From Fibrobacter sp. UWP2 (GTDB lineage: Bacteria; Fibrobacterota; Fibrobacteria; Fibrobacterales; Fibrobacteraceae): a DNA stretch of 45,817 bases. The notes under the pieces were generated by a model that ran no database searches, had not been told where the DNA came from, and saw nothing but the letters and a program-made list of their open reading frames with translations. This document shows positions 1 through 45,817 of this stretch, one piece after another (within the stretch, counting starts at the first letter, position 1; each line of letters starts with the position of its first letter). The DNA lies in NCBI RefSeq assembly GCF_900141705.1, contig NZ_FQYM01000024.1:1-45817 (forward strand). Direction: 5' to 3'. The position numbers and the translations under genes are program-made.

Positions 1-45
1 GAAAAGAGCATGAAACTACTTGACAATGAAGCGCTAATAGCCTAG
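1..45 (+). CDS. C-terminal end of an unidentified gene (partial)
   Basis: The first frame is open from the window edge and ends at a TAG at 43-45, coding for the last 14 residues (ending NEALIA). Nothing identifies the protein. It is followed by 130 bases without a gene, rich in CTCTTTTT repeats, leading to the next ribosome binding site. It could be chance, because only 14 codons are visible. Confidence 0.3.
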   Translation, partial: EKSMKLLDNEALIA

Positions 46-179
46 ATTTACACCAGTTGGAGACCTGGATTTTCAACTAAAAAAGGGACAAATTCAGCAA
101 TATACCACTTTTCTCTTTTTGGTTCTTTTTCTCTTTTTTGAGGAAAATTACATTTAGCAACATCCACAAAGGAGGCGTC

Positions 180-380
180 ATGGACGCAATCAGAAAACCG
201 AGCGTAGAAACGCTCGTGAAAATCGGAAAATTCGAATTGACGGTGGTCGCTTACAGGGCTATTACCGAAGCCGAAGCAAAGATGGCCGCAAGGCAATATC
301 TGGCAAACACTAAAAGCCGGTCATATCCAAAGACCGGCAAGGGGAAAATCGTGACTATTATCGGGCACGACGGGCTTTAA
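180..380 (+). CDS. Small hypothetical protein, 66 aa
   Basis: The start is set by a strong ribosome binding site, AAAGGAGG, placed 7-8 bases before the ATG; longer in-frame starts lack one. The product is basic, with a helical N-terminal half and a central Ala/Glu-rich helix (ITEAEAKMAARQYL), and no signal or membrane segment. I do not recognise the family. It is convergent with the next gene and their stop codons overlap (TAA at 378-380 against TAA at 379-377). Compact small genes like this are typical of the rest of the element. Confidence 0.6.
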   Translation: MDAIRKPSVETLVKIGKFELTVVAYRAITEAEAKMAARQYLANTKSRSYPKTGKGKIVTIIGHDGL

Positions 381-559
381 ACGCTAAAACCGAAAATAGC
401 CTTGGACACAATCTTCATTGCATTCAAGGACGCTTCTTGCGCCTTGAGCGTCTCTTGAATAAATTTTTCAAAATCCGCCTGTTCTAGCATGTGGTAAGTT
501 GGGCCGGCCTTAGCCTCGGCCTCAGCTTCTTTCCATATTTTTTCGTTTTTCTTTGCCAT
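377..559 (-). CDS. Small hypothetical protein, 60 aa, likely leaderless
   Basis: The chosen start codon gives a product beginning MAKKNEKIWKEAEAEAK, a highly charged, helical protein with no recognised domain. No Shine-Dalgarno sequence lies upstream. Instead a TATATT hexamer (minus strand 571-566) ends exactly seven bases before the A of the ATG, so transcription should begin at the start codon. A longer in-frame start at 625 would add 22 residues of unlikely sequence (CYFFASASP) and was not preferred. Confidence 0.5.
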   Translation of the reverse strand: MAKKNEKIWKEAEAEAKAGPTYHMLEQADFEKFIQETLKAQEASLNAMKIVSKAIFGFSV

Positions 560-621
560 GCCGTTAATATAGATTTGGCGAGGCGATGCGGACGCGAAAA
601 AGTAACAAGTTATTTTTACGG

Positions 622-649
622 GCAAAAAGAAAGGCCGCCGAGGGCGACC
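622..649 (-). terminator. Rho-independent terminator of the protease operon
   Basis: On the minus strand GGTCGCC pairs with GGCGGCC (one G-U pair) and is followed by TTTCTTTTT. It lies 26 bases after the stop of the aspartyl-protease-like gene. Confidence 0.6.
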
Positions 650-674
650 TGAGTTGAAAGAAACCGTGCTTTAA

Positions 675-1208
675 TCACACAAAGCCTTTACCACAGCAAT
701 CTTTAACCTTTTTCCCGGAATTACAGGGACACTTTGCATTTCGACCAAGCGATCTGTAGTATTTCGCCTTGACATCTTCCGCTTCTTTTACAAAATCTAT
801 TTGCTTTTCGGACGGATACCTGAACGAAACGACTGTCCGCCGGTCTTTATTAGTTATGCAAAAATCTCCAAGGGTAATCACGTTCATTCCGATAATCATA
901 TCGAAATCATTTATGGATTTTGTCGAAAGCAGCTTGACATTCCTGACAATGACCTTGTTGAGCAGTTCTATATCGGCAATGTAAACATTGACCTTGGAAG
1001 AACCACCAGCGTGATTCATGGTTGCTTCACTTATCTTAGTCAGCCCAATTTTTTCAGCAAAACTTTCAGAAATAACACACTGCGTAGCGCCAGTATCCCA
1101 CAAAGCATTCAATTTAACCTTGTCTACAGATCCTGGTTTCGAAACAAAAGCGTCGGACTTTATCCTGTGGGTTATCCCGTTATAAGTAATCGTAAACGAA
1201 AGACTCAT
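675..1208 (-). CDS. Retropepsin-like aspartic protease with C-terminal SEC-C zinc motif
   Basis: The 177-residue product has a clan-AA aspartic protease signature LWDTGATQCVIS (the D-T/S-G active-site triad) near residue 37 and the second hydrophobic-hydrophobic-G motif (FDMIIGMNVI) near residue 100. These are the marks of single-domain retropepsins that work as dimers. The last 20 residues hold a SEC-C metal-binding motif (CPCNSGKKVKDCC), often seen on SecA and on proteins that contact it or ribosomes. The ATG shares bases with the upstream stop (ATGA at 1208-1205), so translation is coupled to the DUF5678 gene. The substrate is unknown. DUF5678/protease pairs recur in bacteria as far as I recall. 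Confidence 0.8.
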   Translation of the reverse strand: MSLSFTITYNGITHRIKSDAFVSKPGSVDKVKLNALWDTGATQCVISESFAEKIGLTKISEATMNHAGGSSKVNVYIADIELLNKVIVRNVKLLSTKSINDFDMIIGMNVITLGDFCITNKDRRTVVSFRYPSEKQIDFVKEAEDVKAKYYRSLGRNAKCPCNSGKKVKDCCGKGFV

Positions 1209-1453
1209 CCGATGAGTCCCATAGTAGAAACCGTCGCTGTATAAGCCTCCTCGCCAGGAATACACGTCTGAAGAGAGAAATTACCCTCGCCAAACATGCC
1301 TACACCTTCAGAATAAGCCTCGCCAACAGAATCATAAGCACCGACAAGCTCATCGCCATGAAACAAGAGCTCTTTTCCACAATACTTCTCGACAAGTTCG
1401 CTCTGGTGAGCAATGAAGTAATCTAGCGCTTTTGCGTGAATATCTGTAACCAT
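1205..1453 (-). CDS. DUF5678-like small protein, 82 aa
   Basis: The product resembles the DUF5678 family: an N-terminal helix (ALDYFIAHQSELVEKYCGK), a short strand-turn-strand segment, the GAYDSVGEAYSEGV region and a C-terminal PGEEAYTATV motif. Function is not established. It starts the operon with the retropepsin-like gene, overlapping it by four bases (ATGA), so the two products are probably made together; a substrate, inhibitor or adaptor role for the protease is only a guess. The ATG at 1453 is preferred over an ATG at 1468 because a TATATT -10 hexamer puts the expected transcription start on its first base. Confidence 0.7.
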   Translation of the reverse strand: MVTDIHAKALDYFIAHQSELVEKYCGKELLFHGDELVGAYDSVGEAYSEGVGMFGEGNFSLQTCIPGEEAYTATVSTMGLIG

Positions 1454-1459
1454 ATGACA

Positions 1460-1487
1460 AATATACATTTTTTACAATTTTAAACAA
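1460..1487 (-). promoter_or_regulatory. Promoter of the DUF5678/protease operon, leaderless
   Basis: TATATT (1465-1460 on the minus strand) with a TTGTTT -35-like element 16 bases upstream. The predicted +1 is base 1453, the A of the start codon. Just upstream an inverted repeat TTTTACA/TGTAAAA (within 1494-1514) could be an operator. Confidence 0.45.
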
Positions 1488-1532
1488 AACCACATTTTAC
1501 ATCATTTTTGTAAAACGACGGCGTTTTATTCA

Positions 1533-1551
1533 TTTTGTAAGAAATAAATTA
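1533..1551 (+). repeat. 19-bp direct repeat, copy 1 (TTTTGTAAGAAATAAATTA)
   Basis: An exact copy lies at 2664-2682. The two copies flank a segment of about 1.1 kb holding the HTH operon and one tiny gene. Copy 1 sits just past the stop of the last HTH gene. Confidence 0.7.
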
Positions 1552-1555
1552 CATA

Positions 1556-1864
1556 TTAAACCGGGCTTTTCCAGCCTTCGGCGCGGACGAACCAGTAGGC
1601 CCACACGGGCACGCCCTTGACCTTGCAATCGGGCAGGCGGGCGCACTCGATCATCCAACGGACGTAATCCTGGTAGTAAATCTGGATGTCGCCCTTTTCG
1701 CCGTGACGGAGCGCCGGCAGGCCTTCGCGCACCCAGGTGTAGACAGCCTTTGGCGTAACGCCCTCCTTGGCGGCGAGTTCCTTGGGGCTGTACTTGCCCA
1801 TGTCGGGCTTTGCAGCCAGGGCCTCGGCGCGGCTCGCCACGATGCAGAAAAGCGGACGATCCAT
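1556..1864 (-). CDS. Helix-turn-helix DNA-binding protein, excisionase/MerR-like, 102 aa
   Basis: Residues 23-55 form a winged-helix HTH of the excisionase/MerR group: KYSPKELAAKEGVTPKAVYT followed by WVREGLPALR, the usual wing that reads the minor groove. The C-terminal part is Trp/Tyr-rich (VPVWAYWFVRAEGW) and unrecognised. It is the third gene of a leftward three-gene operon, three bases after the stop of the gene before it. It may be a recombination directionality factor or an auxiliary regulator; the sequence does not decide. Confidence 0.7.
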   Translation of the reverse strand: MDRPLFCIVASRAEALAAKPDMGKYSPKELAAKEGVTPKAVYTWVREGLPALRHGEKGDIQIYYQDYVRWMIECARLPDCKVKGVPVWAYWFVRAEGWKSPV

Positions 1865-1867
1865 CGA

Positions 1868-2119
1868 CTATTCCGCATTCTCGATTTCAAGCGTTTCCGT
1901 TTCGGAAAGTTTCGTGGACCATTTTTCGAGTTCGCTGGTAAGTTCATCGTCCACCTTCTTCAATCCGGCAATCATCAGCTTGTGAATCTGCTCGTAGGAC
2001 AGTTTGAGTTTTTCGCCCTCCTCGGACAGTTTGACATGCTCGCGTATAAGAATCCTGAACGACTTGATGCACGTGATTCTTGCCTTGCAGTATGTGACTT
2101 CCATTTCCTTAGCGTTCAT
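1868..2119 (-). CDS. Hypothetical coiled-coil-like protein, 83 aa
   Basis: An acidic, largely helical product (segments KLSEEGEKLKLSYEQIHKL and LKKVDDELTSELEKW) with no recognised domain. The start codon overlaps the stop of the XRE regulator gene (ATGA at 2119-2116), so it is translationally coupled. Position between two HTH proteins suggests a partner or modulator of one of them, which is inference only. A longer upstream reading in this frame overlaps the XRE gene and is not real. Confidence 0.65.
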   Translation of the reverse strand: MNAKEMEVTYCKARITCIKSFRILIREHVKLSEEGEKLKLSYEQIHKLMIAGLKKVDDELTSELEKWSTKLSETETLEIENAE

Positions 2120-2409
2120 ACCTTTTCCTTGGTTAAGTTCGTTGCTATCCCCATTTCTTCCAGGAAGCGGTTGTGCGCGTTGAGTAGCCGTTTCTTGAAG
2201 AAATCCTCCTGCTCGGCAAAAGTCTCGCCGAAAAGCTCGTAATCGGTAGCGCCCATTTTCTTGAGCTTGTAGATGACGTCGTACACCGGCGTATTGGTCC
2301 CTGCGGCCCATTTATACACGGTCTCCGGCTTCACGCCAACCTTCTTGGCAAGTTCCTTCTGTGTGATGCCTATGCGGGCCACGAATTCTTTAACTTTAAA
2401 CTTTGGCAT
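2116..2409 (-). CDS. XRE-family (Cro/CI-like) transcriptional regulator, 97 aa
   Basis: A Cro/CI HTH covers about residues 8-45: VARIGITQKELAKKVGVKPE followed by TVYKWAAGTNTP, with the typical recognition helix. The C-terminal half is helical and probably mediates dimerisation. It heads a three-gene leftward operon. No Shine-Dalgarno is present; the TATATT hexamer 2421-2416 predicts transcription starting on the A of the ATG. The AT-rich upstream region holds several repeats of the type TTATAAAAA between 2430 and 2492, plausible operators for autoregulation and for control of the divergent small gene at 2541. Confidence 0.85.
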   Translation of the reverse strand: MPKFKVKEFVARIGITQKELAKKVGVKPETVYKWAAGTNTPVYDVIYKLKKMGATDYELFGETFAEQEDFFKKRLLNAHNRFLEEMGIATNLTKEKV

Positions 2410-2415
2410 GCATAT

Positions 2416-2445
2416 AATATAACAAAACTTTTATAAAAAATACAA
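2416..2445 (-). promoter_or_regulatory. Promoter of the XRE operon, leaderless
   Basis: Minus-strand TATATT at 2421-2416 and TTGTAT at 2445-2440 (spacing 18). Predicted +1 is base 2409, the first base of the start codon. Repeated TTATAAAAA words upstream may be regulator sites. Confidence 0.55.
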
Positions 2446-2540
2446 ATTTTTTATAAAAATTATCATAAAAAATATAAAAACTTGTATAAAAAGTATTATA
2501 TTTGAGAAAAACACACCGAAACGATAGGCAAAAGCACGGC

Positions 2541-2645
2541 ATGAAGACGATTGGACGCATCTACGCAGTTTTACTTGAATGCTTTACCGCCCGCATCAGC
2601 GCCGAAGAGGCCCTGGAAGCAATCCGCAAGATCCTGATGATGTAA
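2541..2645 (+). CDS. Very small ORF, 34 aa
   Basis: An ATG at 2541 opens a frame to a TAA at 2643-2645. The product is a single amphipathic helix-like peptide (GRIYAVLLECFTARI then SAEEALEAIRKILMM). A TATATT hexamer at 2497-2502 could drive it divergently from the XRE operon. No clear ribosome binding site is seen, so it may be non-coding leader. No family is recognised. Confidence 0.35.
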   Translation: MKTIGRIYAVLLECFTARISAEEALEAIRKILMM

Positions 2646-2663
2646 GATACCCAGCATCTTTTT

Positions 2664-2682
2664 TTTTGTAAGAAATAAATTA
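2664..2682 (+). repeat. 19-bp direct repeat, copy 2
   Basis: Exact match to 1533-1551. It lies directly before the hicA promoter and after a T-run. Confidence 0.7.
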
Positions 2683-2687
2683 TAAAA

Positions 2688-2732
2688 ATTGTCAAAATAT
2701 ATATTGACAATAGTAAAAATATAATGTATATT
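2688..2732 (+). promoter_or_regulatory. hicA promoter with overlapping palindromic operator
   Basis: A perfect inverted repeat ATTGTCAA (2688-2695) and TTGACAAT (2704-2711), 8-base spacer, overlaps the -35 element TTGACA (2704-2709). A spacing of 17 leads to TATATT (2727-2732). The predicted +1 is base 2739, the A of the hicA ATG. HicB C-terminal DNA-binding domains commonly repress their own operon, so this is the likely HicB site. Confidence 0.75.
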
Positions 2733-2738
2733 ATAGAC

Positions 2739-2933
2739 ATGGAAATCAAAGTGAAAGAGATGATAAAGCTTCTTGAGTCGAACGGATTCCGGCAAGTCAG
2801 GTCAAAGGGTTCGCACTTCCGCTACGCTGACGACAAGGGACACAAGGTCACGATACCGGCAGGGCACGGAATGAACGAAACCTTGAAACCCGGAACCGCA
2901 AAGTCGATAAAGAAGCAGGCGGGGCTGAAATAG
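2739..2933 (+). CDS. hicA: HicA family toxin (mRNA interferase)
   Basis: The 64-residue product has the HicA double-stranded-RNA-binding-like fold signature: helix MIKLLESNGFRQVR, then SKGSHFRYAD with the catalytic His at residue 26, then VTIPAGHG and C-terminal LKPGTAKSIKKQAGL. HicA toxins cut mRNA and block translation, and are neutralised by HicB. The ATG at 2739 is chosen because the promoter places +1 on it; an alternative non-ATG start 15 bases upstream falls inside the -10 box. hicB follows after 63 bases. Confidence 0.93.
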   Translation: MEIKVKEMIKLLESNGFRQVRSKGSHFRYADDKGHKVTIPAGHGMNETLKPGTAKSIKKQAGLK

Positions 2934-2996
2934 GCCCCTCCCCTCTCTTTGAAAAGTACACAAGACGAAGACAACAATTAGAAGACGAGGTATAAG

Positions 2997-3413
2997 ATGT
3001 ACTACACTGCAAAACTCACCAAAGAAAAAGACGGCGGCTACTCCGTAAGCTTCCCCGATCTGGACGGGTGCTTTACGCAGGGCGACACCCTTGAAGAAGC
3101 GCTCGCAATGGCGAACGAGGCGATGGAACTTACCCTCGAAGATGTGTTCGACGGCGACCCGCTGCCGGAATGCAAGACAAAAGCCAACGAGAAGAAGGGA
3201 CTCTACCGCATCGACGTGGACCCGGAACTCGCTATCGCGCTCCAGGTGGCCGCAGCTCGCGGCAAGGTGCCACAGGCAACCGTCGCCCGCGAAATGGGCA
3301 TGACCAAGCAAGCCTACCAGCGCCTTGAAGACCCGAAGGCGAACCTGAGCGTCAAGATGCTTAAGCGCATCGCCGAAAGCATGGGCAAGCGCCTGGAAGT
3401 CCAGTTCGTGTAA
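2997..3413 (+). CDS. hicB: HicB family antitoxin with C-terminal HTH
   Basis: The 138-residue product starts with the HicB partial RNase-H-like domain (YYTAKLTKEKDGGYSVSFPD, LDGCFTQGDTLEEALAMANE), which binds and blocks HicA. It ends with a DNA-binding HTH (VPQATVAREMGMTKQAYQRL) that likely binds the palindrome before hicA. Such longer HicB proteins both neutralise the toxin and autoregulate the operon. A purine-rich GACGAGG lies just before the ATG. A terminator follows 25 bases after the stop. Confidence 0.93.
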   Translation: MYYTAKLTKEKDGGYSVSFPDLDGCFTQGDTLEEALAMANEAMELTLEDVFDGDPLPECKTKANEKKGLYRIDVDPELAIALQVAAARGKVPQATVAREMGMTKQAYQRLEDPKANLSVKMLKRIAESMGKRLEVQFV

Positions 3414-3438
3414 CTCGCACCTCACACAAAAAAAATAT

Positions 3439-3461
3439 AGCCCGGAGAAATCCGGGCTTTT
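3439..3461 (+). terminator. Terminator after hicB, possibly bidirectional
   Basis: AGCCCGGA and TCCGGGCT pair around GAAA, followed by TTTT. An A-run on the left (3428-3436) lets it also end leftward transcripts from the gene at 3480. Confidence 0.7.
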
Positions 3462-3479
3462 GTCGTCAGCAAAAAAAGA

Positions 3480-4085
3480 TCAGTGGATTTTGCGGATTAC
3501 GCAGTATCCAGGAACCAGCCCGCCTTCTTTCGACTTGTAGACGACCGTAATATCGGCCTTGACGTTTGCACCAATCTGCACCTTGGTCACGTCGACTCCG
3601 TCAGCAACCTTCACTTTGATCCTACGGTCAGAAACCGCCGGGACTTTCGCAGCCCACCCGCTCTTTACGGAGTCAAGGTCGGCCGCACGAATCTGCACAT
3701 CGACCTTTTCAAAATCTTTCAGCTCATCGACAGCATCAATGTCGATATTCTTCGGGAACGCGTCTACAACTTCTTTGGGAAAGTTGTAATCCTGAAAGTC
3801 GTTAAATTTAAACGCGCTGCTGTCGCCGAAGGCGTTGAAAATCTTGTACGAATCTTTTGCAAGCCTTATCGAATCCGAATGAGGGATGGCACGCTCTATG
3901 ATTTCGCGAACGGCATCGGCATCCTTACCCACGTCTGCTGATATCATGTTTATGATTGTCGTATTGTTCGAGTTGATGACAGGAGACGAAGAAGCGTCGC
4001 CAGGAGAAATAACTCGGTAAGCAATAATGCCGCCAGCAATCAGCAGCGCAAAGAAAAGAATGAACGGTACAGCCTTGTGATTCAT
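3480..4085 (-). CDS. Membrane-anchored hypothetical protein, C-terminal part of a probable split gene
   Basis: The product from the ATG at 4085 starts with one hydrophobic helix (VPFILFFALLIAGGIIAYRV) and continues as a 180-residue soluble domain with alternating Asp/Lys-rich helices and a C-terminal beta-rich end. No family is recognised. The frame directly behind it (3925-4293) encodes an N-terminal domain with the motif EIGSLYDDLVVKFGFGG that reads naturally into this membrane segment if one base is shifted near 4085-4095. I infer one original gene of about 270 residues broken by a frameshift, or two overlapping genes with coupled translation. Confidence 0.6.
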   Translation of the reverse strand: MNHKAVPFILFFALLIAGGIIAYRVISPGDASSSPVINSNNTTIINMISADVGKDADAVREIIERAIPHSDSIRLAKDSYKIFNAFGDSSAFKFNDFQDYNFPKEVVDAFPKNIDIDAVDELKDFEKVDVQIRAADLDSVKSGWAAKVPAVSDRRIKVKVADGVDVTKVQIGANVKADITVVYKSKEGGLVPGYCVIRKIH

Positions 4086-4293
4086 AACCGCCAAAGCCGA
4101 ACTTCACAACCAGGTCATCGTAAAGCGATCCGATTTCAATCTTGTTGACATCAACCGTGACCGACTTGATTGGTGCGTCGAGCAGAGCGGAAAGAATTTT
4201 AGGGAACCTCTTTGCAATCCCATCAAATCCCTGAAGAGAATCGACAACTTCCTGCAATGACGGCGTCGTTCTCCTGTCGAAGAAAAAAGGCAT
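3925..4293 (-). CDS. N-terminal part of the split hypothetical gene
   Basis: From the ATG at 4293 the first 70 residues look like a folded domain (helix EVVDSLQGFDGIAKRFPKIL, then strands in PIKSVTVDVNKIEIGSLYDD). After GFGG the frame turns into implausible sequence rich in Cys, His and Ser that overlaps the next gene's membrane segment in another frame. That pattern marks loss of frame near 4090. A TATATT hexamer (4326-4321, minus strand) and a palindrome at 4337-4354 sit upstream. Function unknown. Confidence 0.5.
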   Translation of the reverse strand: MPFFFDRRTTPSLQEVVDSLQGFDGIAKRFPKILSALLDAPIKSVTVDVNKIEIGSLYDDLVVKFGFGGYESQGCTVHSFLCAADCWRHYCLPSYFSWRRFFVSCHQLEQYDNHKHDISRRG

Positions 4294-4336
4294 TGGCAAA
4301 GAGATTTCGTTCGTTTTTATAATATACCTTTTAATC

Positions 4337-4354
4337 TTGTCAGCAAACTGACAA
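4337..4354 (-). promoter_or_regulatory. Palindromic operator TTGTCAG-CAAA-CTGACAA
   Basis: A perfect 7-bp inverted repeat just upstream of the TATATT hexamer of the split membrane-protein gene. Its TTGTCA/TGACAA half-sites match those of the hicA operator, though the spacer is shorter. Confidence 0.5.
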
Positions 4355-4364
4355 AAAGTAACAA

Positions 4365-4802
4365 CTAAAATTTGTTGATGGGTTTGGCGGACGGGAGCAG
4401 GCGTTCGATTTCCTGGCGGACAATGTCCTTGACTTTTTCCTCGGGGACGAGGCCTTTTTTCATCAGGTCTTCCATAAGCTGTTCGCGGAAGCCTTCGAGC
4501 AGTTCAGGATGCGCTTTAAGGAATTCCGGAGACGGAGCCGCCGATACAGGTTCGGGGGCGGGCCGGTGGGTGTCGGCATAGTCCACGCCGAAGAGGGTTT
4601 CGACGGATGCGCCGGCCTGCAGCAACTTGACAACGGCGTTAAAGTCGGGTCTACTACCGTCTTTATGCATATATTGCCATTTATAGACAACCTTCGGACC
4701 TATTCCAACGAGTTTAGCAATTTCTTCAATCGTTTTACCGGTCTCTTTTTTAAGAGTTTCGAGATTGATTTTGTGTAAAAATTTGTTTTCCGATTCGTCC
4801 AT
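4365..4802 (-). CDS. XRE-like HTH regulator, 145 aa, likely element repressor
   Basis: Residues about 12-45 form an HTH (LKKETGKTIEEIAKLVGIGP, then KVVYKWQYM), followed by DFNAVVKLLQAGASVETLFG, a segment resembling part of the XRE protein at 2116-2409 (VIYKLKKMGATDYELFG). The rest is a charged helical tail ending in a Leu-rich segment. It is divergent from the small gene at 4971 across a 168-base region full of palindromes, the layout of a phage repressor switch. Start chosen at the ATG at 4802; an upstream in-frame start at 4850 adds a Phe/Ile-rich stretch reading the AT-rich promoter. Confidence 0.75.
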   Translation of the reverse strand: MDESENKFLHKINLETLKKETGKTIEEIAKLVGIGPKVVYKWQYMHKDGSRPDFNAVVKLLQAGASVETLFGVDYADTHRPAPEPVSAAPSPEFLKAHPELLEGFREQLMEDLMKKGLVPEEKVKDIVRQEIERLLPSAKPINKF

Positions 4803-4867
4803 ATTCGTAAAAATAACCAATTCAATAAAATAAAGAAAATTTTTCTCCAAAAAAAAGAAAAAAAGTA

Positions 4868-4896
4868 TTGACTTTCTCCAAATGAGAAACTATATT
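4868..4896 (+). promoter_or_regulatory. Rightward promoter with internal operator
   Basis: TTGACT (4868-4873), 17-base spacer, TATATT (4891-4896). The spacer holds the palindrome TTTCTC-CAAAT-GAGAAA (4873-4889), and the word TTTCTCCAAA recurs nearby at about 4843. It is well placed for repression by the divergent XRE-like protein. Confidence 0.7.
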
Positions 4897-4932
4897 CTCT
4901 GTTGCAAAGACAAAATTCTTTGTAACAGAGAA
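4895..4932 (+). repeat. 15-bp inverted repeat in the early-transcript leader
   Basis: Arms 4895-4909 and 4918-4932 pair with one G-U: left arm TTCTCTGTTGCAAAG, right arm CTTTGTAACAGAGAA, 8-base loop. The words CTATATTC and CTCTGTT recur after it (4934-4950). It could be an operator or a leader hairpin. Confidence 0.6.
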
Positions 4933-4970
4933 TCTATATTCGACTCTGTTATGACAAAAAGGACGTTAAA

Positions 4971-5129
4971 ATGGCAAAACTTCTTCAAGTAAAACTCCCG
5001 CCAGAGATGGACGCCATGTTTGCCGACATAAAGGCGGAACGAGCAAAGAAGTTCGAACCCTTATCGAACACATCAATCGTTATTGACGCCATAAAGGAAA
5101 TGCATTCCAGAATTCAGGAGCAGCAGTAA
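4971..5129 (+). CDS. Small protein, 52 aa, possible ribbon-helix-helix regulator
   Basis: The ATG at 4971 follows AAAGGACG, a fair ribosome binding site. The product has the order of a ribbon-helix-helix protein: a short N-terminal strand (LLQVKLPPE), helix A (MDAMFADIKAERA) and a second helix with a Ser/Thr cap (LSNTSIVIDAIKEMHSRI). This is a structural guess from 52 residues; no close family is recognised. It is the first gene of the rightward operon, four bases before the next start, a position often held by a Cro-like or early regulator. Confidence 0.6.
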   Translation: MAKLLQVKLPPEMDAMFADIKAERAKKFEPLSNTSIVIDAIKEMHSRIQEQQ

Positions 5130-5133
5130 TGGC

Positions 5134-6045
5134 ATGGCTCGCACACGCAATTCAATCGCACAATTCGTGAGCTTCGATATGACGGCAATGGCGAATCGCA
5201 TTCAAGGCATGACAGACGCGCAGCTCGGCGCGTGGTGCAGGAAGATGGTAATCGACTGCTGCTCGGGCTGTCTTGACCCGAACACCGACCCTTTTGTTCG
5301 CTCATACTACAACCGTTCGCACTCCAAGATGCTTGAAAAGCAGAATCAAAACTCACGCAATTACCAATCACGTATCGCACGAAGAGCCGCAGAATTTTTC
5401 GAAAACGAAACAACCGACCAACCTATAGCTGAAAGCGCAATGCGCACCTCAGAGGCCGAAAAGGCCTTGGCAAATGGGGACGCTCGCGAGGGATCCCTGA
5501 ACGTTGCCGACGGCAGCAATGCCGCCCGAATGGAATCTGGTACATCTGCCAAAACTTTAGGCAAGGCTAGGGAAAGCCGGCGCACGGTGGGCACTCCTAA
5601 GAGGGTTGAGAAGCCTACGGCAAGCCATGCCGAAATGCTCCCCGAGCGTTCCCCGGACCTGTTCGGCGAAGGCGAGAAGAAGCCCTACGGCACTTGCAAG
5701 AACGTGCTCCTTTCCGATGCCGACGGTCACCACCTCCGCGATGTGTACGGGCAGGACCTCTCGATAGCAATCGAAATTCTGGATTCCGCGCTGGAGAACA
5801 ACCCGAAGCTCAAGAAGCGTTACAAGAACCACGCCGCAGTGCTGCGCTACGGCAACTGGGTGTGGCAGGAAGTCCAGAAGATCAAGGAGCGTCAGGTTCG
5901 CCTGGAAACCGCAGAAATCAACAAGAAGGCCGCAGAAAAACGCGCCGCGAACGGCGACGGCCGCACATTCAAGCAGAAGGACAGCGACGACCGCAACGAA
6001 TGGCTCCGCACGTCCATGTTCACAAACGAGGCCGCAAATGGATAG
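5134..6045 (+). CDS. Phage replication-type protein (replisome-organiser-like), 303 aa
   Basis: The N-terminal 60 residues are helical and Cys-containing; residues about 70-185 are low-complexity and charged, a likely linker; the C-terminal 110 residues hold a pattern known from phage replisome organisers and DnaD-like proteins (LLSDADGHHLRDVYG, then AIEILDSAL, then a Lys-rich YKNHAAVLRYGNWVWQEV). Such proteins load helicase at phage origins. The homology is inferred from pattern, not a firm motif. It is followed downstream by SSB, a ParB-like protein and an exonuclease, consistent with replication. It could be another DNA-binding early protein. Confidence 0.55.
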   Translation: MARTRNSIAQFVSFDMTAMANRIQGMTDAQLGAWCRKMVIDCCSGCLDPNTDPFVRSYYNRSHSKMLEKQNQNSRNYQSRIARRAAEFFENETTDQPIAESAMRTSEAEKALANGDAREGSLNVADGSNAARMESGTSAKTLGKARESRRTVGTPKRVEKPTASHAEMLPERSPDLFGEGEKKPYGTCKNVLLSDADGHHLRDVYGQDLSIAIEILDSALENNPKLKKRYKNHAAVLRYGNWVWQEVQKIKERQVRLETAEINKKAAEKRAANGDGRTFKQKDSDDRNEWLRTSMFTNEAANG

Positions 6046-6085
6046 GATGAACCGTTTAATCACAAGCATTTGCGCTTGGATTCTG

Positions 6086-6274
6086 TCAAGACAGTCCAAA
6101 GCTTTCATGAAGCGGATGGGCTTCAAGAATATCCGCCGCAATCTTGGCAAGCATAACGACCTTTTTGTAGTCGCCTACATCTGCACCGACTATCCGTTCT
6201 ACAAGGGAAAATTGAATGTTGCCGCAGACAACGTAATCGATATCATCCAGCCTCAAAATCATTTCGATGCGCAT
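6086..6274 (-). CDS. Hypothetical protein, 62 aa, antisense to operon direction
   Basis: Reads from an ATG at 6274, overlapping the end of the gene before it by 32 bases. The product has plausible strand and helix segments (LRLDDIDYVVCGNIQFSLVE; YKKVVMLAKIAADILEA) and no recognised domain. The opposite strand also offers a reading frame, 6047-6340 (MNRLITSICAWILSR at its start), with Fibrobacter-like codons in its first 70 residues but an unnatural end. I cannot settle which strand is used here. Confidence 0.35.
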   Translation of the reverse strand: MRIEMILRLDDIDYVVCGNIQFSLVERIVGADVGDYKKVVMLAKIAADILEAHPLHESFGLS

Positions 6275-6455
6275 CAAGCAGACTCTGACAGGAGTCATGA
6301 TCCCTGTCCTGATAAAGCGCAAGATACTCGGATTCGCTGACACCGTAAATCACGTAATGCCCACCGTCTTTATAAAGGAAAAGTTCATGCCCGTCATACT
6401 CTGCTTGAAAGAACACCGGACTGTCAATGTCGGTAATAACGCTGTCAATAATCAT
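6243..6455 (-). CDS. Hypothetical protein, 70 aa, antisense to operon direction
   Basis: A purine-rich ribosome binding region (AGAGGTTAAAGGC) precedes the ATG at 6455. The product is acidic and beta-rich (IDSPVFFQAEYDGHELFLY; GGHYVIYGVSESEYLALYQD), which looks like real protein; the reverse strand does not. No family is recognised. It points against the surrounding rightward genes, as extra cargo genes in phage-like elements often do, and overlaps the downstream small ORF. Confidence 0.5.
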   Translation of the reverse strand: MIIDSVITDIDSPVFFQAEYDGHELFLYKDGGHYVIYGVSESEYLALYQDRDHDSCQSLLDAHRNDFEAG

Positions 6456-6492
6456 GCCTTTAACCTCTAACAAAAGAATAGAAAAAGAATTT

Positions 6493-6987
6493 ATGGATAA
6501 CGTCCAGGAACAGGTAAACACGCTCGCCAAGGCGCTCAGGCTGCAGGTCATCGAGGCGCTGGTGAAAATCGACCGCGTGAAGTACGGTGCGCCCAAGATC
6601 GATGGCGAGGAACTCTTCTTCACGGTCAAGAGCATCGACGCGCTCCCCTGCTGCACGGCACAGCTGCGCAGGCTCTTCGAGGACACGCACGACTACCACA
6701 ACGATATCGGCATGTACCCGCACGCCGCGACCATCGGCGACCTGGAATACTGCTGCAGGCACCGCACTATCGGCTACAGCAGCAGCCAGCACGTGCCCAA
6801 CTCGTGGCTCCCGAAAAAGCAGGATGCCGACCTGCGCACGCTGCCGGCATTCAGGCAGCTCGCAAACATCTACCGCCCGCTTATCGCCGCAGGCAAGCGC
6901 ATCTTGCCGCCGGTTGACCGCAAGGCCGTCGAGAACGAGGCGGACACAATCATCAACGAACTTGCGACGAATCTTATTGGAGGATAA
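6493..6987 (+). CDS. Hypothetical protein, 164 aa
   Basis: Start at 6493 (MDNVQEQVNTLAKALRLQ); upstream in-frame codons overlap the divergent gene. The product mixes a helical N-terminus, a Cys/His-containing centre (LPCCTAQLRRLF; GDLEYCCRHRTIGY) that might bind metal, and a helical C-terminus. I do not recognise it. Its TAA directly abuts the ssb ATG with the SSB ribosome binding site (GGAGG) inside its last codons, so the two are translated as a unit, suggesting a role in DNA replication or recombination. Confidence 0.7.
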   Translation: MDNVQEQVNTLAKALRLQVIEALVKIDRVKYGAPKIDGEELFFTVKSIDALPCCTAQLRRLFEDTHDYHNDIGMYPHAATIGDLEYCCRHRTIGYSSSQHVPNSWLPKKQDADLRTLPAFRQLANIYRPLIAAGKRILPPVDRKAVENEADTIINELATNLIGG

Positions 6988-7395
6988 ATGTCGACGAACG
7001 TATGCGTATTTATCGGGCGACTCGCCAAGAACCCCGAAATCACCACTCTCCCGAGCGGCAAGGAGCGCACCCGCTTCAGCATCGCCGTGGACCGCGATTA
7101 CAAGAACGAGGACGGCTCGCGCACTACCGACTGGCACAACGTGGTTATCTGGGGCAGCGCGAATTACATCCGCAAGACCCACCTTGGCCAAGGCGACAAG
7201 GTGTGCGTGATGGGCCGCATGGAAAACAACGAGTGGATTGACAACGACGGCATCCAGCACCGCGAAAAGGTGCTGAACTGCAGCAAGATTGAACTGGTGC
7301 AGAAGAAGCGCAGCGACAAGGATGCCGCCGCCGAAGACACCGCAGCCGCAATGCAGCAGGGCACCCTGCAGGAAGAAGACGATTTACCGTTCTGA
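6988..7395 (+). CDS. ssb: Single-stranded DNA-binding protein (SSB)
   Basis: The 135-residue product has an OB fold: NVCVFIGRLAKNPEITTLPS, RTRFSIAVDRDYKN, DWHNVVIWGSANYI, then GDKVCVMGRMEN. A disordered Ala/Gln-rich linker leads to the acidic tip EEDDLPF, the peptide through which SSBs recruit replication and repair proteins. It protects single-stranded DNA in the cytoplasm. Being element-encoded and within the early operon, it probably serves the element's own replication. A host copy is expected elsewhere. Confidence 0.95.
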   Translation: MSTNVCVFIGRLAKNPEITTLPSGKERTRFSIAVDRDYKNEDGSRTTDWHNVVIWGSANYIRKTHLGQGDKVCVMGRMENNEWIDNDGIQHREKVLNCSKIELVQKKRSDKDAAAEDTAAAMQQGTLQEEDDLPF

Positions 7396-7406
7396 TGGAG
7401 GCAACC

Positions 7407-7571
7407 ATGAAGAAACTGTTCTACACGGAAATAAAGAACGCCCAGGGCCAGTATGAGCCGCTCGGTGTAATGACGATGGAAGATGCGTTCAAGTACGCAT
7501 GGGCGCACGACCACGCCACGGTCAAGTTCACCGAGGCTCAGGCGCTCTCGCCCGCAGGCACCGCCCGCTGA
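7407..7571 (+). CDS. Small hypothetical protein, 54 aa
   Basis: An ATG at 7407 after GGAGG, 11 bases past the ssb stop, opens a 54-codon frame. The product has a beta-like start (KKLFYTEIKNAQGQYEPLG) and a central helix (TMEDAFKYAWAHDHATVKF). No family is recognised. Spacing and ribosome binding site support it as a real operon member. Confidence 0.6.
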   Translation: MKKLFYTEIKNAQGQYEPLGVMTMEDAFKYAWAHDHATVKFTEAQALSPAGTAR

Positions 7572-7591
7572 CCGCCCAAAGGAGGCCCGCC

Positions 7592-7906
7592 ATGGGAAAG
7601 CGCAAGGATATCTGGAAGAACCGCACGGTCACGCCCGAAATGATGCAGAAGGCCATCAAGCGCCACAACTTCTATCTCGCTTTCGAAAAGCTCTGCGAGA
7701 AACTCGGCGAGACGAGGAATTTCTTCCGCCTGATCCGACGCCGCGACCCGGAAGCCACCATCGGCGAAATCGCGGAGTTCAAGCGCAAGATGACGCGACT
7801 CCTGGCATTCAATTACGACGTGCACCGCTGCCCCGAGCCGTGCACCAACAAGAAACTCTACGGGGACGAACCACTCAAATACCCGCCCGAATGGAGGGAA
7901 GCATGA
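7592..7906 (+). CDS. Hypothetical protein, 104 aa
   Basis: A strong AAAGGAGG precedes the ATG at 7592. The product is basic and helical (EMMQKAIKRHNFYLAFEKLC; FKRKMTRLLAFNYDVHRC) with a C-terminal Cys pair region (CPEPC). No family is recognised. Its stop overlaps the next start (ATGA at 7903-7906). Confidence 0.65.
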   Translation: MGKRKDIWKNRTVTPEMMQKAIKRHNFYLAFEKLCEKLGETRNFFRLIRRRDPEATIGEIAEFKRKMTRLLAFNYDVHRCPEPCTNKKLYGDEPLKYPPEWREA

Positions 7907-8127
7907 CCGTAATTATCGCCAAAAATCCCGTCGGAAAACGTTATCGCCTCACAGTCGAAGACGACGGTACCCGCGTCAAGCAAATCACTATAACCGGAGT
8001 CGCACCGATGTGGATACAGCAGCGCGTAAACACTTACCGCATAACGAAACCGGACTACCTGAACGTGCTCGCGCTTCTCAAGTCTGAACTGATACGTCAC
8101 GGCGAACTCGAATCCATTACGGCATAA
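7903..8127 (+). CDS. Hypothetical protein, 74 aa
   Basis: Translationally coupled to the previous gene by ATGA. The N-terminal half is beta-rich (MTVIIAKNPVGKRYRLTVED), the C-terminal half helical (DYLNVLALLKSELIRHGELE). No recognised domain, signal or membrane segment. Confidence 0.6.
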   Translation: MTVIIAKNPVGKRYRLTVEDDGTRVKQITITGVAPMWIQQRVNTYRITKPDYLNVLALLKSELIRHGELESITA

Positions 8128-8149
8128 ATACGAACGGAAACTTCAGCAG

Positions 8150-9940
8150 ATGAAAAATTCAAGACCGTGGATGAACAGCGACGTCGCAGCGCTTCGGGCT
8201 GGTCGACAGCCTCACGGGCGAACGTACCGGGCATGCATGATGTTCTGCATCAGACACGGCATCCCGTTCCCCGGGAAAAAGGCTTTCGAAGAAAACAAGG
8301 AACTCGACAAAAAATTCACACAACTACAAGGCATCATCATGACTAAAAAAACACAACCCAAGAAAAGCACGACGGCGAGCGTCAAGGACGCGAAGGCCGC
8401 GGCAAAGGCCAAGGCCACCCCCGACGCCGTGAAGGCCACAAAGCAGGACGCCACGAAGTCTGAAGAACGTTCGTACAGCTTCCGCACCATCGACGTAGAC
8501 AAAATTCTCGGCAATGGCGACAACGTCCGCAAAGTCAACGACATCGAAGATCTCGTCAGCTCGATCCAGGCGCACGGCATCATCAACCCCATCACCGTCA
8601 CGCAAGACGTCGGCATGGCTACTTACTATCGCGTCATCGCTGGTTTCCGCAGGCTTGCGGCCGCAAAGCAGCTCAAGCTGAAGAAGGTCCCGTGCCACGT
8701 GGTAAGCAAGGACACCGAAGGTTTCGATGAAATCCCGCTTTCCGAAAACGTGACGCGAATGGACATGACGCCATACGAAGAATGCATGGCCGTGAAGAGC
8801 CTTTCCAACAGCAAAAAGACGCCCGCCGCCATCGCAAAGCATTTCGGGCGCACGTTGCGCTGGGTACTGGTCCGCAAGAAGCTCGCGGACGCTGGCGAAA
8901 AAGTCCTGAAGAAGGTCAAGGAAGGCGTAATCGAACTTGCACTGGCCGCAAAGATTGCCGACCTCCCGGACAACGTCTTCAAGCGCGAGCTCGAAAGCTG
9001 CTACCGCACGGACAAGTATTTCATCGACGGAGTTCTGGACCGTTACCACAAGGACCTGAGCCGCGCACCGTTCGAGCACGAAGCCTGCCTGAAATGCGAC
9101 AAGTGCAGCGCATGCCAGGCGGACCTTTTCGAGAACGAACCGAAGGCCTACTGCCTCGATCCGAATTGCTGGGCCCGTAAGGCCAAGAAGGCCGCAGAGG
9201 CCAAAGTTAAGAAACTCCAGGAAGAAGGCAAGAATGCACGAATTGGAAAATTCTCCAGTTACGGCGTAGACTGCATGGACGAAGCCGACAAATATGAAAT
9301 CGGCAAGTATGACAGCAGCGGACAGAAGCAAGCCAAGGAAGCCGGCATCCAGAAGAGAGTCCTTGTCGATGCAGCTACTCTCAAGACGTTCGAATACTTT
9401 GACAAGCGAGACCTGCCCGACTACCACGAAGAAACTGAAGAGGAACGCGAAGCAGCAGAAGAAGAAGAAAGAAAGGAATTCCGGTTCCGTAAAACAAAAC
9501 AAGACATGACGAAAAACCGTCTCCGCAAAGCCATTGCGGAAAAGTTCCAGAAATGCGACAAGGATGACGTGATTGCACTGCTGCTCTTTTGCTGCTACGA
9601 CCTTGATGACACAATCGACGAATCGCAGTATGACATTCTCGGAATCAAGAACGACGAAAACCGCTGCGCAGGCCTTTCCGACATCGACAATCAGGTCAGG
9701 CCTTGCGACATCCACGACGCTGTTCTCGGCAGCGTTGAACACATCCTCGAGAGAACCTACGATATCGATATTCTACGGAAGATGTACTCCATCATCACTT
9801 ACGGCGACCCGAAGGAAGCCGAACCCGTGGACGACGAAGTCGAAGACGAAATCAAGCGCCAGGACGAAGAACGCACAAAGAACAAATCCGAAGACGACGA
9901 TGACGATCTTGAAAACGAGGAGGAAAACAGCGATGACTAA
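8150..9940 (+). CDS. ParB-like DNA-binding protein with Cys-rich zinc motif, 596 aa
   Basis: Residues about 107-215 are a ParB N-terminal domain (ILGNGDNVRKVNDIEDLVSS, GIINPITVTQD, VIAGFRRLAAAKQL, ENVTRMDMTPYEE), followed by a KorB-type HTH (TPAAIAKHFGRTLRWVLVRK). Next comes a Cys cluster (CLKCDKCSACQADLF then CLDPNCWARK) typical of plasmid and phage ParB relatives, then a charged helical C-terminus ending in an Asp/Glu run. Likely roles are partition, gene regulation or replication of the element. The first 63 residues read like a separate small protein fused in frame; an ATG at 8339 could be the true start, so the N-terminus is uncertain. Confidence 0.8.
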   Translation: MKNSRPWMNSDVAALRAGRQPHGRTYRACMMFCIRHGIPFPGKKAFEENKELDKKFTQLQGIIMTKKTQPKKSTTASVKDAKAAAKAKATPDAVKATKQDATKSEERSYSFRTIDVDKILGNGDNVRKVNDIEDLVSSIQAHGIINPITVTQDVGMATYYRVIAGFRRLAAAKQLKLKKVPCHVVSKDTEGFDEIPLSENVTRMDMTPYEECMAVKSLSNSKKTPAAIAKHFGRTLRWVLVRKKLADAGEKVLKKVKEGVIELALAAKIADLPDNVFKRELESCYRTDKYFIDGVLDRYHKDLSRAPFEHEACLKCDKCSACQADLFENEPKAYCLDPNCWARKAKKAAEAKVKKLQEEGKNARIGKFSSYGVDCMDEADKYEIGKYDSSGQKQAKEAGIQKRVLVDAATLKTFEYFDKRDLPDYHEETEEEREAAEEEERKEFRFRKTKQDMTKNRLRKAIAEKFQKCDKDDVIALLLFCCYDLDDTIDESQYDILGIKNDENRCAGLSDIDNQVRPCDIHDAVLGSVEHILERTYDIDILRKMYSIITYGDPKEAEPVDDEVEDEIKRQDEERTKNKSEDDDDDLENEEENSDD

Positions 9941-10499
9941 CGAATTGATGATTGATATTGAAACCACGGGCCAGAAGCCCGGATGCAAGGTATTGAGCCT
10001 CGGGGCCTTCGGCTTCGACAAGGACGGCAACCAGGTGGAATTCTACCGCCGTTTCGCCATCGACAAGCAGGCAGATGCCGGGCTCACCGATGACGCCAGC
10101 ACTATGGACTGGTGGCAAAGGCAGTATCCAGAAGCACGCGCCGAAGCTTTCGGCGGCAAAACTGATCCGGCAGAAGGCCTTGGAGAATTCAAACAGTGGT
10201 TCCTGAAGAATTTCAGCACGGGCAAGAATGACGAATTCCGCGTGTAGGCCTGCGGCCTGGATTTTGACTTTCCGATTCTGCAATACTTCATGCGGACTTT
10301 CGGTTATTCCTTTCCGTGGTTCTTCTGGAATCAATATGACTATCGGACCATCAAGAACCTGTTCCCGGTAATCAAGGCGGACGAAGGCAACGTCGCTAAG
10401 CACACTGCCCTGGAAGATTCCAAGGCTCAGATGCGCAGGCTCAGGAGTTTCTTCGTAAAGCTCTACACTGCACGAAAGAACGGCGTCATCAACTTCTAA
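9933..10499 (+). pseudogene. DnaQ-fold 3'-5' exonuclease (Rv2179c-like) interrupted by an in-frame TAG
   Basis: The start overlaps the ParB-like stop. The first 104 codons hold exonuclease motif I (LMIDIETTG). A TAG at 10245-10247 then interrupts, but the same frame continues to 10499 with motif II (GLDFDFPIL), the PWFFWNQYDYRTIKNLF segment characteristic of phage Rv2179c-type exonucleases, and motif III (HTALEDSKAQ). Related proteins carry Trp at the stop position (V-W-x-x-G), so TGG to TAG is the simplest change. The truncated product would lack two catalytic Asp residues and be inactive unless the stop is read through. Without the stop it is a complete 188-residue enzyme. Confidence 0.8.
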
Positions 10500-10531
10500 A
10501 TAAAGCCCGGCGACAATGAAAAAGGCAACCA

Positions 10532-10672
10532 ATGAACGCAAAAAACTTGAAAAGGCAGCTGGTTAACATTTGGATGTGGTTCGTGGCCATCGTGGCCACC
10601 ATGTTCATCGCGTGCTCCATCCTTCTCGGCATCGGATCTGTCGTATTGGGGACGATATCATGGCTAAGATAA
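10532..10672 (+). CDS. Small single-pass membrane protein, 46 aa
   Basis: A basic N-terminus (MNAKNLKRQLVNIW) leads into one hydrophobic helix (FVAIVATMFIACSILLGIG), giving an N-in membrane peptide. A weak AAGG lies upstream. It overlaps the next gene by 13 bases. No function can be assigned; holin-like or regulatory roles are possible. Confidence 0.55.
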   Translation: MNAKNLKRQLVNIWMWFVAIVATMFIACSILLGIGSVVLGTISWLR

Positions 10673-10923
10673 ACATCATGGCCGAAGCCCGCAAAAGGAC
10701 TCTCGAATCGATGCAGCGAGTCGCCGATGCAGCCAAAAACGACGATTCGTCAGAGGTCGCAACGGCCGCAAAGGCCGACAGGAAGTCTCGCATGCGCATC
10801 AACTACATCAGGTGGCGAGACAAGCACATCGAAGAAATCCGTCTCAAGGCCCGCTTGCGCTACCACAAGAACCATCCAGGATCGAAGAAATACGAAAAAT
10901 GCTGGGAGAAGGAGGACAACTAA
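10660..10923 (+). CDS. Hypothetical basic protein, 87 aa
   Basis: The ATG at 10660 lies within the end of the membrane-peptide gene. The product is very rich in Lys and Arg (KADRKSRMRINYIRWRDKHI; KARLRYHKNHPG), suggesting nucleic-acid binding, with no recognised fold. Its stop overlaps the next start by one base (TAATG). Confidence 0.6.
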   Translation: MAKINIMAEARKRTLESMQRVADAAKNDDSSEVATAAKADRKSRMRINYIRWRDKHIEEIRLKARLRYHKNHPGSKKYEKCWEKEDN

Positions 10924-11294
10924 TGGCTATGCAATCACACCACTTGCACACACACGGTCCGCAACCGCTCTACATGCAGATAACCGTCGAAGAATACAAA
11001 GCCCTCAAGAACGAAAACCGCGCGCTCAAGGTGCTCAGCGAGAATGCGGAAAGATGGCACCACATTGACGAATGCCTTCCTGAAGAAGACCAGTACGTTC
11101 TTTGCTGCAATTACGAGGATTCCGCAAATCCTGGCTACGACGTAATGATGGTCGTCAGCAGGACGCTTCAGGGAGGCTCCGTAAAGCAATGGTTCAACGG
11201 TCACGACTATTTAAGCATCGACGACGTAACGCACTGGATGTACTTGCCGAAACACCCGGAGAATGCAAAAACCAATGGAGAACGCCAAAAATAA
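10923..11294 (+). CDS. DUF551-like protein, 123 aa
   Basis: The pattern WHHIDECLPEEDQYVLCCNY followed by VTHWMYLPKHPE matches DUF551, a small domain common in phage and element proteins in the form W-x-x-V/I-x-E-x-L-P then V-T-H-W-x-P. A short coiled-coil (EEYKALKNENRALKVLSENA) precedes it. Function is unknown. GGAGG lies 11 bases before the ATG. Confidence 0.75.
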   Translation: MAMQSHHLHTHGPQPLYMQITVEEYKALKNENRALKVLSENAERWHHIDECLPEEDQYVLCCNYEDSANPGYDVMMVVSRTLQGGSVKQWFNGHDYLSIDDVTHWMYLPKHPENAKTNGERQK

Positions 11295-11424
11295 AACATA
11301 CGTCGTTTGCCACCTATGCGGATTCCGCAAGTGGTGCACAACGGACAAGAACCAAAAGCCGATTTGCCTTGCCTGCAAGACATACGGCGTCAACCCAAGA
11401 TTCACCAAGGACAAATGCAGATAA
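11275..11424 (+). CDS. Small two-CxxC protein, 49 aa
   Basis: The ATG at 11275 overlaps the end of the DUF551-like gene by 20 bases. The product has two Cys pairs, CHLCG and CLACK, 26 residues apart, a likely zinc ribbon, with a basic C-terminus. No specific family. Overlap and lack of a clear ribosome binding site lower confidence slightly. Confidence 0.55.
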   Translation: MENAKNKTYVVCHLCGFRKWCTTDKNQKPICLACKTYGVNPRFTKDKCR

Positions 11425-11459
11425 ACAAATAAACGCTGAAAAAGCAAAGGAACAAACAA

Positions 11460-11567
11460 ATGTCTAACAACCACGAACCGCGCTCAGCGCAGAGCAATGA
11501 TTTTCGGGTGGACACCCGTTTCGCCCAAAAACGACATCGCAAGCGTCGTCAACGGCACCAAACATAG
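11460..11567 (+). CDS. Very small basic ORF, 35 aa
   Basis: The start context GCAAAGGAACAAACAAATG nearly repeats that of the gene at 11655, so translation from here is credible. The peptide ends in an Arg/Lys run (QKRHRKRRQRHQ). A second frame starting at 11497 overlaps it and reads more like protein; only one may be used. Confidence 0.3.
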   Translation: MSNNHEPRSAQSNDFRVDTRFAQKRHRKRRQRHQT

Positions 11568-11637
11568 AAAGCCTTACCAAATCAAACTCATCAACAAGCG
11601 CCTTGCCAGCAACGGCTTGAGGACCATCCGCGCATAG
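11497..11637 (+). CDS. Small ORF, 46 aa, overlapping the previous one
   Basis: An ATG at 11497 opens a frame with natural-looking sequence (MIFGWTPVSPKNDIASVVNG, then a Lys/Arg-rich C-terminus) to a TAG at 11635-11637. It lacks its own ribosome binding site. It might be reached by frameshift or reinitiation from the frame starting at 11460. No family is recognised. Confidence 0.35.
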   Translation: MIFGWTPVSPKNDIASVVNGTKHRKPYQIKLINKRLASNGLRTIRA

Positions 11638-11654
11638 CGCAAAGGAACAGACAA

Positions 11655-11933
11655 ATGGATAACAATAACGAAACAAACAAGCTCCCAGAATTTCTCAAGG
11701 AAATCCTCGAAAGATTAGAAACACGCAAAGACTCACCCAGCGAGAAAATCATAAAGCTGGCTATCGAACGCGACACCATCTACGACAAAATTAACCGCAA
11801 GACGAAGGAACTTGAAGCCATCGAGAACGACGCCCTCGACGAAGTTTCTTTCCTGAAAGCCCAAATCGCCGGACTAAAGGACCAAAAGGAAATTCTCGGC
11901 AAGCGCATCAAGCAGCTGGTGGACGAAACCTAA
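11655..11933 (+). CDS. Coiled-coil hypothetical protein, 92 aa
   Basis: GCAAAGGAACAGACAAATG gives a good start. The product is almost fully helical with heptad-like spacing (EFLKEILERLETRK; KINRKTKELEAIENDALDEV; FLKAQIAGLKDQKEILGKRI), suggesting an oligomeric coiled coil. Function unknown. The composite tRNA-like element begins seven bases after its stop. Confidence 0.7.
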   Translation: MDNNNETNKLPEFLKEILERLETRKDSPSEKIIKLAIERDTIYDKINRKTKELEAIENDALDEVSFLKAQIAGLKDQKEILGKRIKQLVDET

Positions 11934-11940
11934 AACCACA

Positions 11941-12071
11941 TCGGATGTAGCTTAATTGGTTAAAGCGCGGCTATACCCGAATATCGGTTCGACTCCGATG
12001 AAAGAAGGTGTTAAACGGTTACACGCGGGAAGAAGGTGCCGAAGGTTGCGGGTTCGACTCCCGCCATCCGA
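11941..12071 (+). tRNA. Composite tRNA-like element with two T-arms and two D-arms
   Basis: The ends form a perfect 7-bp acceptor stem (TCGGATG 11941-11947, CATCCGA 12065-12071). A normal D-arm (GCTT/AAGC), G26, a 4-bp anticodon stem (CGGC 11968-11971, GCCG 12038-12041) and a 5-bp T-arm (GCGGG-TTCGACT-CCCGC) complete a cloverleaf. But the anticodon loop contains about 66 bases, which include a second full T-arm (ATCGG-TTCGACT-CCGAT, 11983-11999) followed by a second D-like arm (GTGT/ACAC, 12008-12024). No conventional anticodon can be assigned. It could be a fusion of two tandem tRNAs, an intron-like insertion, or a decayed phage tRNA. Confidence 0.6.
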
Positions 12072-12092
12072 GATAATAACAGGAGACACAAC

Positions 12093-12290
12093 ATGAACTT
12101 TGTAAAAATTGGTGAAAATTACATAAACATTGACAACGTGACTACAATCGAAAAAACGGAAAATGGCTATGTACTCCACTTTGCCGGACAAACACACAGC
12201 CGCAAATGCAGTAACGCCGATATGATAAAAATCAAGTTGGCGTTAGATACCGAGAAAATCGTTCTTAACAACCCTCTGGTGGAACCATGA
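12093..12290 (+). CDS. Hypothetical protein, 65 aa
   Basis: AGGAGACACAACATG provides a good start 21 bases after the tRNA-like element. The product is a small beta-rich protein (VKIGENYINIDNVTTIEKTE; NGYVLHFAGQTH) ending in a helix. It resembles in outline small phage proteins with a GENYIN-DNV pattern. No function assigned. Its end overlaps the next start by four bases. Confidence 0.65.
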   Translation: MNFVKIGENYINIDNVTTIEKTENGYVLHFAGQTHSRKCSNADMIKIKLALDTEKIVLNNPLVEP

Positions 12291-12718
12291 ACATCGTTCT
12301 CGCAATCCATCCGAAGTGGGCCACGCTGATTTATTCCGGGAAAAAGACAATCGAATTCCGCAAGTCTTTTCCGAAAATCTACTACCCGCTCATGAAGATT
12401 TTCATTTACGAAACGGCACCAGTTTGCCGCGTCACAGGATATTTCACCTGGGCCGGAACAAAGCGATTCCAGAATGTTGACTGGACAAAAGCCGACGCAT
12501 ACCACAAGAAAATCCTCGACGCCGGCTGCGTGCCTGCAGAAGATCTGAACGCCTACCAGGGCAACCGCAAGACGATTTGTGGATGGGGCGTCGAGAAGAC
12601 GGTAAAGTTTGACAGGCGGCTCACGCTGCTAGACTTTGGCATAAACACACCGCCGCAAAGCTGGTGCTATACCGACTACGAAATCACAGCCTTCGGGCAA
12701 GGGAGATCCGTAAAATGA
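12287..12718 (+). CDS. ASCH/PUA-like domain protein, 143 aa
   Basis: The opening IHPKWATLIYSGKKTIEFRK matches the start of ASCH and related PUA-like domains (xxPxxxxxIxxGxKTxExRK), with a later strand IFIYETAPVCRVTGYF. These domains bind RNA or modified nucleic acids, and are common on phages. The C-terminal part ends in GINTPPQSWCYTD. It is coupled by ATGA to both neighbours. The RNA or DNA target is not known. Confidence 0.75.
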   Translation: MNIVLAIHPKWATLIYSGKKTIEFRKSFPKIYYPLMKIFIYETAPVCRVTGYFTWAGTKRFQNVDWTKADAYHKKILDAGCVPAEDLNAYQGNRKTICGWGVEKTVKFDRRLTLLDFGINTPPQSWCYTDYEITAFGQGRSVK

Positions 12719-12903
12719 CAATCACACTTTCTTGGCCAGTGACAGCCATCATCATCTTCGTCCTTGTCACGCAGATTTGGGCGTGGACGAGGGACGGTAG
12801 CAGTTTCTATTTCCCGATCTCGGACAGGGGTTTCGCAGTCCTGTTCGCTACGTTCATAGACGCATTTTTCATTGCCGTAGTAGGAGGTATTTGGATATGG
12901 TAA
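12715..12903 (+). CDS. Small membrane protein, 62 aa
   Basis: Two hydrophobic segments (WPVTAIIIFVLVTQIWAW and FAVLFATFIDAFFIAVVGGI) flank a short charged loop, giving a two-pass membrane protein. The start overlaps the upstream stop (ATGA). A holin-like role fits the size, but no lysis genes are nearby. Confidence 0.6.
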   Translation: MTITLSWPVTAIIIFVLVTQIWAWTRDGSSFYFPISDRGFAVLFATFIDAFFIAVVGGIWIW

Positions 12904-13097
12904 AAGCAATTGACGACTACACAACTGACGGCTACATAACCATTAAAGAGCTGACAAGTAGCAGGTCGGCGTTCAAGTGCGCGACGTGCGACAACAATAT
13001 AACCGAATTGAGGGCCATGAAGTTCCCGATATGCGACGAGTGCATGAAGGACCTGAGCCGAATAATCTCCGAGCGTAGGAAACCGAAAGTAGGGTGA
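12897..13097 (+). CDS. Small zinc-ribbon-like protein, 66 aa
   Basis: GTAGGAGG precedes the ATG at 12897, inside the end of the membrane-protein gene. Two CxxC pairs (CATC and CDEC, 22 residues apart) suggest a zinc ribbon. The N-terminus is acidic, the C-terminus basic. No family is assigned. Confidence 0.6.
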   Translation: MVKAIDDYTTDGYITIKELTSSRSAFKCATCDNNITELRAMKFPICDECMKDLSRIISERRKPKVG

Positions 13098-13138
13098 TTG
13101 GAGGTGTAGAATATATTAAGAAAAAGGAGCAAAAAAAA

Positions 13139-13480
13139 ATGACCGAAAATGAACATGTAAAACTCACACCAAGACACTACGGCGATCGAGCTGAAGAATG
13201 GATGCGGACCAAGGAAGACAACGTCAAAGGCGACATGTGTTTATGTAATGGTCTTGATTATTATTACAACGGTGAAAAATGGACCATTGTTAATTCAATA
13301 TTCAACAGAAAAAAGTCGTCTGACTTTAACGCAAGGCTAAAATTGTACGAAAGGTTGGTTGACAGGCTCGTAGCAAGAGAGACGACGAAAACGAAAAACA
13401 ATTCCGTCGATTACAGCATAGTAGTGCTTTGCGGACTGATAATGATGTTCACTCTAGGATTCATTCTAGGCAGCTTGTAG
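13139..13480 (+). CDS. Tail-anchored hypothetical membrane protein, 113 aa
   Basis: AAAAAGGAG precedes the ATG at 13139. The first 85 residues are hydrophilic (LTPRHYGDRAEEWMRTKED; GLDYYYNGEKWTIVN) and the last 22 form one hydrophobic helix (VVLCGLIMMFTLGFILG), a C-tail anchor. No domain is recognised. Confidence 0.6.
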   Translation: MTENEHVKLTPRHYGDRAEEWMRTKEDNVKGDMCLCNGLDYYYNGEKWTIVNSIFNRKKSSDFNARLKLYERLVDRLVARETTKTKNNSVDYSIVVLCGLIMMFTLGFILGSL

Positions 13481-13519
13481 AACCAAACCAATAAGCGAGA
13501 CAACAAAGGAGAGAAAACC

Positions 13520-13738
13520 ATGAGAAACATCGCAGGAAAACCATGCTTCAGCGTGAAAGATCTCGTCGATTTTTCCGGCTTTTCGCGTTCTTACATCAGC
13601 ACTCTTATTGCCAAGACGAAGGAAGGCAAGCTCTCGCCTCCATTACCATTCTATGATTTCGTGACCAACAAGCGCCATAAGTATTTTTTCGAAAAGGACG
13701 CTATCTTGTCTTGGTTCGACGCCATAAGATCTGTCTAG
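13520..13738 (+). CDS. Excisionase-like HTH protein, 72 aa
   Basis: The product has a MerR-superfamily winged HTH as in AlpA and Xis proteins: CFSVKDLVDFSGFSRSYIST, a Lys-containing turn, then LPFYDFVTNKRHKYFFEKDA as wing and C-terminal helix. It lies nine bases before the integrase in the same direction, the usual place of a recombination directionality factor, which bends attachment-site DNA and favours excision. GGAGAG precedes the ATG. It could also be an activator of integrase expression. Confidence 0.75.
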   Translation: MRNIAGKPCFSVKDLVDFSGFSRSYISTLIAKTKEGKLSPPLPFYDFVTNKRHKYFFEKDAILSWFDAIRSV

Positions 13739-13747
13739 GAGTACAAA

Positions 13748-14767
13748 ATGAAACGTTACAGCATCTTCCAAAAGCACAAGCGCAGGGGCAACATGACCTG
13801 GTACGGCCGCATATCGGAAAACGGCCTGTTCCACGTCATTTCCCTCGGCACCAAGAAAAAGGCCGACGCCATCGCCTGGCTCGATCTGATGAACGCGCAG
13901 AAGTTTCTTCCGGAAGGATTCGCGAGCGACAAGCCCGACGCGCACCTGGTCGAACTCAAGAATAAGTTCGTCGATTCCATCGAGGTCGCAAACTCGGCAA
14001 GCGATTCGACGGTCCGCGCATACCAGCTCAGGCTTTCGTATTTTCTCGACTGGGCTGCATCGAGAGGCAAAAAGCTCGTGTCCCAGGTCAGCGACAAGGA
14101 CGCCGTCGACTTTTCGACCGTCATCGCCACCAAGTACGCCCCGAAGACCGCCAGCGAGATCCTGAAGCTCACCAAGGCAATGTTCTCTTTTTCCCAGCGT
14201 ATATACAAGACCATCGGGAACCCGTTCGAGTACGTGCGCCGGCCGAAGCTCAAAAGGACCGCAAAAGGCTTCTGGACGCCAGAAGAAATCAACGCCATCT
14301 TGGCCGCAGCTCCGAGCACCGCATTCCGCAAGTTCTGGGCCCTCATGGCGTTCGCCGGACTTCGCTACTTCGAAGCCCGCGATTTGCGCTGGAAAGACGT
14401 CTCCGGGGACAAGATCACGCTCATGGGCAAGGGCGACAAGCTGGCCACCGTTCCGCTGTCAGAACGCCTCAAAAACGAGCTTGGCGAGCCAGGGAACCCG
14501 GACGAAACCATCGTGGCCTCAGGGACGTTCGCCAACAACACCACGAGCATCCGCACGCTCCGTGCCGCAGTCATATCCGCCGGCCTGGATCCCGAAGGCG
14601 CAAACAACCACAAATTCCGCCACAGTTTTGCCAGCAACCTCATCAGGTCAGGCGTAAACATCAAGGCAGTCCAGCAGCTCATGCGCCACGAATCCATCGA
14701 CATCACCCTGAACACTTACTCGCACCTGATGCAAGACGACCTCAAGGATGCAATCAACGCAATCTAG
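13748..14767 (+). CDS. int: Tyrosine-type site-specific integrase, 339 aa
   Basis: The N-terminal region (to residue about 60) resembles arm-binding domains (MTWYGRISENGLFHVISLGT), followed by a SAM-like core-binding domain and the catalytic domain. The conserved set is visible: Arg206 (AGLRYFEARDL), Lys near 228-231 (MGKGDKLATVPL), His288 and Arg291 (HKFRHSFASNL), His314 (LMRHESI) and nucleophile Tyr324 (NTYSHL). It cuts and joins attachment sites at the tRNA-Lys gene whose 3' end lies 198 bases downstream. Length is usual for phage and ICE integrases. Confidence 0.95.
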   Translation: MKRYSIFQKHKRRGNMTWYGRISENGLFHVISLGTKKKADAIAWLDLMNAQKFLPEGFASDKPDAHLVELKNKFVDSIEVANSASDSTVRAYQLRLSYFLDWAASRGKKLVSQVSDKDAVDFSTVIATKYAPKTASEILKLTKAMFSFSQRIYKTIGNPFEYVRRPKLKRTAKGFWTPEEINAILAAAPSTAFRKFWALMAFAGLRYFEARDLRWKDVSGDKITLMGKGDKLATVPLSERLKNELGEPGNPDETIVASGTFANNTTSIRTLRAAVISAGLDPEGANNHKFRHSFASNLIRSGVNIKAVQQLMRHESIDITLNTYSHLMQDDLKDAINAI

Positions 14768-14830
14768 TCCCTTGTTTTTTTGGTTTTAGGTGGTTACAAA
14801 ATGGTGACTACATCTGCACACAACAAGGAA

Positions 14831-14860
14831 AAACGGCAAAATTACGCAAAAAACGGCAAA
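14831..14860 (+). repeat. 20-bp-period repeats AAACGGCAAA, candidate integrase arm sites
   Basis: AAACGGCAAA occurs at 14831-14840 and exactly again at 14851-14860, with related TTGGCAAAAATCGGCA at about 14879. Lying between int and the tRNA 3' end, they are candidate arm-type or accessory sites. Confidence 0.4.
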
Positions 14861-14917
14861 TAGCGTATTTTTAGAATTTTGGCAAAAATCGGCATTTTCG
14901 CAGGTATCAAAAACAGC

Positions 14918-14963
14918 CGAAAAAATAAAAAAAGTGCCGAAATCTTGCGAAATTCGGCACTTT
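14918..14963 (-). terminator. Terminator of tRNA-Lys
   Basis: A perfect 11-bp inverted repeat (AAAGTGCCGAA 14931-14941, TTCGGCACTTT 14953-14963) is followed on the minus strand by a T-rich run (14930-14918). It starts two bases after the tRNA 3' end. Confidence 0.8.
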
Positions 14964-14965
14964 AG

Positions 14966-15038
<73 letters not shown>

Positions 15039-15139
15039 ATTGTCGCTTGGACGCGCACAATTATAGAAAAGGATTTAACCCTTGGCAAGGGGATTTTAGA
15101 AAAAAAATTATCTTTTTTTTGAAAAACTCGTCAAAATCT

Positions 15140-16042
15140 ATGAGTCTAAACTACAATCGGCTAGACGCCTACCTTTCTTTTTTGGGAGTGGAACGGAACC
15201 TCTCCCCCAAGACCCTCCAAAGCTACCAGGAGGACTTGCGGCACTTTGTCGCCTGGCTCGACGAACGTGGGCTCGACCTCAAAGAAATGACACCCGCCGT
15301 GCTGGACGAGTTCCTGACACTGACCGCCGAGCGCGAGGACTACTCCCCCACCTCGGTCGCGAGGCACTTTTCGAGCCTGCGCGGGTTCCTCAAATACATG
15401 CAGAACCAGGGCGAGTACGACTACAGCACCGAATCCATGCTCGCCACGCCCAAGCTGGGCCACTACCTGCCCGAGTACCTCACCCGCGAAGAGGTGGACA
15501 GCGTCTTTGAAAGTGCCGCCAACGGCAAGAACCCGTTGCGCGATACGGCGCTTTTCGAGCTCATGTACAGCGCGGGGTTACGCATTTCTGAAACGCTAGG
15601 CATCAAACTTTCGCAGCTGGATCTGGACAATGAATGGCTTACCCCCATCGGGAAGGGCAACAAGCAGCGTCTGATTCCGCTCGGGAGCAAGGCGAAGGAG
15701 AACCTGAAGGCGTGGATTGAAGAGGGGCGCCCACTCACCCACCCGACTACAGACAACATAATTTTGAACTCCCTCGGCAAACCGATGACCCGCATGGGAG
15801 CTTGGAAAATCGTACAACTGCACACGGCCCACTTGACCAAGCAGGTCTCGCCGCACACCTTCCGGCACAGCTTTGCCACGCATTGCCTGGAGGCAGGCAT
15901 GGACCTGCGCGTACTGCAGGAACTTCTCGGCCACGCCGACATCAGCACCACGCAGATCTACACGCATATCGACAAGGAATTCATCAAGCAGGAACATAGG
16001 CAGTTCCACCCACGGGAAAAAGGGGCTTCTGCCTCCGGTTAA
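15140..16042 (+). CDS. xerD: Tyrosine recombinase XerD (XerC/D family), 300 aa
   Basis: The length and the compact start (MSLNYNRLDAYLSFL) fit XerC/XerD, which resolve chromosome dimers at dif during division. Catalytic residues are Arg148 (SAGLRISE), Lys172/175 (GKGNKQR), His239 and Arg242 (SPHTFRHSFATH), His265 (LLGHADIST) and Tyr274 (TQIYTH). The ATG at 15140 is chosen; an earlier in-frame start adds 31 residues read from the tRNA leader. The LLGHADISTTQIYTH block is XerD-like, but XerC cannot be excluded without its partner. Confidence 0.85.
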   Translation: MSLNYNRLDAYLSFLGVERNLSPKTLQSYQEDLRHFVAWLDERGLDLKEMTPAVLDEFLTLTAEREDYSPTSVARHFSSLRGFLKYMQNQGEYDYSTESMLATPKLGHYLPEYLTREEVDSVFESAANGKNPLRDTALFELMYSAGLRISETLGIKLSQLDLDNEWLTPIGKGNKQRLIPLGSKAKENLKAWIEEGRPLTHPTTDNIILNSLGKPMTRMGAWKIVQLHTAHLTKQVSPHTFRHSFATHCLEAGMDLRVLQELLGHADISTTQIYTHIDKEFIKQEHRQFHPREKGASASG

Positions 16043-16049
16043 AAAAAAC

Positions 16050-16055
16050 TATAAT
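16050..16055 (+). promoter_or_regulatory. -10 hexamer TATAAT for the lipoprotein gene
   Basis: A consensus TATAAT lies 8-13 bases after the xerD stop and predicts a transcript start near 16062, 27 bases before the lipoprotein ATG. No clear -35 is visible. Confidence 0.45.
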
Positions 16056-16088
16056 TGCCGTTGTATGGGAAAAAAAAGGAGCTATAGT

Positions 16089-19093
<3,005 letters not shown>

Positions 19094-19118
19094 TAGTCGC
19101 GCTCATCGATATGACATA

Positions 19119-19153
19119 AAAAAATCCCTCGGTTTAAAACCGGGGGATTTTTT
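19119..19153 (+). terminator. Terminator after leuB, bidirectional
   Basis: AATCCC-T-CGGTTT pairs with AAACCG-G-GGGATT and is followed by TTTTTT; an A-run on the left lets it also serve the leftward gene at 19169. Confidence 0.85.
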
Positions 19154-19168
19154 AAACCTAAGTTAAAA

Positions 19169-20275
19169 CTAGTCCTCGACGAGGGCTTCGCCAGCATCTT
19201 CCACGGTCCAATCGCGGATGTGCTTGGCGAGCGCCACCTGGCCGTCCTTCTCAAGAGTATCCGAAATGGCGTTCAAAACTTCGGCGTCCTGCGTAGTGAG
19301 TTCCTTCTCGAACAGGTCGAGGTAACCCGAGAGCTGGTCGTAGCACTTTAGCGAGACCATGAGCTGCATGAACTCCACATCGAGGCCGTCGCCGCTGCGA
19401 AACTTGGCATGTGCCTCCACAAGGCTCTTGACCTCGGAGGGCGGCACCACCGAGCACAGGCGCGCGAGGTGGATGACCTTCGGGAAGGTCTCGTAAAGAC
19501 GGTGGGCGATTTTCACGCAGTCCGTCTTGCGGCCTTCGCGGTCAGCTATGGCGGCGAGCAGGTCCAGGTACGCCTCCTCGTCCTCGTTGCCTGGGTTCTG
19601 GACGTCACCCAGCCACTGCTTGGCAAGCTCAATGTCGCCTGCCATAAATTGCGAGTTCGCAATGTCAATAAGCGTCGCGTTGCTCTTGTCCGGGTCCTTC
19701 ATGAGCGCAGCCTTCGCAAAGTCCTCTGCGTCCTTGATGGAATCGGCCATGTCGCAAATGGCGTCCAGAACATCCTCGCGGTTTTCGAGTTCCACCTCAG
19801 AGACCGTATCGATGAGTTCACGAATCAATGCCTTCGCGCGTTCCGCCGGCAAGAATTCTTCCAAAGAGAGGAACACCACGGAACGGCCTTCCCCACCCAC
19901 ATGACGCAGCGCCAAGTCGTGCACCAGGTCCGCCACGTAATCCTTGTCCTCGAAGGCAGTTGCGAGTTCAACAAAAAACGTACCCGCGTCGTAAAACAGG
20001 TCGTTCCACGCCTCCTGTTCGTCGTCCTCGGCCTTGAAAGCGACAAAGTCCGCACGCAAGGTCCAGGCGAGCAGTTCCAGCTGGAGCCTGCCATCCTTCA
20101 CGTCCTCAATATCGTCGATACCCTTCGCGATGGTGTCGAACAGTTCTTCCGGGCGATTCAACAGACGGGACTCGCCCGAAACAATCTGCGAGAGCGTCTC
20201 GCGAATACGGTCCTCTTTACCGCGGTTCGCCTGTGCGAGTGCAGCCGACTTAAAAAACTTCTTTTTCTTTGCCAT
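19169..20275 (-). CDS. Helical repeat protein of unknown function, 368 aa
   Basis: The product starts with a basic stretch (MAKKKKFFKSAALAQANRGK) and continues as acidic, all-helical sequence with TPR-like pairs (NSQFMAGDIELAKQWLGDVQ; AYLDLLAAIADREGRKTDCV; VALAKHIRDWTVEDAGEALV). A segment YVADLVHDLALRHVGGEGRS recalls DUF6880-type helical proteins, though weakly. No catalytic motif is seen; a scaffold or protein-binding role fits the helical repeats. It is 18 bases downstream of purF in the same direction, so probably co-transcribed with it. Confidence 0.75.
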   Translation of the reverse strand: MAKKKKFFKSAALAQANRGKEDRIRETLSQIVSGESRLLNRPEELFDTIAKGIDDIEDVKDGRLQLELLAWTLRADFVAFKAEDDEQEAWNDLFYDAGTFFVELATAFEDKDYVADLVHDLALRHVGGEGRSVVFLSLEEFLPAERAKALIRELIDTVSEVELENREDVLDAICDMADSIKDAEDFAKAALMKDPDKSNATLIDIANSQFMAGDIELAKQWLGDVQNPGNEDEEAYLDLLAAIADREGRKTDCVKIAHRLYETFPKVIHLARLCSVVPPSEVKSLVEAHAKFRSGDGLDVEFMQLMVSLKCYDQLSGYLDLFEKELTTQDAEVLNAISDTLEKDGQVALAKHIRDWTVEDAGEALVED

Positions 20276-20293
20276 GCGCAGAAATGTAGAAAA

Positions 20294-21679
20294 CTAGCCG
20301 CAACGCGTCTTCTGCGAATCGCTACCGATGTAATCGGGATAATCGTTGTCAAAACAGGCGGCACAGTAATGCTCGCCGTCGCCGGTGCATTCCTTCATGC
20401 CATCGACGCTCAGGTAGCCAAGGCTTTCAACGCCGAGCATCTTGGCAATTTCTTCGGGCGTCATCGAACTTGCCGCAAGCTCCCCCTGGCTCGGGAAATC
20501 CATCCCGAAAAAGCAGGGGTGCGCCACCGGGGGCGACGCGATGCGGATATGCACCTCCAAAGCGCCAGCATCCCGCAGCATGCGAGAGAGGATCTTGAGC
20601 GTCGTCCCGCGAACAATGGAATCTTCAACGACGCAAACGCGCTTGTTCTTGAGCACGCCCACAATCGGGTTGAACTTGAGCTTCACCTTCTGTTCGCGCA
20701 CGTTCTGCGTCGGATCAATGAAGGTTCTGCCCACATAGTGGTTACGCAGGAGACCTATTTCAAATCTGATGCCGCTCGCCTGCGAATAGCCGAGAGCCGC
20801 CGTTGTCGCGCTGTCCGGGACAGAAATCACGATGTCCGCATCCACCGGGCATTCCTTCGCTAGTTGCTTACCCATCTTGCGGCGCACCTTGTCGCAGCTC
20901 TGCTCGAAAATCACGGAGTCCGGACGACTGAAATAGATGTACTCGAAAATGCAATGCGCCTGACGGTCCTTCTGCGTAAAGCGCTCGGAATGTAGCCCGT
21001 TGTTCGTGATGGTCAGGAACTCACCCGGCTGGATATCGCGCACATAATTCGCCCCGAGCAAGTCGAAGGCGCAAGTTTCGCTCGCCACGCACCAGGATTT
21101 TCCCATTCTTGCCAAAGACAGCGGGCGGAACCCGAAACCGTCACGGGCGACGTACATCGTGTCCTTGCTAATGAATACAAGGCAAAAGCTTCCCGTAAAC
21201 TTCGTAATCGCCCTCTTGAGGGCTTCCCCCAAGGTATCGGCGGAAGTGCGTGCGATTTCGTGCAGGAGGATTTCGGAATCGGAAGTCGTCTGGAAAATGT
21301 GTCCTTCAGCTTCCATCTCGGCGCGGAGTTCGTTCGCGTTGGTGATGTTGCCGTTGTGGACTACCGCAAGCTGGCCCCACTTGCAGCTCACGAGTATCGG
21401 CTGCGCATTGGCCAAGGTACTTGCACCCGTAGTGCTGTAACGCACATGACCAACTCCCGCAAAGCCTTGCAGTTCGTCAACGTTGTGTTCCCGTAAAAGT
21501 GTAGAAACCAGACCCATGGACTTACGGACGCGAACCTTGTCGCCGTCGGTGACCGCGAAGCCAGCGCTTTCCTGACCGCGGTGCTGAAGAGCATAAAGAC
21601 CCATGGTGATATTACGTACAACGTTATCTCCATTATAAATTCCGATAACGCCGCATTCTTCGTGCAATTCTTCGAGCAT
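20294..21679 (-). CDS. purF: Amidophosphoribosyltransferase
   Basis: PurF makes phosphoribosylamine from PRPP and glutamine, the first committed purine step. The N-terminal MLEELHEECGVIGIYNGDNV contains the nucleophile Cys exposed after propeptide removal, and the glutaminase domain runs to about residue 230 (GLYALQHRGQESAGFAV). The phosphoribosyltransferase part holds the PRPP loop VCVVEDSIVRGTT. C-terminal cysteines (EHYCAACFDNDYP) suit the Fe-S type of PurF. The ATG at 21679 follows AGAGG; an earlier in-frame start adds an unlikely 21 residues. It diverges from glnK-amtB across 380 bases. Confidence 0.96.
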   Translation of the reverse strand: MLEELHEECGVIGIYNGDNVVRNITMGLYALQHRGQESAGFAVTDGDKVRVRKSMGLVSTLLREHNVDELQGFAGVGHVRYSTTGASTLANAQPILVSCKWGQLAVVHNGNITNANELRAEMEAEGHIFQTTSDSEILLHEIARTSADTLGEALKRAITKFTGSFCLVFISKDTMYVARDGFGFRPLSLARMGKSWCVASETCAFDLLGANYVRDIQPGEFLTITNNGLHSERFTQKDRQAHCIFEYIYFSRPDSVIFEQSCDKVRRKMGKQLAKECPVDADIVISVPDSATTAALGYSQASGIRFEIGLLRNHYVGRTFIDPTQNVREQKVKLKFNPIVGVLKNKRVCVVEDSIVRGTTLKILSRMLRDAGALEVHIRIASPPVAHPCFFGMDFPSQGELAASSMTPEEIAKMLGVESLGYLSVDGMKECTGDGEHYCAACFDNDYPDYIGSDSQKTRCG

Positions 21680-21762
21680 AACGCCTCTTTGAATTTTAGC
21701 CTCCCCCACCTCTAAGGTCGCAGCCCATCCACGCGGATGCAAGCAGGGAAGCGGACGTCAAA

Positions 21763-21791
21763 AATATAGCAACGGCAAAACCCTTCAACAA
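21763..21791 (-). promoter_or_regulatory. purF promoter
   Basis: Minus-strand TTGTTG (21791-21786), 17-base spacer, TATATT (21768-21763). Predicted +1 is near 21756, giving a 77-base leader. The intergenic stretch to glnK is otherwise AT-rich and gene-free apart from the nitrogen control sites. Confidence 0.55.
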
Positions 21792-21852
21792 TACAAAAAA
21801 CAAAACATTTTTTTGCCCTTACGTCCCGAGCGCATAAACAAACCAAGCACAC

Positions 21853-21944
21853 TTTTACATTTTTTGATTTTTTTTCATTTTGCGAAAAGAAAATGTAAAA
21901 CAAGCACTTTTCAAACACGCCGATTCTTTTACGTGTTATGAAAC
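21853..21944 (+). promoter_or_regulatory. Candidate upstream activator sites for glnK-amtB
   Basis: TTTTACATTTT (21853-21863) and its exact reverse complement AAAATGTAAAA (21890-21900) flank a 26-base spacer. A weaker dyad TTTACG-N5-TGAAAC (21928-21944) follows. All lie 50-145 bases before the sigma-54 promoter, the usual range for an NtrC-type activator, and resemble the dyad upstream of gltB. Confidence 0.5.
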
Positions 21945-21994
21945 TGTCGCCGATTTTTCACGTTTTTTGCGAATTTCCTACGACATAAAAATTT

Positions 21995-22010
21995 TGGCAC
22001 GCAATTTGCA
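21995..22010 (+). promoter_or_regulatory. Sigma-54 promoter of glnK-amtB
   Basis: TGGCACG-CAAT-TTGCA matches the -24/-12 consensus with correct spacing. Transcription should start near 22020, about 40 bases before the glnK ATG. Confidence 0.88.
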
Positions 22011-22060
22011 TAATGGATAACGAAATTCACAATCCCGTGAAAATCAAACAAGGGAAACCC

Positions 22061-22402
22061 ATGAAGCTCGTAACAGCTTACATTCAGCCAGAAAGGCTCA
22101 ATCTCGTGAAGCAAGCGCTTTACGAAAACAACATTTTCAAGATGTCAGTAACCAACGTGCTGGGCTGCGGCCAGCAGAAAGGCTACAACCAGCGCTTCCG
22201 CGGCGTGGTGACCGAGGTGAATTTGCTCAAGAAGATTTGCCTCAAGATTGCGGTGAACGACGAATTCGTGCAGCCCTGCATCGACGCCATCATCAAGGGC
22301 GCGCGCTCCGGCGAAATCGGCGACGGAAAGATTTTCGTCACGAATCTCGAACAGTGCATCCGTATCCGCACCGGAGAAAGTGGGCCGGAAGCGATTGGTT
22401 AA
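22061..22402 (+). CDS. glnK: PII nitrogen regulatory protein (GlnK/GlnB type)
   Basis: The 113-residue product aligns along its length with PII proteins: the start [20 protein letters not shown], the ATP-binding GDGKIFV (88-93) and C-terminal RIRTGE (101-106). PII trimers sense ATP/ADP and 2-oxoglutarate, and GlnK plugs the AmtB channel. The T-loop reads [17 protein letters not shown]; position 51, normally the uridylylated Tyr, is Thr, and position 46 is Phe, so GlnD-type modification is not expected. The ATG at 22061 follows AAGGGAAA; an upstream in-frame ATG at 22013 is before the likely transcript start. amtB follows after 24 bases. Confidence 0.95.
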
Positions 22403-22426
22403 TCTTCAACGAAAAGGATCTTCACA

Positions 22427-23692
22427 ATGAACGAAGTTACACAAGTCGTACCTGTCAGCGACGCCATCTTTATGACAGAAAACATCTGGATCATGATCAG
22501 CGCCATGCTGGTGTTCATCATGGGTCTTGGATTCGCCTGCGTTGAAGCGGGCCTCGTGCGTGCGAAGTGCGCCGCCAACGTCGCCTTCAAGAACATCGCG
22601 GTCCCCGCCATAGGCATCACGATGTATGCCCTGCTAGGCTTTGGCCTCATGTATCCGGGAACCTTCAACGGGATTCTCGGTTTCGCGGGCTTTGGCATTG
22701 GCGACTGGGCGAATCCGGCCAGTTTCACCTCTGCCTACAACGGCCACTTTACCTTGTTTGCAGACTGGCTGTTCCAGGCAATGTTTGCCGCCACTGCAGC
22801 GACGATTGTCTCTGGTGCCGTGGCCGAACGCGTGAAGCTCAACTCCTTCCTCGTATTCACTCTTGTCTACGTGGCTATCGTCTACCCCATCGTGGGCAGC
22901 TGGACATGGGGCGGTGGCTGGCTTAGCACCATCGGCAAGGCTGGCTTCCATGACCTCGCTGGTTCTACGCTCGTTCACTCCGTGGGTGGCTGGGCAGCGC
23001 TTGCCGGCGTGATGATCCTCGGACCGCGTATCGGCAAGTACGTGAACGGCAAGGTACACGCCATTCCGGCACACAACATCCCGCTTGCAACCATCGGTGT
23101 ATTCATGCTGTGGTTCGGTTGGTGGGGATTCAACGCCGGTTCCGCCCTCTCCGGCGACCCGAAGGCAACTAGCTGGATTTTGGTGACCACGAACCTCGCC
23201 GCTGTCGCTGGCATCATTACCGCAACACTCACGAGCTGGATTGTTTCGAAGAAGCCCGACGCCACCATGGCCCTCAACGGATGCCTTGCCGGTCTCGTGG
23301 CAATCACTGCCGGTGCCGACGTGGTGACTCCGCTCTCCTCCTGGATTATCGGTGCCATCGCTGGCGTGCTCGTAGTCGGTGCAGTGTTCATGTTCGACCG
23401 CCTGCACTTGGACGACCCGGTCGGTGCTCTCTCTGTTCACCTGGTGAACGGCGTGTGGGGTACGATTGCCGTGGGTATCTTTGACATGACGGGCGATTAC
23501 AGCGTGCTCACTCAGCTTATCGGTGTTGCCGCCTACGCCCTGCCCTGCTTCGCCGGTGCTAGCCTGATCTTCTTCGTCATCAAGAAGACAATGGGCCTGC
23601 GCGTCACGGAAAGGCAAGAACTCCGCGGTCTCGACCAAAGCGAACACGGACAAGAATCCTACAGCGGATTCCAGATCTTCAGCAACATGTAA
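22427..23692 (+). CDS. amtB: Ammonium transporter Amt
   Basis: The 421-residue product has the typical 11 membrane segments of Amt proteins. It begins with MISAMLVFIMGLGFACVEAG, holds the central LAGSTLVHSVGGWAAL region with the first pore His, and NGCLAGLVAITAGAD and AVSVHLVNGVWGT-like segments with the second. It moves ammonium across the inner membrane and forms a trimer that GlnK can block. AAAGGATC precedes the ATG. It shares the sigma-54 promoter with glnK, so it should be induced at low nitrogen. Confidence 0.97.
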   Translation: MNEVTQVVPVSDAIFMTENIWIMISAMLVFIMGLGFACVEAGLVRAKCAANVAFKNIAVPAIGITMYALLGFGLMYPGTFNGILGFAGFGIGDWANPASFTSAYNGHFTLFADWLFQAMFAATAATIVSGAVAERVKLNSFLVFTLVYVAIVYPIVGSWTWGGGWLSTIGKAGFHDLAGSTLVHSVGGWAALAGVMILGPRIGKYVNGKVHAIPAHNIPLATIGVFMLWFGWWGFNAGSALSGDPKATSWILVTTNLAAVAGIITATLTSWIVSKKPDATMALNGCLAGLVAITAGADVVTPLSSWIIGAIAGVLVVGAVFMFDRLHLDDPVGALSVHLVNGVWGTIAVGIFDMTGDYSVLTQLIGVAAYALPCFAGASLIFFVIKKTMGLRVTERQELRGLDQSEHGQESYSGFQIFSNM

Positions 23693-23780
23693 TGTCAAGT
23701 GGTTAGTGATTAGTGATTTGTGATTAGGAACGCTAATTAGAAATCACGAAAACTAACTTCATGAATTTCTCTGTTAACTA

Positions 23781-23812
23781 AAAAGCCCCGGGACAAAAGT
23801 CTCGGGGTTTTC
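23781..23812 (+). terminator. Terminator of glnK-amtB
   Basis: AGCCCCGGGAC and GTCTCGGGGTTT pair around AAAA, followed by TTTT. Between amtB and this hairpin lies a short degenerate repeat of GTGATTAG words (23702-23730). Confidence 0.75.
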
Positions 23813-23829
23813 CATATTTAGAGTAAAAT

Positions 23830-23852
23830 AAAAAAGCCTCGATTGGAGGCTT
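23830..23852 (-). terminator. Terminator after nadE
   Basis: On the minus strand AAGCCTC and GAGGCTT pair around a 5-base loop and lead into TTTTTATTTT. Confidence 0.75.
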
Positions 23853-23879
23853 GAATACTCGCATTTTTAGTGATTAAAT

Positions 23880-25880
23880 TTATTTGGACCAGTCCCCAAA
23901 ACTGGAGTCACTGGGCATGCGCCAGTCGGCACGGGGCGACAGCGAAATGGTACCGACCTTCGGGCCGTCCGGGATGCAACTGCGTTTGAACTGTTGCGAA
24001 AAGAATCGCCTGATAAAGACGGCGAGCGCCTTGTCGATTTCTTCGTCGGTATGCTTGTTTGCGAACGCGTATTTCGCAAGGTAACGGAGCTTTTCGGGAG
24101 CAGCGCCGTATTTCGCAAAATGGTAAAGGAAAAAATCGTGCAGTTCGTAGGCACCGAGAATGCTTTCCGTCTTTTGAGCAATCTGGCCGCTTGAATCGGC
24201 GGGCAAGAGTTCCGGAGAAACGGGAGTATCGAGGATGTCGCGGAGGACTGCGGCAAGATTCGCGGCTGTTTCGCCGGGTTCAAGATGCGCGCCGGGTTCG
24301 CTCGGGTTACTAATTGCGCGATCGGCATACCAGTTCACGATGTGGCGCACGAGCGTCTTGGGAATATCGCAGTTCACCGCGTACATGGACATGTGATCGG
24401 CATTGTAGGTGCTCCACCCGAGCGCAATTTCGGAGAGGTCACCCGTACCGATGACGATTCCGCCCTCGCTGTTCGCGATGTCCATCAGGATTTGCGTGCG
24501 TTCGCGGGCCTGCACGTTCTCGTAAGTCACGTCAAGCTTTCGCGGGTCATGCCCGATGTCAGCGAAGTGCTGGAGGCATGCCTTTTGGATATTGACGGTG
24601 CGGAGTTCCACGCCCAGAAGTTTCGCGAGTTCAACCGCATTGTTCCTGGTGCGCTTGGTAGTGCCGAATCCGGGCATCGTGAGCGCAAGGATTTCTTTTG
24701 CAGGGCGGTTCAGCAGCTTGAATGTTTCCGCAACCACAAGAAGCGCGAGCGTCGAATCGAGCCCGCCGCTCAGGCCAATCACCGCACGCTTGCTATGAGA
24801 CGCTTCGAGACGTTTTGCGAGACCAGCGCACTGTATGTTGAAAATCTCGGTGCAAGATGCATCGCGGGCTTCGGTGCTCCCCGGCACAAAGGGCGTCGGC
24901 GAAACAAAACGGTACTGGAGCATATCGCAATCACGCAGGCCTTCAAGAGTCGCTGAACGCGCAATGATAGCACGGCTGTCGAAATCCTGGAAGCTTCCTT
25001 CGCTCAGGCGCTGCATATTCAGGCGTTCCACGTCCACATCGGCATACACGATTTCGGTTTCCCGCGAGAACGGCTTGCTTTCGGCGAGCATGTTCCCGTT
25101 TTCCGCAATTATCAGGTGACCGCTAAAGACCATGTCCGTCGTAGATTCGTGCACTCCGGCGGAAGCGTAAACATAGGCCGCCATGCAACGCGCCGACTGG
25201 TTCATCACCAAGTTCCTGCGGTAATCGCGTTTGCCTACCAGCGCATCGCTTGCCGAGAGATTCACGATGACGTTTGCGCCCGCAAGGGCAAGTTTCCCGC
25301 TCGGTGGCGCAGGCGTCCACAAGTCCTCGCAGAGTTCCACGCCAATGCGAACTTCGGAACCCGAATTACAAGATGCGCAGCCCTTCACAGTAATAAAATT
25401 CGTAACGGGTACTTCGCCCGCGCCCTCGATAAAACAGCGGAGAGGCACGCAGCCATTACCCGCATTGCCACGCAGTAAATCGCGCCCGCTCGAAAAATGC
25501 CTTTTCTCGTAGAACTCGCGCTGGTTCGGCAAGTGAATCTTGGGCGTAACGGCAACAACGCGACCGCGCTGCACAAAGGCGGCACAGTTGTAGAGGCGGC
25601 CAAAAAAACGCAACGGCAGGCCCACTGCAATCACGGTGTCGCTGTCAGAGAATGCTTTCGCAATCTTCAACAGCGCGCGGGTGCTGTTTTGCAAAAGCAG
25701 TTCCTGGTGAAATAAGTCGCTGCAAGTATAGCCCGTAATACTGAGTTCCGGGAAAACGACAAAAGCCGCCCCGTTAGAGGCAGCAATTTTCGCGCTCCTG
25801 ATGATTTCCTCGGTATTGTAGGCGGTATCGGCCACCTTCAACACCAGAGAAACGCATGCGAACCGGTAGAATCCGAACAT
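23880..25880 (-). CDS. nadE: Glutamine-dependent NAD+ synthetase
   Basis: The 666-residue product has two domains. Residues 1-290 are a nitrilase-type glutaminase (FVVFPELSITGY with the Glu, TPKIHLPNQREFYEKRHF with the Lys, IGVELCEDLWTP with the Cys). The C-terminal half is the synthetase with the ATP-pyrophosphatase loop IGLSGGLDSTLALLV and later GTGDLSEIALGWSTY. It converts deamido-NAD to NAD using glutamine ammonia. It lies 27 bases after gltD in the same direction, so it is probably part of the gltB-gltD transcript, tying another glutamine-using enzyme to nitrogen control. Confidence 0.95.
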   Translation of the reverse strand: MFGFYRFACVSLVLKVADTAYNTEEIIRSAKIAASNGAAFVVFPELSITGYTCSDLFHQELLLQNSTRALLKIAKAFSDSDTVIAVGLPLRFFGRLYNCAAFVQRGRVVAVTPKIHLPNQREFYEKRHFSSGRDLLRGNAGNGCVPLRCFIEGAGEVPVTNFITVKGCASCNSGSEVRIGVELCEDLWTPAPPSGKLALAGANVIVNLSASDALVGKRDYRRNLVMNQSARCMAAYVYASAGVHESTTDMVFSGHLIIAENGNMLAESKPFSRETEIVYADVDVERLNMQRLSEGSFQDFDSRAIIARSATLEGLRDCDMLQYRFVSPTPFVPGSTEARDASCTEIFNIQCAGLAKRLEASHSKRAVIGLSGGLDSTLALLVVAETFKLLNRPAKEILALTMPGFGTTKRTRNNAVELAKLLGVELRTVNIQKACLQHFADIGHDPRKLDVTYENVQARERTQILMDIANSEGGIVIGTGDLSEIALGWSTYNADHMSMYAVNCDIPKTLVRHIVNWYADRAISNPSEPGAHLEPGETAANLAAVLRDILDTPVSPELLPADSSGQIAQKTESILGAYELHDFFLYHFAKYGAAPEKLRYLAKYAFANKHTDEEIDKALAVFIRRFFSQQFKRSCIPDGPKVGTISLSPRADWRMPSDSSFGDWSK

Positions 25881-25907
25881 AATTCCGCGCGCAGTTTATA
25901 GCAGCTA

Positions 25908-27272
25908 TTACTTCAGCGCCGCGACTTTAGCCTTTGCATCGGCCATGGCACGCACCACAAGGGAGGCGCCGTTCGCGCAGTCGCCCACCGCATAGATGTG
26001 TCGGGCAGGATCCGGGATAATCGCCGTACGCGGGGTGAGTTGCAGGCCCAAGTCGTTCACCAGGCCCTCGGCAGGCACTCCGGTAAAGCCCATGGCGAGT
26101 ACCACCAAGTCGGTATCAATGACCTCAGTAGAATTCGGGACTTCGGCAGGCTTGAGCGGGCGGCCCTGCGGAGACATTTCCCATTCCACGCGAACTGCTT
26201 CCACGCCGGCCACGCGACCGTCCTTCACAATGAACTGCTTGGAAGAAACATTCCAGCGACGCTCACCGCCTTCGTGCTGAGCGTAGCTCGTGCGCAGCAT
26301 GTACGGCCAGTCGGGCCAAGGCGTAGACGGGGAACGTTCCTCGGGAGGCTTGGGCATGAATTCCACCTGGAGCACGCTTTCGCACCCTTCACGAATGGCC
26401 TTGCCCACGCAGTCGTTACCCGTATCGCCACCGCCAATCACCAACACCTTGCGGCCCTTCGCGCTGAACTTTTCGGGATTGCTTTCACCCGGCATTTCGG
26501 CACCGTGCAGAAAATCGAGGGCAAGGAAAATTCCTTCGGCTTCGCGGCCCGGGATTTTCAAGTCGCGGGCGTTCGGCGTACCGATGGCGAGGAACACCTC
26601 GTCATAATTCTTGTGGACATATTCTGCGGCAATGTCCTTGCCGATTTCGGTATTGTAGACAAACTTGATTTCGGCGGCTTCGAGCAAAGCGATGCGGCGG
26701 TCGATAATGGACTTGTCCAGTTTCCAGTTCGGGATGCCGTAGCGCAGCAGGCCACCCGCTTTCGCTTGCTTCTCGTAAACAGTAACAGCATAGCCCTTAC
26801 GGCGTAAGGCTTCGGCAGCGAACAGACCCGAAGGACCAGAGCCGATGACAGCGGCAGACTTGCCGTTCGGTTCAGCCGTAGGGAGCACCACGCGACCTTC
26901 CTCGAAGGCGGTCTCGATGATGAACTTCTCTATCTGGCGCACCATCACCGGGTCGTTATGCACGTTGCCAGTACAGGCGGACTCGCAGAGCGCGGGGCAA
27001 ACGCGGCCCGTGAACTCCGGGAAAAACGCCGTCTTGCTGATGATATCGTAGGCCCGTTCCGCATTCCCGGCAGCAATGGCCGCATTGAATTCGGGAACGA
27101 GGTTACCGAGGGGGCATCCCGCACCATGGCAGAACGGGATTCCACAAGTGTGGCAGCGTTCCGCCTGATTGATGACCTCTATCGAGGTGAGTTTGCGCTC
27201 AACTTCGTTGTTGTCCTTGACACGCTCTTCGACAGGGCGGTAGATGTCTGCGATTCGGTTGATTTCCTGCAT
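25908..27272 (-). CDS. gltD: Glutamate synthase, small (beta) subunit
   Basis: The 454-residue product has N-terminal Fe-S cysteines (RCHTCGIPFCHGAGCPLGN), an FAD-binding GxGxxG (IGSGPSGLFAAEAL) and an NAD(P)H-binding VIGGGDTGNDCVG. It passes electrons from NADPH to the large subunit. GAGGTTAAT precedes the ATG at 27272, 15 bases after gltB, so the pair is one operon. Length is usual. Confidence 0.97.
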   Translation of the reverse strand: MQEINRIADIYRPVEERVKDNNEVERKLTSIEVINQAERCHTCGIPFCHGAGCPLGNLVPEFNAAIAAGNAERAYDIISKTAFFPEFTGRVCPALCESACTGNVHNDPVMVRQIEKFIIETAFEEGRVVLPTAEPNGKSAAVIGSGPSGLFAAEALRRKGYAVTVYEKQAKAGGLLRYGIPNWKLDKSIIDRRIALLEAAEIKFVYNTEIGKDIAAEYVHKNYDEVFLAIGTPNARDLKIPGREAEGIFLALDFLHGAEMPGESNPEKFSAKGRKVLVIGGGDTGNDCVGKAIREGCESVLQVEFMPKPPEERSPSTPWPDWPYMLRTSYAQHEGGERRWNVSSKQFIVKDGRVAGVEAVRVEWEMSPQGRPLKPAEVPNSTEVIDTDLVVLAMGFTGVPAEGLVNDLGLQLTPRTAIIPDPARHIYAVGDCANGASLVVRAMADAKAKVAALK

Positions 27273-27287
27273 ATTAACCTCAAATCC

Positions 27288-30200
27288 CTATGCCTTTTGG
27301 GCCTTCAAAAGAGCGTTCCTGTAATCCACCGGGAATATCTTCACGAACTTCGGACGTTCGCTATTCCAGTTCTCGAGAATGCGCTTGCCCTTCTCGCTAC
27401 CCGTCGCCTGAACGTGCTGGTTGATGATATCGAGCAATTCGCTTTCGCTCTCGGTACCGGGGAGCACGCTTTCGAGGTCGGCGGAATCCACGTTGCAGCT
27501 CAGGTCAAAGTGGCCCGTCTCATCGTACACGTAGGCAAAGCCACCCGTCATACCGGCAGCGAAGTTCACGCCCACGCGGCCAAGCACCACGACGCGACCG
27601 CCCGTCATGTATTCGCAACCATGGTCGCCCACGCCTTCGCTAACCAGGAGCATACCCGAGTTACGGATACCGAAGCGTTCACCAGCGAGACCATTGATGA
27701 AGATCTTGCCCGAGGTTCCACCGTAACCGATGACGTTACCTGCAATCACGTTGTCTTCGGCCTTGAAACTTGCATTGCTAGGCGGGCGCACGATAATCTT
27801 ACCGCCCGAGAGGCCCTTGCCCATAAAGTCGTTCGCTTCGCCTTCGAGGTCGAGCGTAATGCCCGGAGCAAGGAAGGCACCGAAGCTCTGGCCCGCGACA
27901 CCCTGCAGGTGAATCTTGATGGTATCTTCGGGGAGGCCCTTCACGCCAAAATATTCGTCCACCTCGCCGGAAAGTTCCGTACCCACCGTACGGTCGACGT
28001 TGTGCACCACCGTGCAGAGTTCCACGGCCTTGCCGCTCTTGAGCGTGTCAGCCACGAACGGCAACAGTTCACGACGGTCGAAGTTTTCAAGCGGTTCCTT
28101 CACGAAGTTCTTGTCGAAGGACTTGATGCCGCCATCAACAGTTTCGAAAATCTTGGAGAAATCGAGGTTGTGCGCCTTGTAGAAGGCAATCGCCTCGTCA
28201 CGTTCCAGCAAATCACTACGGCCGCAAGCTTCGGCCAGCGAACGCAGGCCAAGGCTTGCGAGAATCTCGCGGACTTCGTCGGCGATGAAGAAGAGGAAGT
28301 TTTCCACGTATTCGGGCTTGCCCGCAAAGCGCTTGCGGTAATCCGCATCCTGCGTGGCAATGCCCATCGGGCACTGGTTCGTATGGCACTTGCGGTCCAT
28401 CACGCAGCCAAGGCTTACGAGAAGGTTCGTGGCAAAGCCGAATTCTTCGGCACCGAGGAGAGCGGCCACAACCACATCGCGGCCCGTCTTGAGCTGGCCA
28501 TCGACCTGGAGCTTGATGCGTCCGCGCAAATCGTTGAGCACGAGCGTCTGTTCCGCTTCGGCAATACCGAGTTCCCACGGGAGGCCGGCATGCTTGATGG
28601 AAGTGAGCGGAGATGCGCCTGTACCGCCATCGTGGCCAGAAATCAGCACCACGTCGGCATGAGCCTTCGCCACACCCGCGGCAATCGTGCCCACGCCCAC
28701 TTCGGACACGAGCTTCACAGAAACACGGGCCTTCGGGTTGGCGTTGCGCAAGTCGTAAATCAGCTGCGCCAGATCTTCGATGGAGTAAATGTCGTGATGC
28801 GGCGGCGGAGAAATCAGCGACACGTTCGGGATGGAGTGACGGATGCGTGCAACGAACTCGTTCACCTTGTGTGCCGGCAGCTGGCCACCTTCGCCGGGCT
28901 TTGCGCCCTGGGCCATCTTGATTTGCAAATCCTTTGCATGGCGCAGGTAATCAATGGTCACGCCAAAGCGGCCCGAGGCAACCTGGCGAATCGCGGAACT
29001 GCGGATATCGCCGTTTGCGGCCGGAGTATCGCGGTCCGGATCTTCACCACCTTCACCGCAGTTGCTCATGGCGCCGATGCGGTTCATCGCAATCGCAATC
29101 GTCTCGTGGGCTTCCGGGCTCAAGGAGCCAAGGCTCATCGCGCCCGCCACAAAGTGATGGATAATCGATTCGCGAGACTCAACTTCACTAATATCAATCG
29201 GGGTCGCCTTCTTGAACTTGAAGAGGCCACGCAAAGTCGCCTGACGTTCGGACTGGTCATTAATCAACTTGCTGTAGACCTTGAACTTCTCGTAGTCGCC
29301 ACCCTGCACCGCCTGGCGGAACGCGGCAAGCGACTGCGGAGTCCACAGGTGCTTCTCGCCTTCCTTACGGAACGCATACTGGCCGCCCGACTGCAAAACC
29401 TTGCTTGCATCGGCAAAGGCAATCTTCTGGCGCTCGCCCACTTCACGGGCAATTTCTTCCAGGCCGATACCTTCGATACGGCTTGCCGTACCCGGCAGGA
29501 ACTTCTCGATGAGTTCGTGATTCAAGCCCACAGCTTCGAAAATCTGTGCACTGCGGTAGCTGCGGAGCGTGGAGATACCCATCTTCGACATAATCTTCAA
29601 CAGGCCCTTATCCACCGCCTTTACATAATTTGCAGCAGCCGTCACCGGGTCCACATCCAGGTCGCCGTTGTGGCACATGTTGGTGAGGCTCTCGAATGCG
29701 AGATACGGGTTAATGACCGTCGCACCGTAACCGAGCAGCAGCGCAAAGTGCATCACTTCGCGCACTTCACCGGACTGCACAATCAAACCGATTTCGGGGC
29801 GTACACCCGCTTCCACCAGGGCACGGTTCACGCAAGCCGTCGCGAGGAGCGAAGGTATAGGCACGTAGCCCCAGTCAATGTTCTTGTCCGAAAGCACGAT
29901 GATATCGTAGTTGTCGTTCACCGCACGCACGGCATCGCCGGCGAGGTTCTGCAGGGCTGCTTCCAGCACGGAACCGTCACCGCCCAGCGGGAACTGCATC
30001 TTGAGCACTTTCGCCTTGAACGCCTTGTCGCCAATGTTTTCAAAGCGGCGAATTTCGTCTTCGGTCACAATCGGGCGCGGAATCTTGATGAGGTGCGCCT
30101 GCTCCGGAGTTTCTTCGAGGATGTTGCCGTGGTTACCGATGTAAGTCGTAAGACTCATCACCAATTCTTCACGAATCGGGTCAATCGGCGGGTTCGTCAC

Positions 30201-31712
30201 CTGCGCAAACAGCTGCTTGAAGTAATTGAACAGCGGCTGCGGCTTGTCCGAAAGCACGGCCAACGCGGCATCGTTACCCATGGAGCCAATCGGCTCGGCA
30301 CCGTTCTTGGCCATCGGCTGCAAAATAATGCTGAGGTCTTCGGCAGAATAGCCGAAGCGCTTCTGCTGTACCAGAATGTCTTCCGGAACGTCGGACGGGT
30401 TGATTTCGCTGAAAAGCCCGCGGACGCTCATCTTGTTTTCGGCAACCCAGCGGCGGTAAGGCTTGGCGCGGGCTACTTGCGCCTTCATCTCCGCATTCTT
30501 CAGAATACGGTGATTTTCCAGGTCGAGGTAGATAATCTCGCCGGGTTTCAGGCGGCCCTTTTCTTCAACCTCGTCGTCGCGGAGGTCAAGTACGCCTGTT
30601 TCGGATGCCATCACGAAGAGACCATCTTTACACAAAGTGTAACGTGCCGGACGAAGGCCGTTGCGGTCGAGAATCGCACCCGCGTTTACGCCATCGCTGA
30701 AAGCCACGGCGGCCGGACCATCCCACGGTTCCATAAGCATGGATTCGTATTCAAAGAAACCACGCACATCGCGACCCAGGTAATGCTTCTTGCCCCAGGC
30801 CTGAGGCATGAGCATCATCATCGCATGCGGGAGGCTACGACCCGCTGCAACGAGAAGCTCAAACATGTTGTCAAGGCTGGCCGAGTCGCTCTGGCCTGCC
30901 GGAACGAGCGGGAAAAGCTTCTGCAGGTCATCGCCGATAATATCGCTCTTCATGTGCGGCTCGCGGGCGCGCAGGCTGTTGAGGTTACCGCGCAGGGTGT
31001 TGATTTCGCCGTTGTGAGCGAGGTAGCGGAACGGGTGCGCAAGCGGCCAAGTCGGGAACGTATTCGTGGAGTAGCGCTGGTGAACAAGCGCAATCGGGGT
31101 CTCGAAATCGAGATCGTTCAGGTCCTTGTAGAAGCCTTCGATCTGGCTCGCCAGAAGCAGGCCCTTGTACACGATGCTACGGCGGCTGCAGCTACAAACA
31201 TACAAGCCCTTGCAAGCCTTTTCCATCAGGCGGCGGGCAACATACAACTTAATATCGAACACGCTGTCGGATTCGAAAGCGGAACCGTCAAAAAACGCCT
31301 GCCGGATATGCGGAAGGGTTTCGCGAGCCGTGCGGCCGATCTTATCGGCATTCACCGGCACCTCGCGGAAGTTCAGCACCGGCATGCCCTCGGCAGCGGC
31401 GATTTCCTTAATCTTAGCGTCAAAAGCATCGGCATCCAGCGTATTCTCCACAAAAAACATGGCCACGCCATAGCGGGCAGGCAGTTCCGGGTACAGCTTG
31501 CGGAAAAACTTGTGGGGCATCGAAAGCAAGAGACCCGCACCGTCGCCGGTTTCCGGGTCTCCACCTGCTGCACCGCGGTGCATAAGCCTCTTCAAAACGG
31601 TAATGCCCTGCAGCACAATCTGGTGCGAGGCAACATTATTAATATTGGCGACCAGGCCGACACCGCAGGCGTCGTGTTCATTCATCGGGTCGTAAAGAGC
31701 TTGAGCGTTCAT
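27288..31712 (-). CDS. gltB: Glutamate synthase, large (alpha) subunit
   Basis: The 1474-residue product has the standard order: class II glutaminase domain starting at the nucleophile Cys (NEHDACGVGLVANINN), central domain, FMN-binding synthase domain with the Fe-S cysteines (CVMDRKCHTNQCPMGIATQ), and the C-terminal GXGXG structural domain (GYGGTSGKIFINGLAGERFG). With GltD it makes two glutamates from glutamine and 2-oxoglutarate. The ATG at 31712 follows AAAGGAC and is downstream of a sigma-54 promoter; an earlier in-frame TTG at 31763 overlaps that promoter and is rejected. Confidence 0.97.
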   Translation of the reverse strand: MNAQALYDPMNEHDACGVGLVANINNVASHQIVLQGITVLKRLMHRGAAGGDPETGDGAGLLLSMPHKFFRKLYPELPARYGVAMFFVENTLDADAFDAKIKEIAAAEGMPVLNFREVPVNADKIGRTARETLPHIRQAFFDGSAFESDSVFDIKLYVARRLMEKACKGLYVCSCSRRSIVYKGLLLASQIEGFYKDLNDLDFETPIALVHQRYSTNTFPTWPLAHPFRYLAHNGEINTLRGNLNSLRAREPHMKSDIIGDDLQKLFPLVPAGQSDSASLDNMFELLVAAGRSLPHAMMMLMPQAWGKKHYLGRDVRGFFEYESMLMEPWDGPAAVAFSDGVNAGAILDRNGLRPARYTLCKDGLFVMASETGVLDLRDDEVEEKGRLKPGEIIYLDLENHRILKNAEMKAQVARAKPYRRWVAENKMSVRGLFSEINPSDVPEDILVQQKRFGYSAEDLSIILQPMAKNGAEPIGSMGNDAALAVLSDKPQPLFNYFKQLFAQVTNPPIDPIREELVMSLTTYIGNHGNILEETPEQAHLIKIPRPIVTEDEIRRFENIGDKAFKAKVLKMQFPLGGDGSVLEAALQNLAGDAVRAVNDNYDIIVLSDKNIDWGYVPIPSLLATACVNRALVEAGVRPEIGLIVQSGEVREVMHFALLLGYGATVINPYLAFESLTNMCHNGDLDVDPVTAAANYVKAVDKGLLKIMSKMGISTLRSYRSAQIFEAVGLNHELIEKFLPGTASRIEGIGLEEIAREVGERQKIAFADASKVLQSGGQYAFRKEGEKHLWTPQSLAAFRQAVQGGDYEKFKVYSKLINDQSERQATLRGLFKFKKATPIDISEVESRESIIHHFVAGAMSLGSLSPEAHETIAIAMNRIGAMSNCGEGGEDPDRDTPAANGDIRSSAIRQVASGRFGVTIDYLRHAKDLQIKMAQGAKPGEGGQLPAHKVNEFVARIRHSIPNVSLISPPPHHDIYSIEDLAQLIYDLRNANPKARVSVKLVSEVGVGTIAAGVAKAHADVVLISGHDGGTGASPLTSIKHAGLPWELGIAEAEQTLVLNDLRGRIKLQVDGQLKTGRDVVVAALLGAEEFGFATNLLVSLGCVMDRKCHTNQCPMGIATQDADYRKRFAGKPEYVENFLFFIADEVREILASLGLRSLAEACGRSDLLERDEAIAFYKAHNLDFSKIFETVDGGIKSFDKNFVKEPLENFDRRELLPFVADTLKSGKAVELCTVVHNVDRTVGTELSGEVDEYFGVKGLPEDTIKIHLQGVAGQSFGAFLAPGITLDLEGEANDFMGKGLSGGKIIVRPPSNASFKAEDNVIAGNVIGYGGTSGKIFINGLAGERFGIRNSGMLLVSEGVGDHGCEYMTGGRVVVLGRVGVNFAAGMTGGFAYVYDETGHFDLSCNVDSADLESVLPGTESESELLDIINQHVQATGSEKGKRILENWNSERPKFVKIFPVDYRNALLKAQKA

Positions 31713-31746
31713 AAAAGTCCTTTTCTTGCTTTTTGCGCTCTTTATT

Positions 31747-31762
31747 TGCAAAAACCGTGCCA
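31747..31762 (-). promoter_or_regulatory. Sigma-54 promoter of gltB-gltD-nadE
   Basis: Minus strand TGGCACG-GTTT-TTGCA, with a T before and an A after, fits the full consensus. Transcription should start near 31736, about 25 bases before the gltB ATG. Confidence 0.88.
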
Positions 31763-31877
31763 ATTATGTAAAGCACCCGCCAATTATTGAAAATATGGTC
31801 AAAAATGTAAAAGACACGGATTGCAGACCGCTTTCGCGAGTTTTCAGATTTCAATTTCTGTAAAACACCACGCTACA

Positions 31878-31894
31878 TTTACACTATATGTAAA
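31878..31894 (-). promoter_or_regulatory. Candidate activator dyad TTTACA-N5-TGTAAA upstream of gltB
   Basis: A perfect 6-bp dyad with a 5-base spacer, the geometry of NtrC sites, lies about 115 bases before the -24 element. Single TGTAAA words recur at 31768-31773, 31806-31812 and about 31859-31865. The 236 bases between gltB and feoB hold only these sites and the feoB terminator. Confidence 0.5.
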
Positions 31895-31901
31895 ACAAAA
31901 A

Positions 31902-31922
31902 GGCGGCATTTTCATTGCCGCC
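31902..31922 (-). terminator. Terminator of feoB
   Basis: Minus strand GGCGGCA and TGCCGCC pair around a 7-base loop, followed by TTTTT. Confidence 0.8.
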
Positions 31923-31948
31923 CTTTACGATTTTCGCACCTCAAAAAT

Positions 31949-34276
31949 CTACTCGAACACCTTCTTCTTGCGCTGGTCACGGCCAATGACAACGAGTGCG
32001 ACGACCACGCCGGCAAGGAGCGCCACCGAGGTGACAATCCATGCGGTTGAATGTCCGCAGGTTATCTGGAAAAAAAGCACCGAGAGGCTCCAGCCGATAA
32101 TTGTCTGGAACACCATCATAAGCGTTCCATAGAAGCGACCGAGTTCGCGGAAGGCGGTTCCCATGGCGGCAAGGCACGGCACGTAGAGCAAGATGAACAA
32201 CAGGTAGGCCAGCACCTGGAAACGCCCCAGGTTGAAATGCGCCTGCATCATCTTGTACGCGCCTTCGTTTTCAGCACCTTCGCTTTCTTCGATAGCGTCT
32301 TTGACGCCCAGCGGGTTCGCAATCGAGGTAAAGACTTCTACCAAATTCGCCGGGACGCTCACGAGAGCTTCTTTCACCGTCGATTTGAGGCTAAATGACG
32401 ACTCAGGTCCCTGAGCCTGCCGAAGGGCCTCGTTCTCGGCTGGAGCTGCGCCAGCCTCCCCCGCACCGTCCGTGCCCTCGATGGCATACAGCGAATTGAG
32501 CGTTCCGACAATTGCCTCTTTTGCGAAGAGCCCCGTAAAGAGCGCCACCGAAGCAGGCCAGTTGTCGCGTTCGACACCGAAGGGTTCGAACACCGGCGTA
32601 ATCACCGTGCCCACGGCACTCAGCACCGACTTTTCGTTGTTGTCGTTACCGAAACTTCCGTCTGTGCCGACGGAGCCCATAAAGCCGAGCACCGTCACCA
32701 TAATGAGCACGACCTTGCCCGCGCGGAAAACGAATTCCTTGAGGCGGAGCCATGCGTGGCGGAAAAGGTTGCGCACCTTGGGCAAATGGTAAGGCGGCAG
32801 TTCCATGATAAACGTCGATTCCTTGCCCATGAAAACCGTATGGCGCAAGAGCAGACCGTAAATCAGGGCAATCACAATGCCCGTCAGGTAAATTCCGAAC
32901 ACGAGCGCCCCTGCGCTTTCGCCGAAGAACGCCGCGCCAAACAGCGCATACACCGGGAGGCGCGCGCCGCAGCTCATGAACGGCACCAGGAACAAAGTAA
33001 GGAACCTTTCCCGTTTGTTTTCGAGCGTACGCGTGCCCATGAGCGCCGGCACCGAGCAGCCGAAGCCCACAATCATCGGCACGAAAGCCTTGCCCGGGAG
33101 CCCGAGGAACCGCATAAAGCGATCCGCCACGAACGCCGCACGCGACATGTAGCCGGAATCCTCGAGGAACGAAAGGCAAAGGAACATGAAGAAAATGACC
33201 GGAATGAACGTTGATACCGTCTGGATGCCCGTACCGATGCCGTTCGCCAACAGCGCCACGATAACACCCGGCGCACCAATCTTCGTCAGGAGTTCCGTCA
33301 TGCCGTCCACGAAAATTCCGCCGAACAAAATGTCGAAGAAATCGATGAACGCGCTACCAACCTTCACCGCAAACCAGAACACCAAATACATAGCGATAAG
33401 GAAAAGCGGAATTCCCAAAATACGGTTCAGGAAAAGTTTATCGAGCTTGTCGGTCCGCGTGCGCTTGGTAGTGTTGTCGCGGATGACCGCCTTCGCGATG
33501 TCGCGGGCGTAGGAATAGCGGGAATCGGCCAGCGCAAATTCCACCTCTTCGCCCAAGTCCTCTTCAATCTTATCGTGCGGAATTTCAACACCGAGTTCGT
33601 CGGCAAGTTCAAGCACTCGCCCGCTATGTTCCAAATACTGCACCGCCGTCCAGCGCGGACTTGCGCCGAGTTTTTCGGCTACGGGCTTGAGCGGCACCGC
33701 AATTTCTTCAATCAGCTTTTCCAGAACTTCGGAATGCTTGACCGCTTTCGGGAGCGGAAGTTCACGGCTGTTATGCAGCAGCTTGTGCAAGTCGTTCACG
33801 AAGCCTTCGCAACTCTTGGGCGAAACCGCCGTAAGGCCAATCGCCGTCACGCCGAGGATTTCTTCGAGCTTGTGCAGGTCCACATGGATGCCGCGGCTCG
33901 CCGCGATATCCATCATGTTCACCGCCAGGACCATCGGCACGCCCTTTTCCATCAGCTGGCTCGTGAGGAACAGGTTGCGCTCCAGGTTTGTCGCATCCAA
34001 GATATTCACGACCAGGTCCGCCTCGCCCTTGAGCAGGTAATCGAGAGCGGCACGCTCGTCTTCGGAGTTTGCAAACAGCGCGTAAATACCCGGCAAGTCC
34101 ACCACGCGAATCGTGTGGTTGTCGAGCTTGAACTGGCCTTCCTTCTTTTCGACAGTCACGCCAGGCCAGTTGCCCACAATCTGGTTCGAGCCGGTCAGCG
34201 AGTTAAAGAGCGCCGTCTTTCCGCAGTTCGGGTTGCCCGCAATCGCAATCGTGAAAACTTCTTTCTCGATAGGCAT
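31949..34276 (-). CDS. feoB: Ferrous iron transporter FeoB
   Basis: The 775-residue product has a G domain at the N-terminus (AGNPNCGKTALFNSLTG, NWPGVTVEKKEG, VVDLPGIYAL, NATD-like ILDATNLERNL), a helical spacer, then two Gate domains with conserved cysteines (GFGCSVPALMGTRTLENKRE; PFMSCGARLPVY). It takes up Fe2+ across the inner membrane. The start shares one base with the feoA stop (TGATG). Between residues about 610 and 630 an insertion encodes LRQAQGPES, a peptide produced by a dispersed DNA repeat. A C-terminal membrane part follows normally, so the protein should be functional. Confidence 0.96.
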   Translation of the reverse strand: MPIEKEVFTIAIAGNPNCGKTALFNSLTGSNQIVGNWPGVTVEKKEGQFKLDNHTIRVVDLPGIYALFANSEDERAALDYLLKGEADLVVNILDATNLERNLFLTSQLMEKGVPMVLAVNMMDIAASRGIHVDLHKLEEILGVTAIGLTAVSPKSCEGFVNDLHKLLHNSRELPLPKAVKHSEVLEKLIEEIAVPLKPVAEKLGASPRWTAVQYLEHSGRVLELADELGVEIPHDKIEEDLGEEVEFALADSRYSYARDIAKAVIRDNTTKRTRTDKLDKLFLNRILGIPLFLIAMYLVFWFAVKVGSAFIDFFDILFGGIFVDGMTELLTKIGAPGVIVALLANGIGTGIQTVSTFIPVIFFMFLCLSFLEDSGYMSRAAFVADRFMRFLGLPGKAFVPMIVGFGCSVPALMGTRTLENKRERFLTLFLVPFMSCGARLPVYALFGAAFFGESAGALVFGIYLTGIVIALIYGLLLRHTVFMGKESTFIMELPPYHLPKVRNLFRHAWLRLKEFVFRAGKVVLIMVTVLGFMGSVGTDGSFGNDNNEKSVLSAVGTVITPVFEPFGVERDNWPASVALFTGLFAKEAIVGTLNSLYAIEGTDGAGEAGAAPAENEALRQAQGPESSFSLKSTVKEALVSVPANLVEVFTSIANPLGVKDAIEESEGAENEGAYKMMQAHFNLGRFQVLAYLLFILLYVPCLAAMGTAFRELGRFYGTLMMVFQTIIGWSLSVLFFQITCGHSTAWIVTSVALLAGVVVALVVIGRDQRKKKVFE
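32409..32427 (-). repeat. Dispersed palindromic repeat inside feoB (CCCTGAGCCTGCCGAAGGG)
   Basis: The 19-base imperfect palindrome belongs to a type seen scattered in many bacterial genomes (CCCTGAGC-x-TG-x-CGAAGGG), whose translation gives the LRQAQGP peptide. Here it is in frame in a loop of FeoB. Confidence 0.6.
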
Positions 34277-34515
34277 CAAACTCTCCTCAACTTGAGCACG
34301 TTGGCTTCTTGTTTACGGAGCGAAAGCCTGTACGAAAGCACGCTCACCTCGACCGGGTCGCCGAGCGGTGCCACCTGCAAAACCTGCAGCACCACGCCGC
34401 GCACAAGCCCCATTGACAAAAGTTTGGACTTGTACTGAGAATCACCCGTGTTGTATCCAATAATTTCGGCCTTGTCGCCTTTTTTAAGTTCCGAAAACTT
34501 CGGTTCGTTATTCAT
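34276..34515 (-). CDS. feoA: FeoA family protein
   Basis: The 79-residue product is an SH3-like FeoA (FSELKKGDKAEIIGYNTGDS, SKLLSMGLVRGVVLQVLQVA, PVEVSVLSYRLSLRKQEANV), a small cytoplasmic partner of FeoB that is thought to modulate its activity. It lies 11 bases after the metal-regulator gene and overlaps feoB by one base, so the three form one operon. Confidence 0.95.
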   Translation of the reverse strand: MNNEPKFSELKKGDKAEIIGYNTGDSQYKSKLLSMGLVRGVVLQVLQVAPLGDPVEVSVLSYRLSLRKQEANVLKLRRV

Positions 34516-34526
34516 ACACCAACGAT

Positions 34527-34952
34527 TTACTTTTTCTTAGATTTAGCGGCGTTCGACTTTTTCGCCGTCGCACCCGTATTGGGGGAATTCACAAATTCCT
34601 CGATTTTCTCGAGAGTCTCCGCCGAAAGAATGTGTTCCATGCAGCAGGCGTCCTTGTCGGCAATCGCCTCGGACACGCCGAGCTTGATCAGGAATCCCTT
34701 CAGCAAAATATGACGGTTCAGAATCTGGGACGCCACAAGCGCACCTTCCGAAGTGAGCTCGATACCGCTGTACGGTTCCTGCGTCACAAGGCCGAGCTTC
34801 TTAAGTTCAATCACCGCCTTAGCAACCGACGGCATCTTGACCTTGAGCGCCGCCGCAATGTCGCGGACACGGGCAATCCCGTTCGCAAGGCGCAGCATGT
34901 GCACCATTTCCAAGTAGTCTTCAAGGCTCTGGCTTAACTTTACTTGTTCCAT
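34527..34952 (-). CDS. DtxR/MntR-family metal-dependent repressor, 141 aa
   Basis: The N-terminal winged helix (LSQSLEDYLEMVHMLRLANG; VRDIAAALKVKMPSVAKAVI) and the dimerisation/metal domain with DACCMEHILSAETLEKIEEF (the C/E-x-x-E-H ligand motif) identify the family. The C-terminal SH3 domain of DtxR is absent, as in MntR and short IdeR forms, and a Lys-rich tail (AKKSNAAKSKKK) ends the protein. It heads the feo operon and probably represses it when Fe2+ or Mn2+ is plentiful. GGAG precedes the ATG at 34952. Iron is favoured by context, but manganese is possible. Confidence 0.9.
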   Translation of the reverse strand: MEQVKLSQSLEDYLEMVHMLRLANGIARVRDIAAALKVKMPSVAKAVIELKKLGLVTQEPYSGIELTSEGALVASQILNRHILLKGFLIKLGVSEAIADKDACCMEHILSAETLEKIEEFVNSPNTGATAKKSNAAKSKKK

Positions 34953-34990
34953 AGGACGGCTCCGATTAGACGAAAAACACACCTTATATA

Positions 34991-35039
34991 TTAGTCATAG
35001 CTAAATTTAGAAAGCCTTGGCTAATTAGTAAAGGCTAAA
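34991..35039 (-). promoter_or_regulatory. Operator array of the metal repressor upstream of the feo operon
   Basis: Three related elements lie in tandem: TTAGTCATAGCTAAA (34991-35005), TTAGAAAGCCTTGGCTAA (35007-35024) and TTAGTAAAGGCTAAA (35025-35039). They share TTAG-x-x-x-x-x-GCTAA, like DtxR/IdeR boxes. A TATATA -10-like element (34985-34990) adjoins the first. Confidence 0.6.
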
Positions 35040-35057
35040 CTGCGGAAAATGGGGGTA

Positions 35058-35088
35058 AAAAAGCCACCCCGCGATTAAGCAGGGTGGC
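35058..35088 (-). terminator. Terminator of the TonB-receptor/lipoprotein operon
   Basis: Minus strand GCCACCC and GGGTGGC pair, extended by GC pairs, and are followed by TTTTTT. Confidence 0.8.
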
Positions 35089-35108
35089 CGTACTGTATGG
35101 TGATTGGA

Positions 35109-36533
35109 CTAAATACTATTCAACATTGTCGCAGCAACTCTGACGTCATAGAAATAATCTACAACCGGGACGATGTAATAGGCAGTTCCGGTGGTCACAT
35201 CCATTTCCTTGGTGACCTTGCCACTAGCGATATCGTAGCGGTAAATGGCGCCGCCCTTGCTGTCGGCGTGGCCCACGAGGACACTCTTGCCATCGGCATC
35301 GCGGTGGATGGAAGGTGCGAACCACGGGATGGTCGGAGTGAGGCCCTTGACTTTTTCAACGGTCTTCTTGTAGACATCGACCACCACGAATTCCCATTCG
35401 TAGTTATTGAAGTTGGTCGGATCGGCAAACGTGCCGAAGAAACCGAAGAATTTGCCATTACCCATGTAGGTACCGCCCACCATCAGGCTATTATTGTTGG
35501 TTTTCTTACCATCGTAAGCAGCATCGTGCATGCGGAAGACCCAATCCTTATCGAATTCGCTTTCGCCGCTCTTGATGCGCACCCAACCTTCCTTGTAGCC
35601 TTCAATAAAACTGTAGGAGGCGTTAGAATAGAAGTAGATGTCGCCCTTTTCGTCGACAAAAGAGGCCGTTCCGTTCATGTCGTCCATGCCGCCAAGAGCT
35701 GCCACCTGGTCGGTGTAGATAACCTTTTCCACTTCATCCTTATTCAAATCAATGATTGCCACGGAGCCACGCGGGCCAGCAATCATGTTGTTGAAATCAA
35801 CGAACTGATTAAGCGACACATACATTTTCTTTCCATCAATGACTGCGGAACCCGGGACAGTGCTCAGTGCGCCGCTTTCTTCATCAATGTATTCAGAAAG
35901 ATCAATCGTCTTGACCGTCTTAAGCGTCTTAATATCAACGACCGTGATTGCATCACCCAAAGCCTGTTCCACATACAGTTTTCCATCGGACTTTTCTGTA
36001 TGCAAGAACTTCATGGCGATAGCATTTGTACCCGTAAACTTGGCGGTGGCAGCGGGCTCATCAGCCATCTTGAGGTCCTTAACCTCGTAACGGGAAAGCG
36101 TACTGTTCATGGCATCGTCTGTAGCAAGTACATAGACGGAGCCGTTGAAATAGGCGACGGAGCCAGCATTCGGAGCTTCGATAAAGTCCTTGACAATCTT
36201 TTTTTGGTCGGCAGAAAGCGGAGCGATACCCACAAACTGCGATGTTTCCATCATGAAAGAGAGAAGGTACTTGGATTCTTCCTTCTTTTCTTCTACGGAA
36301 GAACTAGACTTAGCGTCATCCTTGACAGAAGAACTGGATTTTTCTTCTTTTTTAGAAGAGGAACTCTTATCTTTCGCCTTCGAAGAAGAACTCTTGTCCT
36401 TCTCTTTTTCGACAGAACTGGAGCTAGTCGGTTCGTCGGCAGAGGCGCTGCTGGAGTCATCGCACGCGGCAAGGCCAAAGACAAGGCTTGCCGATGCAAG
36501 GGCCATTAGGATTTTATTTTTGAAGAGGTTCAT
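35109..36533 (-). CDS. Beta-propeller lipoprotein of DUF4374/XusB type, 474 aa
   Basis: A signal peptide ends in the lipobox FGLAAC (Cys24), then five Ser tracts alternate with Lys/Glu stretches (KDKSSSSKAKDKSSSSKKEE), a Fibrobacter-style linker. From residue about 90 come repeated strand units (GSVAYFNGSVYVLATDD; DAITVVDIKTLKTVKTID; GSVAIIDLNKDEVEKVIY; GAIYRYDIASGKVTKEMD), a beta-propeller like DUF4374 proteins. In Bacteroides, XusB of this type binds ferric siderophores beside a TonB receptor. The gene directly follows a TonB receptor here, so it likely binds a metal complex at the cell surface. The family match is inferred from pattern. Confidence 0.75.
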   Translation of the reverse strand: MNLFKNKILMALASASLVFGLAACDDSSSASADEPTSSSSVEKEKDKSSSSKAKDKSSSSKKEEKSSSSVKDDAKSSSSVEEKKEESKYLLSFMMETSQFVGIAPLSADQKKIVKDFIEAPNAGSVAYFNGSVYVLATDDAMNSTLSRYEVKDLKMADEPAATAKFTGTNAIAMKFLHTEKSDGKLYVEQALGDAITVVDIKTLKTVKTIDLSEYIDEESGALSTVPGSAVIDGKKMYVSLNQFVDFNNMIAGPRGSVAIIDLNKDEVEKVIYTDQVAALGGMDDMNGTASFVDEKGDIYFYSNASYSFIEGYKEGWVRIKSGESEFDKDWVFRMHDAAYDGKKTNNNSLMVGGTYMGNGKFFGFFGTFADPTNFNNYEWEFVVVDVYKKTVEKVKGLTPTIPWFAPSIHRDADGKSVLVGHADSKGGAIYRYDIASGKVTKEMDVTTGTAYYIVPVVDYFYDVRVAATMLNSI

Positions 36534-36548
36534 TTGATTTCCTTTTGT

Positions 36549-38819
36549 TTATAGTGTAAACTTGATTTTGGTGGCAAAGGCGCGGCCGGGCTTGGATTCG
36601 CCATACTTATCGAAGACGAGTTCATCCATAAAATTGCGCACTTCAAAATTCCACGAGAGTTTATTAGCAAGAATCGAGTATTCTACGCCTAAATCTTGCG
36701 AGAAGGAACTCGGAATGGTGCGATCCTGTTTGTTGGAAACTTTCCACGAGTAATAATATTCGTCTGTGTAATTTGCCAGCCAGTACAACTTGAAGAAATC
36801 ATCGCGGAAGAGCAAATCGCCTATGTGGAATTCTGCGCCGAAATTCATGTAGAGCGTGGGAATATTCGGCACGGTGAGTCCCTTCGCAATTCCAAACGCC
36901 AAATCCGTTTCGCGGCTTTCAGCATCTTGCTTAGTGAGGTTGTAAGAAAGCGAAATGTACTCGTTGATATCAACAGCGGCATCGATTTCAAAGCCAGTCG
37001 TCTTGGTACCGACGCTATTGTAATAGGGACGAGGAATGGCCGCATAGTTGTTCCAGAAAATACGGTCATCCATAAGCATGTAGAACCAATTGAATTCCAG
37101 GTGTAGCTTGAGCAACAGCGGAATCTGTCGCAAATCCAGTTCAGTACCCGCCGTAAAATTGTCCGACTTTTCGGGTTTCAGGTTCGGAGCACATTGCACA
37201 TACATACCGTCGCCAAAGATTTCTTCGCGGGTCGGGAATCGCAAACTGTGCTGGTAGCCACCCTTGACTGCAAACTGATCAATAACGGCAACCTGATCCA
37301 AAATTTTCACGCGCAGATTTTCGCTGTAACCAAAGTCCTTGTGGTCGGCATAATCGTTGATAAGTTGCTGGATACGTTTTTCACCGTCATTTTCAGCTTC
37401 GATGACATAATAATACCCCTTGATGCCCGTCACATTTTGAATTCGTTCGTTCCAGAAATTATTTTCGAGCGAAAGACCCGACACTACCGAATGGCTATGG
37501 CCCGGGAAACCGGCATTATTGAGCTTCTGTCCCTGAACCATGCGTTTATCCTTCGGATCTTGCGATTCATAGCGATACAAGCCGCTCTAGGTGAGAGTAT
37601 GATTTGGGGTGAAGGCATAATCAAAATTCCAGGGCGCAACGAAGGTCTGGTTTTTACGCTCGATGTGAGATGCACCGCCCATCGTAATTTCGCCAAAAGC
37701 CCTTTTGTTTTCGCGGAAATTGTTCTTATCCCAGCCGTAATAATACGTGTGGCTCGTATCGACAATAGCCTCTTTGCCGAAGGCATAGCTTAGCGAAAGC
37801 CCCATCGAAAGCCCCTTCACAAATAGGTTCGCCTTTTCAAGGGAAAGATTCACGCCGTAGGACTGCGCATTTGCAGTCGCTTCTTCGATGCGGTGGGCAT
37901 TTGACTGGATTTCTTTATCCATCGCGTTGTAAATCACGCCAAGGGTCATACGGTCAAAAAAGAACTTTTCCAACGAGACATACGGCAGCACATTGTAACT
38001 GTAGTAGCGGTCGTGATCGCGCGTTACCGTCGTATCCATGTAAGGCGTGGTGAATTCGTAATCGTTGTCAGAATAGTTGTAGTAGGCAGAAATCCCCGTT
38101 GCAACGGAGCGCCCCTTAAGCGAATCGACCACCCAGACATACTTTGCATCGAGCGAAGCCTTGTGCGTATTAAAACTTCCGAAGCCGTAGGAACCCGTTA
38201 TGGAACTTTTGGGCAAATCATGCGTCACAATGTTGATGACGCCGCCCATGCCGTCGGTCGCGAAGCGTTCGGGCACGTAGCTCTTGTAGATTTCAATGCG
38301 GTCAATCTTGTCGATGGGAATATCGTTGACCGAGAAATTTCCGTTACCGTTATCGACAGGCACGCCATCAACAAGCACCTTTACGTTCTTGCCTTCCATG
38401 CCGCGAATATTGATTTTACTTTCGCTACCCATGCCGCCCGATTGGCGGATTTTCACGCCCGAAGAACGATTCGTGGCGTCAGCGATGGTGGCGCTGGAGC
38501 CCTGAAGTTCCGTAGCGTCCATCACCTTGACCGATTCGGCCTTAGTTTTCTTGTCGACGGGTGCGGCTTCGTTGATACCTTCGCCTTCAATACCCATTTC
38601 GTCAAGAACCGTTACATTCGAGTTCTTTTCCGACGCATTTGCAGGAGCACCTTCGTTTGCAGGGGTTTCTTCGGCAAAAACATCGTCAAAATTCGTGATT
38701 TCTTCGGCAGATTCAGATTTTTCACCGTTCGTCGATTCTTGTGCACGCGCAGCCACAGAGGCAATCGCGACTATCACCAGCATGAGAGTTGTCAATTTGT
38801 ATGCAAAAAGGTGTTTCAT
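36549..38819 (-). pseudogene. TonB-dependent outer-membrane receptor interrupted by an in-frame TAG
   Basis: From the ATG at 38819: signal peptide (LMLVIVAIASVAARA), an acidic spacer, then a plug domain (VKVMDATELQGSSATIADAT, SGVKIRQSGGMGSESKINIR, GVPVDNGNGNFSVNDIP, FATDGMGGVINIVT) and barrel strands ending in aromatic FATKIKFTL. A TAG at 37589-37587 (after PNHTLT) breaks the barrel, but the frame continues (SGLYRYESQDPKDKR) to 36549, giving 755 codons in all. Without readthrough the product lacks the last half of the barrel. The receptor would import a metal complex with TonB energy; the neighbouring propeller lipoprotein and ABC genes support that. Confidence 0.85.
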
Positions 38820-38851
38820 CGCGCCCAAATTGAGAAATAAGCGCAAAAAAA

Positions 38852-38893
38852 TTCTACTCCAAAAGGTTTGGCGAAAATCCGTTTGGAGTAGAA
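38852..38893. promoter_or_regulatory. 12-bp inverted repeat between the divergent receptor and ABC operons
   Basis: TTCTACTCCAAA (38852-38863) and TTTGGAGTAGAA (38882-38893) are perfect reverse complements, centres 30 bases apart (about three helical turns). Lying in the 126-base divergent region, it is a candidate operator shared by both operons. Confidence 0.65.
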
Positions 38894-38945
38894 CAGAAAA
38901 CGTTTTTTTCCAAAATTTGATTCAGCCCTTTTGGGAGGAAACTCT

Positions 38946-40712
38946 ATGAAAAAGAAATCTCTGCTCTCTTGGATTTTTCTGTTTGCCAAAAACAAGAAAA
39001 AATACTACATCGCAAGCATTTTCTTTGCGCTATTGCGCGTCACTTGCGGAATCGTCCCTTACATCATTATCGCCAATATCGTACACGAATTGCTTTCGGG
39101 CGTGCGCGATTGGGATGTTTACCTAAAAGAATGTTTGATTATTGCGGCATTCTGGTTCGGAAACGTCCTGTTTCACAGCATTTCCACGACGCTTTCGCAC
39201 GTAGCGACATTTAATGTACTCGGAAACATCCGCAAGGATCTTTGTGACAAGCTTTCGCGAGTGCCGCTGGGTTCCGTTCTTGACATGCCTTCGGGTGAGC
39301 TCAAAAACATTCTGGTAGAACGCATTGACAGCATGGAAACGACGCTCGCGCACATCGTTCCCGAATTCACTTCGAACTTGATTCTCCCTATACTCATGTT
39401 CGTCTACCTTTTCCATATCGATTGGCGCATGGGTCTTGCCTCGCTTGGCACACTCCCCTTCGGAATGATCGCCATGGTATTTATGTTTAGCGGCGCCCAG
39501 AAGTGGTTTGACAATTCTGTTCAAAAAACGAAAGCCCTGAACGACACGGCTGTTGAATACATCAATGGTATCGAAGTCATCAAGGCGTTCGGCAAGTCAA
39601 AATCGTCATACGACAAGTTTGTTGTAGCCGCAAAAGAAGGGAGCGACTGTTTTGTTGAATGGATGCGCAAATGCATTTGGCCGCATTCTATCGCCATTAT
39701 GGTCGCTCCTGCCACACTATTGACGGTACTGCCGTTCGGTGGTTACTTCTATTTCAACGGGACCATTTCGGCCGTTGATTTTATCACCATCATCATTATC
39801 TCGGTGAGCATCATGATGCCGCTCCTTACCATCATGAGCTACAGCGATGACATCAGCAAGGCTGGCGTGATTTTTGGTGAAGTCGGCTCGGTGCTCGAAA
39901 TGAATGAACTCGAGCGCCCCATCGTAGACTTGCACAAGCCCGCAAACAACTCGATTGAACTGAAGGATGTCCGCTTCAGCTACCACAAGGGTATTGAAGG
40001 CGAAGAAAAGAAGGAAATTCTTCACGGCATCAGCATGAAACTCCCTGAAGGCAGCTTTACCGCATTCGTGGGCCCGAGCGGTTCGGGCAAATCGACGATT
40101 GCTCGCCTTATCGCCTCGCTTTGGGATACCGACAGCGGCGATATCGAAATCGGCGGCGTGAATATCAGGGACCTTTCGCTCGAAGAATACAACCGCCGCG
40201 TTGCTTACGTTTCGCAGGATAACTTCTTATTCGACTTATCCGTCCGCGAAAATATTCGACTCGGGCGGCCTTCGGCATCCGATGCCGAAGTCGAAGAGGT
40301 GGCGCGCCAAAGCGGCTGCTACGACTTCATTATGAGTCTCGAAAACGGATTCGACACAATTGTCGGCGGCTCGGGCGCCCACCTCTCCGGTGGCGAGCGC
40401 CAGCGCATCGCCATCGCCCGCGCCATGATGAAAAACGCCCCGATCGTGATTCTCGACGAAGCGACCGCCTACACCGACCCAGAAAACGAAGCCATCATCC
40501 AGAAATCCGTGGCAAAACTCGTACAAGGCAAGACACTCATCGTGATTGCGCACCGTCTTTCTACCGTCAAAGACGCCGACAAACTCTACGTCATCAAGGA
40601 CGGCAACATCGACAGCTGCGGCACGCACCAGGAACTGCTCGAAAAGGGAGGTCTGTACAAGTCCATGTGGCAGGCCCACATCAGTGCCAAGGATTCCGAG
40701 GAGGATGCATAA
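38946..40712 (+). CDS. ABC transporter, fused membrane and ATPase subunit 1
   Basis: The 588-residue product has six membrane helices (to about residue 320) and an ATPase with Walker A (VGPSGSGKST), Q-loop (YVSQDNFLFD), signature (HLSGGERQR), Walker B (IVILDEAT) and H-loop (IVIAHRLS). Its fold is that of exporters, but heterodimers of this kind include siderophore importers (IrtAB, YbtPQ). Position opposite a TonB receptor and propeller lipoprotein favours import, which is inference. GGGAGGAAA precedes the ATG. The next subunit starts right after its stop. Confidence 0.93.
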   Translation: MKKKSLLSWIFLFAKNKKKYYIASIFFALLRVTCGIVPYIIIANIVHELLSGVRDWDVYLKECLIIAAFWFGNVLFHSISTTLSHVATFNVLGNIRKDLCDKLSRVPLGSVLDMPSGELKNILVERIDSMETTLAHIVPEFTSNLILPILMFVYLFHIDWRMGLASLGTLPFGMIAMVFMFSGAQKWFDNSVQKTKALNDTAVEYINGIEVIKAFGKSKSSYDKFVVAAKEGSDCFVEWMRKCIWPHSIAIMVAPATLLTVLPFGGYFYFNGTISAVDFITIIIISVSIMMPLLTIMSYSDDISKAGVIFGEVGSVLEMNELERPIVDLHKPANNSIELKDVRFSYHKGIEGEEKKEILHGISMKLPEGSFTAFVGPSGSGKSTIARLIASLWDTDSGDIEIGGVNIRDLSLEEYNRRVAYVSQDNFLFDLSVRENIRLGRPSASDAEVEEVARQSGCYDFIMSLENGFDTIVGGSGAHLSGGERQRIAIARAMMKNAPIVILDEATAYTDPENEAIIQKSVAKLVQGKTLIVIAHRLSTVKDADKLYVIKDGNIDSCGTHQELLEKGGLYKSMWQAHISAKDSEEDA

Positions 40713-42461
40713 ATGTTCGATACACTCATTAAATTCTTCAATTTCTGCAATGCAGAAAACCGCCACAAATTCTACGGTTCCATTATCGTCGGCGTTTTCA
40801 ACTCCTTCTTCATGGCACTCCGTATCGGTGCCATGGCAGTCATGCTGCAGGGCGTTATTCGCCACGTGCAGGGAACGGCGCCGTTCACCATGGATATCGT
40901 TTGGCTTTCGCTTGGGATCATGGTAGTAAGCCTTATTGGCGCAACCATTACCAAGCGCGTCATGAGCATGTGGCAGACCGAAGGCGGTTACCGCACTTGT
41001 GCGAGTAAACGCATCGAGATTGCCGAACACCTGCGCTATCTGCCTATGGGCTACTTCAACAAGAACAGCCTCGGCTACATTACCTCCGTCACGACAAACA
41101 CCATGGAACAGCTCGGCGACGTGGCAACCCGCGTAGTCATGATGGTCACGCAGGGCATTCTCGACACCGTCCTCATCATCGTGATGATTGCCTTTTTCGA
41201 TTGGCGAATTGCGATTGTCGCAACCATCGGCTTTGCGATTTTCCAATTCATCAACACACTCATGCGCATGAACGTTCGCGCCATTTCGCACGAAAAAGTG
41301 GAATGCGACAGCAAGGTCGTCGAAAAAGTTCTCGAATACATCCAGGGAATTGCCGAAGTCAAGGCATACAACATGACCGGCAAGCGTTCCAAGGAACTGA
41401 ACGAAGTCATCGACAAGTGCACCGCAGCAAACATCAGCATGGAACTCAAGTGCGTCCCGCTTTCGAACTTGCAGACCTTTATTGCAAAGCTCACTGGTGT
41501 TGCCATCATGATGTTCTCGATTCATTTCTACTTGAACGGAACTATGGAACTTGCCGATTGTGCTATCATGCTCGTGTGCTCCTTCATGCTATTTGCAGTC
41601 CTTGAACTGGGCGGCAGCTACGCAGCACTCCTCCGTACAGTCGATATTTCGGTCAACCGCGCAAATGACATCTTGAACAAGCCGACCATGGATATCGATG
41701 GCGACGACATCTCCCCCGTCAATCACGACATCAAGGCAAACGGCGTCGATTTCGCCTACGACAAGCGCAAGATCATTGACAACGTGACGCTTACCATTCC
41801 CGAAAAGACGACCACGGCAATCGTGGGTCCGAGCGGTTCTGGAAAGACAACGCTTTGCCACCTGCTTTCACGCTTCTGGGATGTAAATGCAGGCTCAGTC
41901 ACTTTGGGAGGCCGCCGCGTGCAAGATTACAGCATGGACAGCCTGATGAAAAACTTCAGTTTCGTATTCCAGAACGTGTATCTGTTCCGCGATACAATTG
42001 AAAATAACATCAAGTTCGGAAACCCGGGCGCTACACACGAACAAGTCGTTGAAGCCGCCAAGAAAGCTTGCTGCCACGACTTTATCGAAAAGCTGCCCGA
42101 CGGCTACAATACAGTCATCGGCGAAGGCGGAGCAAGCCTCAGTGGTGGCGAACGCCAGCGCATCTCGATTGCTCGTGCCATCATGAAGGACTCCCCCGTC
42201 ATCATCTTGGACGAAGCCACCGCAAACGTGGACCCCGAAAACGAGCGCGACCTGATGAACGCCATCCAGGAACTGACCAAAGAGAAAACGGTCATCATGA
42301 TTGCCCACCGACTCAAAACCGTGCGCCACGCCGACCAGATTGTCGTCTTGGACAAGGGCCGCATCGTGGAACAGGGCAAGCACGAAGAACTCGTGAAGAA
42401 CGGCGGAATCTATGCCCGGTTCATCGATTCCCGCCGTGAAGCAGTCAGCTGGAAACTGTAA
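40713..42461 (+). CDS. ABC transporter, fused membrane and ATPase subunit 2
   Basis: The 582-residue partner of the preceding protein has six membrane helices and a full ATPase: VGPSGSGKTT, FVFQNVYLFRD, SLSGGERQR, VIILDEATANVDPE and MIAHRLKTV. Both sites of the heterodimer keep canonical signature and Walker motifs, so both should hydrolyse ATP. It starts directly at the end of subunit 1 and its stop shares a base with the MATE start (TAATG), a sign of tight co-translation. The substrate could be a ferric or other metal chelate; a drug-export role cannot be excluded. Confidence 0.93.
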   Translation: MFDTLIKFFNFCNAENRHKFYGSIIVGVFNSFFMALRIGAMAVMLQGVIRHVQGTAPFTMDIVWLSLGIMVVSLIGATITKRVMSMWQTEGGYRTCASKRIEIAEHLRYLPMGYFNKNSLGYITSVTTNTMEQLGDVATRVVMMVTQGILDTVLIIVMIAFFDWRIAIVATIGFAIFQFINTLMRMNVRAISHEKVECDSKVVEKVLEYIQGIAEVKAYNMTGKRSKELNEVIDKCTAANISMELKCVPLSNLQTFIAKLTGVAIMMFSIHFYLNGTMELADCAIMLVCSFMLFAVLELGGSYAALLRTVDISVNRANDILNKPTMDIDGDDISPVNHDIKANGVDFAYDKRKIIDNVTLTIPEKTTTAIVGPSGSGKTTLCHLLSRFWDVNAGSVTLGGRRVQDYSMDSLMKNFSFVFQNVYLFRDTIENNIKFGNPGATHEQVVEAAKKACCHDFIEKLPDGYNTVIGEGGASLSGGERQRISIARAIMKDSPVIILDEATANVDPENERDLMNAIQELTKEKTVIMIAHRLKTVRHADQIVVLDKGRIVEQGKHEELVKNGGIYARFIDSRREAVSWKL

Positions 42462-43792
42462 TGCAGATTCAGCTTTCGGACCACTTCACTTGCAGGAGGC
42501 TTCTTCGCTTCGTCTTTCCGTCTATCTTGACAATGTTTTTTACCACCATCTACAGCATTGTCGATGCCGCATTTGTCTCGAACTTTGTCGGAAAGACTTC
42601 TTTTGCTGCCGTAAACCTCGTCATGCCGGTCCTTATGCTTATTGCCGCTCCCGGCGTGATGATGGGGGCCGGCGGCAGCGCGCTCGTCGCAAAATTCCTC
42701 GGCGAAGGCGATAAAGAAAAAGCGAACAAGGCGTTTTCAACAATCGTGTATGCGACAATCGCCTACGGAATTACCGCAAGTATCACGGCATCCTATTTTA
42801 TGGAAGGATTAGCCGCATTCCTGGGTGCCGACGGCGAGTTCCTTTCGCAGGCGACTCGTTACGGGCGCATTGCTGCCCTTGGCGGAATCGCCTTCGTGTT
42901 GCAGCATCTCTTTTACTGTTTCATGATTGTGGCAGAAAAGCCTAAGCTGGGTTTTGCGCTTACGGTTTTAGCGGGCATCACAAACATTGTACTGGACCTG
43001 TTGTTCATTGTCGTTTTGGAATGGGGCATTTCCGGAGCGGCCCTAGCGACCGTTATCGGTCAGTCCGTCGGAGGATTCACCCCGTTCGTATTTTTCTTAT
43101 TGCGAAACAAGACTCCTCTCCGAATCGTAAAACCCGTTTTCGATGGCCGCACGTTGTCAAAAGCCATATCGAACGGAGTTTCCGAGCTAGTCACAAACAT
43201 CGCCATGTCCATCGTAAGCATGCTGTACAATTTCCAGCTCATCAGAATTGCCGGAGATACGGGCGTTGCCGCATACGGGGCAATCATGTATGTGAGCTAC
43301 ATTTTTTCGACATTCTTTACAGGCTATTCGTTTGGACGTGCTCCCATCATAAGTTTCCATTACGGAGCCCGCAATACAAACGAACTCAAAAATCTATTCC
43401 TTATGGATTGCGTGATTGTCGCGGTTGCGGGTATCGTACTCACGGCCTCGTCAGAAGCGTTGGCATTACCTTTGGCAAAAATTTTCGGCGGTTACGATCC
43501 AAATTTATTCGAAATGATTCGCCACGGCATCGTCATCTATTCATTCGCTTACTTGCTGATGGGCGCGAACTATGCAGGTTCCTCTTTCTTTACGGCCCTG
43601 AACAACGGCCTGGTTTCGGCTCTCATTTCGTTCTTGCGGACATTCGTGTTCGAAATCATCGCCGTGCTTGCGCTCCCCATTTTCTTCGGGCTTGACGGCA
43701 TCTGGAGTTCGTGCGCTGTTGCTGAAATCGCCTCGTTTGCGGTTACTGCAATCTGCGTCGTGGCCTTCCGTAAAAAATATGGCTACTGTTGA
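42461..43792 (+). CDS. MATE family transporter, 443 aa
   Basis: Twelve hydrophobic segments and the MATE start pattern (LLRFVFPSILTMFFTTIYSI, VDAAFVSNFVG, NLVMPVLMLIAAPGVMMGAG) identify the family, which exports organic cations using Na+ or H+. Overlap with the ABC subunit 2 stop places it in the same operon. In metallophore systems such carriers can release the chelator after import or secrete it; that role here is inference. Confidence 0.92.
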   Translation: MQIQLSDHFTCRRLLRFVFPSILTMFFTTIYSIVDAAFVSNFVGKTSFAAVNLVMPVLMLIAAPGVMMGAGGSALVAKFLGEGDKEKANKAFSTIVYATIAYGITASITASYFMEGLAAFLGADGEFLSQATRYGRIAALGGIAFVLQHLFYCFMIVAEKPKLGFALTVLAGITNIVLDLLFIVVLEWGISGAALATVIGQSVGGFTPFVFFLLRNKTPLRIVKPVFDGRTLSKAISNGVSELVTNIAMSIVSMLYNFQLIRIAGDTGVAAYGAIMYVSYIFSTFFTGYSFGRAPIISFHYGARNTNELKNLFLMDCVIVAVAGIVLTASSEALALPLAKIFGGYDPNLFEMIRHGIVIYSFAYLLMGANYAGSSFFTALNNGLVSALISFLRTFVFEIIAVLALPIFFGLDGIWSSCAVAEIASFAVTAICVVAFRKKYGYC

Positions 43793-43825
43793 TTTAATAT
43801 TCATGCAAAATTCTCCATTTAAATC

Positions 43826-44857
43826 ATGGACAAGAATGTCATTGCGATTGGTTATGCGATAGCGGCGGCCGCATTTTATGCACTGAATGTTCCCTGCTCC
43901 AAAATGCTGCTGGCCCACATTTCGCCTGTATTCATGGCGGGGCTGCTCTATATTGGTGCAGGGCTCGGCATCGGCTTTCTCTACCTGTTCCATATCAAGC
44001 ACGAGCCTCTATCGGAAAGGCTCTGCAAAAAAGATTTCCCCTACACGCTGGGCATGATCCTGCTCGACATTGTCGCCCCCATACTGCTCATGTTCGGCGT
44101 CAAGTACGGAACATCCAGCAACGCATCGCTGCTCGGGAACTTCGAAATCGTCGCGACAACGTTGATTGCGCTATTCATCTTTAGAGAAAAGGTGTCTACG
44201 CGTTTGTGGATTGCTATTTTATTTATAACGACATCCAGTTTCATTCTCTCGTTCGAAAATGCCGATGGATTCAACTTTTCGATCGGCTCCATCTTCGTCC
44301 TCGGAGCGACCATCTGCTGGGGGCTAGAAAACAACTGCACTCGCAAAATTTCGGACAAAAGCACATACCAGATTGTGACCATAAAAGGTCTCTGTTCCGG
44401 AATCGGTTCCATCGTCGTTTCGCTTACCACAGGCGAAATGCTTTTTGCCGCAAAATACATCCCGCTCGCCCTGCTTCTCGGCTTTGTGGCTTACGGCCTG
44501 AGCATTTTCACCTACATCCGCGCGCAACATTACCTGGGGGCAGCAAAGACCAGCGCCTTTTACGCATTCGCGCCCTTTATCGGCGTTCTTTTTTCTGTCG
44601 TGCTCCTGAACGAAAAAATCACGCTGCAATACGTCGTGGCGCTCCTGGTCATGATTGCCGGTACCATTTTTGTGGTTTACGATACGCTTGTCCGCTCACA
44701 TTCGCACATGCATCAGCATATTTTCACGCACACGCATGGCGGCATAACCCATACACACGTTGTTACGCATTCCCATTTGCACAACCATGTCTTTTCCGAT
44801 GCAAAGCACAGCCACAGCCACAACATCAAGGACCTAGAAAAAATCTCGACACACTGA
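43826..44857 (+). CDS. DMT/EamA-family transporter with histidine-rich tail, 343 aa
   Basis: Ten membrane segments in two EamA repeats (AIAAAAFYALNVPCSKMLLA; GSIFVLGATICWGLENN; YLGAAKTSAFYAFAPFIGVL) fill residues 1-288. The remaining 54 residues hold 16 His, mostly in H-x-H pairs (SHSHMHQHIFTHTHGG; HTHVVTHSHLHNH; KHSHSHN). Such tails bind transition metals, so the protein may move or sense a metal or metal chelate. The gene lies 33 bases after the MATE gene and may be transcribed with it. EamA substrates range widely and the true one is unknown. Confidence 0.92.
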   Translation: MDKNVIAIGYAIAAAAFYALNVPCSKMLLAHISPVFMAGLLYIGAGLGIGFLYLFHIKHEPLSERLCKKDFPYTLGMILLDIVAPILLMFGVKYGTSSNASLLGNFEIVATTLIALFIFREKVSTRLWIAILFITTSSFILSFENADGFNFSIGSIFVLGATICWGLENNCTRKISDKSTYQIVTIKGLCSGIGSIVVSLTTGEMLFAAKYIPLALLLGFVAYGLSIFTYIRAQHYLGAAKTSAFYAFAPFIGVLFSVVLLNEKITLQYVVALLVMIAGTIFVVYDTLVRSHSHMHQHIFTHTHGGITHTHVVTHSHLHNHVFSDAKHSHSHNIKDLEKISTH

Positions 44858-44894
44858 TGAGGAATGTTCATTTTCTTAAAAAAGTGATATCCCG

Positions 44895-45817
44895 TTATCT
44901 TGCTTTTTCAAACTCATTTACCCATTCCTTGACCTTCGCCTGCAAAAGTTTCTTGTCGGGCAGGTACAGCTCATAGGCAGAGGCGTAAATATTCGCATCC
45001 TCGGGCAAAGTCAGCTTCACAAGGGTATCCTTCTTCTCCTTGCAAAGCAAAATGCCAATGGTAGGCTTTTCAAAATCCTGCTTTACATACCTGTCGTAAT
45101 AGTTTACGTACATCTGCATCTGGCCGAGATCCTGATGTGTCAACTTGTCGACCTTCAAGTCAACGAGCACATAGCACTGCAACAGACGATTGTACAAGAC
45201 CAAGTCCACATAGTAATCGTCTTCGTCAAAGGAAAAACGCTTCTGACGCGCTTCGAACAGGAACCCCTTCCCCAGTTCAAGCAGGAATTCCTGCAACTTG
45301 CCGATGATGGCAGATTCCAAGTTAGACTCCGAATACGATGCGTCCGGCTTCAAACCGACAAATTCCAGCGTCACCGGATTCTTGATGATATCCTCCGGTT
45401 TTTCTACCACATTGCCAACCCGCGACAGGCGGGCGACCTGCTCCTTGTCCCGGCTCAGCGCAAGACGTTCATACAGGCTTGAACCATACTGCCGTTGCAA
45501 TTCGCGAACAGACCAGTTCCCGGAAGTCGCCTCAATTTCGTAAAAACGACGTTCGTCGGCATTCTCGATGCGCATGAGAACCAGGTAATGGGACCACGAA
45601 AGAGTAAAATCAGGCAAAACTTCAGATTGGGGCAACACTGTTGCCCCAATTTGCTGGGGACAATAAATACGATAAAAGAAGCGGCAACGCTTGAGCGTAT
45701 CAACGGTCCAACCGCCTTCATAGGAAGATGCCCCAAAGTTAGTTGAAATTTCTGCAACCAAAAAGAAAAAGGTGGTCTCCAACTTGTAAATTTGGTTCAG
45801 CAAAAAAACACCAAGCA
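44895..45817 (-). CDS. YhcG/DUF1016-type PDDEXK nuclease, 5' end outside window
   Basis: The frame is open to the window edge, so the N-terminus is missing. The visible 300 residues show the DUF1016 N-terminal winged-helix remainder (TLKRCRFFYRIYCPQ; DFTLSWSHYLVLMRIENADE; RELQRQYGSSLYERL) and the PDDEXK-like nuclease domain (GKGFLFEARQKRFSFDEDDY, YYVDLVLYNRLLQCYVLVDLKV with the D then E/D-x-K, LGQMQMYVNYYDRYV, GILLCKEK). Members bind or cut DNA and are often linked to mobile elements and defence. It converges on the transporter operon. Confidence 0.88.
   Translation of the reverse strand, partial: LGVFLLNQIYKLETTFFFLVAEISTNFGASSYEGGWTVDTLKRCRFFYRIYCPQQIGATVLPQSEVLPDFTLSWSHYLVLMRIENADERRFYEIEATSGNWSVRELQRQYGSSLYERLALSRDKEQVARLSRVGNVVEKPEDIIKNPVTLEFVGLKPDASYSESNLESAIIGKLQEFLLELGKGFLFEARQKRFSFDEDDYYVDLVLYNRLLQCYVLVDLKVDKLTHQDLGQMQMYVNYYDRYVKQDFEKPTIGILLCKEKKDTLVKLTLPEDANIYASAYELYLPDKKLLQAKVKEWVNEFEKAR

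Follow-up and report, generated by a model that had tools for sequence, protein, structure and literature searches.

A phage-borne tRNA-like RNA of Fibrobacter with a predicted second D/T elbow in place of the anticodon

Introduction

Positions 11941-12071 of a stretch of DNA from Fibrobacter sp. UWP2 (45,817 nucleotides in all, hereafter the window) contain the outer parts of a tRNA together with about 66 bases in the place of the anticodon loop. An earlier note on this DNA had proposed three explanations for this arrangement: a fusion of tandem tRNAs, an insert resembling an intron, or a structured RNA of a new kind. Mimicry of tRNA is known from tmRNA, Y RNAs and the ends of plant-virus RNAs. 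Which of these descriptions, if any, fits the locus is the question addressed here through the structure of the RNA, its relatives and its genomic setting.

Results and Discussion

The tRNA shell and its insert

The predicted elements of the RNA are as follows.

11941..12071, + strand: whole two-headed tRNA-like RNA (Rfam tRNA match, models R1 and R2, homologues)
11941..11947, + strand: acceptor stem, 5' strand UCGGAUG, pairing with 12065-12071
11950..11966, + strand: outer D-arm GCUU-AAUUGGUUA-AAGC (Rfam alignment)
11968..11971, + strand: outer 'anticodon' stem, 5' strand CGGC, pairing with 12038-12041; the least certain helix
11972..11975, + strand: internal loop, 5' strand UAUA, facing AAGAAGGU at 12030-12037; identical in L015
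11976..11979, + strand: inner stem, 5' strand CCCG, pairing with CGGG at 12026-12029
11983..11999, + strand: inner T-arm AUCGG-UUCGACU-CCGAU; all lineages retain the UUCGA core of the T-loop
12000..12007, + strand: linker GAAAGAAG, at the place of the acceptor and forming no stem; longer and variable in L015
12008..12024, + strand: inner D-like arm GUGU-UAAACGGUU-ACAC (fold probability, homologues)
12026..12029, + strand: inner stem, 3' strand CGGG (clean double substitution in L015, fold probability)
12030..12037, + strand: internal loop, 3' strand AAGAAGGU; L016 shares GGAAGAAGGU
12038..12041, + strand: outer 'anticodon' stem, 3' strand GCCG, pairing with 11968-11971
12048..12064, + strand: outer T-arm GCGGG-UUCGACU-CCCGC (Rfam alignment)
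12065..12071, + strand: acceptor stem, 3' strand CAUCCGA, without encoded CCA

The outer cloverleaf described in the earlier note (7-bp acceptor, D-arm, CGGC/GCCG stem and T-arm) is recovered in full, as are the T-arm and the subsequent D-like arm within the insert and the TTCGACT sequence of both T-loops; the inner 4-bp stem CCCG/CGGG was absent from its list of elements. The Rfam tRNA model (RF00005) spans 11941-12072 with a 66-nt insert at 46.2 bits (E=8e-7), the gathering score being 29 bits. Thus, the RNA has the acceptor, D and T arms of a tRNA at a score above the gathering level; the 5-bp anticodon arm is missing, together with its 7-nt loop and anticodon, and the insert lies within a 4-bp stem. 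The tmRNA model, suggested earlier as a check alongside the tRNA model, gave a lone T-arm match (E=7.7), and ARAGORN finds no tmRNA; on the window, this program makes no call at 11941-12071 and reports only a tRNA-Lys. No decodable anticodon is visible in the two-headed RNA. CCA is encoded neither by this RNA nor by the neighbouring tRNA-Lys, and the host genome possesses a full set of about 47 tRNAs. Comparison with the host genes for tRNA-His, tRNA-Arg and tRNA-Lys showed that the shell was not recently copied from any of these three.

Read outward from the shared axis, the insert consists of a stem, a T-arm, a short linker, a D-like arm and the second strand of the stem, that is, an inverted tRNA half, with the asymmetric internal loop UAUA/AAGAAGGU separating the inner CCCG/CGGG from the outer CGGC/GCCG helix. 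All three lineages retain the loop residues expected to join in a D/T elbow, GG on the D-like side and UUCGA on the T side, and the inner D-like loop of one of them, L015, is AGUUGGUA, a canonical D-loop. We infer that in three dimensions two D/T elbows flank a shared 'anticodon' axis, the inner elbow having no acceptor.

Folding under the constraint of the shell yields probabilities of about 0.87 for the inner stem and about 0.84 for the D-like arm; the outer CGGC/GCCG helix reaches about 0.4 and is rivalled by a shifted stem of the same topology. The unconstrained minimum free energy is not unusual compared to shuffled sequences (z = -0.18), so that it is comparison, and not stability, that carries the structural case. 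When the inner T-arm was held and the rest of the sequence was shuffled (n=20,000), the 12 nested pairs of the window (outer stem, inner stem and D-like arm) were reached in 3 of the 20,000 shuffles; the counts for the other two lineages were 128/20,000 (L015) and 62/20,000 (L016).

Relatives and covariation

Homologues, the search for which had been proposed along with a check of the covariation of the outer stems, were found both in related genomes and in viral contigs. Exact or near-exact copies are present in viral contigs L004 and L006 and in the Fibrobacter genomes G007, G021 and G022. In five relatives, the RNA is 96-100% identical over 131 nt, as against 38-57% in the upstream 270 nt and 31-37% in the downstream 200 nt; such high identity amid dissimilar flanks could partly reflect recent transfer of a cassette instead of selection. 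Two homologues are more distant. L015 (G021:C3), in which the fold is preserved, is 78% identical in the aligned part and 71% over the whole RNA, and L016 (G022:C95:40911-41040), which retains the shell and the topology as a third lineage, scores 59.5 bits with model R1, with 48 bits for the best real tRNAs of the genus; its score with model R2 is higher, but R2 contains L016. Altogether, the long form is represented by only three diverged lineages, all in Fibrobacter or its likely phages.

Covariation was assessed with and without L016. The set without it consists of five distinct sequences, and the model used for the alignment had seen neither L015 nor L016. In this set, 95.7% of the cells are paired, as against 34-45% with slid partners; there are double changes in the acceptor, the inner stem and the inner T-arm, three pairs are changed on both sides, and no measure was reached in more than 3 of 500 shuffles. 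Upon inclusion of L016, 16/33 pairs are changed on both sides, which none of 500 shuffles attained, in an alignment that is fitted to the structure. The clearest individual cases are an A-U to C-G double change at acceptor pair 5 in L004, L012, L013 and L015, a clean C-G to G-C double change in the inner stem of L015, several double changes in the acceptor of L016 and a C-G to U-A double change in its outer T-arm. The changes in the acceptor, D1 and T2 of L016 are safe, whereas those in its inner helices vary with the register chosen: the covariance-model alignment produces CUUC/GAAG, UGCG/CGCA and CCGU/ACGG, whereas plain sequence alignment places GGAAGAAGGT opposite the internal loop, and not all of the same helices are formed.

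The outer stems differ in support. The acceptor covaries cleanly, whereas the 'anticodon' stem shows no clean covariation, with one pair lost in L015 and double changes in L016 that depend on the alignment. The acceptors of L004, L012 and L013 end in one or two mismatched pairs, which makes aminoacylation doubtful.

A short form and an exchangeable anticodon domain

A 91-nt RNA with the same shell and a different anticodon domain occupies the same site in L083 (G017), where the sequence immediately upstream is 96.6% identical to that of L015 over 537 nt. The domain reads UUGAGUGC...GCACUUGA, and its AAGGG loop is able to pair with CCCUU in the variable region. The short form is found at the same place in viral contigs L105 and L106, its core pattern recurs in viral contigs L112, L113, L115, L117 and L118, two of which are 141 and 167 kb long, and a blastn match in a human-gut phage scaffold (L119) shows it beside an ordinary-looking tRNA. 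The short-form RNAs are located as follows.

L083:1501-1591
L105:3283-3371
L117:10284-10374
L118:10850-10940
L119:4995-5083
L112:2711-2801, - strand
L113:1684-1774, - strand
L115:4677-4767, - strand

An invariant core, UGAAGGGAUA ... UUGAAUxCCCUUG, is shared by several unrelated phages and could form a pseudoknot. Across seven short forms, the acceptor and stem 1 covary strongly, with 98.4% of the cells paired and a covariation score higher than in any of 500 shuffles; the AAGGG/CCCUU pairing is invariant in these sequences and so speaks neither for nor against the pseudoknot. The Rfam scan of the short form returned tRNA and no other family, and for both forms there is no Rfam family beyond the generic tRNA. 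Five of the short forms are called tRNA-Ser(UGA) by ARAGORN, with mismatched anticodon stems in the two folds that were inspected. Gene finders either miss these RNAs, as ARAGORN does with the long form, or record the short form as a tRNA-Ser, and such RNAs may be common, hidden among phage 'tRNAs'.

Prophage setting

According to the domain annotation of the window genes, the RNA belongs to a plus-strand gene run that is read as the early part of a prophage. The relevant genes are listed below.

6988-7395, + strand: gene for an SSB-like protein, in the prophage gene run
8150-9940, + strand: gene for a ParB-like protein, in the prophage gene run
11655..11933, + strand: gene for a small coiled-coil-like protein of 92 aa (weak ZapB-like match, below the cut-off)
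12287-12718, + strand: ASCH-domain gene, in the prophage gene run, two genes downstream of the RNA
13748-14767, + strand: integrase gene (PF00589), adjoining tRNA-Lys
14965-15038: tRNA-Lys (ARAGORN)

The RNA starts 7 nt past the stop codon of the 92-aa gene, and the next gene follows about 21 nt downstream. The gap between the small gene and the RNA is 5-7 nt across the loci, and no consensus promoter or terminator belonging to the RNA was found close by, which together imply that the RNA is excised by processing. A homologue of the small protein is encoded immediately 5' of the RNA in every Fibrobacter-type locus that carries the RNA, and in the Fibrobacter loci with strong support (E < 1e-30) the tRNA-like RNA follows this gene in 7/7 cases. 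Conversely, three relatives (L108, L129 and L130) encode the upstream protein without the RNA, which is therefore optional cargo. The genes downstream of the RNA differ among the relatives and are unrelated. The small protein had no match in annotated phages, and as an alignment query it matched only four viral loci.

In L012, the upstream small-protein gene (G022:C95:58915-59199) has an in-frame TAG beside an intact RNA, which suggests that the RNA can persist when the small protein is broken. Contig G022:C95 holds two different long-form RNAs, at 40911-41040 and 59210-59340 (L120 and L121), 18 kb apart, each preceded by its own copy of the small-protein gene. Regarding other genes of the window, ASCH domains are thought to bind RNA, and the ASCH-domain protein encoded at 12287-12718 matches the PADLOC candidate defence family PDC-M11B. 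Rfam also detects, in the host part of the window (21683-21756, - strand), a Fibro-purF RNA, a known cis-regulatory RNA of Fibrobacter.

Alternative explanations

The arrangement could be the remains of a tandem tRNA pair that was fused by deletion and is decaying, with the nested pairing being a relic or a chance outcome and the RNA having no function. A deletion of this kind would produce the D-T-D-T order with the inner acceptor strands gone; the RNA of the window, taken by itself, permits a short local hairpin in each half; and some relatives have mismatches at the acceptor ends. Decay is hard to reconcile with an RNA that is nearly invariant between diverged flanks, with the compensatory change in the inner stem of L015, and with a constant place beside the same gene in several prophages; moreover, in L015 the first half does not form its local anticodon hairpin, so that two tandem tRNAs are not the present fold. 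We accordingly regard the decay scenario as quite improbable and retain fused tandem tRNAs, one of the options raised at the outset, as a plausible origin only. The intron-like insert fared worse. A functional tRNA with an anticodon loop interrupted by a spliced intron or an insertion would account for the almost perfect outer parts and for the position of the insert, but introns of group I and group II are far longer than 66 nt, no ribozyme family, including these two, was matched in Rfam at E up to 10, and the loop residues UAUA/AAGAAGGU that would remain in the exons give no 7-nt anticodon loop of the U33 type, whereas the insert itself is structured and conserved in sequence. Such a tRNA is very improbable.

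A less easily dismissed but still unlikely alternative is a cis-acting element, either a tRNA-like signal for cutting the polycistronic mRNA or a tRNA-mimicking operator of its own operon, the excised RNA being inert. The tight spacing between two genes, with neither promoter nor terminator, is as expected of such an element, and there is a precedent in cellular RNAs whose ends are matured by RNase P, recruited through mimicry of tRNA (PMC4810234). Nevertheless, a plain cloverleaf would suffice for cutting, which leaves the conservation or exchange of the insert unexplained, the downstream genes vary between relatives, and L108, L129 and L130 retain the upstream gene without the RNA. Finally, the RNA could be a bacterial Y RNA of the YrlA type, a kind that tethers Ro60/Rsr and whose two ends likewise pair into a stem around a D/T tRNA-like domain (PMC8394870). 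This assignment is hardly credible for the two-headed RNA: the YrlA model (RF02553) is unmatched at E up to 10 in 11900-12110, the best score in the host genome (G000) is 18 bits against a cut-off of 69, a TROVE/Ro60 gene (PF05731) was not found in that genome, and the stem made by the ends is a tRNA shell in its own right. Of the three initial options, the comparative evidence favours a new structured RNA, with homologues and nested stems that are kept.

Relation to known tRNA-like RNAs

The two-headed RNA shares with canonical tRNA (RF00005) the 7-bp acceptor, the D-arm, the UUCGACU T-arm and the spacing, and differs in the lack of an anticodon loop, in the structured insert of 66 nt that holds another T-arm and a D-like arm, and in having no evident decoding capacity. 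As in YrlA and other bacterial Y RNAs (RF02553), in which the order T then D would be expected from the known architecture, a D/T tRNA-like domain lies within a stem closed by the ends, here on pairing evidence; in contrast to the Ro60-binding stem of these RNAs, the ends of the two-headed RNA form a full tRNA shell. Like tmRNA, it has tRNA-like ends and a long insertion where the anticodon arm would be, but it is far shorter, possesses a D-arm and has no evident tag reading frame. The tRNA fold probably serves RNase P-type maturation from a longer transcript, as in mascRNA and other tRNA-like processing products, from which the RNA is distinguished by the conserved two-elbow architecture and the phage setting. 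Phage tRNAs with a putative role against host defences that cleave tRNA are likewise phage-borne RNAs of the tRNA type, some with an altered anticodon loop (PMC11555353, PMC10264068), and in one case a change of the anticodon abolished the protection (PMC11555353); those RNAs are complete, whereas the two-headed RNA cannot decode, so that only action as a mimic is possible. Neither the Rfam scans nor the open-licence PMC literature searched yielded an RNA that places two tRNA elbows along one axis, a result that falls short of proving absence. We file this RNA as a variant of the tRNA-mimicking RNAs, with a modular class as the upper reading.

Proposed role and origin

Judging by the sequence comparisons, the locus probably encodes a phage-borne tRNA mimic that takes no part in decoding and has, where the anticodon would be, a structured module that can be exchanged; this estimate covers the structure and the class, not the target. 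Host tRNA-processing enzymes would cut the tRNA shell out of the polycistronic prophage transcript, with RNase P and a 3' tRNA-processing enzyme performing the excision and CCA being added subsequently. The module of this prophage would be an extended, interrupted 'anticodon' helix ending in an inverted, acceptor-less D/T elbow. The downstream gene differs among the relatives, and for this reason we prefer action in trans, which might be directed at a tRNA-recognising host protein, for example, a tRNA-cleaving or tRNA-modifying enzyme.

A broader proposal, which we put forward tentatively, is a modular class of phage non-coding RNAs that would employ the tRNA shell as a scaffold for expression and processing and swap anticodon modules (the inverted second elbow versus the invariant, pseudoknot-capable core), each with a host defence protein or tRNA-binding protein as its target. 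A specific role as a decoy or inhibitor of a host tRNA-binding protein during infection or lysogeny is conceivable but doubtful. Phage tRNAs have been reported to counter tRNA-cleaving defences (PMC11555353, PMC10264068), and the tRNA-like domain of YrlA has been proposed to inhibit an anticodon nuclease competitively (PMC7790460); by analogy, a codon-blind mimic with two elbows would fit a decoy role. If made and processed, the RNA would be the natural equivalent of the 'tRNA scaffold' used in the laboratory and would offer a handle on host proteins that phages engage through imitation of tRNA.

With respect to origin, the D-T-D-T order without the two abutting acceptor strands is the expected remnant of a deletion, which suggests that a tandem tRNA pair was fused in this way and then refolded. 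The sequence GGAAG-AAGGU in the 3' half of the RNA resembles positions 39-48 of a phage tRNA-Asp (L017, L018).

Other matches

Several candidates were discarded in the course of the searches. The occurrence of GGAAGAAGGT in L017 and L018 is part of the ordinary phage tRNA-Asp, L003 and L010 have no matching acceptor, and L014 is a chance match inside a reading frame. Genome-wide pattern matches in Dyella, Xanthomonas, Novosphingobium and other bacteria looked like chance coding matches, and only those in Fibrobacter are real. A search of the phylum with model R2, which scored 20 candidates per genome and may have overlooked long forms, yielded only matches of tRNA length beyond the known loci and L083. 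A pattern of two close T-loops also matched L002/L005, L007, L008 and L009, where the first TTCGACT loop was read as carrying a CGA anticodon in unusual tRNA-like genes of the Ser type; these loci are not found with model R1.

The matches in L002 (1521-1578), L005 (1435-1492), L007 (4329-4395) and L009 (126-196) are odd phage tRNA-like genes that are missed by ARAGORN and have long variable regions and a GG-UUCGACU-CC hairpin with a possible CGA anticodon (Ser).
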